Part shown: positions 1 to 43,359 of the stretch, piece by piece | How the letters are laid out: each line of letters starts with the position of its first letter | Position numbering within the stretch: the first letter of the stretch is position 1 | NCBI GenBank assembly: GCA_902793685.1 | Contig: CADBEN010000018.1 | Span: 1-43,359, forward strand | Direction: 5' to 3' | DNA: 43,359 bases | Source of the DNA: an uncultured Lachnospiraceae bacterium | Lineage (GTDB): Bacteria; Bacillota; Clostridia; Lachnospirales; Lachnospiraceae | Notes under the pieces: generated by a model | Told to the model about the DNA's origin: nothing | Seen by the model: only the letters and a program-made list of their open reading frames with translations | The model's database searches: none | Position numbers and translations under genes: made by a program

Positions 1-12
1 ACGATACTGCCG

Positions 13-37
13 CCGGTCAGAGCTGACGCTCTGCCGG
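13..37. other. Hairpin of unknown role at window edge
   Basis: CCGG(T)CAGAG at 13-22 pairs with CTCTGCCGG at 29-37, a nine-pair stem with one bulged T and a 6-nt loop. No T-run follows on either strand, so it is not a standard terminator. It may belong to whatever lies left of the window, such as a mobile-element end or a gene's leader. Confidence 0.35.
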
Positions 38-59
38 TCGGCACTCACCAACAACCACT

Positions 60-78
60 GACTATACACCGTATAGTC
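60..78. promoter_or_regulatory. Perfect dyad, candidate TetR operator
   Basis: GACTATAC and GTATAGTC form perfect 8-bp arms around ACC. Weaker flanking pairing (AACCA at 53-57 with TGGTT at 83-87) extends it. Length and composition resemble TetR-family operators. It lies just beyond the 3' end of the TetR-type gene, so if that protein binds here the controlled promoter would be that of a gene to the left, outside the window. That link is inference. Confidence 0.45.
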
Positions 79-141
79 TAACTGGTTGGGAAAGTACTAA
101 TTAAAACATTGAGACGAAGCCGTAGAAAAAGAAAACATCTC

Positions 142-663
142 TCAGAAAAATATCTTCCGGAGATTCTCCGGCATGGAATGGAACATCATCTGCACAACGG
201 TTTCCGCCGAAGTGATGTTGTCGGTCAGGACCCACTCCCGCGTCATGCCGACGGCGCCCATACAATAAAACCGGATACTGTAAGAGAGCTGGGTATCGAG
301 AATATCGGTACCCAGTTTTTCCTTTGCGAGCTCCGTATAGCGCTTCGTAAAGTATTCCACCATATAGTGCCAGAGAGCATTCTGGGAAGAATCTTCATAG
401 GCGCGCTTGTAAAACAGGATCTCCTGCTTCATCCGGTTCATCCCTGCAGCTGCAGAGGCGACAGAGGTTATATCAGTGCCATAGGCATCTGTACAGAACA
501 TCCAGGCCACCAGGTCATACTTGTTTTTGAAATGGTAATAAAAGGTCGGCCGTTCAATATCGGCCGCCTTACAGATCTCTGTCACGCGGATCTTATCGAT
601 GGGTTTGTGCTTCATGATCGCCCGCATCTTATCCGCGATCCACAGCTTGGTGATCTCAGCCAT
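142..663 (-). CDS. TetR/AcrR-family transcriptional regulator
   Basis: A 173-aa protein of usual TetR length. The N-terminal helix-turn-helix is clear at about residues 25-57 (VTEICKAADIERPTFYYHF), where the family's typical A/G-[IV]-x-x-x-T-[FL]-Y-x-[HY]-F pattern is visible. The C-terminal ligand and dimer domain has no recognisable specificity. I chose the ATG at 663 over the in-frame GTG at 669 because a GAAAGAG ribosome site sits about 9 nt upstream of it. It diverges from the radical SAM gene. The intergenic stretch holds a small dyad, TTGTT-N4-AACAA at 759-772, and a stronger dyad lies downstream at 60-78; either could be its operator. Family is certain, target unknown. Confidence 0.9.
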   Translation of the reverse strand: MAEITKLWIADKMRAIMKHKPIDKIRVTEICKAADIERPTFYYHFKNKYDLVAWMFCTDAYGTDITSVASAAAGMNRMKQEILFYKRAYEDSSQNALWHYMVEYFTKRYTELAKEKLGTDILDTQLSYSIRFYCMGAVGMTREWVLTDNITSAETVVQMMFHSMPENLRKIFF

Positions 664-826
664 AAACACACTCTTTCTTACAAAAATGGAATTATGTAAG
701 GTTATCTTTCAGAATTGTAGTTCTGTATGTGGATTCTTGCAAGGGATCTGTGTAAACTTTGTTCATAAACAAGAACAGTCAGGGCAGAACCCCCGGGAAC
801 TGCCTCTTTTGAAAGGATGGACGAAT

Positions 827-1708
827 ATGCATTTTACAGGAACCATATACAGAAACCCTTATTGGCCCACATGGCCGCTGTTGGAGATCACCCAGGGCTG
901 CACCCACAACAGGTGCAAGTTCTGTACGATGTACAAAGAAGTGCCCTTCCGGATGTCTCCGATGGAATGGATCGAGGAGGATCTGAAGGAGCTTGCAGAG
1001 AGTGATCCGAATGCCCGGACGATCAAGCTGCTCTCGGTCAATCCTCTGGTCCTGGCCTATGATAAGCTGGCTCCGATCTTTGAGATGATCCGCAAATATC
1101 TGCCGAAGATGGAATACATCTATCTCGCGGGAAGAGTCACAGATCTGAAAAACAAGACGGTGGACGAGCTGAAGAAGCTGAAGGAGCTTGGAATGCGTGA
1201 GATCTCCCTCGGTGTGGAAAGCGGCGATGACTGGACCCTGGACCGGATTCATAAGGGATACCATGCGGAAGACATCCTGGAACAGTGCCATAAACTTGAG
1301 GAAGCCGGCATCGATTACTGGATGACCTTCCTGAACGGCGTTGCGGGAAGATCCCACAGCCGGGAACACGCCATCAACTCTGCGAAGATCTTCAGCCAGT
1401 GCAAGCCTATGCTGGTTGGAACCGGCGGACTGACGCTGTTCCCTGGAACACCCCTTCTGGAGGAGGCACAGCGCGGCGAATTCGATCCGCTTTCAGAGAA
1501 GGAAATGCTGGAGGAGCTGAAACTCTTTGTTGAGAATCTGACCTGCGACTGCTCCTTCATCACCCACCATACGATCTCCGGCACCAACCTCACAGGCCCG
1601 GACTTTCTTGCCAGAAAAGATAAGATCGTTGCCGCGCTGGAGCGTCAGATCAGCCACGGCGATCTGGACTGGATGGCGGCGCTGCGCCGGAACAAAAGAA
1701 CGCTGTAA
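827..1708 (+). CDS. Radical SAM protein of unknown substrate
   Basis: A 293-aa radical SAM enzyme. The cluster-binding cysteines are C25, C30 and C33 (GCTHNRCKFC), a CX4CX2C spacing rather than the usual CX3CX2C. A TIM-barrel-like body follows, with the ISLGVESGDD segment typical of Elp3/MiaB-like radical SAM barrels. The frame stays open to 599, but the ATG at 827 has a GAAAGGA ribosome site 811-817 and begins the conserved part, so the upstream 76 codons are probably not translated. There is no B12-binding, TRAM or SPASM domain, so it is a minimal single-domain member. It stands alone between a divergent regulator and unrelated genes, and the context gives no substrate. Confidence 0.88.
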   Translation: MHFTGTIYRNPYWPTWPLLEITQGCTHNRCKFCTMYKEVPFRMSPMEWIEEDLKELAESDPNARTIKLLSVNPLVLAYDKLAPIFEMIRKYLPKMEYIYLAGRVTDLKNKTVDELKKLKELGMREISLGVESGDDWTLDRIHKGYHAEDILEQCHKLEEAGIDYWMTFLNGVAGRSHSREHAINSAKIFSQCKPMLVGTGGLTLFPGTPLLEEAQRGEFDPLSEKEMLEELKLFVENLTCDCSFITHHTISGTNLTGPDFLARKDKIVAALERQISHGDLDWMAALRRNKRTL

Positions 1709-1740
1709 TAAGATGCCGAGTGAGCTCCGAACGAGTATAC

Positions 1741-1779
1741 GAATTATGCTGTGCCACGGGTCTGCTTATGGCATAATTC
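1741..1779. repeat. Inverted repeat between genes
   Basis: GAATTATGC (1741-1749) and GCATAATTC (1771-1779) are perfect 9-bp arms around 21 nt. No T-run follows, so a terminator is doubtful. An operator for the downstream 478-aa gene, about 70 bp away, or a processed RNA hairpin are alternatives. Confidence 0.4.
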
Positions 1780-1846
1780 AGATATAGAGAAAACTGTTTG
1801 ACGGTTTAGCAGAACATTATGAGTAACAGGCAAAAGAGGAGAAGTA

Positions 1847-3283
1847 ATGTTTAAAGTCGATTATAAGAAGCTCATACTGTCTTTTAACGAATTCCACGAC
1901 CTTTCGGACAAGGATATGCCGCAATACGGAGAATACTGTCTGCTCGAACTGAAAACAGGAGATTATACTGCAGGCGGCTGGCTTCCGTCAGGGAACGGGA
2001 GTGCCGCAGCAGGAGAGTTCCTGCGCGGAACCGCCGATACCGTTGATTCGGAAGAGGTGGCAAGATGGCACTCTCTCGACCGCTACGACCTTACCGAGAT
2101 CCTTAAAGATGAAGAGATCGACTGGATAAATCTCGGACCCGAAGAAGAAGGCAGCCGCAATGTTCAGTTTAAGGAGTTTAAGTCGTTTGCAGACAGAAAG
2201 AACCCGAAACAGGAGCAGTTCTGCCTTTTGATCATGAAGGACGGAGGTCTGGCGGCAGGCAGATGGAATAAGTGGCGGGACGAGGCGGGAGGAGCTTTTA
2301 TCTATTCGTCGGCGCTGGCGAGCCACAGCTGGTACAAGGTATGGGCGTGGACGCCGCTTAGTTCTGATAAGTTCTTCGCAATGGAGGTGGAACGGGAGAA
2401 CGAGAAAAAGCGCGAAAGGAAACTGAATAAGAACCCTTCCGCCGATCCGGAACTGTTCAAATACGGAACAGACATCAACGTATATTACGAAAAAGCTTTG
2501 GAAAAGCTGCGTGAAGAATTCTATTGGGCCACTCTGCCGATGATGAGGAAAAAAACACCGGTCTGGCAGATTGCGCGTCTTCACGGCAAATATGTTTTCG
2601 GTCAGATCAGCAAAAACTATTATGATGATTCGGATATCGTGACCCCGTGGACAGAGGGCACCACCGCGGACGAGTTCATCGATTTCCTGTGCAGATATAC
2701 GCACGATACTGTGGAACACTCGAATCCGGAGGAGAAATTCAAGTTTGGCACGGACATAACGGTATATCTGGAAAAAGCTTTCAATAATGTAAAGAAGGAT
2801 TATCGCTGGCTTGACAAAAAGATGCTCGGTAAGGCCTGGCAGTACGATATACAGCGTGTTGACGGAGACCTTGAATTTGTCAGAAGATACCGGACCGAAG
2901 GCGAGTATTCAGTGTACGATGTCGAAAGCGCTGAACGTTTTATAGAGAGCGTGGAGTACGACTATCAGAGCGCGGCGCTTCAGGCAAATAAAACTGTGGC
3001 AAGTTATGCTCCTTCATTCGGCCATATCAGTCTGCACGGCTGGAATCTTGAGAGATATGTTTTCTATAAGCTGCAGTCAGGCGACTACAAAGTGAGCGTA
3101 ACAGCCGGGGACCGCGTGGCCGGCGGCAGCAGGGAATTTTTCATCACACCGTACTGCTTCGAGGCAAAGACCTACGAGGAATTCCTGGACCGCTATCTGG
3201 AGATCGTTCCGGACTATTCCTTCGGGCTAGGCAGGAAGGAGCTTCTGCCTGACAAAGAACTGAAGAAATTCCTTGGGTATTAA
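1847..3283 (+). CDS. Hypothetical protein with two pairs of internal repeats
   Basis: A 478-aa protein I do not recognise, with a good ribosome site (GAGGAGAAG) just before the ATG. No signal peptide or membrane segment is seen, so it should be cytosolic. Internal duplication is visible: residues ~28-95 and ~122-175 share a pattern of [YF]CLL-x-[LM]K-x-G then AGxW, and two later units (~205-300 and ~300-365) each start FK[YF]GTDI[NT]VY-x-EKA and continue with an aromatic-rich stretch. A Lys/Glu/Arg-rich charged segment joins the pairs at ~180-200. Its C-terminus overlaps the upstream extension of the next frame. The aromatic-rich, acidic, repetitive make-up resembles orphan or immunity-like proteins of Clostridia, but that is only an impression. 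Confidence 0.75.
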   Translation: MFKVDYKKLILSFNEFHDLSDKDMPQYGEYCLLELKTGDYTAGGWLPSGNGSAAAGEFLRGTADTVDSEEVARWHSLDRYDLTEILKDEEIDWINLGPEEEGSRNVQFKEFKSFADRKNPKQEQFCLLIMKDGGLAAGRWNKWRDEAGGAFIYSSALASHSWYKVWAWTPLSSDKFFAMEVERENEKKRERKLNKNPSADPELFKYGTDINVYYEKALEKLREEFYWATLPMMRKKTPVWQIARLHGKYVFGQISKNYYDDSDIVTPWTEGTTADEFIDFLCRYTHDTVEHSNPEEKFKFGTDITVYLEKAFNNVKKDYRWLDKKMLGKAWQYDIQRVDGDLEFVRRYRTEGEYSVYDVESAERFIESVEYDYQSAALQANKTVASYAPSFGHISLHGWNLERYVFYKLQSGDYKVSVTAGDRVAGGSREFFITPYCFEAKTYEEFLDRYLEIVPDYSFGLGRKELLPDKELKKFLGY

Positions 3284-3332
3284 AGCAGTTGTTTGCAGAC
3301 TCATTTTAGAAGCGGGGATTAAAACAGAATCA

Positions 3333-3866
3333 ATGAGAATAATCTATAGCAGCGGAGATCTTCTGCTTGGACAGTCCGGGGAAACTTATTACCTGCGCAC
3401 GGGAGAACGATCGTATCAATTGTCGTCTAATAGCTATGAGCCGTGCCTGTATATCGAAGGGCCTGATGGTTTTTGCATTACGATCCATCACGCCTTTACT
3501 TTGGATGAGCTCTGCAGTACAGCGCAGACGAACGGCTCGATGGAGATGATCACGGGCGATAAATATGATATGCAGGGTATCTGTATGCTGCTGCGAAAAG
3601 CCCTGACTCTGTCGATAGAATCTGTGGACATCGGTTACCTGGAAGCCCGCTGTTTTATGGACTATCTGGAGGAACGCGGTGCGGTATCTGAGGAGACCGC
3701 AGTGCCGCTTGCGGACCGGGGAATTGAGAATCCGAATGTGATGAATTCTATGCTGCATGCCAAAAAGGTACGCAGGACGAATGATGCAAGATACTATATA
3801 GCGAAATCTCCTGCCGGAGCTGATAGAAAAATACGACAGATTCCCGATCTTCGGGATATGCGTTGA
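3333..3866 (+). CDS. Hypothetical protein, probably frameshifted near its C-terminus
   Basis: Unrecognised, 177 aa as it reads, starting at ATG 3333 (M-R-I-I-Y-S-S). The frame is open back to 3273 inside the previous gene, but that part is unlikely to be real. The end of the ORF is probably wrong. In the +1 frame a 39-codon open stretch from 3802 to a TGA at 3919-3921 encodes a plausible C-terminus (LPELIEKYDR then FPIFGIC). That TGA overlaps the next gene's GTG start as GTGA, typical of translational coupling, and ELIEKYDR recurs in frame in the gene at 5201. So the intact protein probably ran to 3921 and one base was gained, or two lost, near 3800-3812; a sequencing error is equally possible. 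Function unknown. Confidence 0.6.
   Translation: MRIIYSSGDLLLGQSGETYYLRTGERSYQLSSNSYEPCLYIEGPDGFCITIHHAFTLDELCSTAQTNGSMEMITGDKYDMQGICMLLRKALTLSIESVDIGYLEARCFMDYLEERGAVSEETAVPLADRGIENPNVMNSMLHAKKVRRTNDARYYIAKSPAGADRKIRQIPDLRDMR
3817..3841 (+). repeat. 25-bp exact direct repeat, copy 1
   Basis: The 25 bases at 3817-3841 are identical to 5231-5255. In both places the segment encodes ELIEKYDR, here in the frame +1 to the annotated ORF. It points to a shared or duplicated coding segment between two neighbouring orphan genes. Confidence 0.8.
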
Positions 3867-3917
3867 CGGATTCTGCAGGGAAGTGCTTTTCCGGGTGTGC
3901 GATATGGAGGATGTGTT

Positions 3918-4955
3918 GTGAAGCTTGGTATTATCGGAACAGGTAAGATCGTACATGAAGCTCTTTTTGCCATGGAGGAGATCACTGAGATCGAGCGTAC
4001 GGCAATATTTGCGAGACCTAAGAGCCGGGAAAAGGGTGAAAAACTGGCAGAACAGTACGGGATCGGCAAAGTTTATACAGACTACGCAGAACTCCTCTCT
4101 GACAGCGGTGTTGACTGCGTGTACATCGGCCTCGTCAACAGCGCGCACTATCCTTATGCAAAGCAGGCGCTGCTTGCGGGTGTGAATGTTATTCTGGAGA
4201 AACCGTTTGTCTCCACAATGGCGGAAGCCGGGGAACTTGCATCGATCGCAGCGGAGAAGGGAGTCTTCTGCCTTGAGGCCATTACGACCCTGCACAGTAA
4301 AGTGTTTGAGAAGATGGCAGAGATCCTGCCGAAGCTCGGGACTTTGAAGATGGCCCAGTGCAATTTCTCACAGTATTCCAGCAGATACAAGAAGTATCTG
4401 GCCGGTGAGATCGAACCAGCCTTTGATCCGGATCTGTCGGGAGGCGCACTGTATGATATCAATCTCTATAATGTCTATCTGACGATCGGTCTTCTCGGTG
4501 CTCCGAAGGATGCGAAGTATTTCCCGAACCTTGGATTTAACGGGATCGACACATCCGGAACGGCAGTCCTCTGCTATGATGGAGTGACGGCAGTCTGTAC
4601 GGGGGCTAAGGATTCGGACAGCCCGTCATTTGCGATATTCCAGGGCGAGAACGGCTGGATGCGGCTCATTGGCAAGCCGAATACTATGGAAGGCGTCGAG
4701 TATGAGTTTGCTGATGACACGAAGCCGCCTGTCCCCAATGCTGCGGGGGGTATGAGCCGCGTGATGGAGCGCGGAAAGTTCACGGCTCCGGAGATGAGGC
4801 ACCGCATGACACAGGAGTTCAGGGATTTCGCCCGGATCGTCGATACCGGGGATGATGCGGCTGCGGCGGCATTCCTTGAGAAGTCTGTCGCGGTCATGAC
4901 AGCGCTGGAGACGGCGAGAAAAAGTGCGGGGATACGGTTCGCGGTGGATGAGTGA
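3918..4955 (+). CDS. Gfo/Idh/MocA-family oxidoreductase
   Basis: A 345-aa NAD(P)-dependent dehydrogenase. The N-terminal Rossmann fold starts directly with LGIIGTGKI, and the family's EKPF motif (E94-K95-P96), whose Lys is the catalytic base region, is intact. The C-terminal alpha/beta substrate domain is complete and length is normal. I chose GTG 3918 because GGAGG (3906-3910) is correctly spaced and the preceding reading frame ends in the overlapping GTGA. The related groups oxidise or reduce sugars, inositols and trans-dihydrodiols; the sequence alone does not give the substrate. Neighbours are unknown proteins, so no pathway can be assigned. Confidence 0.9.
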   Translation: MKLGIIGTGKIVHEALFAMEEITEIERTAIFARPKSREKGEKLAEQYGIGKVYTDYAELLSDSGVDCVYIGLVNSAHYPYAKQALLAGVNVILEKPFVSTMAEAGELASIAAEKGVFCLEAITTLHSKVFEKMAEILPKLGTLKMAQCNFSQYSSRYKKYLAGEIEPAFDPDLSGGALYDINLYNVYLTIGLLGAPKDAKYFPNLGFNGIDTSGTAVLCYDGVTAVCTGAKDSDSPSFAIFQGENGWMRLIGKPNTMEGVEYEFADDTKPPVPNAAGGMSRVMERGKFTAPEMRHRMTQEFRDFARIVDTGDDAAAAAFLEKSVAVMTALETARKSAGIRFAVDE

Positions 4956-5200
4956 GACTATGGTATGATGGAGAAAACGGGTTTCAGGGAATTCGGCAGA
5001 TCGTGAACAGCCTGATATTCGTTCCTGCTGTGAAAGACTTGATTTCCGGCGCACCCGGCACCTTTGTTTCTTGTTATTTGCAGATGTTTTACGTGTCATT
5101 CATCTTTCCCTGGATGATAAAGCACTTCGAGAAAACATGATGTATACCAAATCCCGGTTCGTCATTCTTTCGATAAAACCCGGCTTTGCAGGTGAATCAA

Positions 5201-5806
5201 ATGCGTGAATTGATCAATGATCCTTTTTATGAGCTGATAGAAAAATACGACAGATGCATCATTGACTATTGTCTTATCGAAGACGATACGCCGCATCAGG
5301 GATACCGTTCTCATAAAGATGCTGTGCTGTTCGCAATGCTCAAAGTAATCGAACGGTATATCGATGAGCAGTTAAAATCAGAGATCAACTATTGCAGGAA
5401 AGTCCAGGACGAACCATTCCCCTGGAATCTGGATATAGGGAAAGCAAAGGCTTATCAGATCGATCCTGCAGCGTTATTCCATATTCCGAAGATATTGCGG
5501 ACCGACCGCATAGGCCAAAGATTCTATGACTGCAAATTCCCGGATCCCTTAAAGGGTGAACAGATCCCGTATTGGTACGCTTTCTGGGAGACCCCGCATA
5601 CCTCAGGTTACGGGCCCGATGAATTCCGCAAGGTCAACTCAGTTTTATTCCCTGAAGGAACAGATGAACTTGAAATATATGAGTGGACAACAGACTGGTC
5701 CAACTATTTTGAGGCCGGACATGAATGGTGGGGTACTGCATGCTGGAGTGTATATGATAAGCGCATGAACAGATACATTGTTATCATGGCAGACACAACA
5801 GACTGA
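5201..5806 (+). CDS. Hypothetical protein, cytosolic, Trp/Tyr-rich
   Basis: A 201-aa protein I do not recognise. ATG 5201 follows AGGTGA at 5190-5195; the frame opens at a TTG 5 codons upstream. There is no signal peptide or membrane segment. It is acidic and rich in aromatics, with a distinctive C-terminal half (YWYAFWETPHTSGY, then EWTTDW and HEWWGTACWSVYD). Small, soluble, Trp-rich proteins beside other orphans are often immunity or antitoxin-like, but nothing here proves that. Residues 11-18 (ELIEKYDR) match, at DNA level, the out-of-frame tail of the gene at 3333. The 245 bp before it holds no convincing gene; a 62-codon frame at 4952-5140 lacks a ribosome site. Confidence 0.7.
   Translation: MRELINDPFYELIEKYDRCIIDYCLIEDDTPHQGYRSHKDAVLFAMLKVIERYIDEQLKSEINYCRKVQDEPFPWNLDIGKAKAYQIDPAALFHIPKILRTDRIGQRFYDCKFPDPLKGEQIPYWYAFWETPHTSGYGPDEFRKVNSVLFPEGTDELEIYEWTTDWSNYFEAGHEWWGTACWSVYDKRMNRYIVIMADTTD
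5231..5255 (+). repeat. 25-bp exact direct repeat, copy 2
   Basis: Identical to 3817-3841. Here it lies in frame near the start of the 201-aa gene and encodes residues 11-18. Confidence 0.8.
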
Positions 5807-5859
5807 TAATGCAAAACAGGCCGTTCATTGACGGCGACAGCGGAGATGGGAAAAACATT

Positions 5860-6204
5860 ATGAAAAACAGCAGCTATTCGAAGGCAAAGGTACTGACGCT
5901 GATTCCGATTATTGTTCTGGCGGTCATAGTGCTCTGTATGGTACTTGCGGCAATACTTGAAGTACCCACAAGCAGAGGCGCGCTTTATACGATCCTGGCA
6001 CTAGCCGGCCTGATGGGTGTATTTATAGCACCATTGCCGTGCCTGGTGATGGCCATTTTGGGAACGATGTTTGCTGCGAAAGCAGGAAAGGAAGGCGTTT
6101 CAGGGGCCCGGTTATTCTTCGTGATGGGCATCATTGAGATCATTGTCTGTGCTGCAGGCGCATTTTTGTCGATCCTGATGTTCCTGGCCGGACTGGGTGT
6201 GTGA
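5860..6204 (+). CDS. Small integral membrane protein
   Basis: A 114-aa protein with three hydrophobic spans at about residues 10-32, 40-70 and 85-112, and only short polar termini. ATG 5860 is preferred to the frame's first ATG at 5809 because GGAGATGG lies just upstream and the protein then begins M-K-N-S-S. It resembles generic DUF4190-like membrane proteins of Bacillota, but I cannot name a family. Its stop is 18 nt before the next gene's ATG, with that gene's ribosome site in the gap, so the two are probably co-transcribed. Confidence 0.7.
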   Translation: MKNSSYSKAKVLTLIPIIVLAVIVLCMVLAAILEVPTSRGALYTILALAGLMGVFIAPLPCLVMAILGTMFAAKAGKEGVSGARLFFVMGIIEIIVCAAGAFLSILMFLAGLGV

Positions 6205-6221
6205 GAAAGGAGAAAAAACCG

Positions 6222-6626
6222 ATGATAAAATTTGTTTCAATGCTGCTGGCGGCTGTGCTCAGCGCTTCGCTTCTTGCGGGATGCGGTGCTTCCCGCAGCT
6301 CCGGTCAGCAGCCGACGGAAAAAGTTCAGGAGAAGGCGGGCACAGACACAGCCGCAGACACAGCCGCAAACTCCGACGTTTATCTGGTCTATGTCAGGGA
6401 CGCAGAGACCATGGATCCGATTCCGGGTGCCAGAGTGCAGTTCTGTTCCGATGTTATGTGCCAGAAGGGCAAGACCGACGAAAACGGCCTGGCTGAATTC
6501 CATTCGGAACCCGGAACATATACAGTGCACTTTATGAAGGCCCCCGATGGCTATGCGGATAGTACGGAGGAGTTCACGCTCGACAAAGATAAGCGTGAGG
6601 CGACCTATTTCCTGAAAAAACAATGA
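6222..6626 (+). CDS. Lipoprotein with a SpaA/Cna-B-like prealbumin fold
   Basis: A 134-aa secreted lipoprotein. The signal peptide ends in a lipobox (LLAGC, Cys at residue ~20), followed by a Thr/Ala-rich linker. A single beta domain at about residues 50-134 carries the prealbumin-type pattern found in SpaA/Cna-B repeats: VRDAETMDPIPGARVQF, then a T-D-E-N-G-L-A turn and GTYTVHFMKAPDGY. Such domains usually stiffen surface adhesins or pilins; a single unit on a lipid anchor more likely acts as a small binding or spacer module. The ATG follows AAAGGAG at 6206-6212. The Lys and Asn needed for an isopeptide bond cannot be assigned with confidence. Confidence 0.8.
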   Translation: MIKFVSMLLAAVLSASLLAGCGASRSSGQQPTEKVQEKAGTDTAADTAANSDVYLVYVRDAETMDPIPGARVQFCSDVMCQKGKTDENGLAEFHSEPGTYTVHFMKAPDGYADSTEEFTLDKDKREATYFLKKQ

Positions 6627-6636
6627 GGAAATCAAA

Positions 6637-6770
6637 ATGAAAAAGAAAACAATTGCACTGCCGCTGACGGCAGCGATGATCACTTTGACGCCTTCCTACC
6701 GCGTGCTGCCGGACGGAACGGTCCGTCAGGTCTATTTCTACTGTGTCGATATTTCCGAGTTTTCGGAAAG
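6637..6770 (+). pseudogene. Possible remnant of a secreted-protein gene
   Basis: A start codon with a nearby GAGGA encodes a signal-peptide-like beginning (MKKKTIALPLTAAMITL) followed by about 30 further residues. The open frame then runs through the strong terminator stem at 6771-6810, so its tail is not a real protein. This looks like the start of a secreted protein whose body has been deleted. It could also be chance. Confidence 0.3.
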
Positions 6771-6810
6771 AAATACCCCCTTTACCGGATGCCCGGCAAA
6801 GGGGGTATTT
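6771..6810. terminator. Bidirectional rho-independent terminator
   Basis: AAATACCCCCTTTACCGG pairs with CCGGCAAAGGGGGTATTT around a short loop, about 18 pairs with one mismatch. T-rich sequence follows on both sides. It separates the rightward lipoprotein genes from the leftward symporter gene. Confidence 0.9.
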
Positions 6811-6835
6811 GTATTTCTGAGATTATTCGGAACTG

Positions 6836-8284
6836 TCACTCCTCGTCGTGAGCCATCTTGGCAGGATCGGAGAAGTGGTCTTTTGTGAGCTTGATCACCA
6901 CGCCGGACAGGCCGAGGAGTGCGATCAGGTTCGGGATCGCCATGAAACCGTTCAGGGTGTCGGCGATGTTCCAGACCAGGGAGAGCTCCAGCGTAGAGCC
7001 GATCACAACGATGATGATGAAGGCGATCTGGTAAAGCTTCACGTACTGCAGACCGAAGAGATACTCAAAGCAGCGGGTGCCGTAGAGGGACCAGCTGAGC
7101 ACCGTGGAAAGTGCGAAGAGCGTGATGCCGACAGCGATGAGAAGAGAGCCGATCTGGCTTCCGAACACACTGCTGAAGGCTGCCGCCACGTTGGCGGTTC
7201 CGGCGCTGCCGCCCCAGTCCAGAGTCTGGCCTGAACCCAGGGTGCCGCAGAGCAGTGCAAGAGCGGTAAGAGAGCAGATGACGATAGTGTCCATGAAGAC
7301 TTCGAAGATACCGTACAGACCCTGCTTTACGGGATCGGTCTCAGAGGAAGCTGCATGCGCCATGGGAGCAGATCCGAGACCTGCCTCGTTGGAGAACACG
7401 CCGCGGGCCACACCCTTCTGGATGGTGGTCTTGATCATGATTCCGGTGGCGCCGCCGATAGCTGCATCCGCGTTGAAGGCACCCTTGAAGATCATGCCGA
7501 ACACCGTGCCGAGCTGGCCGATGTTGCCGAAAATGACTGCGATCGCTGCCACGATGTAGATGACTGCCATGAAGGGCACCAGCTTCTCCGTGACGGAGCC
7601 GATGCGCTTGATGCCGCCGAGAAGGACCAGAGCCACGATGACTGCAATGATCACGCCGATGGCGATGCTGCTGGTGGGAACAGTCTGTCCGAAGATCTGG
7701 ACGGAGCTTGCTTCCACGTTTCCGCCGAATGCGTCGATGGCGGTGTTAATAGAAGAAGCGATGGTGTTGACCTGGGTCATGTTGCCGATACCGAAGGCAG
7801 CAAGGAAGCCGAAGACGCAGAACACGCCGCCGAGCCAGCGCCAGCCCTCGCCCAGGCCGTTCTTAATGTAATACATCGGTCCGCCGACCCAGTCGCCCTT
7901 GTCGTTGCGCTCGCGGTAACGGACTGCGAGGACAACCTCAGAGTACTTGGTGGCCATGCCGAAGAGTGCGGAGACCCACATCCAGAAGACAGCTCCGGGG
8001 CCGCCTGCTGCGATAGCGCCTGTGACCCCCGCGATATTTCCGGTGCCGACTGTTGCCGCGAGAGCGGTGGTCACAGCCTGGAACGGTGTAACTTCACCGT
8101 GGCCGGCCTGCTGCTTCTTGAAGACTTTTCCGAGGGTGTTCTTCATCGCATATCCGAAGCGGGAGAACTGGATGAAGCCCATACGGACGCTCAGGAAGAT
8201 GCCGGTGCCCACAAGCAGGATGAGCATCCACGGTCCCCATGCAATACCGTTCAGAAAATCAACAAAATTCGAGAATCCTTCCAT
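6836..8284 (-). CDS. Alanine/glycine:cation symporter (AGCS family)
   Basis: A 482-aa membrane protein of normal length for the AGCS (AlsT/DagA) family, which imports alanine or glycine with Na+ or H+. Features seen: about ten hydrophobic spans, the N-terminal GPWMLILLVGTGIFLSVRMG segment, the family signature region QAVTTALAATVGTGNIAGV, the GGPGAVFWMWVSALFGMATKYSE loop and the conserved FSNEAGLGSAPMAHA motif. The start has a strong AAGGGGG ribosome site. It is transcribed alone, with a promoter at 8364-8392 and the terminator at 6771-6810. Alanine dehydrogenase lies 21 kb away and could use the imported alanine. Confidence 0.95.
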   Translation of the reverse strand: MEGFSNFVDFLNGIAWGPWMLILLVGTGIFLSVRMGFIQFSRFGYAMKNTLGKVFKKQQAGHGEVTPFQAVTTALAATVGTGNIAGVTGAIAAGGPGAVFWMWVSALFGMATKYSEVVLAVRYRERNDKGDWVGGPMYYIKNGLGEGWRWLGGVFCVFGFLAAFGIGNMTQVNTIASSINTAIDAFGGNVEASSVQIFGQTVPTSSIAIGVIIAVIVALVLLGGIKRIGSVTEKLVPFMAVIYIVAAIAVIFGNIGQLGTVFGMIFKGAFNADAAIGGATGIMIKTTIQKGVARGVFSNEAGLGSAPMAHAASSETDPVKQGLYGIFEVFMDTIVICSLTALALLCGTLGSGQTLDWGGSAGTANVAAAFSSVFGSQIGSLLIAVGITLFALSTVLSWSLYGTRCFEYLFGLQYVKLYQIAFIIIVVIGSTLELSLVWNIADTLNGFMAIPNLIALLGLSGVVIKLTKDHFSDPAKMAHDEE

Positions 8285-8354
8285 AATCTAAAACCCCCTT
8301 TTGGTACATTCTCCAGCTGTTCAGCGGCCCGGATCCGGGAGGCCGAATAGCTGC

Positions 8355-8371
8355 AGTATTTTAAAAATACT
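8355..8371. promoter_or_regulatory. Palindrome overlapping symporter promoter
   Basis: AGTATTTT and AAAATACT form perfect 8-bp arms around one A, about 70 bp before the symporter start. It overlaps the predicted leftward -10 element, the usual place for a repressor site. The binding protein is unknown. Confidence 0.45.
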
Positions 8372-8392
8372 ACAGAGTGAAAAATAATGCAA
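8364..8392 (-). promoter_or_regulatory. Predicted sigma-A promoter of the symporter gene
   Basis: On the minus strand TTGCAT (8392-8387) and TATTTT (8369-8364) are 17 bp apart. The remaining 302-bp divergent region holds this promoter, the palindrome and the rightward promoter, and no gene. Confidence 0.5.
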
Positions 8393-8480
8393 GATTTAGT
8401 CTTCTTTATGCATTTTGTGAATAGCGGAGGAGAGCCGGGCGCTTACATCAGGTGTTCCGGCTGTTTTTGCACATGACAGA

Positions 8481-8508
8481 TTGTGTAGACAATAGCATGT
8501 GGTATGAT
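8481..8508 (+). promoter_or_regulatory. Predicted promoter of the sensor phosphatase gene
   Basis: TTGTGT (8481-8486), a 16-bp spacer and TATGAT (8503-8508) preceded by TGG, an extended -10. It gives a leader of about 75 nt before the ATG at 8587. Confidence 0.55.
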
Positions 8509-8586
8509 AAAATGAGCGAAAAAGCGGCATAACAACTGTCGGAAATCAGCGCAGGGAGTTTTCCGGACAGCAAGGAGAGTGTTATT

Positions 8587-10761
8587 ATGGACAATAAAAT
8601 AATACTGGCCTCCGGAGGCCTGAGGAAAAAGCTGCTTCTTCTTTGCAGTATGCTGGTCATAACCGCGGCAGTGGCGTTCGCGATCATCGGCATTCTGCAG
8701 CTGCGGGCCGCTGCACGCGTCACCGCGGAAACCAACGATTCACAGAATGTTGCCATCAAGGAACGGTCTCAGGAGACGATAACCAGCCTGACGTACGAAG
8801 ACATGCTCAATACCATCACTCTGACGGCTGAGAACGCGGATGGTGAGTTCTGGACCATGAAACATGATTTCACCATGCTTGCCGCCCAGGTGCAGGATAT
8901 CTTTGCGCACCCCGACAAGTATGGAGAGCGGGAGGTCTATCCGCCGGATCCGGCGAAGGCCGGGCGGTATTCCCTGCAGCTCATATTCGCGAATGACGAA
9001 GCGGCCCGTGATCCGGAGACGCAGATCATGGTCAGGAAGCTCGCGAATCTGGAGCCGCTGATGACGGAGATAGTCCGCGGCAACGACAATTTTACGAGAG
9101 ACTGCTATATCTCACTGCCGAACGGCACCTCGATGGTGGTGGATACGATCCCGGACGAAAAGTATGATGAGAACGACGTAATGTATCCCTACGATCCGAC
9201 GGAGCGTCCCTGGTATCAAAGTGCAGTGGAGGCGGGGGAGTTCAGCTTCACGCTGGCAGTCCACAGTTATTTTCTTGAACTTCCCGAGGTGGAATATGGC
9301 TGCCCGATCTATCTGGACGGTGAACTCGTGGCAGTGCTCGGGGGCTCCACAAAGCTGAGTGTGATACAGGAGTTCATATCGGATGTCGGTGTAGGAAAAA
9401 AGGGTTTTTCCATCATGGTGAGCAACGGAGGGCTTCTTGTCTATTCTCCGAGGGAATCCGGCGAGCTTAAAATGGTAAATGATATGTCCACGGACATCCG
9501 GGATACCGGCAACGCGGCACTTGCGACTCTGATTCAGGATGCACTTGATCAGGAAAGCGGGCTCGGCAAGGTGGAGATCGACGGTGAGGCATATTACGCA
9601 GCATTTGCACGTATGTCGTCTCTGGGATGGACTCTGATCACCTTTGTCCCGCATAGCGAGCTGGAGCAGCCCACGGAAGCGCTTCTGACGGAACTGGATA
9701 ATATCAGTGCCAAGGCAAGCGAGGGGTACAAGCGCAACTTCAGACGGTCCAGCCTGCTGCTCCTGATCATTGTGATCCTGCTGATCTTCAGCGCCTCTGT
9801 GGCCGCCGTATCTTTTTCGGGCAAAATCACCAATCCCATCCGTGTCATGACGCAGCGGATCGAGGATGTGACGGGTGAGCAGTTTGTCTTTCAGATGGAT
9901 GATGTCTACCGCACGGGGGATGAGATAGAGATCCTTGCCAATACCTTCCGAAAGCTGTCGGACCAGACGGAGGAATATCTCAGAAATATCCTTGCCATGA
10001 CGGCGGAAAAGGAGCGCACCGGCACGGAGCTTGCGCTTGCCACCCGCATCCAGGCGGACATGCTTCCGAACAAATTCCCTGCATTCCCGGACCGGCAGGA
10101 GTTCCATGTCTTTGCCAGCATGACCCCCGCCAAGGAGGTCGGCGGGGACTTCTACGACTTCTTCTTTGTGGACGATGACCGCCTTGCCCTGGTCATGGCA
10201 GACGTGTCCGGCAAGGGTATCCCCGCTGCCATGTTCATGATGATGGCTAAGAATATGATCCAGAACCAGGCCATGGCAGGCCACAGCCCGCAGGAGGTCC
10301 TGGGTACGGTGAACCAGATGATCTATGAGAACAACAAGGAAGAAATGTTTGTCACGGTCTGGTTCGGCATCCTCGACCTCGTCAGCGGTATCCTGACCGC
10401 CGCGAACGCCGGACACGAGTACCCTGTTCTCAAAACACCGGACGGTCCCTTCGAGATCTTCAAGGACAAACACGGCTTCGTTCTCGGAACAGTTGGGGGA
10501 ATGAAATACAGAGAATATGAGCTGCACCTCGAACCGGGCTCCAAGCTGTTCGTCTATACCGACGGCGCGTCCGAGGCTCAGAACTCCGAAGAAGAGCTTT
10601 TCGGCAGAGACCGGATCGTACAGGCGCTGAACAGCGTTAAGGACGAGCCGCCGGAGGGACTCCTGCGGGCTGTGACCGAGGCGGTGGCAGATTTTGTCGG
10701 AGAGGCGGAGCAGTTCGACGATATCACCATGCTCTGCATCGAATACAGAGGCAAAGCGTAA
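8587..10761 (+). CDS. Membrane sensor phosphatase: dCache, HAMP, SpoIIE-type PP2C
   Basis: A 724-aa membrane receptor. A transmembrane helix at ~13-36 and another at ~390-412 bracket a ~350-residue extracellular double-Cache-like sensor domain (DPTERPWYQSAV and GCPIYLDGELVAVLGG are typical). A HAMP linker follows at ~412-465, then a coiled stretch and a PP2C/SpoIIE serine phosphatase at ~485-722. Its metal-binding acids are in place: GGDFYDF (D521), ADVSGKG (~D538), TDGASEA and FDDITML (~D711). The architecture matches RsbU-like receptors that dephosphorylate an anti-anti-sigma factor, but no STAS protein or anti-sigma kinase is encoded nearby. The ligand is unknown; Cache domains often bind amino or organic acids, and the divergent neighbour is an alanine symporter. 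Confidence 0.93.
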   Translation: MDNKIILASGGLRKKLLLLCSMLVITAAVAFAIIGILQLRAAARVTAETNDSQNVAIKERSQETITSLTYEDMLNTITLTAENADGEFWTMKHDFTMLAAQVQDIFAHPDKYGEREVYPPDPAKAGRYSLQLIFANDEAARDPETQIMVRKLANLEPLMTEIVRGNDNFTRDCYISLPNGTSMVVDTIPDEKYDENDVMYPYDPTERPWYQSAVEAGEFSFTLAVHSYFLELPEVEYGCPIYLDGELVAVLGGSTKLSVIQEFISDVGVGKKGFSIMVSNGGLLVYSPRESGELKMVNDMSTDIRDTGNAALATLIQDALDQESGLGKVEIDGEAYYAAFARMSSLGWTLITFVPHSELEQPTEALLTELDNISAKASEGYKRNFRRSSLLLLIIVILLIFSASVAAVSFSGKITNPIRVMTQRIEDVTGEQFVFQMDDVYRTGDEIEILANTFRKLSDQTEEYLRNILAMTAEKERTGTELALATRIQADMLPNKFPAFPDRQEFHVFASMTPAKEVGGDFYDFFFVDDDRLALVMADVSGKGIPAAMFMMMAKNMIQNQAMAGHSPQEVLGTVNQMIYENNKEEMFVTVWFGILDLVSGILTAANAGHEYPVLKTPDGPFEIFKDKHGFVLGTVGGMKYREYELHLEPGSKLFVYTDGASEAQNSEEELFGRDRIVQALNSVKDEPPEGLLRAVTEAVADFVGEAEQFDDITMLCIEYRGKA

Positions 10762-11186
10762 TTTTCTGGACGTATTCCGGGGATACGGACAGCATCGAAG
10801 TGCTGTGCACCAGCAGTGAGACCGGGGAAGAGGTGGATCTGTTCCGCTTCATAAAACCGGGCAAGGTGACGGTATGTGCTTCTTCGGGAGTCGATATCGG
10901 ACTGGCTTCAGAGATGGAATTTACCGCGACGGTCCGGGAGATCGAATCGATTGCGCTGGATCGGGATAGCTATGAGATGAAGGAAGGGGAAGAGCTTCAG
11001 CTGAAGCCGCAGATCAGTCCGGCGGACGGACATATGCTTACCGGCATCATTCAGATCCCCGGATTTGCGGAACCCATGCATTTCAACGAGACCCTTCCGC
11101 CGGCTCCCACCTACACCATGGATCCGCTTTCCGGCATCTGGAAGCGGAATAATGTCGATGCGCTGCCCTACGGCTGTCGGATGTAA
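10761..11186 (+). pseudogene. Fragment of a Big2 (Ig-like) surface protein
   Basis: An open stretch starting at the end of the phosphatase gene has no proper start and no ribosome site. It reads as the second half of a bacterial Ig-like Big2 domain (FWTYSGDTDSIEV, then FIKPGKVTVCA, matching the W-x-S-S-x-D and KPG-x-[AV]-T-[IV] pattern) and the first strands of the next one (LDRDSYEMKEGEELQLKPQI). After about residue 95 the similarity stops and the tail looks arbitrary. Large surface proteins carry many such repeats, so this is most simply a remnant left by deletion. A GTG at 10800 could in principle start a 128-aa product without a signal peptide. Confidence 0.6.
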
Positions 11187-11215
11187 CGTGCATTTTTTCT
11201 GAATGGAAAGGAAAA

Positions 11216-12313
11216 ATGATGGAAAAATTTACTGATCTGGAACATGCGGTCCATGACCCGTCCCTTGTGATTATTACTGATAACATGACCACGCAAAGGG
11301 ATCTTAATAAGGCTTACGTCAAATATAAAATCCTCCCGAAAAAGCAGAAGCGTTTCTCCAACTATTACTCGAACGTTTTTTTAGGCCGCAATGTACCGGA
11401 AATGTATGACTTCTTAAAAGATAAGCTGAAAGCAGACAGCGATATCTTTGAAGAAGTGCAGCTGCCAAACGAAAAATATGTTATCTCAGAGCCGGATCTT
11501 TACTACAAAGAAGAAAGCTTTAATTCCGGAAATACAAATATATGTTTTATTCTCGGTCATTCGGGAAGCGGAAAATCCATGATGGCAAGAGCTCTTGAGG
11601 GAGATGATATAGATCATATCGAGCTTGACGACCTGCTTCTCATCAAGGATCATTTTACTATGGATGAGCTGAAGGACTATTCGGATCTGCTCTTTGATTT
11701 CTTTCAGGGGGAAGGCGCAAAGTATTATATCGGCGTTGATGAGAGAGACTGTATCCCAAAAGAAGAATATGAGGATAAGGTATTTGTTGACTTTGTGAAG
11801 TTCGCAATGGACTATTCAAAGAAACACGAGGAGAAGAAATATATCATCGAGGGGATCTGGATCTACCTCTATTTCGAAGATCCTTCCATATTTGAAGATT
11901 ATGCGGTATTCATCAAGGGAACATCTTTCCTTAAGTCCAAAATCCGCGCGATGAAGAGGGAGATGCACAGGGACAGGGAAGCACTTCAGGACAGGAAGCA
12001 GATGTTCGGAAGATCAGTCAGAAACTATCTTCTTGATGAGGACAAGATCAATGTCTATCGCGACTTCTTTGAGAACAGTCCCGACACATTATTAAGGACG
12101 GAGGCAAAGGAAGCTGCAAAAAAGTCTGAGGACGTTATGAACCAGTTTAACAGCATCAACGAATGCTTTGTAAATGATGACGCAGACGGAATAAGAGCAA
12201 TCATGAAAAAAGCGGAAGCAAATACGGAATTATCCGGCTGGAATAAACTGCGGATAATCAATGATTGCCAGGCGGCCTTGTTTGACCTCTGTATTGAATT
12301 TCCGGGCTGCTGA
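11216..12313 (+). CDS. P-loop kinase-like protein of unknown function
   Basis: A 365-aa cytosolic protein. A perfect Walker A, GHSGSGKS at residues 114-121, is followed by HIELDDLLL (acidic cluster ~133-140) and, later, KKYIIEGIWIY, a strand ending in E-G-[IV] like the Walker B/lid base of small-molecule or polynucleotide kinases. A basic helical lid segment follows (KSKIRAMKREMHRDRE). Residues 1-105 are a separate N-terminal region with no recognised domain, rich in Lys and Tyr. Zeta-toxin, adenylate-kinase-like and polynucleotide-kinase folds share this pattern and I cannot choose among them. GGAAAGGAA precedes tandem ATGs at 11216 and 11219. Lower GC than its neighbours suggests separate origin. 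Confidence 0.75.
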   Translation: MMEKFTDLEHAVHDPSLVIITDNMTTQRDLNKAYVKYKILPKKQKRFSNYYSNVFLGRNVPEMYDFLKDKLKADSDIFEEVQLPNEKYVISEPDLYYKEESFNSGNTNICFILGHSGSGKSMMARALEGDDIDHIELDDLLLIKDHFTMDELKDYSDLLFDFFQGEGAKYYIGVDERDCIPKEEYEDKVFVDFVKFAMDYSKKHEEKKYIIEGIWIYLYFEDPSIFEDYAVFIKGTSFLKSKIRAMKREMHRDREALQDRKQMFGRSVRNYLLDEDKINVYRDFFENSPDTLLRTEAKEAAKKSEDVMNQFNSINECFVNDDADGIRAIMKKAEANTELSGWNKLRIINDCQAALFDLCIEFPGC

Positions 12314-12346
12314 CCGGGTTCCGCATCATTGAAAACGGTAATAGAG

Positions 12347-12352
12347 TATAAT
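12347..12352 (+). promoter_or_regulatory. Consensus -10 box before the sirtuin gene
   Basis: A perfect TATAAT lies 58 bp before the sirtuin ATG. No good -35 sits at the right distance (TTGAAA is only 12 bp away), so promoter use is uncertain. Confidence 0.35.
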
Positions 12353-12410
12353 TGACTCATCAAACGCAGTAAGGCTGACGGAGATCAGCAACTTAGGAAG
12401 AAAGGAGAAG

Positions 12411-13181
12411 ATGACCATGGATGAGGCTAAGATTCTACAGCTGAAGGATGAGATCGAGGATGCGCAGCATATTGTCTTTTTCGGGGGAGCAGGCGTTTCC
12501 ACGGAGAGCGGCGTGCCGGATTTCCGGAGCAAGGACGGACTGTATAACCAGCGGGATGTCCGCTTTGATAAATACCGTCCGGAATATCTGCTGAGCCACA
12601 GCTGCCTGATATATGAACCGAAGGTTTACTACGAGTTTCACCGGCAGAAGATGGACACGAGGACCATCGAGCCGAACAATGCCCACAAGTATCTGGCGGC
12701 GATCGAGAAGCTGGGGAAGCTGGACGCAGTAGTGACGCAGAACATCGACGGACTGCACCAGAAAGCGGGCAGCCGGAAAGTATATGAGATCCATGGAAGC
12801 GCCCTGCGGAATTACTGCATGAAATGCGGAAAGGTTTATCCGGAGGATTATATCTTCACCTCGGATGAAGCAGTGCCTCACTGCAGCTGTGGAGGGACTA
12901 TCCGTCCTGACATTACGCTCTATGAGGAGAGCCTTCCGGATGATGCTGTGGAAGGCGCAGTGCGGGCTATCTCCCGCGCCGACATGCTGATCATCGGCGG
13001 AACTTCCCTTACCGTGTACCCGGCTGCATCCTATATCAATTATTTCTCCGGAAAATACCTGGTGATCATCAACCGGGACCGCCTGAACGTCAGGCTGGGC
13101 GGAAACACTCTGGTCATCAACGACAGGATCGGCGAAGTGTTCACGCGTCTTGCCGAGCTGCAGGGAATATCACTCGGATAA
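12411..13181 (+). CDS. Sirtuin, NAD-dependent protein deacylase
   Basis: A 256-aa class II-type sirtuin that removes acetyl or related acyl groups from lysines at the cost of NAD+. Motifs are complete: GAGVSTESGVPDFRS (27-41) for NAD binding, TQNIDGLH (109-116), catalytic H128 in EIHGS, four zinc cysteines (C136, C139, C158, C160, with a CxC second pair), and GGTSLTVYPAA for the ribose. ATG 12411 follows GGAG; a second ATG two codons later is possible. It is probably in one transcription unit with luxS 52 bp downstream. Sirtuins of this kind are often called cobB or npdA, but orthology is not proven here. Confidence 0.93.
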   Translation: MTMDEAKILQLKDEIEDAQHIVFFGGAGVSTESGVPDFRSKDGLYNQRDVRFDKYRPEYLLSHSCLIYEPKVYYEFHRQKMDTRTIEPNNAHKYLAAIEKLGKLDAVVTQNIDGLHQKAGSRKVYEIHGSALRNYCMKCGKVYPEDYIFTSDEAVPHCSCGGTIRPDITLYEESLPDDAVEGAVRAISRADMLIIGGTSLTVYPAASYINYFSGKYLVIINRDRLNVRLGGNTLVINDRIGEVFTRLAELQGISLG

Positions 13182-13233
13182 CTTTTCCTCCGGAGAAAAA
13201 CTGAAAACGAAGTGACTGAAAGGAGAAACTAAA

Positions 13234-13758
13234 ATGGAATTGATTCAGAGCTTTTCAGTGGATCATATGCGCATTGTGCCGGGGATCTTCACAAGCAGGA
13301 CGGATCACCTGGGCGACTATACGGTGACGACCTACGACATAAGGCTGAAAAGACCTAACAGGGAGCCGGTCATTGACGTTGCGGCAATGCATTCGCTGGA
13401 GCATATTATTGCGACTTATCTGCGCAACGATCCTGACTGGAAGGATGAGGTCGTTTACTGGGGCCCCATGGGCTGTCTTACGGGCTTTTATCTCATACTT
13501 AAGGGCAGCCGCAAAGCGCAGGAACTCCATGAGATCATGCTGAAAGCTTTCAGATATGTGGACACTGTACAGGAGGTGCCCGGCGCAACCGCTGTCAACT
13601 GCGGATACTACCGTATGCATAATCTTGAAATGGCGAAATGGTATGCAAAGGAATTTGCCGGGTATCTTGAAGCAAATGCCGGAAACGACAGTATTTTTGA
13701 ATATCCCGGGACAAAGCGTCTTGTGACAGACGACGGACAGCATTTCTATGACTCATAA
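13234..13758 (+). CDS. luxS: S-ribosylhomocysteine lyase LuxS
   Basis: A 174-aa metalloenzyme that splits S-ribosylhomocysteine into homocysteine and the autoinducer-2 precursor DPD, recycling the methyl cycle. The metal site is HSLEH (H53, H57, catalytic E56) with C123 as third ligand, and the catalytic cysteine is C81 in GPMGCLTGFY. Length is slightly above the ~155-160 aa typical of the family because of a longer tail. A strong AAAGGAG precedes the ATG. No Pfs/MtnN nucleosidase gene is in the window. The MATE gene starts inside its last codons, so the two are translationally linked. Confidence 0.97.
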   Translation: MELIQSFSVDHMRIVPGIFTSRTDHLGDYTVTTYDIRLKRPNREPVIDVAAMHSLEHIIATYLRNDPDWKDEVVYWGPMGCLTGFYLILKGSRKAQELHEIMLKAFRYVDTVQEVPGATAVNCGYYRMHNLEMAKWYAKEFAGYLEANAGNDSIFEYPGTKRLVTDDGQHFYDS

Positions 13759-15100
13759 TGCGGATTCGAAGGCGGCAGAGAGATACCGGGATATGACGGA
13801 GACGCCGGTGCCCAGGCTCATCACCCGTCTGAGCATACCGACGATCATCAGCATGCTGGTGACGGCGATCTACAACGCAGCGGATACGTTTTTTGTCGGA
13901 AGGATCTCCACAGAGGCGACGGCGGCTGTGGGGCTTGCTTTTTCGGCGATGGCGGTGATTCAGGCTCTGGGGTTTTTCTGCGGACAGGGTTCGGGCAACT
14001 ATCTTTCCAGGATGCTGGGCGCAGGGAAGCAGGAAGAAGCGGAAAAGATGGCTGCCACAGGGCTTGCGCTGTCCATGATCCTGGGCGTCGTCGTGGCAGC
14101 AGCGTCGGTCCTGAATATACGGCAGCTGGCAGAATTTCTCGGAGCCAGGGGAGGCACGGTAGAAGAGACGGTGAGTTATCTGAGGATCATCGTCCTCGGA
14201 GCGCCCTTCATGATGGGTCAGTTCGTCATCAACAACCAGCTCCGGTATCAGGGAAGCGCGATGTATGCCATGGTAGGACTGCTATGCGGTGCCATCCTGA
14301 ATATCGCACTGGATCCGCTGCTGATCTTCGGCTTCGGGATGGGAGTCACGGGCGCTGCCCTGGCAACCGTCAGCGGACAGATCATCAGCTTCTTCGTGCT
14401 GCTGGCAGGCAGCATGCACGGCGTGAACATTCACCTGAACATCCGGAATGTGCGGCTCAACGGCCACTTTATCGTGCAGATCATAAACGGCGGCATTCCG
14501 GCGCTGTTCCGTCAGGGACTGGCGGCGGTGGCGACGGTGCTTTTAAACAGGGCTGCCGGCGTTTACGGCCACGCAGCTATTGCAGGAATGAGTGTCACCA
14601 CCAGAGTGACCATGTTCGTATCCAGCGCATTGATCGGCTTCGGTCAGGGATATCAGCCGGTCTGCTCCTTTAACTACGGTGCGGAGAAAAAAGAGCGTGT
14701 GCGGGAAGGCTATTTCTTCTGTGTCCGCTACGGCACCATTTTTCTGACTGTAATGGCGGTGTTCTGTTTTATTTTCTCTCCGCAGATCATCGCCTTCTTC
14801 CGGAACGATCCGGAGGTGATCGCGGTCGGTAAAGTGGCGCTCCGCTGGCAGGCGGCGGCGCTGCCTCTGCTTGCCTGTATCGTCATCACAAACATGATGC
14901 TGCAGTCCATCGGGAAAGGCGTGAAGGCATCCATCACAGCTTCGGCCCGCAGCGGGATCTTTTTTATCCCGCTAATCCTGATTCTGCCAAGAATTTTCGG
15001 CCTCCCCGGCGTCGAAATGACCCAGGCGGTCGCGGATATCCTGTCTGTATCCGTGTCCATACCGCTGGCGGCGATGGAGCTGCGGAAGATGAAGCAGTGA
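13748..15100 (+). CDS. MATE-family multidrug exporter
   Basis: A full-length 450-aa MATE transporter with twelve predicted membrane helices in two homologous halves. Typical segments are seen: an N-terminal PVPRLITRLSIPTIISML, YNAADTFFVGRIS in helix 1-2, and FGQGYQPVCSFNYGAEKK in the second half. MATE proteins export cationic drugs or metabolites using Na+ or H+. The ATG lies 11 bp inside luxS, with no strong ribosome site of its own, so it probably depends on coupling to luxS translation. An export role for a LuxS-pathway product would be speculative. It is intact, unlike the second MATE gene at 39400. Confidence 0.93.
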   Translation: MTHNADSKAAERYRDMTETPVPRLITRLSIPTIISMLVTAIYNAADTFFVGRISTEATAAVGLAFSAMAVIQALGFFCGQGSGNYLSRMLGAGKQEEAEKMAATGLALSMILGVVVAAASVLNIRQLAEFLGARGGTVEETVSYLRIIVLGAPFMMGQFVINNQLRYQGSAMYAMVGLLCGAILNIALDPLLIFGFGMGVTGAALATVSGQIISFFVLLAGSMHGVNIHLNIRNVRLNGHFIVQIINGGIPALFRQGLAAVATVLLNRAAGVYGHAAIAGMSVTTRVTMFVSSALIGFGQGYQPVCSFNYGAEKKERVREGYFFCVRYGTIFLTVMAVFCFIFSPQIIAFFRNDPEVIAVGKVALRWQAAALPLLACIVITNMMLQSIGKGVKASITASARSGIFFIPLILILPRIFGLPGVEMTQAVADILSVSVSIPLAAMELRKMKQ

Positions 15101-15153
15101 CTTTGAAGGAACTCTGCAGGAGGTCGGAGTATCAGAGAGTATTTCCCCCGAAT

Positions 15154-16002
15154 TCAGGGATGGTTCTTCCGGTACTGTGTCGGGGAAACCCCGGTGAAGC
15201 GCCTGAAGGAAGATGAGAAATGTTCGATGGAGGAGAAGCCTGTGCGCTCGCCGATCTCGGTTACGCTGAGACCGGTGTTCAGCAGAAGCTGCGCTGCCGC
15301 GGCGATCCGGGCCTCATTCAACTTTTGGGAGAACGTCTTGCCGAAGTTTCGCTGCAGCAGGCGCTGGGTCTGGCGGACGCTCAGATGGAGGATCGCAGCA
15401 AGCTCCTCCAGCGTCAGGGTCCGGTAGCGGAAGAAAAAAGCATCTTCCACCACAGGCATCAGCCTCGTATAGGTCATGGCCGGCATGGATGGGTCCGCGG
15501 TCTTTTCCTGCCCCGGATGAGAATATATGCGGGTAAGTGTGATAATGATCTGCTTAAGAATTGTTTCGGACATCTCCGGTGTGCCTGGCCGGGGATGTCT
15601 TTTTTCTTCGATCAGCTGCCGGAGCAGCGGAAAGAGACGGCCTTCATCCTGACTCATCCAGAAGGTGGTTTCGGCGAACAGGGAGAAGAAATCAGGCCCG
15701 GATATGGAAGACCGGCGGCAGTTGAGATAGAGACAGTATTCGATGACCGGCGCACTGCGGTCAGAGGTCTGGGAATGGATCACACCGGGACCGGTGATGT
15801 AAAGGGTATCGGTTTCTACCGGATATTTCCGGCTGTCGATGGTCACGCTGCCTTTTCCCTGCGCGGTGTAATGGATCTCATAGCTGGTATTGGAGTGGGC
15901 GTGCGCCGCGATGACCGGACGAAGCTCCTCGATGCGCACATGCACCGGTTCGATCAGCAGAGATCCGAGTTCGAAGGTACCTGAGAATTCATAGGTTTCC
16001 AA
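15154..16002 (-). CDS. AraC-family transcriptional regulator
   Basis: A 282-aa regulator. The N-terminal ~130 residues form a cupin-like ligand domain (HAHSNTSYEIHYTAQGKG), and the C-terminal ~100 hold two helix-turn-helix units: LEELAAILHLSVRQTQRLLQ and VTEIGERTGFSSIEHFSSSF with the family-ending F-R-R-F-x-G-x-S-P-x-x-[YF]R. The start appears to be TTG at 16002 with GGAGG 9 nt upstream; I see no ATG in that position. It diverges from the zinc-dependent dehydrogenase gene and probably controls it, a common arrangement for sugar-linked AraC regulators. Ligand unknown. Confidence 0.92.
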   Translation of the reverse strand: METYEFSGTFELGSLLIEPVHVRIEELRPVIAAHAHSNTSYEIHYTAQGKGSVTIDSRKYPVETDTLYITGPGVIHSQTSDRSAPVIEYCLYLNCRRSSISGPDFFSLFAETTFWMSQDEGRLFPLLRQLIEEKRHPRPGTPEMSETILKQIIITLTRIYSHPGQEKTADPSMPAMTYTRLMPVVEDAFFFRYRTLTLEELAAILHLSVRQTQRLLQRNFGKTFSQKLNEARIAAAAQLLLNTGLSVTEIGERTGFSSIEHFSSSFRRFTGVSPTQYRKNHP

Positions 16003-16085
16003 TGCCTGTTTCCTCCGGGTTGATTTTTCCGTATCAAACTCCCGTCATGCCATGCTGTCAGACTGTACTGCTTTTTTGCAAATTT

Positions 16086-16114
16086 ATTATACAATACATG
16101 GATTTGTATGAAAA
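16086..16114 (-). promoter_or_regulatory. Predicted promoter of the AraC gene
   Basis: On the minus strand TTTTCA (16114-16109), 17 bp and a perfect TATAAT (16091-16086). It lies in the 219-bp region shared with the divergent dehydrogenase gene. Confidence 0.55.
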
Positions 16115-16221
16115 CGACACGTTTAACAAAAACAGGTCACGGCAGCATCTAACCTCCATGAAAGCGAAAGAATATACTGTTGTTGAACGGCAGGACAACC
16201 GGCAAAAATGGAGGTGTGATC

Positions 16222-17283
16222 ATGAAAATCAAGATGCGGGGCGCGATTCTTCCGGGCAACAGCACCGTGGAGATAAAGGAATTTGACATGCCCACCCCGG
16301 GCTACGGACAGGTCGTGGTAAAGACCAAAGCTTCTACTATCTGCGGATCGGACATCCGCGCTATTTACAGGGCTCATCTGGGCAAGGGACCTGAGGGCTA
16401 CCAGCCTGGCATGATCGCCGGCCACGAACCCTGTGGCATTATTGAGGTCGAGGGGGAAGGCCTGAAGCGCTTCAGGAAAGGCGACCGCGTCATCGTGTAT
16501 CACATTTCCGGCTGCGGCGTTTGCTACGACTGCCGGCGCGGTTATTACATCTCCTGCAAGAGCCCGTTCCGCGCAGCATACGGCTGGCAGCGCAATGGCG
16601 GAATGGCTCCCTATATTCTGTGTGACGAGAAGGATCTGATCGCGCTGCCGGACGAGCTGACCTATGAAGACGGCGCACAGGTTGCCTGCGGCTTCGGCAC
16701 AGTCTACGAGGGACTGATGAAGGTCGGTATCTCGGGCAATGACCGTGTGCTGGTCACCGGCCTGGGTCCGGTGGGACTGGCGGCGCTGATGCTTGCGAAA
16801 GCCATGGGCTGCGATATGACCATCGGCACCGATGTCAACGAGGAGCGCATGCAGCTGGCGAAGGATCTCGGCCTTGCCGACTATGTATTCAATTCTGCGG
16901 ATGCGGAGGCATGCCAGGCAAAGATCATGGAAGTGACGGGCGGTTTTGGCTGTGAGCGTGCGGCAGACTGCTCCGGCAATCCGGCCGCCCGTGCGCTGGC
17001 CATCCGCTGCACCCGGGAATGGGGAAAAATGGTGATGATCGGCGAGGGAAATGACGTGACCTTCAATCCTTCCCCGGATATCATGCACGGCCAGAAGACC
17101 ATCTGCGGATCCTGGGTCACCTCTCTGTGGCGCATGGAGGAGCTGGTAGAGCATCTGGTGCGCTGGGGTATCCATCCCGATAAGCTGATCACCCATCGGT
17201 TTGAACTGAAGGATGTGGATAAGGCGTATGAACTGATGGCGAGCGGAAAATGCGGAAAGGTCGCAGTGGTTTTCCCGGACTGA
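16222..17283 (+). CDS. Zinc-dependent medium-chain alcohol/polyol dehydrogenase
   Basis: A 353-aa MDR-superfamily dehydrogenase. Catalytic zinc ligands C41 and the H68-E69 pair (GHEP) are present, and the structural zinc site is complete (C98, C101, C104, C112). The Rossmann segment VLVTGLGPVGLAALMLAKAMG carries the GxGxxG fingerprint, and TDVNEERM suggests NAD use through the Asp at the strand end. The closest characterised groups oxidise polyols, threonine or inositols; the substrate cannot be fixed from sequence. ATG 16222 follows GGAGGTG. The divergent AraC regulator and a strong terminator at 17314 make it a single-gene unit. Confidence 0.92.
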   Translation: MKIKMRGAILPGNSTVEIKEFDMPTPGYGQVVVKTKASTICGSDIRAIYRAHLGKGPEGYQPGMIAGHEPCGIIEVEGEGLKRFRKGDRVIVYHISGCGVCYDCRRGYYISCKSPFRAAYGWQRNGGMAPYILCDEKDLIALPDELTYEDGAQVACGFGTVYEGLMKVGISGNDRVLVTGLGPVGLAALMLAKAMGCDMTIGTDVNEERMQLAKDLGLADYVFNSADAEACQAKIMEVTGGFGCERAADCSGNPAARALAIRCTREWGKMVMIGEGNDVTFNPSPDIMHGQKTICGSWVTSLWRMEELVEHLVRWGIHPDKLITHRFELKDVDKAYELMASGKCGKVAVVFPD

Positions 17284-17313
17284 TCCGCTGATCACAGAAG
17301 TGTGATACGGAAC

Positions 17314-17365
17314 AAAAAACTGCTTCATCCCGCAGGGAGATCCCTGCAGGATGAAGCAGTTTTTT
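17314..17365. terminator. Bidirectional rho-independent terminator
   Basis: AAAAAACTGCTTCATCC pairs with GGATGAAGCAGTTTTTT, with further CGCAGGGA/TCCCTGC pairing above it. Runs of A and T flank the stem, serving the rightward dehydrogenase and the leftward lipoprotein gene. Confidence 0.95.
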
Positions 17366-17399
17366 GTTTCGGAATGAGCAGCCTGTAATCCCTTCAGGA

Positions 17400-19433
17400 T
17401 CACCAGTACTCGTACTGGTCCGGACGGATCCAGCTGAAGAGTTCTCTGCCGCTGTAGTCCCGGATGATGTATTTGCAGGAATTCCAGTCATAGAAGACGC
17501 AGAAATTCTCATCTATCAGGGTGGGATAATAGGAGGAGCTTTTATCTTCCCGGTAGACGATCCTGCCGTCCCGGTCGGCGATCAGGAAGCCGGCATCTTC
17601 ATAAGTGGGTTCTCCGTCCGCGTCCAGGAATGAATTGGTCATGCTGACGGTCAGCCAGCGGAAGGGGATGAAATCTTCGTCGGATTCATCGACCATGAAG
17701 GGCCGGATCGTCATACTCGAGCTTTCCGCCACAACTTTGCCGTTTTGTTTCAGGACGGCAGTATTCTTTACCGGATCATCATCGTAATGTAAAGTGAGCG
17801 TGATCCCGGTTCCGGAATCGTAGGTTGCGGTGTCCTCCTCATCGTTCCAGGTGCTTTCCACATGAATATGGCGGGAGGTGCTGCTGAACAGTTCATCATA
17901 CGCTTCGGGAGTGGTCAATGTCTCTGTCCGAAGCAGTTCGCCGGTATCGGCATAGACCCGGACCACTGCCTTGTATCGTTCAGTTCCGTTTTCGTCATAC
18001 CATTCCGGCCAGTTTCCCAGATAGTATACAGCGTGTTCCCCATCCGTGCATTCCGTGTAGCAGTAATCGTCAGTCGGTTCCGCCGCCCATGCTTCCCGGT
18101 CGGCGTCATAGAGGCCGATGCTTTCCACCTGGTCTTCGTTTTTATTGGCGGCTGTCCCGGTGAAGAGGATCGGGCTTGCCGGGAAGACACTGCCGCGGAT
18201 CTTAGCGATGTCTTCATCTCCCCGGATCGTGATTCCTTCGATCCGTTTTGCCACCTGGAAGTTTTCGTCCAGGATCACAACGCCGGCGTCTCCGTCAAAG
18301 CAGGCGCCGCTGATCGCAAGCCGCCGGGTATTTCCGTCCAGCCGGCCGGTTTCCAGGGATACCCGTCCGTCGAGATCTTCAGGCAGCTTTTTATCCGCTT
18401 TATTGATGCTTACGTAGCCCATTGTCTCCACCAGGGACTGGCCGTCTTCTCCGGCAAGCCAGTTGAAGAGCTGCCGTGCCTTCGTGTTTTCCGGCTCGTC
18501 CTTGCGAACGGCTGCGTAGAAGGGATTGACATAGGGGTATCTGCCTTCCCGGATGGTCTCCGGGGAAGGGTCGACATCGTCCGCAGCCATAAAGCGGAGA
18601 TTCGGACGCTGGTACATGTTCCGGGCGTAGTAATAGACGGAATAGCCCAGGGCGTTCCTTGTGTTGGAGTAGCGGGCCACGCTGTCCACCAGCTCGCCCA
18701 TCTCACCCGGACGGAGCTCGCCGGGGGCGTCCATCATGGGCGTTTCTTTCATCAGGAGCTTTTCCATAAGGGTCTGGGAGCCGGAGTTCTTTTCCCGCTG
18801 GAAGGCGATGATCTCCGTATCCTCCCCGCCGAGATCCTTCCAGTTTTGAATCTTTCCGGTGTAGATGTCCTTCAGCTGGGCCGTGGTCAGTGACTGTACC
18901 GGATTTGCGGTGTTGCAGAGAAACACCAGCGCGTCCAGACCGATGGGCTTCAGCTCCAGGTCTTTGTAGCGCGGATCCTCCATGGCGTTGGGACCGGGCT
19001 CATAAGCGATGACCAGGTCTGCTTCCCTGTCCATCAGGCGGATGTAGGCGTTGTTGGTCTTGGTGAAGCTCATGGCGCCCTCGGCGGCCGCCTGATCTTC
19101 ACCCGTGCAGAGGCGGTACAGCATCCACGCCAGAGGCAGCGTGGCGGTGGAGCCGTCGGTCACCGGGAAATCCGCAGCTTTGATCTGCGGAGCTTCGATC
19201 ACCTGCCCGGATTCCCCTGCTCCGGGGTTTGTTTCGGCGGCAGAAGCAGCGGCAGTTTCCGCGGCACCGGATGCGGCGGTGGTTTCGGCCGCGGAAGTCC
19301 CGGCAGTGGTCTCCGCTGCTGTTCCGGTGGTCTCTGCAGGAGAAGCGGTCTGCCCGCCCTGTTTCGCACAGGATGAAAAGAGCAGCGAGGCAGCCAGAAC
19401 GACGCTGAGCCATAACGCAGAAGTCTTTTTCAT
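17400..19433 (-). CDS. PstS-like lipoprotein with a large unknown C-terminal domain
   Basis: A 677-aa surface lipoprotein. Signal peptide and lipobox (LLFSSC, Cys ~22) are followed by a low-complexity Ala/Glu/Thr linker to ~75. Residues ~85-345 look like a periplasmic-binding domain of the PstS/phosphate group: LTTAQLKDIYTGKIQNWKDLGG, then SGSQTLMEKLL and ALGYSVYYYAR match that family's conserved segments. The remaining ~330 residues are beta-rich and acidic with repeated DxDG-like turns (DADGEPTYEDAG, DRDGRIVY), and I do not recognise them. No pstCAB transporter genes are nearby. It may act as a sensor or scavenger rather than part of an ABC importer. Flanked by a terminator and a divergent corA. 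Confidence 0.8.
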   Translation of the reverse strand: MKKTSALWLSVVLAASLLFSSCAKQGGQTASPAETTGTAAETTAGTSAAETTAASGAAETAAASAAETNPGAGESGQVIEAPQIKAADFPVTDGSTATLPLAWMLYRLCTGEDQAAAEGAMSFTKTNNAYIRLMDREADLVIAYEPGPNAMEDPRYKDLELKPIGLDALVFLCNTANPVQSLTTAQLKDIYTGKIQNWKDLGGEDTEIIAFQREKNSGSQTLMEKLLMKETPMMDAPGELRPGEMGELVDSVARYSNTRNALGYSVYYYARNMYQRPNLRFMAADDVDPSPETIREGRYPYVNPFYAAVRKDEPENTKARQLFNWLAGEDGQSLVETMGYVSINKADKKLPEDLDGRVSLETGRLDGNTRRLAISGACFDGDAGVVILDENFQVAKRIEGITIRGDEDIAKIRGSVFPASPILFTGTAANKNEDQVESIGLYDADREAWAAEPTDDYCYTECTDGEHAVYYLGNWPEWYDENGTERYKAVVRVYADTGELLRTETLTTPEAYDELFSSTSRHIHVESTWNDEEDTATYDSGTGITLTLHYDDDPVKNTAVLKQNGKVVAESSSMTIRPFMVDESDEDFIPFRWLTVSMTNSFLDADGEPTYEDAGFLIADRDGRIVYREDKSSSYYPTLIDENFCVFYDWNSCKYIIRDYSGRELFSWIRPDQYEYW

Positions 19434-19610
19434 TCGGTATCCTTTCTCTTTTTATGATCGTGTTCCATATCAGTATCATAACATGAAAAAGGATGCTCTT
19501 GATTGTTTTGCCGGATACAGCGTGTTAGAATTTTAGGAAGGATTATTAAAGAAACAGCCGGGAAAAGCCTGGTCTGACAGACGCGGACCGGGCGGAAGAG
19601 AGGGATCTGC

Positions 19611-20525
19611 ATGTACTATGTGATCGAAAGCATCCTCCGCGAATGCACCTTTGAAGAATGTCACAGCGGGAAAAGTCAGTATGTGGCGGTCCTTTCGCCG
19701 GAAGAATGGCAGAAGGAGCGGGACACTTTTGAGATGGGGATCGATCTGGATCTCAATATCAGGCAGGTCTATAACACGAAGGCGGAAGTGAACTACGATT
19801 CCATTACGGGATCATTCTCTGTCCCGGACCGGAGAAACATGGCCGGGGAATACAGGAAATTCGCTTTTGCACTGGATGAGAAGGGGATCGTGTTTATCGA
19901 TCCCGGGGACACGGTCCTGCGGATCCTGCAGAGGATCATCAGTACAAAAAAATGGCGCATGCCAAGTCTCGAGAGATTCATCTATGATTTTCTGGAACAG
20001 ATCATCCAGGAGGACCTGTTCCTTCTGGAAGGTTACGAGAAAGAGCTGGATGCCATTGAAAAGCAGATCGAAAGAGATCAGGAAGCAGATCTTGAACGGG
20101 TGAATGATATACGCGGCTTCCTGAGAGATCTGCGGAATCATTACGCGCAGCTCATGGATCTGGCGCAGGAACTGGAAGAGAATGAAAACAACTTTTTCAA
20201 GGCGGAGAATATCCGGTTCTTTAAATTGTTCTACAACCGGGTCTCGCGGCTTGTCGACACGGCGAACTCTCTTCTGGACTTTACTCTTCAGGTCCGTGAC
20301 ACGAACAAGTCCAGGCTGGATGTAAAACAGAACCGGATCATGACGATCCTTACCGTGGTGACCACTGTTTTCATGCCGCCGACTCTGATCGTCGGATGGT
20401 ATGGGATGAACTTTAAATACATGCCGGAGCTCGAATGGGAATACGGATATCCGGCGGTGATCATCCTGAGTATTCTGATCTCCGTGGGGTGCCTGGTCTT
20501 TTTCAAGCATAAGAAATGGCTGTGA
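19611..20525 (+). CDS. CorA-family magnesium/divalent cation channel
   Basis: A 304-aa CorA-family protein. The signature GMN is at residues 265-267 (WYGMNF), between the two C-terminal membrane helices (~240-262 and ~283-300). A long N-terminal cytosolic domain contains the expected extended helices (~125-230, rich in Glu/Lys). CorA forms a pentameric Mg2+ channel gated by cytosolic Mg2+. The loop after GMN (FKYMPELEW) keeps the family's acidic character. The next gene begins within 40 nt of its stop. Confidence 0.94.
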   Translation: MYYVIESILRECTFEECHSGKSQYVAVLSPEEWQKERDTFEMGIDLDLNIRQVYNTKAEVNYDSITGSFSVPDRRNMAGEYRKFAFALDEKGIVFIDPGDTVLRILQRIISTKKWRMPSLERFIYDFLEQIIQEDLFLLEGYEKELDAIEKQIERDQEADLERVNDIRGFLRDLRNHYAQLMDLAQELEENENNFFKAENIRFFKLFYNRVSRLVDTANSLLDFTLQVRDTNKSRLDVKQNRIMTILTVVTTVFMPPTLIVGWYGMNFKYMPELEWEYGYPAVIILSILISVGCLVFFKHKKWL

Positions 20526-20561
20526 CACTTTTTTGCGGAGCCGGCTGCGAAAGGAGCGGTA

Positions 20562-21133
20562 ATGGACAATTCGATCTTCAGGAAAAAAGTCTGGAACGGA
20601 TCTCGTCTCCGGAATCTCTCAATGACTATCTCCATGTCACCAGTCCCGCTGTCTGGCTGATCCTGACGGCGGTCATTCTGCTGCTTGCCGGCATGCTGAT
20701 CTGGAGTTCAGTCGCAAGCATCGACAGCTTTGCCACCGGATCCGCGCGGGTGGAAAAAGGCAGCATGTACATTGAGTTCGACAATGAGCAGATCGCAGAT
20801 AATGTACAGCCCGGAATGACGGTCATCGCGGGAGAGACGGAGAGCAGGATCACCAGCATCGGCACCAATGATATGGGGGAACTGTTCGCGCTGGCGCCCA
20901 CGGGGCTTCCGGACGGTTTTTACACAGTCCGGGTCCTTTTCCGGCAGACGCAGGTGCTGGCTTACGCGAATCTCGACAGAAGCCAGGTCGATTTCGTGAA
21001 GAGGATCGAGCTTGACTATGAGCACGGCAGAAAGGTCTATGAGATCAAGTTCTATCAGGGCGGATTCGAGTATGAGTTCGATGTCGACGCAGAGAACGGT
21101 TCGATCCTGAAGTATGAGAAGGATTTTGACTGA
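20562..21133 (+). CDS. HlyD-like (NHLM type) membrane protein fused to PepSY, frameshifted
   Basis: With AAAGGAG at 20549-20555 the natural start is ATG 20562 (MDNSIFRKK), the beginning expected of the HlyD-like secretion proteins of NHLM bacteriocin systems, which continue SLERISSPExLNDY. Here that continuation lies in the -1 frame: AGG then six A (20583-20588) would need one more A. From there the frame is open to 21133: a membrane helix at ~32-52, a short beta region, and a C-terminal ~60 residues that read as a PepSY domain (VYEIKFYQGGFEYEFDVDAENG). The repaired product would be ~190 aa. Alternatively translation starts at ATG 20516 inside corA, but without a ribosome site. No NHLM peptidase/ABC transporter or precursor gene is present. 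Confidence 0.7.
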
Positions 21134-21173
21134 TCAGATATAAAAGATCAGGCCGGGATCAAACTGCAGAACA

Positions 21174-21212
21174 AAAAACAACAGGCTGTCCGAAGCGGGC
21201 AGCCTGTCTTTT
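21174..21212. terminator. Bidirectional rho-independent terminator
   Basis: ACAGGCTG (21181-21188) pairs with CAGCCTGT (21200-21207), with an A-run before and TCTTTTGTTT after. It ends both the rightward HlyD-like gene and the leftward glutamate dehydrogenase operon. Confidence 0.9.
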
Positions 21213-21245
21213 GTTTGAAAGAGTTCAATGGAGCCGGTAAGGGGA

Positions 21246-22589
21246 TCACAGGCCCTGCGCCATCATGGCTTCCGCGATCCGCTTGAAGCCTGCGATGTCG
21301 TTTCCTGCGATCAGGTCGTAGCCGAGACCGTACTTTTCAGATGCAGCCACGGAAGCATCATAGATGGACCCCATGATGTCCTGAAGACGCTGGTCGATCT
21401 CTGCGCGCTTCCAGCTGTAACGGACGCTGTTCTGCGCCATTTCCAGAGCGGAGACTGCAACGCCGCCGCAGCCCGAAGCCTTGGAACCTGCGGTGAGGAC
21501 CTTCTTGCTCATGCGGAGGATCTTCAGCGCGTCGCGGGTCGCCGGCATGTTCGCGCACTCGACATAGTAACGGTAGCCGTTGGTCAGGATCGCGACCGCG
21601 TCGTGGACGCCGATCTCGTTCTGGGTCGCGCACGGCATGGCGATGTCTGCCTCGACCTCCCACGGACGCTCGCCCGCGAAGAAGGGAACGTTGAACTTGT
21701 CGGCATAGGGCTTGACCTTGTCGACGCCGCTCATACGCATCTGGACCATGAAGTCGAACTTCTCCTGGGTGTTCACGCCGGATTCATCGTAGATGTAGCC
21801 GTCCGGGCCGGACAGAGTAACGACCTTGCCGCCGAACTCGGTTGCCTTGCGGCAGACGCCCCAGGACATGTTTCCGAAACCGGAGACCGCGATCCGCTTT
21901 CCTTCCAGCTTCTCGCCGCGGTGCTCAAGCATGCGGTTGAGGAAGTAGACAGCGCCGAAGCCTGCCGCTTCCTGACGGACCTTGGATCCGCCGTAGGTCA
22001 GACCCTTGCCGGTCAGGGCGCTGGACTCGGATCTTGCGGTGAGGCGCTTGTACTGGCCGTACAGGTAGCCGATCTCACGGGAACCGACGCCGATATCGCC
22101 GCCTGCGACGTCCGTGTCGGCACCGAGGTAACGGTACAGGGAATTCATGTAGCTCTGGCAGAAGCGCATGATCTCACGGTTGCTCTTGCCTCTGGGATCG
22201 AAGTCCGCGCCGCCGGCGGCACCGCCGATGGGCAGTCCGGTCAGAGCGTTCTTGTAGGTCTGCTCAAAGCCGAGGAACTTCACCACGGAGGGAGTTACGG
22301 AAGGATGGAAGCGAAGTCCGCCCTTGAACGGTCCGATGGCGCTGTTGAACTGGACACGGAAGCCGTGGTTGGTGTGGACGACGCCGTAATCATCGACCCA
22401 CGGGACCAGGAAGGAGAACATTCTCTCCGGCTCCACCATGCGGCTCAGGAGATCCATCTTCTCATAGCGCGGATCATCCACTGCCGGCGCGATCATTTCC
22501 AGCCAGGTCAGAGCACTCTGAAGGTACTCCGGCTCGTGGGAATAGAGTCTGATCAGATTATCTGATACACGTTTTACATATTCATTCAT
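21246..22589 (-). CDS. Glutamate dehydrogenase paralog lacking the catalytic lysine
   Basis: A 447-aa hexameric-type glutamate dehydrogenase that aligns without gaps, as far as I can place it, with the C. symbiosum enzyme through residue 380: K89 and K113 (substrate), D165 (catalytic), T193, V377 and S380 fall at the same numbers. Position 125, the catalytic lysine in GG[AG]KGGSDFDP, is Ala here (GGAAGGADFDP; codon GCC at 22217-22215), and pocket residue 163 is Gly instead of Ala. The coenzyme domain is intact (SGFGNMSWG, LSGPDGYIYD, the latter like NAD-using enzymes). It follows a fully catalytic paralog by 12 nt with a GGAGG ribosome site. Expected to be inactive or changed in activity, and perhaps a partner subunit of the upstream enzyme. 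Confidence 0.9.
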   Translation of the reverse strand: MNEYVKRVSDNLIRLYSHEPEYLQSALTWLEMIAPAVDDPRYEKMDLLSRMVEPERMFSFLVPWVDDYGVVHTNHGFRVQFNSAIGPFKGGLRFHPSVTPSVVKFLGFEQTYKNALTGLPIGGAAGGADFDPRGKSNREIMRFCQSYMNSLYRYLGADTDVAGGDIGVGSREIGYLYGQYKRLTARSESSALTGKGLTYGGSKVRQEAAGFGAVYFLNRMLEHRGEKLEGKRIAVSGFGNMSWGVCRKATEFGGKVVTLSGPDGYIYDESGVNTQEKFDFMVQMRMSGVDKVKPYADKFNVPFFAGERPWEVEADIAMPCATQNEIGVHDAVAILTNGYRYYVECANMPATRDALKILRMSKKVLTAGSKASGCGGVAVSALEMAQNSVRYSWKRAEIDQRLQDIMGSIYDASVAASEKYGLGYDLIAGNDIAGFKRIAEAMMAQGL

Positions 22590-22601
22590 GCAAGCGCCTC
22601 C

Positions 22602-23948
22602 TTATACCAGGCCGTAAGCCAGCATGGAGTCTGCCACCTTCAGGAAGCCGGCGATATTGGCTCCTACCATCAGATTGCCCGGATGGCCGTATTCTGCGGC
22701 TGCCGCGGCGACATTCTTGTACAGGTCGGACATGATGCCCTTCAGCTTCTCATCGACCTCTTCGAAGGTCCAGTAGAAACGCATGGAGTTCTGGCTCATC
22801 TCCAGAGCGGAGACTGCGACGCCGCCGGCGTTGGATGCCTTGGAGGGCGTATACATAAGGCCTGCTTCCAGGATCGCGTCGATGCCGTCCGGAGTGGTGG
22901 GCATGTTGGAGCCTTCGCAGACTGCCTTGCAGCCGTTGGCGATCAGGGCCTTTGCGGACTCGAGGTTGATCTCGTTCTGGGTCGCGCACGGGAATGCGAG
23001 ATCGCAGGGGATGGTCCAGATGCCTCTGCAGCCTTCGTGATACTCTGCGGAGGGCTTTCTCTCGACGTAGACCTTGATTCTCTTGCGCTCGACTTCCTTG
23101 ATCTGCTTGATCAGGTCGAGATCGATGCCGTCCTTGTCATAGATATATCCGTTGGAATCGGACATTGCGACGACCTTTGCGCCGAGCTCGGTGGCCTTCT
23201 GGCAGCAGTAGATCGCGACGTTTCCGGAACCGGAGACAACAGCGATCTTGCCTTCGAAGCTGTCGCCGTGGTCCTTCAGCATGCAGTCGGTGAAGTAGCA
23301 CAGTCCGAAGCCGGTAGCTTCCTTACGTGCCAGGGATCCGCCGTAGCTTAAGCCCTTGCCGGTCAGGGTTCCGGTGAACTCGTTGCGCAGGCGCTTATAC
23401 TGACCGAACAGATAGCCGATCTCGCGGGCACCGACACCGATATCGCCGGCCGGGACGTCCGTATCCGGTCCGATGTGGCGGAACAGCTCGTTCATGAAGC
23501 TCTGGCAGAAACGCATGACCTCTGCGTCGGACTTGCCGTGGGGATCAAAGTCAGAGCCGCCCTTGCCGCCGCCGATCGGAAGTCCGGTCAGGGAGTTCTT
23601 AAAGGTCTGCTCAAAGCCCAGGAACTTGATGATGCTCTCGTTGACAGAGGGATGGAAGCGAAGTCCGCCCTTGTACGGTCCGATGGCGCTGTTGAACTGG
23701 ATACGGTATCCGCGGTTGATATGGATATTGCCCTGATCATCCTCCCACGGAACACGGAACTTGATGGTGCGCTCCGGCTCGACCAGAGCGTCCATAACAC
23801 CTTCGGTGATCAGTTCCGGACGTGCATCGCAGACCGGGGAGAGGGAAGCCAGCACTTCGCGGACAGCCTGATGAAACTCCGGCTCGTTGGGGTCGCGTGC
23901 GATGACCTTCTCCATCAACTCGTTCAGATAGGCATTTTCGATACTCAT
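22602..23948 (-). CDS. gdhA: Glutamate dehydrogenase, catalytically complete
   Basis: A 448-aa enzyme interconverting glutamate with 2-oxoglutarate and ammonia. All key residues are present: K93, K117 and catalytic K129 (LPIGGGKGGSDFDP), D169, and the VAVSALEMSQNS segment. The Rossmann domain carries SGSGNVAIY and SDSNGYIYD; Ser at that strand end is usual in NADP-preferring members, in contrast with the paralog's NAD-like LSGPDG. ATG 23948 has GGAGG 8 nt upstream; an in-frame TTG further out is unlikely. First gene of a two-gene operon with the promoter at 24000-24028. The pair differs in coenzyme signature and catalytic competence. Confidence 0.95.
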   Translation of the reverse strand: MSIENAYLNELMEKVIARDPNEPEFHQAVREVLASLSPVCDARPELITEGVMDALVEPERTIKFRVPWEDDQGNIHINRGYRIQFNSAIGPYKGGLRFHPSVNESIIKFLGFEQTFKNSLTGLPIGGGKGGSDFDPHGKSDAEVMRFCQSFMNELFRHIGPDTDVPAGDIGVGAREIGYLFGQYKRLRNEFTGTLTGKGLSYGGSLARKEATGFGLCYFTDCMLKDHGDSFEGKIAVVSGSGNVAIYCCQKATELGAKVVAMSDSNGYIYDKDGIDLDLIKQIKEVERKRIKVYVERKPSAEYHEGCRGIWTIPCDLAFPCATQNEINLESAKALIANGCKAVCEGSNMPTTPDGIDAILEAGLMYTPSKASNAGGVAVSALEMSQNSMRFYWTFEEVDEKLKGIMSDLYKNVAAAAAEYGHPGNLMVGANIAGFLKVADSMLAYGLV

Positions 23949-23999
23949 GAGAAGTTCCTCCAATTCACTTTAGTATGGTAATGCATTGCGTTGGGGACA

Positions 24000-24028
24000 A
24001 TCATAGCACATAAAATCCGGACTGTTAA
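24000..24028 (-). promoter_or_regulatory. Predicted promoter of the glutamate dehydrogenase operon
   Basis: On the minus strand TTAACA (24028-24023), 17 bp, then TATGAT (24005-24000) preceded by TGC, an extended -10. It is about 52 bp before the start codon. Confidence 0.65.
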
Positions 24029-24129
24029 GCATTATCTGCATAAATAGTCAATTTCTTTGCAATTTTACCTGTTATTATGAATAACTGGTGCATATTCCAC
24101 CGCTGTGATCGATGAATTGAGCTCTTTTT

Positions 24130-24157
24130 TTGAGTCGGCAGCTGTGTAAAATATAAA
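24130..24157 (+). promoter_or_regulatory. Predicted promoter of the GH1 gene
   Basis: TTGAGT (24130-24135), 16 bp, TATAAA (24152-24157), about 58 bp before the GH1 start. No antiterminator-type hairpin is obvious between them. Confidence 0.6.
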
Positions 24158-24184
24158 CAGAGCCGAAGATCAGGTCATGCATAA

Positions 24185-25639
<1,455 letters not shown>

Positions 25640-25645
25640 AGAAGA

Positions 25646-26611
25646 TTACTTATTCACCACATTGACGGGAGCGCCGTCCATGAAGGCTTTGATGTTGTCC
25701 GCGGTGGTCTGCATGATGCGCTCACGGGCTTCCTTGGTGGCCCAGGAGATGTGCGGGGTGATGATGCAGTTCTTCGCGGTGAGGAGGACGTTGTCCGCCT
25801 TGATGGGCTCGGTGGAGACGACATCGACCGCGGCAGCGGCAAGCTTGCCGGAGTTCAGAGCGTCCGCGAGATCCTGCTCCACCACCAGCGGGCCGCGGCT
25901 GTTGTTGATGAGGATCGCGCCGTCCTTCATCTTTGCGATGTTGTCCTTGTTGATGATGCCCTGGGTGGAGGGGAACAGCGGGCAGTGCAGGAAGACGAAG
26001 TCAGACTTCGCCAGCAGCTCGTCCAGCTCCACATATTCCGCGACGGCCTTGCCGGCTTCAGACTGGAAGGCGTCGTAGGCGATGACGTTCACGTTCATGG
26101 CTCTCAGGATCTTTGCGGTATTGACGCCGATCTTGCCGAGGCCGATGATGCCTGCGGTCTTGCCGGAGACTTCGATCATCGGGAAGTGCCAGTAGCACCA
26201 GTCGACGTTGGATGCCCACTCGCCGGCGTGGACGGAATCATTGTGGTGGCCGATGTGGGAGCAGACCTCAAGAAGCAGGCTGACCGCGAACTGGCTCACG
26301 TTGTCGGTGCCGTAGACCGGGACGTTCAGGACCGGGATGCCTTTTTCCTTCGCGTACTCATAATCCACGACATTGTAGCCGGTGGCAAGGACAGCGACAG
26401 CCTTCAGGTCCGGGCACGCGTCGATGGTTGCCTTGCTGATAGGGGTCTTGTTGATGACTGCGATCTCTGCGTCTCCAAGGCGCTCTGCGATGACCGGGTC
26501 ATCCACATAGGAAGTGCGGTCGTAAACGGTTACTTTGCCAAGGGCCTCAAGGGGAGCCCAGCTGATATCTCCGGGATTCTCGGTGTATCCGTCAAGCACA
26601 ACGATCTTCAT
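25646..26611 (-). CDS. D-2-hydroxyacid dehydrogenase (NAD-dependent)
   Basis: A 321-aa enzyme of the glycerate/hydroxypyruvate/lactate dehydrogenase family. The Rossmann fingerprint GLGKIG is at 157-162, with D180 at the strand end suggesting NAD. The catalytic triad is R239 (NNSRG), E268 (STEP) and H287 (TPHISW). Length is typical. AGGAGG precedes the ATG. It lies 94 bp downstream of the TIM-barrel isomerase gene and in the same direction as that and the IclR regulator, so it probably belongs to one carbohydrate-acid pathway. Hydroxypyruvate or glyoxylate reductase activity is the best guess. Confidence 0.92.
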   Translation of the reverse strand: MKIVVLDGYTENPGDISWAPLEALGKVTVYDRTSYVDDPVIAERLGDAEIAVINKTPISKATIDACPDLKAVAVLATGYNVVDYEYAKEKGIPVLNVPVYGTDNVSQFAVSLLLEVCSHIGHHNDSVHAGEWASNVDWCYWHFPMIEVSGKTAGIIGLGKIGVNTAKILRAMNVNVIAYDAFQSEAGKAVAEYVELDELLAKSDFVFLHCPLFPSTQGIINKDNIAKMKDGAILINNSRGPLVVEQDLADALNSGKLAAAAVDVVSTEPIKADNVLLTAKNCIITPHISWATKEARERIMQTTADNIKAFMDGAPVNVVNK

Positions 26612-26705
26612 TTTCGTTTCCTCCTTAAATGTCTGCGCGCTGTTCAGGCAGCGGATGTTCTTTTATGTTTATTTTACGCGGAGACGGGGCTCCTGTCATT
26701 CTTTA

Positions 26706-27602
26706 TCAGTCTTCCAGCATTGCCCAGGCTCTGTTCAGGCAGCGCTTGGTGTTGGCAAGGACGATCATCTCGTCCTCATCCTTCGTGGGCAGGACTTCCA
26801 TGGAGAGGACCATCGGGTCGTCCGCATTAAAGAAGCCTTCTTCCTTCAGGACCTTCAGGAAATCATAGAGTTCCGGAATGTCGTTGGCGCTGTTCGGATA
26901 GCCGAGACGCTGGTGCAGATCGCCGTAGCCTTCCGCCGCCGGATCCGCGACTGCATTGCCGAAGTGCAGGTGGGTAATGTAGGGACGGCAGGTGCGGATC
27001 ACGTCCTTTGCGCTCTCATAGCAGATCGGGAAGTGGGAGAGGTCCACCAGCAGGCCGAAGTTCGGGCAAAGGGTGCGCATGTCAGCCGCGAAGCGTGCTG
27101 CCAGCGGTGCCGGGCCGATGAGGGAAGCCTTGTCCACGTCGTAGTCGAAGACCTCAAGCTCCACGTTCATGTTCTTTGCGGCAGCGTATTTGCAGACGTT
27201 GACGGTGGTCTTCAGAAGCTGCTGATAGTTCTCTTCCCTGGTCTCTTCCGCCCACTTTCCGGAAAGGAAAGCAATGCCCTTCGCGCCGAAATACTCTGCC
27301 TTGTCGACGGACTCAATGAGAGCGGCCTCCGCCTTCTGACGTGCCTCTTCATCCACAGCGTTCGGGTTCAGCTTCGGGCCGAGGAGCGCCGGCTGAGCGC
27401 CGTAGCAGACCTTCAGGTGGGACTGGTCCAGGATTGCCTTTGCTTCTTCCATGAAACCGCCGACCTTGTTGACATTGATCTCGATGGCGTCAAAGAAATC
27501 GTCGCGGGCGATGGTCATCAGGGATTCCTTCCCGTCCATTCTGGGGAAGCTCATCCACTGAATGGTTCCGATCTTAAAGTACTTGTGAATGGATTCTCTC
27601 AT
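26706..27602 (-). CDS. Sugar isomerase/epimerase-like TIM-barrel protein
   Basis: A 298-aa member of the xylose-isomerase-like TIM-barrel family (AP endonuclease 2 fold). Metal-ligand candidates appear at the strand ends expected for the fold: E in NVELEVFDYD, D and H in LLVDLSHFP, H in ITHLHFGNA, and a late E in VLSMEVLP. These enzymes isomerise or epimerise sugars, keto-acids or inositol derivatives, and can be hydroxypyruvate isomerase-like, which would suit the dehydrogenase next door. ATG 27602 follows GGAGGAACGAGACA; the frame continues 24 codons upstream without a ribosome site. IclR-type dyads lie upstream. Confidence 0.85.
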   Translation of the reverse strand: MRESIHKYFKIGTIQWMSFPRMDGKESLMTIARDDFFDAIEINVNKVGGFMEEAKAILDQSHLKVCYGAQPALLGPKLNPNAVDEEARQKAEAALIESVDKAEYFGAKGIAFLSGKWAEETREENYQQLLKTTVNVCKYAAAKNMNVELEVFDYDVDKASLIGPAPLAARFAADMRTLCPNFGLLVDLSHFPICYESAKDVIRTCRPYITHLHFGNAVADPAAEGYGDLHQRLGYPNSANDIPELYDFLKVLKEEGFFNADDPMVLSMEVLPTKDEDEMIVLANTKRCLNRAWAMLED

Positions 27603-27653
27603 TGTCTCGTTCCTCCTGTTCAGGGTGTCTTGTCTCTTCTCTTCAGGCCGGTT

Positions 27654-27672
27654 GATTTCAATAAATGAAATC
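27654..27672. promoter_or_regulatory. Dyad upstream of the TIM-barrel gene, candidate IclR site
   Basis: GATTTCA and TGAAATC form perfect 7-bp arms 5 bp apart, about 50 bp before the TIM-barrel start. Further TGAAAT half-sites follow to 27690. The half-site matches that in the dyad upstream of the IclR gene. Confidence 0.5.
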
Positions 27673-27745
27673 ATGTTTTATTTTCTGAAATAACAATAGC
27701 GGATATTTTATACGGTGTCAATACCCGGAGAGTATTTTTTTACAG

Positions 27746-27778
27746 AAAAAGCTGTCTTTCCCGGCAGGGAAAGGCAGC
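27746..27778 (-). terminator. Rho-independent terminator of the IclR gene
   Basis: GCTGTCTTTCCC (27751-27762) and GGGAAAGGCAGC (27767-27778) form a 12-pair stem with one wobble. Five T follow on the minus strand (A-run 27746-27750), about 60 bp after the IclR stop. Confidence 0.85.
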
Positions 27779-27794
27779 CTGACAAATAGTGATA

Positions 27795-27842
27795 TGAAAC
27801 AGCGGTTTAATAGTATGAAGCCGGTGTGAAACAGCGGTTCAG
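27795..27842. promoter_or_regulatory. Two direct 13-bp repeats resembling IclR/KdgR boxes
   Basis: TGAAACAGCGGTT occurs at 27795-27807 and 27827-27839, 32 bp apart. The first continues to TGAAAC-N4-GTTTAA, one mismatch from a perfect dyad; the second reads TGAA-N7-TTCA. TGAAAC/GTTTCA is the core known for KdgR-like IclR regulators. The second copy overlaps the IclR stop codon. Confidence 0.45.
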
Positions 27843-28600
27843 ATGATTTTGTACCCAAGTTTTCCGGAGATCTCCTCCGCGGCAGCCCGGAGCACAGGAA
27901 GCTTGTCCGCAATGACCTCGTCACGCATCCGCTCCTTCGGTCCGCTGACGCTGATTCCCGCCACCACACGTCCGGAGAGATCCCGGACAGGAAAGGCGGC
28001 GCAGCGGATTCCCAGATCCCGCTCTTCTTCGTCGTAAGCGTAGCCCCGTTCCCGGATGGCCTGCAGCTCCGCGAGGAGTCCCTCCCGGGTAGTGATGGTA
28101 TGTTCCGTGAAGCGTTTCAGACCTTTCTCCCGGATGTAGGTGTCCAGCTCCTCTTCCGTATAATTCAGCAGAAGAAGCTTTCCGTTTCCGGTGCAGTACA
28201 TGGGGGAGACTCCGCCGATCTGCTGGAAGGCGATCAGCGCGCTGTCGGCGCCCCGGACCACGTCCACATAGACCGCCTGCATATGGCTTTCCACGGACAT
28301 GCTGACGGATTCCCGGAATACTTCGGCGACTCTTAAAAGTGCCGGCCGGGCGGCCTCCACGAGCTTCCGGTCCCGGTTGACGTGGGATGCCAGCGTGCAG
28401 ATCCGGTAGGTCGGGGTATAGCGGAGCGTTTCCGGATCCTGCTCCACATATCCGCAGTTCGTGAGCGTTGTCAGAAACCGCAGGGCCGTGCTCTGATTGA
28501 TGCCGAGGCCCTTTGAGATGTCGAGGAGACGGAGGGGCGTTTCCTGAAGAACGAGATATTCAAAAATAGATAAAAGCTTTTCGCCGGATTTGTTTTCCAT
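27839..28600 (-). CDS. IclR-family transcriptional regulator
   Basis: A 253-aa regulator. A winged helix-turn-helix fills residues ~1-70 (LLDISKGLGINQSTALRFLTTL), and the IclR effector domain follows, with the family's SGPKERM stretch and a conserved [DG]-x-G-[IV]-R-C-A-A-F-P segment near 200. Such proteins sense small acids such as glyoxylate, pyruvate or 2-keto-3-deoxygluconate. I chose ATG 28600 (MENKSG) because it starts at the conserved region; the frame is open for 40 more codons. It heads the TIM-barrel/dehydrogenase cluster and several dyads of one type lie around it, so self-control and local control are likely. Confidence 0.92.
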   Translation of the reverse strand: MENKSGEKLLSIFEYLVLQETPLRLLDISKGLGINQSTALRFLTTLTNCGYVEQDPETLRYTPTYRICTLASHVNRDRKLVEAARPALLRVAEVFRESVSMSVESHMQAVYVDVVRGADSALIAFQQIGGVSPMYCTGNGKLLLLNYTEEELDTYIREKGLKRFTEHTITTREGLLAELQAIRERGYAYDEEERDLGIRCAAFPVRDLSGRVVAGISVSGPKERMRDEVIADKLPVLRAAAEEISGKLGYKII

Positions 28601-28709
28601 TGTCTGTGCTATCCTTAGAAATTCATTGCAGTAAAGTCCCGCGGACGGATGCCGTGCCTGCAGGATTCCGGCATTCATTGTATCAGCAGACCAGAGCAGC
28701 GTCAATTTA

Positions 28710-28724
28710 TGAAATTCCATTTCA
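28710..28724. promoter_or_regulatory. Palindrome upstream of the IclR gene, candidate autoregulatory site
   Basis: TGAAAT-TCC-ATTTCA, perfect 6-bp arms around 3 bp, 110 bp before the IclR start and 88 bp before the divergent HAD gene. The sequence and spacing fit IclR-family operators. Confidence 0.5.
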
Positions 28725-28811
28725 AAAACCGGAAGAGACAGACAGGAGGCTTTTGGAGTAAAATATTCTCAGGGATACAGTCGGAATGAAGCTGCAGGGA
28801 GGAAAGCTGTT

Positions 28812-29504
28812 ATGATCAGGATCATCCTTTGGGACGTGGACGGAACGCTGCTGGATTTTCACGCGGCGGAAGCAGCCGCAGTGCGGTCGCTGTTCCGGGA
28901 GTTCGGCTTCGGCGAATGCACCGATGCCATGCTGGCCCGCTACTCCGTGATCAATGACAGCTTCTGGAAGCGGCTGGAACGGGGGGAGATCTCCAGACCG
29001 GAAGTGCTGACCGGAAGATACCGGAAGTTCTTTTCGGAGATCGGCATCGACCCCGAATGGGCATCCCGGTTCAACGAAAAGTATCAGCTCAGGCTGGGCG
29101 ACACGATCGTTTACCGGGACAACAGTCTGGATATTATCCGGAAGCTGCGGGGAAAGGTGCAGCAGCATGTGGTCTCCAACGGGACTGTCATCGCCCAGGA
29201 GAAAAAGCTCCGGCTTTCCGGACTCGGGGAGCTGATGGACGGGGTCTTTCTCTCGGAGCGGGTCGGCGCGGAAAAGCCGAACATCGCATTTTTTGAAAAG
29301 GTCTTTCAGGAGATCCATGCGGACGATGTCTGCAAGCCGGGAGAGATCCTGATCGTCGGGGACTCATTGACCAGCGACATCCGGGGAGGCATCAACGCAG
29401 GGATCAGGACCTGCTGGTATAATCCGAAAAAGCTTCTGCTGCCGGAGGAGTATCAGATCGACTATGAGATCCGGGATCTGAATGAGATTTTCGGCATCCT
29501 GTAA
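28812..29504 (+). CDS. HAD-superfamily hydrolase, YjjG-like nucleotidase
   Basis: A 230-aa HAD hydrolase with all four motifs: DVDGTLLD (nucleophile D8, acid D10), VVSNGT (motif II), K in GAEKPNIAFF (motif III) and GDSLTSDIRGG (motif IV). The helical C1 cap at ~18-85 and the overall pattern match the YjjG/YfnB group, which dephosphorylates nucleoside monophosphates including non-canonical pyrimidines. AGGAAAG precedes the ATG. It diverges from the IclR gene and stands alone before alanine dehydrogenase. Substrate class is inferred from the family only. Confidence 0.9.
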   Translation: MIRIILWDVDGTLLDFHAAEAAAVRSLFREFGFGECTDAMLARYSVINDSFWKRLERGEISRPEVLTGRYRKFFSEIGIDPEWASRFNEKYQLRLGDTIVYRDNSLDIIRKLRGKVQQHVVSNGTVIAQEKKLRLSGLGELMDGVFLSERVGAEKPNIAFFEKVFQEIHADDVCKPGEILIVGDSLTSDIRGGINAGIRTCWYNPKKLLLPEEYQIDYEIRDLNEIFGIL

Positions 29505-29579
29505 AAAAGCGGGTTTCCTGTGATATGATAATAACTGTAAAAGTGCAGTTTTAACGAATATACCGGAAGGAGGAACATC

Positions 29580-30698
29580 ATGAAGGTTGGCTGTGTAAAA
29601 GAGATCAAAAACAATGAGTTCCGTGTGGGGCTGACGCCCGCAAACGCGAAGGCATACCGGAACGCGGGCCACGAAGTCCTGATCGAGAAGGGCGCAGGAC
29701 TGGGCTCCGGTTTCAAGGACGAGGAATATGCGAAAGCCGGCGCGGCGCTTTTCGACACTGCGAAGGAAGTCTGGGATGGCTGCGACATGATGGTCAAGGT
29801 GAAAGAACCGCTTCCGGAAGAATATCCGCTGTTCCACGAGGGACTGATCCTGTATACCTATCTGCACCTTGCGGCGGACCGGGAACAGACTGACGCGCTG
29901 CTGGAGGGCAAGGTGGCGGGCGTCGCCTATGAGACCCTGAAGGAAAAGGACGGTTCCCTTCCGCTGCTGGTCCCCATGAGCCAGATCGCAGGACGTCTCA
30001 GCATTCAGGAAGGCGCGAAATATCTGGAAAAGCGCTTCGGGGGCGAGGGCGTTCTTCTGGCCGGTGTGCCCGGCACGCCGAAGGCGAACGTAGTGATCCT
30101 CGGCGGCGGCACTGTCGGCGCGAATGCCTGCAAGCTGGCGGTCGGCATGGGTGCAGCGGTCACCATCATCGACATCAATCTGAAGCGGCTGGAGCATCTG
30201 GACGACATGTTCGGTGCGCGCATCCAGACCCTGGTCTCCACAGACCACAACATTGAGGAAGCCGTGAAGGCAGCGGACCTCGTGGTCGGCTCGGTGCTGA
30301 TCCCAGGCGCTGTTACGCCGAAGCTCTTCAAGAAAAAATATCTGAAGGAGATGAAGCCCGGCGCAGTCTTCGTGGACGTGGCCATCGACCAGGGCGGCTG
30401 CGGAGAGAGCTCCCATGTGACCTCCCACGATGACCCGATCTTCATTGAAGAAGGCATTGTCCATTACTGTGTCGGCAATATGCCGGGCGCCGTTCCCAGA
30501 ACCTCCACTATCGCCCTGACGAACGCGACGCTCCGCTACGGTCTGGAGATCGCGAACAAGGGCTTGAAGAAGGCCTGCGCAGAGAACCCGGTCATCTATT
30601 CCGCCATCAACACTTATGACGGAAAGCTCACCTTCCCCGGCGTCGCGGAAGCTTTCCCGGACATCCCGTATACCGACATCAAAGAGCTGCTGGCATGA
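29580..30698 (+). CDS. ald: Alanine dehydrogenase
   Basis: A 372-aa NAD-dependent enzyme converting L-alanine to pyruvate and ammonia. It has the expected start (MKVGCVKEIKNNEFRVGLTP), the substrate and catalytic segment with K and H (MMVKVKEPL; YTYLHLAAD), the glycine-rich NAD loop VVILGGGTVGANACKLAVGMGA, and the conserved DQGGCGESS. Length matches the family. A GGAAGGAGG ribosome site lies upstream. It is a single-gene unit closed by the terminator at 30728. With the alanine symporter at 6836 and the glutamate dehydrogenases it fits alanine fermentation or nitrogen transfer. Confidence 0.97.
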   Translation: MKVGCVKEIKNNEFRVGLTPANAKAYRNAGHEVLIEKGAGLGSGFKDEEYAKAGAALFDTAKEVWDGCDMMVKVKEPLPEEYPLFHEGLILYTYLHLAADREQTDALLEGKVAGVAYETLKEKDGSLPLLVPMSQIAGRLSIQEGAKYLEKRFGGEGVLLAGVPGTPKANVVILGGGTVGANACKLAVGMGAAVTIIDINLKRLEHLDDMFGARIQTLVSTDHNIEEAVKAADLVVGSVLIPGAVTPKLFKKKYLKEMKPGAVFVDVAIDQGGCGESSHVTSHDDPIFIEEGIVHYCVGNMPGAVPRTSTIALTNATLRYGLEIANKGLKKACAENPVIYSAINTYDGKLTFPGVAEAFPDIPYTDIKELLA

Positions 30699-30727
30699 CG
30701 AAGCGCTGCCTGCAGCAGCCTTTTCCT

Positions 30728-30765
30728 CCGCCCCGGTCGTTTTTCGACCGGGGCGGGGCTTTCTT
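30728..30765 (+). terminator. Rho-independent terminator of ald
   Basis: CCGCCCCGGTCG and CGACCGGGGCGG form a perfect 12-bp stem around TTTTT, followed by GGCTTTCTTGTT. Confidence 0.85.
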
Positions 30766-30768
30766 GTT

Positions 30769-30798
30769 GGTATGATTTCATCTATGGTATGATTTCAT
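30769..30798 (+). repeat. Tandem 17-bp repeat carrying two TATGAT boxes
   Basis: GGTATGATTTCAT occurs at 30769-30781 and 30786-30798, a 17-bp period. Each copy contains TATGAT, a good -10 element, so the following lipoprotein gene may have doubled promoter elements. Direct half-sites for a regulator are an alternative. Confidence 0.45.
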
Positions 30799-30852
30799 TG
30801 ATGTAATATCATGAATAATTTTCTTACATTACACCACGGGAGGAAATGGAAA

Positions 30853-33369
30853 GTGAGAAAAGAGAATATGATGAGACGTGCTGCGGCACTGATGGCCGCG
30901 GCTCTGATCCTCGGCGGATGCGGCTCGGCATCCTCTTCCGCGCCGGCACGGCAGGCGGCTCCGGCGGAGAATGCGGCGGAAGCTGCCGCGGAAGAAAAGG
31001 CACAAGATGCAGCTGCTGCAGCGGAAGAAAAAGCCGAAGCCGCGGCAGAGGCGGCAGCGGAAGAGAGCGCGGACCCTGCCGCGAAGGAAAAGATGGAATC
31101 CGCGGCGGAAGAGAAAACGGAGGCGGTGGAGAAAGCAGCCGCTGACAGCGAAAAGACCTTCGCGGAAAAGGTCGTGGGCAGATATACCTGCGCTGACGGA
31201 GACAGTGAAGTCTACGTGCTGGAGCTGATGAACGTGCACGGCAATCTTTACGCCAAGGCAGGCATTGCCATGGCAGATGATTCCGAAGGGGCAGATTCTG
31301 CGGCAGGTGCAGGCGGCGCGGCGCAGGCATCCTTCCCCGAAACATATTCCTTCTGGGCCATGGAACTGATCCCGAAGGACGCCGGCGCACTGCTCCGGAC
31401 CGACACGGAAGAAGCGGAGGTCGGAATCCTCAGCTTTTCCATCATGTCCAACATGAGCAAGTACTGGAGTTCCCCGGAGAAAGCGATCCTCCGCCTGACG
31501 GATGACGGTGTTGTGATCGCTTCCGCGGAGAAGGGCGCCGGAGGGGAGGAGGCCTTCCTGGAATACAAACGCTGGCCGGATGCCTCGGCCGCGGTGGCGG
31601 ATCCCGGAATCGTTTCCGTAAATACGGACACTCCGGGGCTGGACGGGCTGGACGGAACGGAGATTCCGGATGAGCTTTACGGACTCTGGAAAGAAAAGGA
31701 CAGCGGCAGCCCCTATGTTCTGGAATTCCTGCGGACGGAAAGCGGGAAGGAAAAGAACCGCGGCATTCTCCGGATCTGGCGGAAGAAGCCCGGTGCCGAA
31801 GTGTACTTAAGCGACGAAGCCTTTCTCTGCACACCGCAGGAGAAAGCAGACGGGGCGCAGGATCCGAAGGACGGGAAAGCCCGCGTTCTTCACGCGTCCG
31901 GCACCGTGCTCGGCAACGGGGATATGCCCACTATGTGGGAAGACTGTTTTGTGCTGAAGGACGGTATCCTGACCTTCCCGGCGCGGAGCAGCGCCGCGGG
32001 GATCTATGATTCCGTTTTTTCCGGTGAAAAGGACACGGTATTCGAGCGCGCGGAAGAGACGGATATCCCGCTCTCGCAGCTTGCTGAAGCGGACGATGTC
32101 AGCGCGATCCGGCACGAAGGGAAGGCGGAGACGCCTGCGGGCGCCCGCGCGGTGATCCCCCAGTTTCTGGCTTCGGAAGACGTGGAAAACAACGGCGGAA
32201 ACTTCCTCCGGGTGGGAGATCTGGTCTTCTTCCGTGACGTGAGAGAAGGACTTGACGGAGTCACCGCGCTCTGGGGAGACTTCCTGAATGTACCGGACCT
32301 TTCGGAAAACTCGAAAGTCATGTATTACGACCGCTGCACCGGCGAGACGGGAACGGCGTTTGAGGACGGCGGGTACGGTGCCCTCTGGTATCTGGACGGC
32401 AGGTTCTATTCAGCAGCGCCCGGGAAGAACGCGGATGAGAACTACTCCGGCCAGAGCCTGCACCGCTGCTGGCCTGACGGAAGCGGGATGGATGACATCT
32501 CGGAGGGAAACTACGCCTCGGTCACGGGGGCTTCGGAGAAGAATGATTACCTGTCGATCCATCAGTATGTGAGCGGGCAGGAACAGTATCTTGTCTACGA
32601 CGGCTCGGTCTATCCTGTCCAGCTGATTGAGCCGGAAAACGATGAGTACTTTGTTTATGCCGGTTTTGCGGGAGAAGACCTGATCCTGGTCTCCCGTACC
32701 GGGGACCGGTACCCGGTGTCGGAAATCGACCTGGAGACCGGAGAGAAGATCCGTCTCGGAGAACTGCCGTACAATGAGGCGCAGGATTACGCCGGAGCGG
32801 AGATCATCCAGCTGTATCAGGAAGAGGATGACATTTACCTCGGCGTCGGCTGGTATGCGGGCACAGGCCACTTCCTGAACGGTTATTACATCGTGAAGAT
32901 GAAGGCCCGGACGGAAAACAGCGTGGAAGAGGTTCCGGCCGAGCTGCCGGAATCGGAAGGCGATCCGGAAAGCCCCTGGTTTTTCCTGAACGCCGCAGGC
33001 GAAGTCCTGTTTACAAAGTATGATCCCGCGGGCGAGGTCGCCCTTTCAGAGACCGACTGCGGAGATCTGCTGTATGTCGACAGCCCCTTCGGCGTATCGA
33101 TCCTTGAAAAGGACTTCATCAGGGAATCAGAGGCGAGAAGCAGCGAAGCGGAGACGGTCCGGATCCTTCAGGACGCAGAGTTTGTGGACGGAGCGGCCTG
33201 GATCATCACGGCGGACGCGTCCCGGGCGCCGGAGGAGGACATCGGCTGGAGAAGCGCCTATGCTGCCAAAGGCATGACCTGGCAGCGGATCCAGGTGTAC
33301 AACATCTCCGTTTCCGCGGATGAAAACTTCCCGATCGAAACGATCCTCGACAGCAAGACAAAACCATAA
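30853..33369 (+). CDS. Large surface lipoprotein with Ala/Glu/Lys helical stalk
   Basis: About 838 aa. A short signal peptide ends in the lipobox LILGGC, followed by a low-complexity Ala/Glu/Lys stretch (~residues 30-100) that should form a long charged helix or stalk. The rest (~105-838) is acidic, beta-rich and unrecognised. It has repeated short segments such as MYYDRCTGETG, DGRFYSAAPG, YLVYDGSVYPV and EIDLETGEKIRLGEL that look like blades of a beta-propeller, similar to DUF5050-type surface proteins. GTG 30853 is chosen for its GGGAGGAA site; ATGs at 30868 and 30871 are alternatives. Function unknown; extracellular sensing or binding is likely. It precedes the MBL gene by 23 bp. Confidence 0.78.
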   Translation: MRKENMMRRAAALMAAALILGGCGSASSSAPARQAAPAENAAEAAAEEKAQDAAAAAEEKAEAAAEAAAEESADPAAKEKMESAAEEKTEAVEKAAADSEKTFAEKVVGRYTCADGDSEVYVLELMNVHGNLYAKAGIAMADDSEGADSAAGAGGAAQASFPETYSFWAMELIPKDAGALLRTDTEEAEVGILSFSIMSNMSKYWSSPEKAILRLTDDGVVIASAEKGAGGEEAFLEYKRWPDASAAVADPGIVSVNTDTPGLDGLDGTEIPDELYGLWKEKDSGSPYVLEFLRTESGKEKNRGILRIWRKKPGAEVYLSDEAFLCTPQEKADGAQDPKDGKARVLHASGTVLGNGDMPTMWEDCFVLKDGILTFPARSSAAGIYDSVFSGEKDTVFERAEETDIPLSQLAEADDVSAIRHEGKAETPAGARAVIPQFLASEDVENNGGNFLRVGDLVFFRDVREGLDGVTALWGDFLNVPDLSENSKVMYYDRCTGETGTAFEDGGYGALWYLDGRFYSAAPGKNADENYSGQSLHRCWPDGSGMDDISEGNYASVTGASEKNDYLSIHQYVSGQEQYLVYDGSVYPVQLIEPENDEYFVYAGFAGEDLILVSRTGDRYPVSEIDLETGEKIRLGELPYNEAQDYAGAEIIQLYQEEDDIYLGVGWYAGTGHFLNGYYIVKMKARTENSVEEVPAELPESEGDPESPWFFLNAAGEVLFTKYDPAGEVALSETDCGDLLYVDSPFGVSILEKDFIRESEARSSEAETVRILQDAEFVDGAAWIITADASRAPEEDIGWRSAYAAKGMTWQRIQVYNISVSADENFPIETILDSKTKP

Positions 33370-33392
33370 AGAAAAACCGGAGGAACCCTGCA

Positions 33393-34271
33393 ATGTATGA
33401 GCTGGTAAAGGTATCGGAACATAGTTATTACATTCAGAGCCCCGCGAAGATCGGCCTGGTCATGACCGGGCCGGACACGGTGTGCGTGATCGACAGCGGG
33501 AACGACAAGGACGCCGGGAAAAAGGTGAAGCGGCATCTGGAGGCCAACAGCTGGAAGCTGCAGGCGGTGTTCAACACCCACTCCCACGCGGACCATATCG
33601 GCGGGAACCAGTACTTACAGAAGCAGACCGGATGCAAAGTCTATGCCCCCGGCATCGACCGCGATTTCACGGAACACCCGGTGCTGGAGCCCTCTTATCT
33701 CTACGGCGGAAATCCGCCGAAGGATCTGCGCCACAAGTTCCTGATGGCCCAGGGCTGCGAGGTCCTTCCCCTGACGGAGGACTGTCTGCCGGCGGGCATG
33801 AAGATGATCCCGCTGCCGGGCCACTCCTTCGACATGGTGGGCTTCCGGACTGCGGACGATGTCGTCTACCTCGCGGACTGTCTCTCGAGCCGGGAGAATC
33901 TGGACAAATATCAGATCTGGTTTCTGGTGGATCCGGGCGCTTTCGTTGCGACGCTGGAAGCGGTGAAAAAGATGGAGGCAAAGCTCTTCATCCCCGCCCA
34001 CGCGGAAGTGGTGGAAGATATCGTCCCGCTGGCGGACTACAACATTCAGAAGGTCCGGGAGACCGCGGACGCGATCCTGGAGATCTGCAGGGAGCCGGCT
34101 TCCTTTGAGACCATCCTGAAACGGCTTTTCGACCGGTATCAGCTGACCATGACCTTTGAGCAGCATGTACTGGTGGGAAGCACCGTCCGCTCCTATCTGG
34201 CCTGGATGAAGGACCAGGGACAGCTGCAGGCGTACTTCGAGGAGAATCTCCTGCTCTGGAAAGCGCAGTGA
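33393..34271 (+). CDS. Metallo-beta-lactamase-fold hydrolase
   Basis: A 292-aa MBL-fold protein. The first metal motif is THSHADHIGG (H63, H65, D67, H68), further ligands are PLPGHS (H~143) and the D of YLADCLS, and a late H occurs in FIPAHAEV. It therefore has a complete dinuclear site. The C-terminal ~70 residues form a helical extension. Family activities include thioester, lactone and phosphodiester hydrolysis; nothing here chooses among them. GGAGG precedes the ATG. It lies between the large lipoprotein gene and the dehydratase gene in the same direction, probably one operon. Confidence 0.9.
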   Translation: MYELVKVSEHSYYIQSPAKIGLVMTGPDTVCVIDSGNDKDAGKKVKRHLEANSWKLQAVFNTHSHADHIGGNQYLQKQTGCKVYAPGIDRDFTEHPVLEPSYLYGGNPPKDLRHKFLMAQGCEVLPLTEDCLPAGMKMIPLPGHSFDMVGFRTADDVVYLADCLSSRENLDKYQIWFLVDPGAFVATLEAVKKMEAKLFIPAHAEVVEDIVPLADYNIQKVRETADAILEICREPASFETILKRLFDRYQLTMTFEQHVLVGSTVRSYLAWMKDQGQLQAYFEENLLLWKAQ

Positions 34272-34298
34272 GATCAAGACGGAAAGGTGGTATATAAG

Positions 34299-35258
34299 AT
34301 GTTTTCATTTGAAGAGATCAGAAAAGCAGAAGAAAGGATCCGTCCCTATATCGTAAAGACTCCGCTGGTGCGGCTGGTGAACCTGGATCCGTATCTTCAC
34401 TGCGAGGTCTACGCAAAGCTTGAGAACCTGCAGCTCACCGGAGCTTTCAAGCTGCGGGGCGCCCTGAACAAGATCCTGTCGCTGTCCGAAGAACAGCTGA
34501 AGAAGGGCGTGGTCTGCGCTTCCTCTGGAAACCACGGAAAAGCCCTGGCCTACAGCGCTAAGAAGCTGGGCATTCCGGCCACAGTGGTGATCCCGACGAC
34601 GGCGGCGCCCATCAAGGTGGAAGCGATCAAGGCGCTGGGGGCCGAGGTGGTGCAGTGCGATGTGACGGAGCGGTTCCGCGTCGCGGAGGAGGTCTGCGCG
34701 GAGAAGGGCGCGGTCCTGGTGCCGCCGTACAACGATGAGCTCGTCATGGCCGGACAGGGCACTGCAGGCCTGGAGATCGCGGAGCAGCAGCCGGATCTGG
34801 ACGCGGTCATCGTCCCCGTCAGCGGCGGCGGACTGATCGGCGGCGTATCTGAAGCCATCAAAAACGCGGCGCCGGGCATGAAGGTCTACGGCGCGGAGCC
34901 GGCGGTGCTGCCCCGGTACAGTGCAAGCCTTGCGGCGGGCGAGCGGGTACAGGTGCCGGCAGTGAAGACTGTGGCGGACGCCCTGGTCTCCAACATGCCG
35001 GGAGAGAAATGTTTCCCGGTGGTGCAGAAGAACGTGGACCAGGTCTTCGACGTGGCGGAGGAATACGTGCTGAAGGGCATGAAGCTGCTCCTCACCGAAG
35101 GGAAGATCTTCGCGGAGCCATCATCCTGCATCGGTATCGGCGCGGTGCTGCAGGGACTGGTCCCGGTGGAAGAGGGGCAGAAGATCTGCTTCCTGATCTC
35201 CGGCGGCAGCGCGGCCCTGAGCCAGATCCGCCAGCTGGAGGAAGTCCAAATACCCTGA
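34299..35258 (+). CDS. Threonine dehydratase-like PLP enzyme
   Basis: A 319-aa fold-type II PLP enzyme. The Schiff-base lysine is K51 in TGAFKLRGA, the phosphate loop is SGGGLIGG, and [14 protein letters not shown] is the substrate loop. There is no C-terminal ACT or regulatory domain, so it resembles the catabolic TdcB or serine/threonine ammonia-lyase type, giving 2-oxobutyrate or pyruvate and ammonia; a serine racemase-like role is possible. ATG 34299 follows AAAGGTGG at 34281-34288. Last gene of the lipoprotein-MBL unit and closed by a terminator. Confidence 0.9.
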
Positions 35259-35264
35259 TAAACA

Positions 35265-35325
35265 CTGGAAAAACCGCCCGGCCGAATGCCGGGATCGGCG
35301 CCGGAGCCCGGTTTTTCCGAGGCTC
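35265..35325 (+). terminator. Terminator after the dehydratase gene
   Basis: TGGAAAAACCG-C-CCGGC near 35266-35283 can pair with GCCGG-A-GCCCGGTTTTTCC near 35300-35322, with a second GC hairpin in the loop. T-runs are inside the stem. It lies just after the stop at 35258. Confidence 0.6.
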
Positions 35326-35536
35326 AGGACTGGAAAGTTAAGAAATATTGAGCGCTTTTTTCCAAGGTTTCCGGTCCGTTTTTCTGTTGTATTGGCGGGG
35401 GTGGAAGTACTTTGAACAGCCTCCGGAAGCAAGGCAGTGAAATAATCTCCTGAAAAGACGGCAAAAGGGAGTCCGTTTCTGTGGATTTCGACGGGAATTA
35501 TTAACGGTCCTGACCGGGCCCGGCCCCTTTCGTCGA

Positions 35537-35564
35537 TTGACATCCTCCGCGGAAATGCTATACT
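35537..35564 (+). promoter_or_regulatory. Near-consensus sigma-A promoter
   Basis: A perfect TTGACA (35537-35542), a 16-bp spacer and TATACT (35559-35564). This is the best promoter match I found in the window. It points to the short ORF at 35695 with a leader of about 120 nt. The stretch 35330-35536 before it holds no recognisable gene. Confidence 0.7.
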
Positions 35565-35694
35565 TCGCCGCAAGTACGGAAGACGTACGGAGCTGCGGAC
35601 ATGGTTCACGGGGCTCAGAGAGAGGGCCGGAGATATCCTGCCGGGAATGGCAGACAGAACCATCCGTGCAGTAAACAGACAGGAGGTATTTCAG

Positions 35695-35781
35695 ATGATT
35701 ACGATTATTCAGGGTGTGCCGGTGATGATCGCCGAGGGAACCGGGAATATCAGTGTGATCGACGTTCTGGACAGAAAGTAA
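35695..35781 (+). CDS. Small ORF, 28-residue peptide
   Basis: A perfect AGGAGG (35681-35686) lies 8 nt before the ATG, and the 28 codons end in TAA at 35779. The peptide begins MITIIQGVPVMIAEGTG and ends IDVLDRK: a hydrophobic N-terminal half and a polar tail with no cysteines and no clear signal peptide. It has its own strong promoter and is followed by a strong terminator, so it is probably expressed. It could be a functional microprotein, a leader peptide in a regulatory RNA, or the stub of a deleted gene. I do not recognise it. Confidence 0.5.
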   Translation: MITIIQGVPVMIAEGTGNISVIDVLDRK

Positions 35782-35863
35782 TGTACCGCACTCTGCTGCG
35801 GAACAGACACAGAAGATCAAGGTTCCTCAGAAACTTAAAGTGAAAAGGAAAACCGAATACATA

Positions 35864-35914
35864 CAAAGACGGGGCTGTCTGCATTATTCCTTAATGCGAC
35901 AGCCTCGTCTTTTG
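35864..35914. terminator. Long bidirectional terminator hairpin
   Basis: AAGACGGGGCTGTC and GACAGCCTCGTCTT pair with GCATTA/TTAATGC above them, a stem of more than 18 pairs, with TTTTG after it and an A-rich flank before it. It serves the short rightward unit and the leftward amylase gene. Confidence 0.9.
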
Positions 35915-35931
35915 TCAGTTATGATCGCTTG

Positions 35932-37593
35932 TCAGTTCTTCTTTTCGAAGATTACGCATTCCAGGGGCCTGAGGAGCCCAGGCCTGCTGTCAGCGCCTGC
36001 GGAGGAGATCAGGAGCTCCGCGCCGTCGACGAGGGCTGCGTCATATTCCGCTTCCTCTTCCGAGAAATTCGCGAGGATGACAGCTTCGGTATCATCGGTC
36101 TTCCGGATGAAGCCGTAGATCTGCTCACTGTCGTTCAGAATCTCTTCGTAGCTGCCGGCGGTGAGCACATCGTGGGTGCTGCGGAGATCCGCCAGGGCGC
36201 GGTACCAGGACAGGATGGAATCCGGATCCTTCTCTTCAGTCTCCGCATTGACGGTCATGTAGTCATCGCTCACCGGAAGCCAGGGCGTACCGGTGGTAAA
36301 GCCTGCATGGGTCTCCGTGTTCCACTGCATGGGCGTCCGGGCACTGTCGCGGCTGAAGTGGTGGACTGCTTCCATGGCCTCCTCCTCGCTGCGGCCCTCG
36401 CGGATCAGATAGTCATAGTGTCCGACAGTGGAGATGTCGTTGTAGTCATCGATGCTGTCCCAGGCTACGTTGCGCAGTCCGAGGGCCTGGCCCTGGTAGA
36501 GGAAGGGCGTTCCGCGCAGGGTGTACATCAGGGTTCCGATGACCTTGGCCGCACCGGTCTTGTCCTCCGCATCCGGGAAGAAGTGGTCGATGCACCGCGG
36601 CTGGTCATGGTTCTCGAAGAAGATGGGATACCAGCCGTTTTCCGCGGTGGTTTTCTGACTGTCGCTGAGAAGCTTCTTCAGATCCGTAAGCTTCCACTCC
36701 CTGCGCACGGACCAGTCGGTCTCGTTGGGAAGGTCGATCACGATATGCGAGAATTCGAAAACCATGTCGAACACGCCGTCGCTGCCGACCCAGAAATTTG
36801 CCACGTCAAACAGGGCTTTCCGGACTTCGGGATTCTCCCAGTTGAGGTCCGGCTGTTCCTTCAGGAAGGTGTGGAGGTAGTACTGACCCCGTTTCTCGGA
36901 CCAGGTCCAGGCGGAGCCGCCGAAAATGCTTCGCCAGTTGGTGGGCGCGCTGCCGTCGGGCTTTGCGTCGCGCCAGATGTACCAGTCGCCCTTGCTGCCG
37001 TCCGGATCCGATTCGGACTCCAGGAACCATTCATTCTCGTTGGAGGTGTGGTTGAAGACCAGGTCCATGACGATGCGGATATCCCGCTTTTCTGCCTCGG
37101 CGATCAGCCGGTCCATGTCTTCCATGGTGCCGAACGTCGGGTCAATGTCATAGTAATCCGCCACGTCGTAGCCATTGTCCGCCTGAGGGGACTTGTAGCA
37201 GGGGGTGAGCCAGATGGCGCCGACGCCCAGCGCCTTCAGGTAATCCAGCTTTTCGGTGATGCCGTTCAGGTCGCCGACGCCGTCGCCGTCCGTGTCGTTG
37301 AAGCTGCGGACGTAGATCTCGCAGACGTTGGTTTTCTGCCACCACTTGAGGCCGCCCTCCGGTTCTGCCGCCGGTTCCGTTTCCTGTGCTTTGGTCTCTG
37401 CGGTTCTGGTTTCTGCTTCCGTTTCTTTTGCACCGGTCTACACAGCCGGAGTGGTCTCCGCAGCAGTGGTCTCCGCGGCGGATGTCGGCGCGGGCTCCGG
37501 TGCCGCAGCGGGCTTTGAAGCACATCCGCTCAGACAAAGTACCGCGGCCAGGACTTCCGCTGTGATCTGGATGAAGCGAGACTGTCTTTTCAT
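35932..37593 (-). pseudogene. GH13 alpha-amylase-type lipoprotein, inactivated
   Basis: From ATG 37593 (ribosome site AAAGGAG) the frame encodes a lipoprotein signal (VLCLSGC), a Thr/Glu/Ala linker, then an amber TAG at codon 52 (37440-37438, in context GCT GTG TAG ACC). The same frame continues open for ~500 codons with a GH13 barrel: WWQKTNVCEIYVRSFNDTDG, then GAIWLTPCYKSPQ, DLVFNHTS, FFENHDQPR and SARTPMQW. Between ANFWVGSDG and VFDMVFEFSH the part that should carry the nucleophile Asp (GFRxD) and the acid Glu is absent, about 70-80 residues, without loss of frame. So there are two independent lesions and the product could not be an active amylase. Confidence 0.88.
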
Positions 37594-37785
37594 AAATATC
37601 TCCTTTTGTTTCTGTAATAATGCAGTGATTCGGGGACGGGCGCTGTCTGAAGTGACGGCTCATCGTGACTATAAGTATATCCCTGAAGGGGAAACAAGAA
37701 AACAGCAAACTTTCTCATTTCGTCTGTGTTATGATAGCAGACAGAATCGGAATCAACGCGGGTGTCAGGATGGAAGGTGAAGGAT

Positions 37786-38655
37786 ATGTTCGACAGAGAA
37801 GCAGCAGTAAACGCGTTTCGCGCTTATACCGCCGGGTATGACCCGGAAAATCCCATGATCCGTCTTAAGATCGTGCACACGTTCCGGGTGGCGGGTCTCT
37901 GCGGACGGATCGCCGGAAGTCTCGGCATGACCGGGGCCCCGCTGGATCTGGCCTGGTTCCTGGGCCTTCTGCACGACATCGGCCGCTTTGAGCAGGTAAG
38001 GCGTTACGGGACATTTTTCGACGCAAAGTCCGTGGATCATGCGGAGTTCGGCGCGGACCTTCTGTTCCGGGAGGGACTGATCGGAAGATTCCCGGCGGAG
38101 GGCCTTCCGGAGGGCTGGCCGGAGCTCAGCGAGACGGCGATCCGGCTGCACAACAAGCTGACCCTTCCGGAGGACCTGGATCCTAAGACACGGGTCTTCG
38201 CGGAGATCCTCCGGGACGCGGACAAGGTGGACATCTTCCGGGTCGTGGCGGAGATCCCGCTGGAAGAGCGGCTCGGGAAAAGCGCGGCAGACCTGACGGC
38301 GGAGGAAGACCTGACGCCGGAGGTGATGGCCTGCGTTTACGGACACCGCTGCGTTCCCCGGGCAGTGCGGCGTACCAGGTTTGACAACCATATCTCCCAC
38401 GGCTGCATGGCCTTTGAGCTGGTCTTTGACGAGAGCCGGAGGATCGCCGCGGAGCAGGGCTTCCTGGACCGGCTTCTTGCGGAAAAGGACGAAAACGGGA
38501 AACCGATCTGGAACGGGAAGGAGACGGAAGCGCTGCGGACCCTCCGGCAGGAGCTCCGGCGGTCTTTCGAAGGAAGTAAGGACACAGAGCGTAAGGACTC
38601 TGAACCTCCGGCCGCAGAGTGTCCGGCTGCAGAGAAGAAGGAGAATAACGAGTGA
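37786..38655 (+). CDS. HD-domain phosphohydrolase
   Basis: A 289-aa protein with an HD metal-dependent phosphohydrolase domain: H31 (KIVHTF), the H63-D64 pair in LLHDIGRFEQ, and a later D in ILRDADKVDIFR. It has a charged, low-complexity C-terminal tail of about 30 residues. HD proteins hydrolyse nucleotides or phosphate esters; the following gene is a SurE-type nucleotidase, overlapping it by GTGA, which supports a role in nucleotide turnover. ATG 37786 is chosen over the GTG at 37762 because of a GAAGG site upstream. Confidence 0.9.
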   Translation: MFDREAAVNAFRAYTAGYDPENPMIRLKIVHTFRVAGLCGRIAGSLGMTGAPLDLAWFLGLLHDIGRFEQVRRYGTFFDAKSVDHAEFGADLLFREGLIGRFPAEGLPEGWPELSETAIRLHNKLTLPEDLDPKTRVFAEILRDADKVDIFRVVAEIPLEERLGKSAADLTAEEDLTPEVMACVYGHRCVPRAVRRTRFDNHISHGCMAFELVFDESRRIAAEQGFLDRLLAEKDENGKPIWNGKETEALRTLRQELRRSFEGSKDTERKDSEPPAAECPAAEKKENNE

Positions 38656-39380
38656 GACTCATCTTGATTACAAACGACGACGGGATCAGCGCAGGTGGAA
38701 TGCGGCGTCTGGCGGAGCAGGCGGTGAAGCACGGAGAGGTCTGGATCGTGGCGCCGGACAGCCAGCGGAGCGCAGCGTCCCACTGCATCACCCTGCACCG
38801 GCATGTGGACGTTTTTCCTGTGGAATACCCGGTGGAGGGGGTGAAGGCCTTTTCCTGCACCGGAAGCCCGGCGGACTGCGTGCGCCTGGGCTGCCTGTAT
38901 CTTCTGCCGCGGAAACCGGACGTGGTGCTGTCCGGGATCAATCACGGCTGGAACGTGGCTACGGATATCCAGTACTCCGCCACGGCGGGAGCGGCCTTTG
39001 AGGCGGCCTTCCAGGACGTCCCCGCCATCGCCTTTTCCGAGGCGGCGGTGGACCTTCATGAGGCGGCGGACCGGTATTTTCCGGAGATCCTTTCGGAGCT
39101 TCTGGCACGGGAAGATCTGAAGACCCTCCCGCCGGACCGGATCCTGAATGTAAATTTCCCGGGGTGTCCTCTGAAGGAATGCCGCGGGGTCATGAGGGAC
39201 GTCACGGTCTCCGGCGGAAGAGTCTTCCGGGACCACTATGTCCTTCAGAAGTCCCTCCGCGACGGAGGAATGCGGCTCGAGGTGGAGGGCGTGCCGGATA
39301 AGCAGGCGGAAGAGGGCACGGATCTCTGGGCCGTGACCCACGGCTGTGCGTCCGTCGGGACTGTAAAGAATATCAGCTGA
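38652..39380 (+). CDS. surE: 5'/3'-nucleotidase SurE
   Basis: A 242-aa SurE-family phosphatase that acts on nucleoside 5'- and 3'-monophosphates and sometimes polyphosphate. The metal site begins with ITNDDG (D9, D10), followed by VAPDSQRSAASHC and VLSGINHGWN, the conserved Asn-bearing loop, then SATAGAAFEA. Length is typical. It starts with GTG overlapping the upstream HD gene's stop (GTGA), so the two are translationally coupled. Confidence 0.95.
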   Translation: MRLILITNDDGISAGGMRRLAEQAVKHGEVWIVAPDSQRSAASHCITLHRHVDVFPVEYPVEGVKAFSCTGSPADCVRLGCLYLLPRKPDVVLSGINHGWNVATDIQYSATAGAAFEAAFQDVPAIAFSEAAVDLHEAADRYFPEILSELLAREDLKTLPPDRILNVNFPGCPLKECRGVMRDVTVSGGRVFRDHYVLQKSLRDGGMRLEVEGVPDKQAEEGTDLWAVTHGCASVGTVKNIS

Positions 39381-39399
39381 GGACAGGCAGATCACAAAC

Positions 39400-39981
39400 A
39401 TGGAAAAACGAATCGATTTTACAGAAGGAGAAATCGTCCGGCCCCTGATCCGTTTTGTGGGGCCGGTATTCTGTGCGCTGTTTCTGCAGGCACTCTACGG
39501 CGCGGTGGACCTGATGATCGTAGGAAAGTTTGCGGAATCGGCAGATGTGTCTGCGGTGGCCACGGGATCCATGATCATGATGACCATCACGAACCTGGTC
39601 AGTTCCCTTGCCATGGGGATGACCATTCTTCTGGGACAGAAGATCGGGGAGCGGAAGCCGGAAGAGGGCGGCAGGATCGTGGGCAGCGGAATTCTTCTGT
39701 TCCTCACGGCAGGCATCCTCATGACGGTTCTGACTGCAGCCCTCGCGCCTCAGCTTGCCGGGGTCATGCACGCGCCGGCGGAAGCCTTCGGGCATACCAC
39801 GGACTACATCCGGATCTGCGGCACCGGGATCATCGTCATCATCTCATATAATCTGATCGGAAGCATCTTCCGCGGCATCGGAGATTCCGCGACGCCCTGC
39901 TCCAGCCTTCTGCAGATCACGCTGTGCTTTATCTGCTTTGCGGTCTGGCGGAAACGGCAGACCGGCAGACTTATTTTATGA
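39400..39981 (+). pseudogene. MATE transporter with internal deletion
   Basis: The reading frame encodes the first ~170 residues of a MATE protein (MEKRIDFTEGEIVRPLIRF, then LYGAVDLMIVGKF and the GIGDSATP loop after about helix 5). It then passes directly into SLLQITLCFICFAVWRKR, which looks like the last helix and basic tail of such a protein. The total is 193 aa against the usual ~450, so ~250 residues have been lost in frame. The start and the junction are clean. The stop overlaps the convergent cellulase gene by 11 bp. A functional product is unlikely; a half-transporter cannot be excluded. Confidence 0.8.
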
Positions 39982-41389
39982 GGATGAATCCGATGTCCCC
40001 TGCGGTTTCGCCTGCCTTCAGGGCCGCATTGTAGCTGAGGCTCCGGATCCGCAGAATGCCGTTGCCCAGAGTAAAGGTCCCGCCCCAGCTGTCCCGGAGG
40101 ACGGCGCCTGCCGGCACGGGAAGGTCGACTGCCCAGCCGTTGACTGCGCCGCCGGAGGCTGTGACGGCGACATCATAGAGCTCTGCCCGGCGGCTTCCTT
40201 CCTGCCAGGAAGTGCGGAGACTTACGGCCGCTGTTACGCCGCTGCCGGGGAGAATCTTCCTGTCAGTTTCTGAAGTTACGCTGCGGCCGGGAAGGACCGG
40301 CTTCTCAGCAGCGGTGCTTTCCGCCGTCCCGGCAGCCGGGTTTTTCCCCGGCCCTGCGGCGCGGACCTCAGCCGTCCCTGCGGCGGTGCGCTGCCCGTTC
40401 AGATAGTCATGGATCAGCTTTCCGCTTTCACTAAGATCCTCTGCGGAGAAACCGGAAAGGCGGGAGCAGGAGGGGGAGAGCAGCGCGGACGCTTCGTTTT
40501 TGTTCGAGAGATTCCAGAAAACGCAGCTGATCTCTTTCTGCTCCAGAAGGTCCAGCCAGGCGGCAGCGCTTTCGCGGTCGATGCTGCCGTTCCCGTCGGC
40601 ACTGCAGAGGCCGCACTCTGAGACAAAGACGGGGAGACCGAGATCCACAGTCTTCCGAAGGCGGCTGCGAAGACCCTGTCCGTGGGTGGCGGCGTAAAAG
40701 TGGAATGAATACATGAGGTTTTTATATTCCGTGATGGGATCCGCCAGGGCCTGATCGACATCCTGGGACCAGGTGGGCGTACCGACCAGGATAACGGCGT
40801 CGGGATCATTGCCGCGGATGACGGGGATCACTGCTTCGGCATACTGTCTGATCCGGGCCCAGGATACACCGCCGTTCGGCTCATTGCAGATCTCATACAG
40901 GATGTGGGAGGAATCCTTGTATTCATGGGAGAATTCCCGGAAAAAGGCCTTTGCCTCCGCAAGGTGCCGGTTGGGGTCGCCGTCAGAAAGAATATGCCAG
41001 TCGAGGATCACATACAGATCATTTTCCCGGGCAAGGCGGATGCCGCGGTGCAGGATCTCACGGAGACGGTCCTTTTCAGCCTCGTCTGAGGCGCACCATC
41101 CGGATTCTTCTGTATAAAGCGCAAGGCGGATCACATTGATGTTCCAGTGCTCCCGGAGTTCCCGGAAGGTCTCACTGATGACATACTGAGGGTACCACTG
41201 CAGACCGTGGGTGCTGACACCGCAAAGGCGGACAGGCTTCCCGTCCCGGCTGAGAAGCTGCGTTCCTTCCACACGCAGCGCGCCCGTTTCCGACGGGCCG
41301 GGCAAAGGTTTTCCGGCGGCGAAAGAGGAGAGGGAGATCAGGATCAGAAACAGCAGCACCGCAGCTGCCGTATGCAGAGGTTTTTTCAT
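39971..41389 (-). CDS. Secreted GH5 endoglucanase with CBM2
   Basis: A 472-aa secreted cellulase. A signal peptide (residues 1-26, hydrophobic core LLFLILISLSSFA) is followed by a GH5 subfamily-2-like barrel at ~35-325: THGLQWYP, VIRLALY, VILDWH, acid/base E170 in YEICNEP, HFYAATHG and nucleophile E258 in VFVSECG. An Ala/Thr/Pro-like linker (~345-395) leads to a C-terminal ~75-residue module with the CBM2 pattern (NGWAVDLPVPAG, then SWGGTFTLGNGILRI and SYNAALKAGET). It cleaves internal beta-1,4-glucan bonds and binds cellulose. ATG 41389 follows GGAGAA. Monocistronic and divergent from queT. Confidence 0.93.
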   Translation of the reverse strand: MKKPLHTAAAVLLFLILISLSSFAAGKPLPGPSETGALRVEGTQLLSRDGKPVRLCGVSTHGLQWYPQYVISETFRELREHWNINVIRLALYTEESGWCASDEAEKDRLREILHRGIRLARENDLYVILDWHILSDGDPNRHLAEAKAFFREFSHEYKDSSHILYEICNEPNGGVSWARIRQYAEAVIPVIRGNDPDAVILVGTPTWSQDVDQALADPITEYKNLMYSFHFYAATHGQGLRSRLRKTVDLGLPVFVSECGLCSADGNGSIDRESAAAWLDLLEQKEISCVFWNLSNKNEASALLSPSCSRLSGFSAEDLSESGKLIHDYLNGQRTAAGTAEVRAAGPGKNPAAGTAESTAAEKPVLPGRSVTSETDRKILPGSGVTAAVSLRTSWQEGSRRAELYDVAVTASGGAVNGWAVDLPVPAGAVLRDSWGGTFTLGNGILRIRSLSYNAALKAGETAGDIGFILIK

Positions 41390-41467
41390 AATGTTTTCTC
41401 CATTCTGTCTTACCGGATCAGAATCAGTCCGGAGCATTATCTGTGACTATTATTTTACCATCTATCT

Positions 41468-41502
41468 ACAGGTATTTCTGTGCTATGATAAGGAATACCT
41501 GT
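41468..41502. promoter_or_regulatory. Inverted repeat around the queT promoter -10
   Basis: ACAGGTATT (41468-41476) and AATACCTGT (41494-41502) are perfect 9-bp arms 17 bp apart. Between them lies TGCTATGAT, an extended -10 (TATGAT 41484-41489). TTTT follows the right arm. The layout suits a regulator clamping the promoter; a terminator is less likely because the left arm precedes the start point. Confidence 0.5.
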
Positions 41503-41533
41503 TTTTGGCTTGATACATGGAGATAACTGTCAA

Positions 41534-42010
41534 ATGAAAACATTTTCTGTGGAGGATATTGCGCGGGGCGGGATCATCGCGGCACTGTACGTGATCCTGA
41601 CATACATATTCGCGCCGATCTCCTTCGGACCGATCCAGGTCCGGATCGCGGAGATGCTGACCATCCTGCCGCTGTTTACTCCGGCGGCGGTTCCGGGACT
41701 GTTTATCGGCTGCTTTCTGGGAAACATCCTGGGCGGCGCCATCGTCATTGACGTGGTCTGCGGAAGCATTGCCACGCTGATCGGGGCGGTGGGAGGATAC
41801 CTGCTGCGGCGTAACCGCTGGCTGGTCCCGATTCCGGCCATCATCGCCAACATGGTCATCGTGCCGCTGGTCCTGCGCTATGGCTACGGCATCGACATGC
41901 CGCTGCTTCCCATGGCGCTTTATGTGGGGATCGGAGAGGTGCTGAGCTGCTTTGTCCTGGGAGAGCTTCTGGCCACATTACTGTATCGTTATCCGAAGCT
42001 GTTTCAGTGA
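41534..42010 (+). CDS. queT: QueT-family queuosine precursor transporter
   Basis: A 158-aa integral membrane protein of the QueT family, the substrate-binding S subunit of an ECF-type importer for queuine or preQ1-like precursors. Five to six hydrophobic spans are visible, starting with the family-typical IARGGIIAALYVILTYIFAPISFGPIQVR and the PGLFIGCFLGN segment. ATG 41534 follows GGAGAT. I looked for a preQ1-I riboswitch in the leader and did not find the pattern. The inverted repeat at 41468 suggests protein control instead. The ECF energising genes must lie elsewhere. Confidence 0.9.
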   Translation: MKTFSVEDIARGGIIAALYVILTYIFAPISFGPIQVRIAEMLTILPLFTPAAVPGLFIGCFLGNILGGAIVIDVVCGSIATLIGAVGGYLLRRNRWLVPIPAIIANMVIVPLVLRYGYGIDMPLLPMALYVGIGEVLSCFVLGELLATLLYRYPKLFQ

Positions 42011-42097
42011 TCCGGACTGATCCGGGGAGACAGGGGCTGTTTCGGGGGTATCCGGAAAAATCAGGGCAGACCGGTTCATCAAAAAAAGGAGGAAAAC

Positions 42098-42316
42098 ATG
42101 GCAAAAGTGACAAAAGACATGACGATCGGAGAGATCCTTGCCCTTCATCCGAAGATGGCGCAGGTCCTGATGGCAGGCGGGATGCACTGCGTGGGCTGCG
42201 GCGCCTCCGCCGGGGAGACGCTGGAGCAGGCGGCCGAGGTCCACGGGATCCCGGTGATGCTTCTGGAGGCAAAGCTGAACGCTTTTCTCAGTGAGGCGGA
42301 GCAGGGAAGAGTCTGA
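42098..42316 (+). CDS. DUF1858 domain protein
   Basis: A 72-aa small protein consisting of one DUF1858 domain. Typical features are MTIGEILALHPKMAQVLMAGGMHCVGCGASAG-like order: a TIGE[IL]L start, the G-M-x-C-x-x-C pair (two cysteines three apart) and E[ST]LE-Q-A afterwards. The domain occurs alone or fused to iron-sulfur repair (ScdA/YtfE) and redox proteins, and the CxxC-like pair may bind metal or take part in thiol chemistry. AAAAGGAGG precedes the ATG. It lies 87 bp after queT and 15 bp before the EamA gene. Confidence 0.92.
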   Translation: MAKVTKDMTIGEILALHPKMAQVLMAGGMHCVGCGASAGETLEQAAEVHGIPVMLLEAKLNAFLSEAEQGRV

Positions 42317-42331
42317 TAACAGAGGTTTCTT

Positions 42332-43255
42332 ATGAATCAGGAATCAAATAACCACAGTGCAGGGCGCGGTACGGGGTCGGACCGGGTTTCGCTTCTGATG
42401 CTGACAGCTTCGATGGTGATCTACGGGACCATCGGCATCTTCCGCAGGTCCATCCCGCTTTCTTCCGGGATGCTGGCCTGTGTCCGGGGGCTGCTTGGTT
42501 CCGCTTTTCTCTGTGCATATGTGAAGCTGCGGGGCGGAAAGCTCCGGCACGGCATGGCGCGGGAGGACCTGGTCAGGCTGATTGTTTCCGGAGCCATGAT
42601 CGGAGTCAACTGGATCCTGCTGTTTGAGGCATTCAATTACACTTCTGTGGCGACGGCTACGCTTTGCTACTACATGCAGCCTGTCATCGTGATCCTGGTG
42701 TCGCCGCTTTACCTGGGAGAAAGGCTGACGGGGAAAAAGCTTCTCTGTGTGGCCTGCGCCGTGCTGGGCATGTTTCTGGTGACCGGTCTTCCGGGGGCTG
42801 CGGGAGCGGCGGGCGCTGCGGGGCATACTCCGGCGGAACATCTCCGCGGCGTGGCCTGCGGTCTGGGGGCTGCCGCGCTGTATGCCGGCGTTATCATGGT
42901 GAACAAAAAAGGTGGTCCGGTAGATATGTGGGAGCGGACCATCATCCAGCTTTTCACGGCTGCGGTGGTGCTGATCCCGTACCTCATCCTGACAGAGAAT
43001 TTTTCGGAGATCCGCCTGACCGGTGTGCAGACCGGGCTGGTGCTGATCCTGGGTATCGTCCATACCGGCATTGCCTACGCCCTGTATTTCGGGAGCATGG
43101 GCGGACTGAAGGCTCAGACCATCGCGCTGTTCAGCTACATCGACCCGGTGGTGGCGCTGATCCTGTCGGCAGTGATACTCGGGGAAGCTCTCACCCCGGC
43201 AGGAATGATCGGTGCAGTGCTGATCCTGGGCGCGGCACTTTTCAGCGAATTGTGA
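42332..43255 (+). CDS. EamA/DMT-family metabolite transporter
   Basis: A 307-aa membrane protein with ten predicted helices in two EamA repeats (about residues 18-150 and 170-305). Conserved pieces include YGTIGIFRRSIPLSSG at the start and LGEALTPAGMIGAVLILGAAL at the end of the second repeat. A Gly/Ala-rich insert (GAAGAAGAAG) sits between the halves. DMT exporters move amino acids or other metabolites; this one has no specific signature. AGAGG precedes the ATG weakly. Last complete gene of the window. Confidence 0.92.
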   Translation: MNQESNNHSAGRGTGSDRVSLLMLTASMVIYGTIGIFRRSIPLSSGMLACVRGLLGSAFLCAYVKLRGGKLRHGMAREDLVRLIVSGAMIGVNWILLFEAFNYTSVATATLCYYMQPVIVILVSPLYLGERLTGKKLLCVACAVLGMFLVTGLPGAAGAAGAAGHTPAEHLRGVACGLGAAALYAGVIMVNKKGGPVDMWERTIIQLFTAAVVLIPYLILTENFSEIRLTGVQTGLVLILGIVHTGIAYALYFGSMGGLKAQTIALFSYIDPVVALILSAVILGEALTPAGMIGAVLILGAALFSEL

Positions 43256-43268
43256 CGGTGGTCAATAA

Positions 43269-43288
43269 CTCATGACTAAAGTCACGAG
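43269..43288. repeat. Hairpin resembling an IS200/IS605-family end
   Basis: CTCATGACT and AGTCACGAG form nine pairs (one G-T wobble) around AA. Short imperfect hairpins with a loop of this type, next to a gene, mark the subterminal ends of IS200/IS605/IS1341 elements. No transposase is in the window; the element would extend to the right. The 71 bases after it are not coding as far as I can see. Confidence 0.4.
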
Positions 43289-43359
43289 CTTGTACCTGCC
43301 CGGTGGTGCAGACGGCAGAGCCTCCCACCTTTGGCAAACGCTTTGTTTCGCAGTGCTTC

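Follow-up and report, generated by a model that had tools for sequence, protein, structure and literature searches.

The window analysed here, a 43,359 nt stretch of DNA from an uncultured Lachnospiraceae bacterium, carries two glutamate dehydrogenase (GDH) genes in tandem on the reverse strand. The upstream gene (22602..23948), which we call the partner, is shown by its ORF, alignment and profile match to encode a complete NADP-type GDH of 448 aa, and it retains Lys125, Ala163 and the other catalytic residues checked. Its TAA stop codon is followed by 12 nt (22590..22601, reverse strand) that include a Shine–Dalgarno sequence, GGAGG, and then by the ATG of the second gene (GGAGGCGCTTGC); both the spacing and the completeness of the upstream gene had been correctly anticipated. 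The second gene (21246..22589) encodes a GDH paralogue of 447 aa without the catalytic lysine, referred to below as the pseudo-GDH. A promoter-like TTAACA-17-TATGAT lies upstream of the pair (24000..24028, reverse strand) and a terminator-like hairpin right downstream of it, between convergent genes (21181..21207, not assigned to a strand), with the count of such sites at chance level in both cases. Comparison of the window with Rfam gave no RNA element. Elsewhere in the window, a long lipoprotein-like ORF (30811-33369, forward strand) has, by eye, an Ala/Glu/Lys-rich stretch after an N-terminal signal-like region. The genome from which the window comes (63 contigs, 2.54 Mb) has four GDH genes, and the two on other contigs have Lys125. 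In one of these (L004 1501-2823; contig C25:26446-27768) Lys125 is accompanied by Met110, Ser163, Cys193, Ser240 and Ser373, and with its altered pocket and nicotinamide site this enzyme may have a different substrate.

The pseudo-GDH ORF is full length, of the Clostridium symbiosum type, and has no internal stop codons. Its nearest solved relative is the NAD-specific GDH of C. symbiosum (1bgv), which it matches end to end using HMMER (E = 3.4e-169) and without gaps from residue 39, so that the C. symbiosum numbering is valid for it and is used throughout. The two proteins share this numbering, the fold and the glutamate pocket, but the pseudo-GDH lacks Lys125, Thr209 and Asn373 and is encoded in tandem with an NADP-type gdhA. 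Both Pfam domains, PF02812 and PF00208, are present, which places it within the Glu/Leu/Phe/Val dehydrogenase superfamily, and a single-chain AF2 model (pLDDT 87.8) has an ordinary GDH fold, with 1k89 as the top Foldseek match (TM 0.96). Codon 125 is GCC (Ala, 22215..22217), as originally predicted, codon 373 is GGC (Gly, 21471..21473) where the Asn of the nicotinamide site is expected, codon 209 is GCA (Ala, 21963..21965) where a Thr near the nicotinamide is expected, and codon 163 (22101..22103) specifies Gly in place of Ala, all on the reverse strand. Alignment also agrees with the original prediction that K89, K113, D165, T193, V377 and S380 are retained at the C. symbiosum numbers, and that the coenzyme loops differ, being NAD-like in the pseudo-GDH (P262-D263) and NADP-like in the partner (S-N). 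The two adjoining proteins are only about 50 % identical. A 445 aa open frame (21228-22565, forward strand) runs antisense to nearly the whole pseudo-GDH gene, and an antisense frame of 942 aa covers both GDH genes at another locus, L018; these frames are probably a by-product of GC-rich codon usage (GC3 ~0.78).

The window protein belongs to a recurrent group. A scan across contigs of GTDB genomes confirmed 589 stretches, of which the best 80 were compared; among these, 14 loci (L005-L018) encode proteins 73-78 % identical to that of the window, with Ala or Ser at position 125 and Gly at 373; the other 66 are 54-62 % identical, and all have K125 and N373. When 400 genomes from the family of genome G313 were searched, 14 gave matches at 73-79 % before identity fell to 61 % with the next match; the 11 not already in the set are likewise without K125 and N373. 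Together with the window these make 26 distinct members (the window, the 14 loci and 11 from the family search). The 14 named records with a pseudo-GDH, mostly metagenome-assembled genomes, carry the labels Oscillospiraceae, Lawsonibacter, Pseudoflavonifractor, Clostridium or Firmicutes. Elsewhere the gene is rare, the window genome being the sole carrier among the 7 genomes of its genus, 299 genomes sampled from its family and 391 from its class. Plasmid carriage was considered and rejected: 210 plasmid records match the window pseudo-GDH at E up to 1e-100, but every one at less than 60 % identity, so that none resembles a clade member. We recognised no published account of such a GDH pair among titles and the starts of abstracts, a survey mainly of open-access literature, which does not prove absence.

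The residues that set this clade apart were defined in a comparison of 168 sequences, comprising 26 pseudo-GDHs, 23 partners (including L091, which is unpaired by reason of a contig end), 97 NAD-like and 22 NADP-like GDHs. Duplicates (L003, L132-L134) and GDH proteins shorter than 380 aa or with a stop were left out, including the partners of L005, L011, L123 and L126, which are truncated at contig ends. Position 125 is Ala in 14 and Ser in 12 clade members, and Lys in 142/142 other GDHs; the absence of Lys125 from 26/26 pseudo-GDHs and 0/142 others is beyond chance. Asn373 is replaced by Gly and Thr209 by Ala in all 26, two clade-wide losses that the original prediction had not included, and the signature extends to P368G, G190S and, in 25/26, V241M. 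Gly163 had been put forward as a companion of Ala125. It is indeed present in the window, but it occurs there together with P162A and in no other member (1/26), which rules it out as a clade signature; the companions that recur with the loss of Lys125 are N373G and T209A. K89, K113, D165, R205, N347 and S380 are invariant in the clade, as is the NAD-type loop P262-D263, and loop 186-190 has been remodelled into a nearly fixed form. The remainder of the protein is well kept: the 142 other GDHs share 71 fully identical columns, and at 65 of these no pseudo-GDH deviates; of the remaining six, K125, V241 and P368 are lost clade-wide and three vary in a few sequences. Among 144 columns at least 95 % conserved in other GDHs, there are 11 (22, 61, 125, 190, 209, 241, 368, 373, 374, 430 and 431) at which the usual residue never occurs in a pseudo-GDH. 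Several of these fixed changes (22, 61, 430 and 431) fall in the N- and C-terminal parts, which belong to the hexamer-building domain.

All 26 pseudo-GDH genes lie directly downstream of a gdhA gene on the same strand, and none (0/26) was found away from gdhA; the idea that the clade lacking Lys125 always sits beside a normal gdhA thus held throughout. The upstream gdhA products at the 25 loci other than the window are 72-83 % identical to the window partner, some being fragments where contigs end, and the gap between the two genes is 11-13 nt at 22 of the 26 loci and 24, 53, 170 and 302 nt at the others. With the partner as query against the 400 family genomes, each of the 12 top matches (76-83 %) came from a pseudo-GDH genome, the partners in the other two such genomes (G683 and G655) being cut by a contig end; the next three matches, at 72-75 % (G415, G483 and G393), come from genomes without a pseudo-GDH and fall outside the paired clade. 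Phylogenies were built from 105 of the 168 sequences (with 34 of the 97 NAD-like GDHs) for the large tree and from 38 for the partners. The pseudo-GDHs form a single clade (SH-aLRT 100) on a long stem (0.69), placed beside NAD-type GDHs with a support of 84 for the wider grouping, all as given by a quick tree. The paired gdhA genes likewise form one clade (support 100/98), which takes in L091, whose own pairing is hidden by the contig end. In the simplest history that we can infer, an NAD-type GDH lost its catalytic function once and became linked early to one gdhA lineage, after which the two genes would have been inherited or moved as a unit.

Two loci depart most from the close spacing. In L124 (1196-1500) and L130 (2842-3014) the gap is 302 and 170 nt, respectively, instead of 12 nt, and these long spacers contain inverted repeats, the first of them, by eye, terminator-like with a short T-run right after the gdhA stop; both genes may therefore be separately transcribed there. 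An RNA element in these spacers was rejected, as four Rfam matches in five loci were all below gathering scores and none was in a spacer. A wider conserved operon was likewise rejected: around the window and 10 of the other 25 loci, 11 neighbourhoods in total, nothing recurs except, in four of them, a pair of genes that by eye are DnaK-like and J-domain-like, in what was a rough comparison, since the ORF picker took antisense ORFs over GDH genes in several.

The consequences of the losses can be gauged from characterized enzymes. In plant GDH1, the imine is attacked by a water molecule that the catalytic Lys102 primes, and Asp142 acts as general base; Asn312, Asn337, Thr185 and Asn216 make up the nicotinamide site, and the authors remark that in their structure the geometry rules out hydrogen bonding between Thr185 and the amide (PMC7326016). 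By motif spacing these residues correspond to K125, D165, N347, N373, T209 and N240 of C. symbiosum, with one residue of slack between the last two Asn. By this mapping, 26/26 clade members retain the general base and half of the four nicotinamide-site residues (N240 and N347) and are without the catalytic Lys and the other two (T209 and N373). The glutamate pocket of Thermococcus GDH, given as Lys69, Lys93, Lys105, Arg187 and Ser351 (PMC11096400), corresponds on the same basis to K89, K113, K125, R205 and S380; four of these five residues are invariant in 26/26, and the catalytic Lys alone is gone. Docking to Escherichia coli GDH has the catalytic Lys holding the keto oxygen and K116, N348, K92 and S380 holding the carboxylates (PMC8784811). 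Set against the features of catalytic GDHs (EC 1.4.1.2-4), the pseudo-GDH thus has D165 and the carboxylate-binding residues but neither Lys125 nor the full nicotinamide-site set. With the pocket residues retained and the catalytic Lys lost, the sequence indicates that substrate binding has probably been kept and GDH chemistry dropped. Any dehydrogenase reaction seems less likely after loss of both the catalytic Lys and two of four nicotinamide-site residues, and the remodelling of loop 186-190 makes a different ligand possible.

It is most improbable that the pseudo-GDH reflects gene decay, erroneous sequencing or a mis-binned contig. No other member has as many private changes at sites fixed elsewhere in the clade as the window copy does (12, the next having 7), and none of the other six genomes of its genus was found to carry the gene. 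As the sole sampled member of its sub-lineage the window copy need not be decaying on that account, although its 12 private changes still weigh against it. The change recurs, however, in 26 assemblies under purifying selection, with a median pairwise dN/dS (NG86, dS 0.05-1) of 0.19 for the pseudo-GDHs (285/325 pairs), like the 0.17 of the partners (205/253 pairs). For the clade this refutes decay, assembly error and contamination, and it bears out the view of a selected change taken in the original prediction, as does the conservation of Ala or Ser at 125 in all 26 members. A genome of the same genus, G006, encodes a partner with 95 % protein identity to that of the window, and its DNA is 89 % identical to the window stretch from 24050 on, about 100 nt upstream of the partner gene; its contig ends before the second gene would start, and no pseudo-GDH was found in this draft, which is given as 82 % complete. 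The window gene at 25646-26611 is 83 % identical in G006 and about 70 % identical in another two genomes from the genus and family, so that the contig fits its genome.

We consider it rather more probable than any alternative that the pseudo-GDH is a dedicated non-catalytic paralogue which keeps its ligand pocket and regulates the adjacent GDH, likely in mixed hexamers. Such a protein would be unable to run the GDH reaction but would still bind substrate and perhaps NAD(H); it would enter mixed hexamers with the adjacent GDH, and closure of its cleft on a ligand could raise or lower the activity of the active subunits, making it a sensor or regulatory subunit. A non-catalytic regulatory subunit appears the most economical model, and mixed hexamers with regulation of the active paralogue, as originally proposed, are plausible, the case for them being one of gene linkage and not of physical contact. 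Against this reading, the partner is only about half identical and of the other coenzyme type; moreover, sister gdhA genes occur without a pseudo-GDH (G415, G483 and G393), so a GDH of this kind does not need one. The long spacers of L124 and L130 and the remodelled loop 186-190 count against it too. A more specific and decidedly tentative form of the proposal is a 'prozyme' of nitrogen assimilation, in which a catalysis-free NAD-type GDH would serve as the sensor subunit of an NADP-type GDH, with bound glutamate, 2-oxoglutarate or NAD(H) gating the live subunit and coupling both coenzyme pools.

The presence of Asp165 and the carboxylate-binding residues in 26/26 members, and of clade-specific fixed residues in loop 186-190 and at 368 and 374, as in an altered pocket, would also suit an enzyme with another reaction or substrate that needs no Lys125 and lies beside gdhA through a common pathway. 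We regard this as unlikely, since the missing T209 and N373, two of the four nicotinamide-site residues of plant GDH1, make a poor fit with hydride transfer (PMC7326016), and no further pathway gene is common to the 11 neighbourhoods. The same general base and the full complement of named carboxylate-binding residues could be taken to indicate a working, if slow, GDH with a substitute for Lys125; this is very improbable, given that the lysine, which primes the imine-attacking water in the accepted mechanism (PMC7326016), is present in 142/142 other GDHs, that T209 and N373 are lost as well, and that 12 of the 14 genomes reached via the loci have at least one more GDH match besides the pair, some of them fragments. 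A pocket apparently kept without the chemistry, and the long spacer at 2/26 loci, would be compatible with a stand-alone ligand-binding homo-oligomer that is merely co-expressed with gdhA and acts elsewhere, but this we think quite doubtful, as 0/26 pseudo-GDHs occur away from gdhA and one gdhA clade alone carries them.

The closest precedent for a regulatory subunit is in Thermus thermophilus, whose GDH hexamer is described as including a regulatory subunit that has no catalytic activity (PMC9570180). GdhA (inactive, regulatory) and GdhB (catalytic) are likewise two GDH paralogues of which one is inactive, although inactivity is shown there and predicted here (PMC9570180). They belong to another GDH subfamily, and a hetero-hexamer and leucine control would be hypothetical in the present case; the Thermus 3aoe chains match the window pseudo-GDH with E values of 4e-50 and 4.6e-41, as against 3.4e-169 for C. 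symbiosum, so the kinship is not close. In trypanosomatids, the AdoMetDC prozyme and a dead deoxyhypusine synthase paralogue are described as activating their own active enzymes in hetero-oligomers (PMC5201418, PMC3663545), and there, as we propose for the pseudo-GDH, a dead paralogue is retained by selection with the active enzyme. These are unrelated eukaryotic enzyme families, and the likeness is one of how they work only.

Against the NCBIfam model NF006929, 'NADP-specific glutamate dehydrogenase', the window protein reaches 590.7 bits where the cut-off is 536 bits, and the model matches 26/26 clade members by E-value, the bit score being for the window protein only. Automatic annotation would therefore probably call the pseudo-GDH an active enzyme, and in gut metagenomes such proteins would probably be included among the active enzymes. 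As a hexamer, GDH is a textbook case of allostery, and a naturally occurring pair with one subunit that is without the catalytic Lys and yet has the pocket would allow binding to be separated from catalysis within one assembly. In these gut bacteria a well-kept sister gene stands right behind a normal GDH gene, and its product probably senses or controls and does not catalyse.
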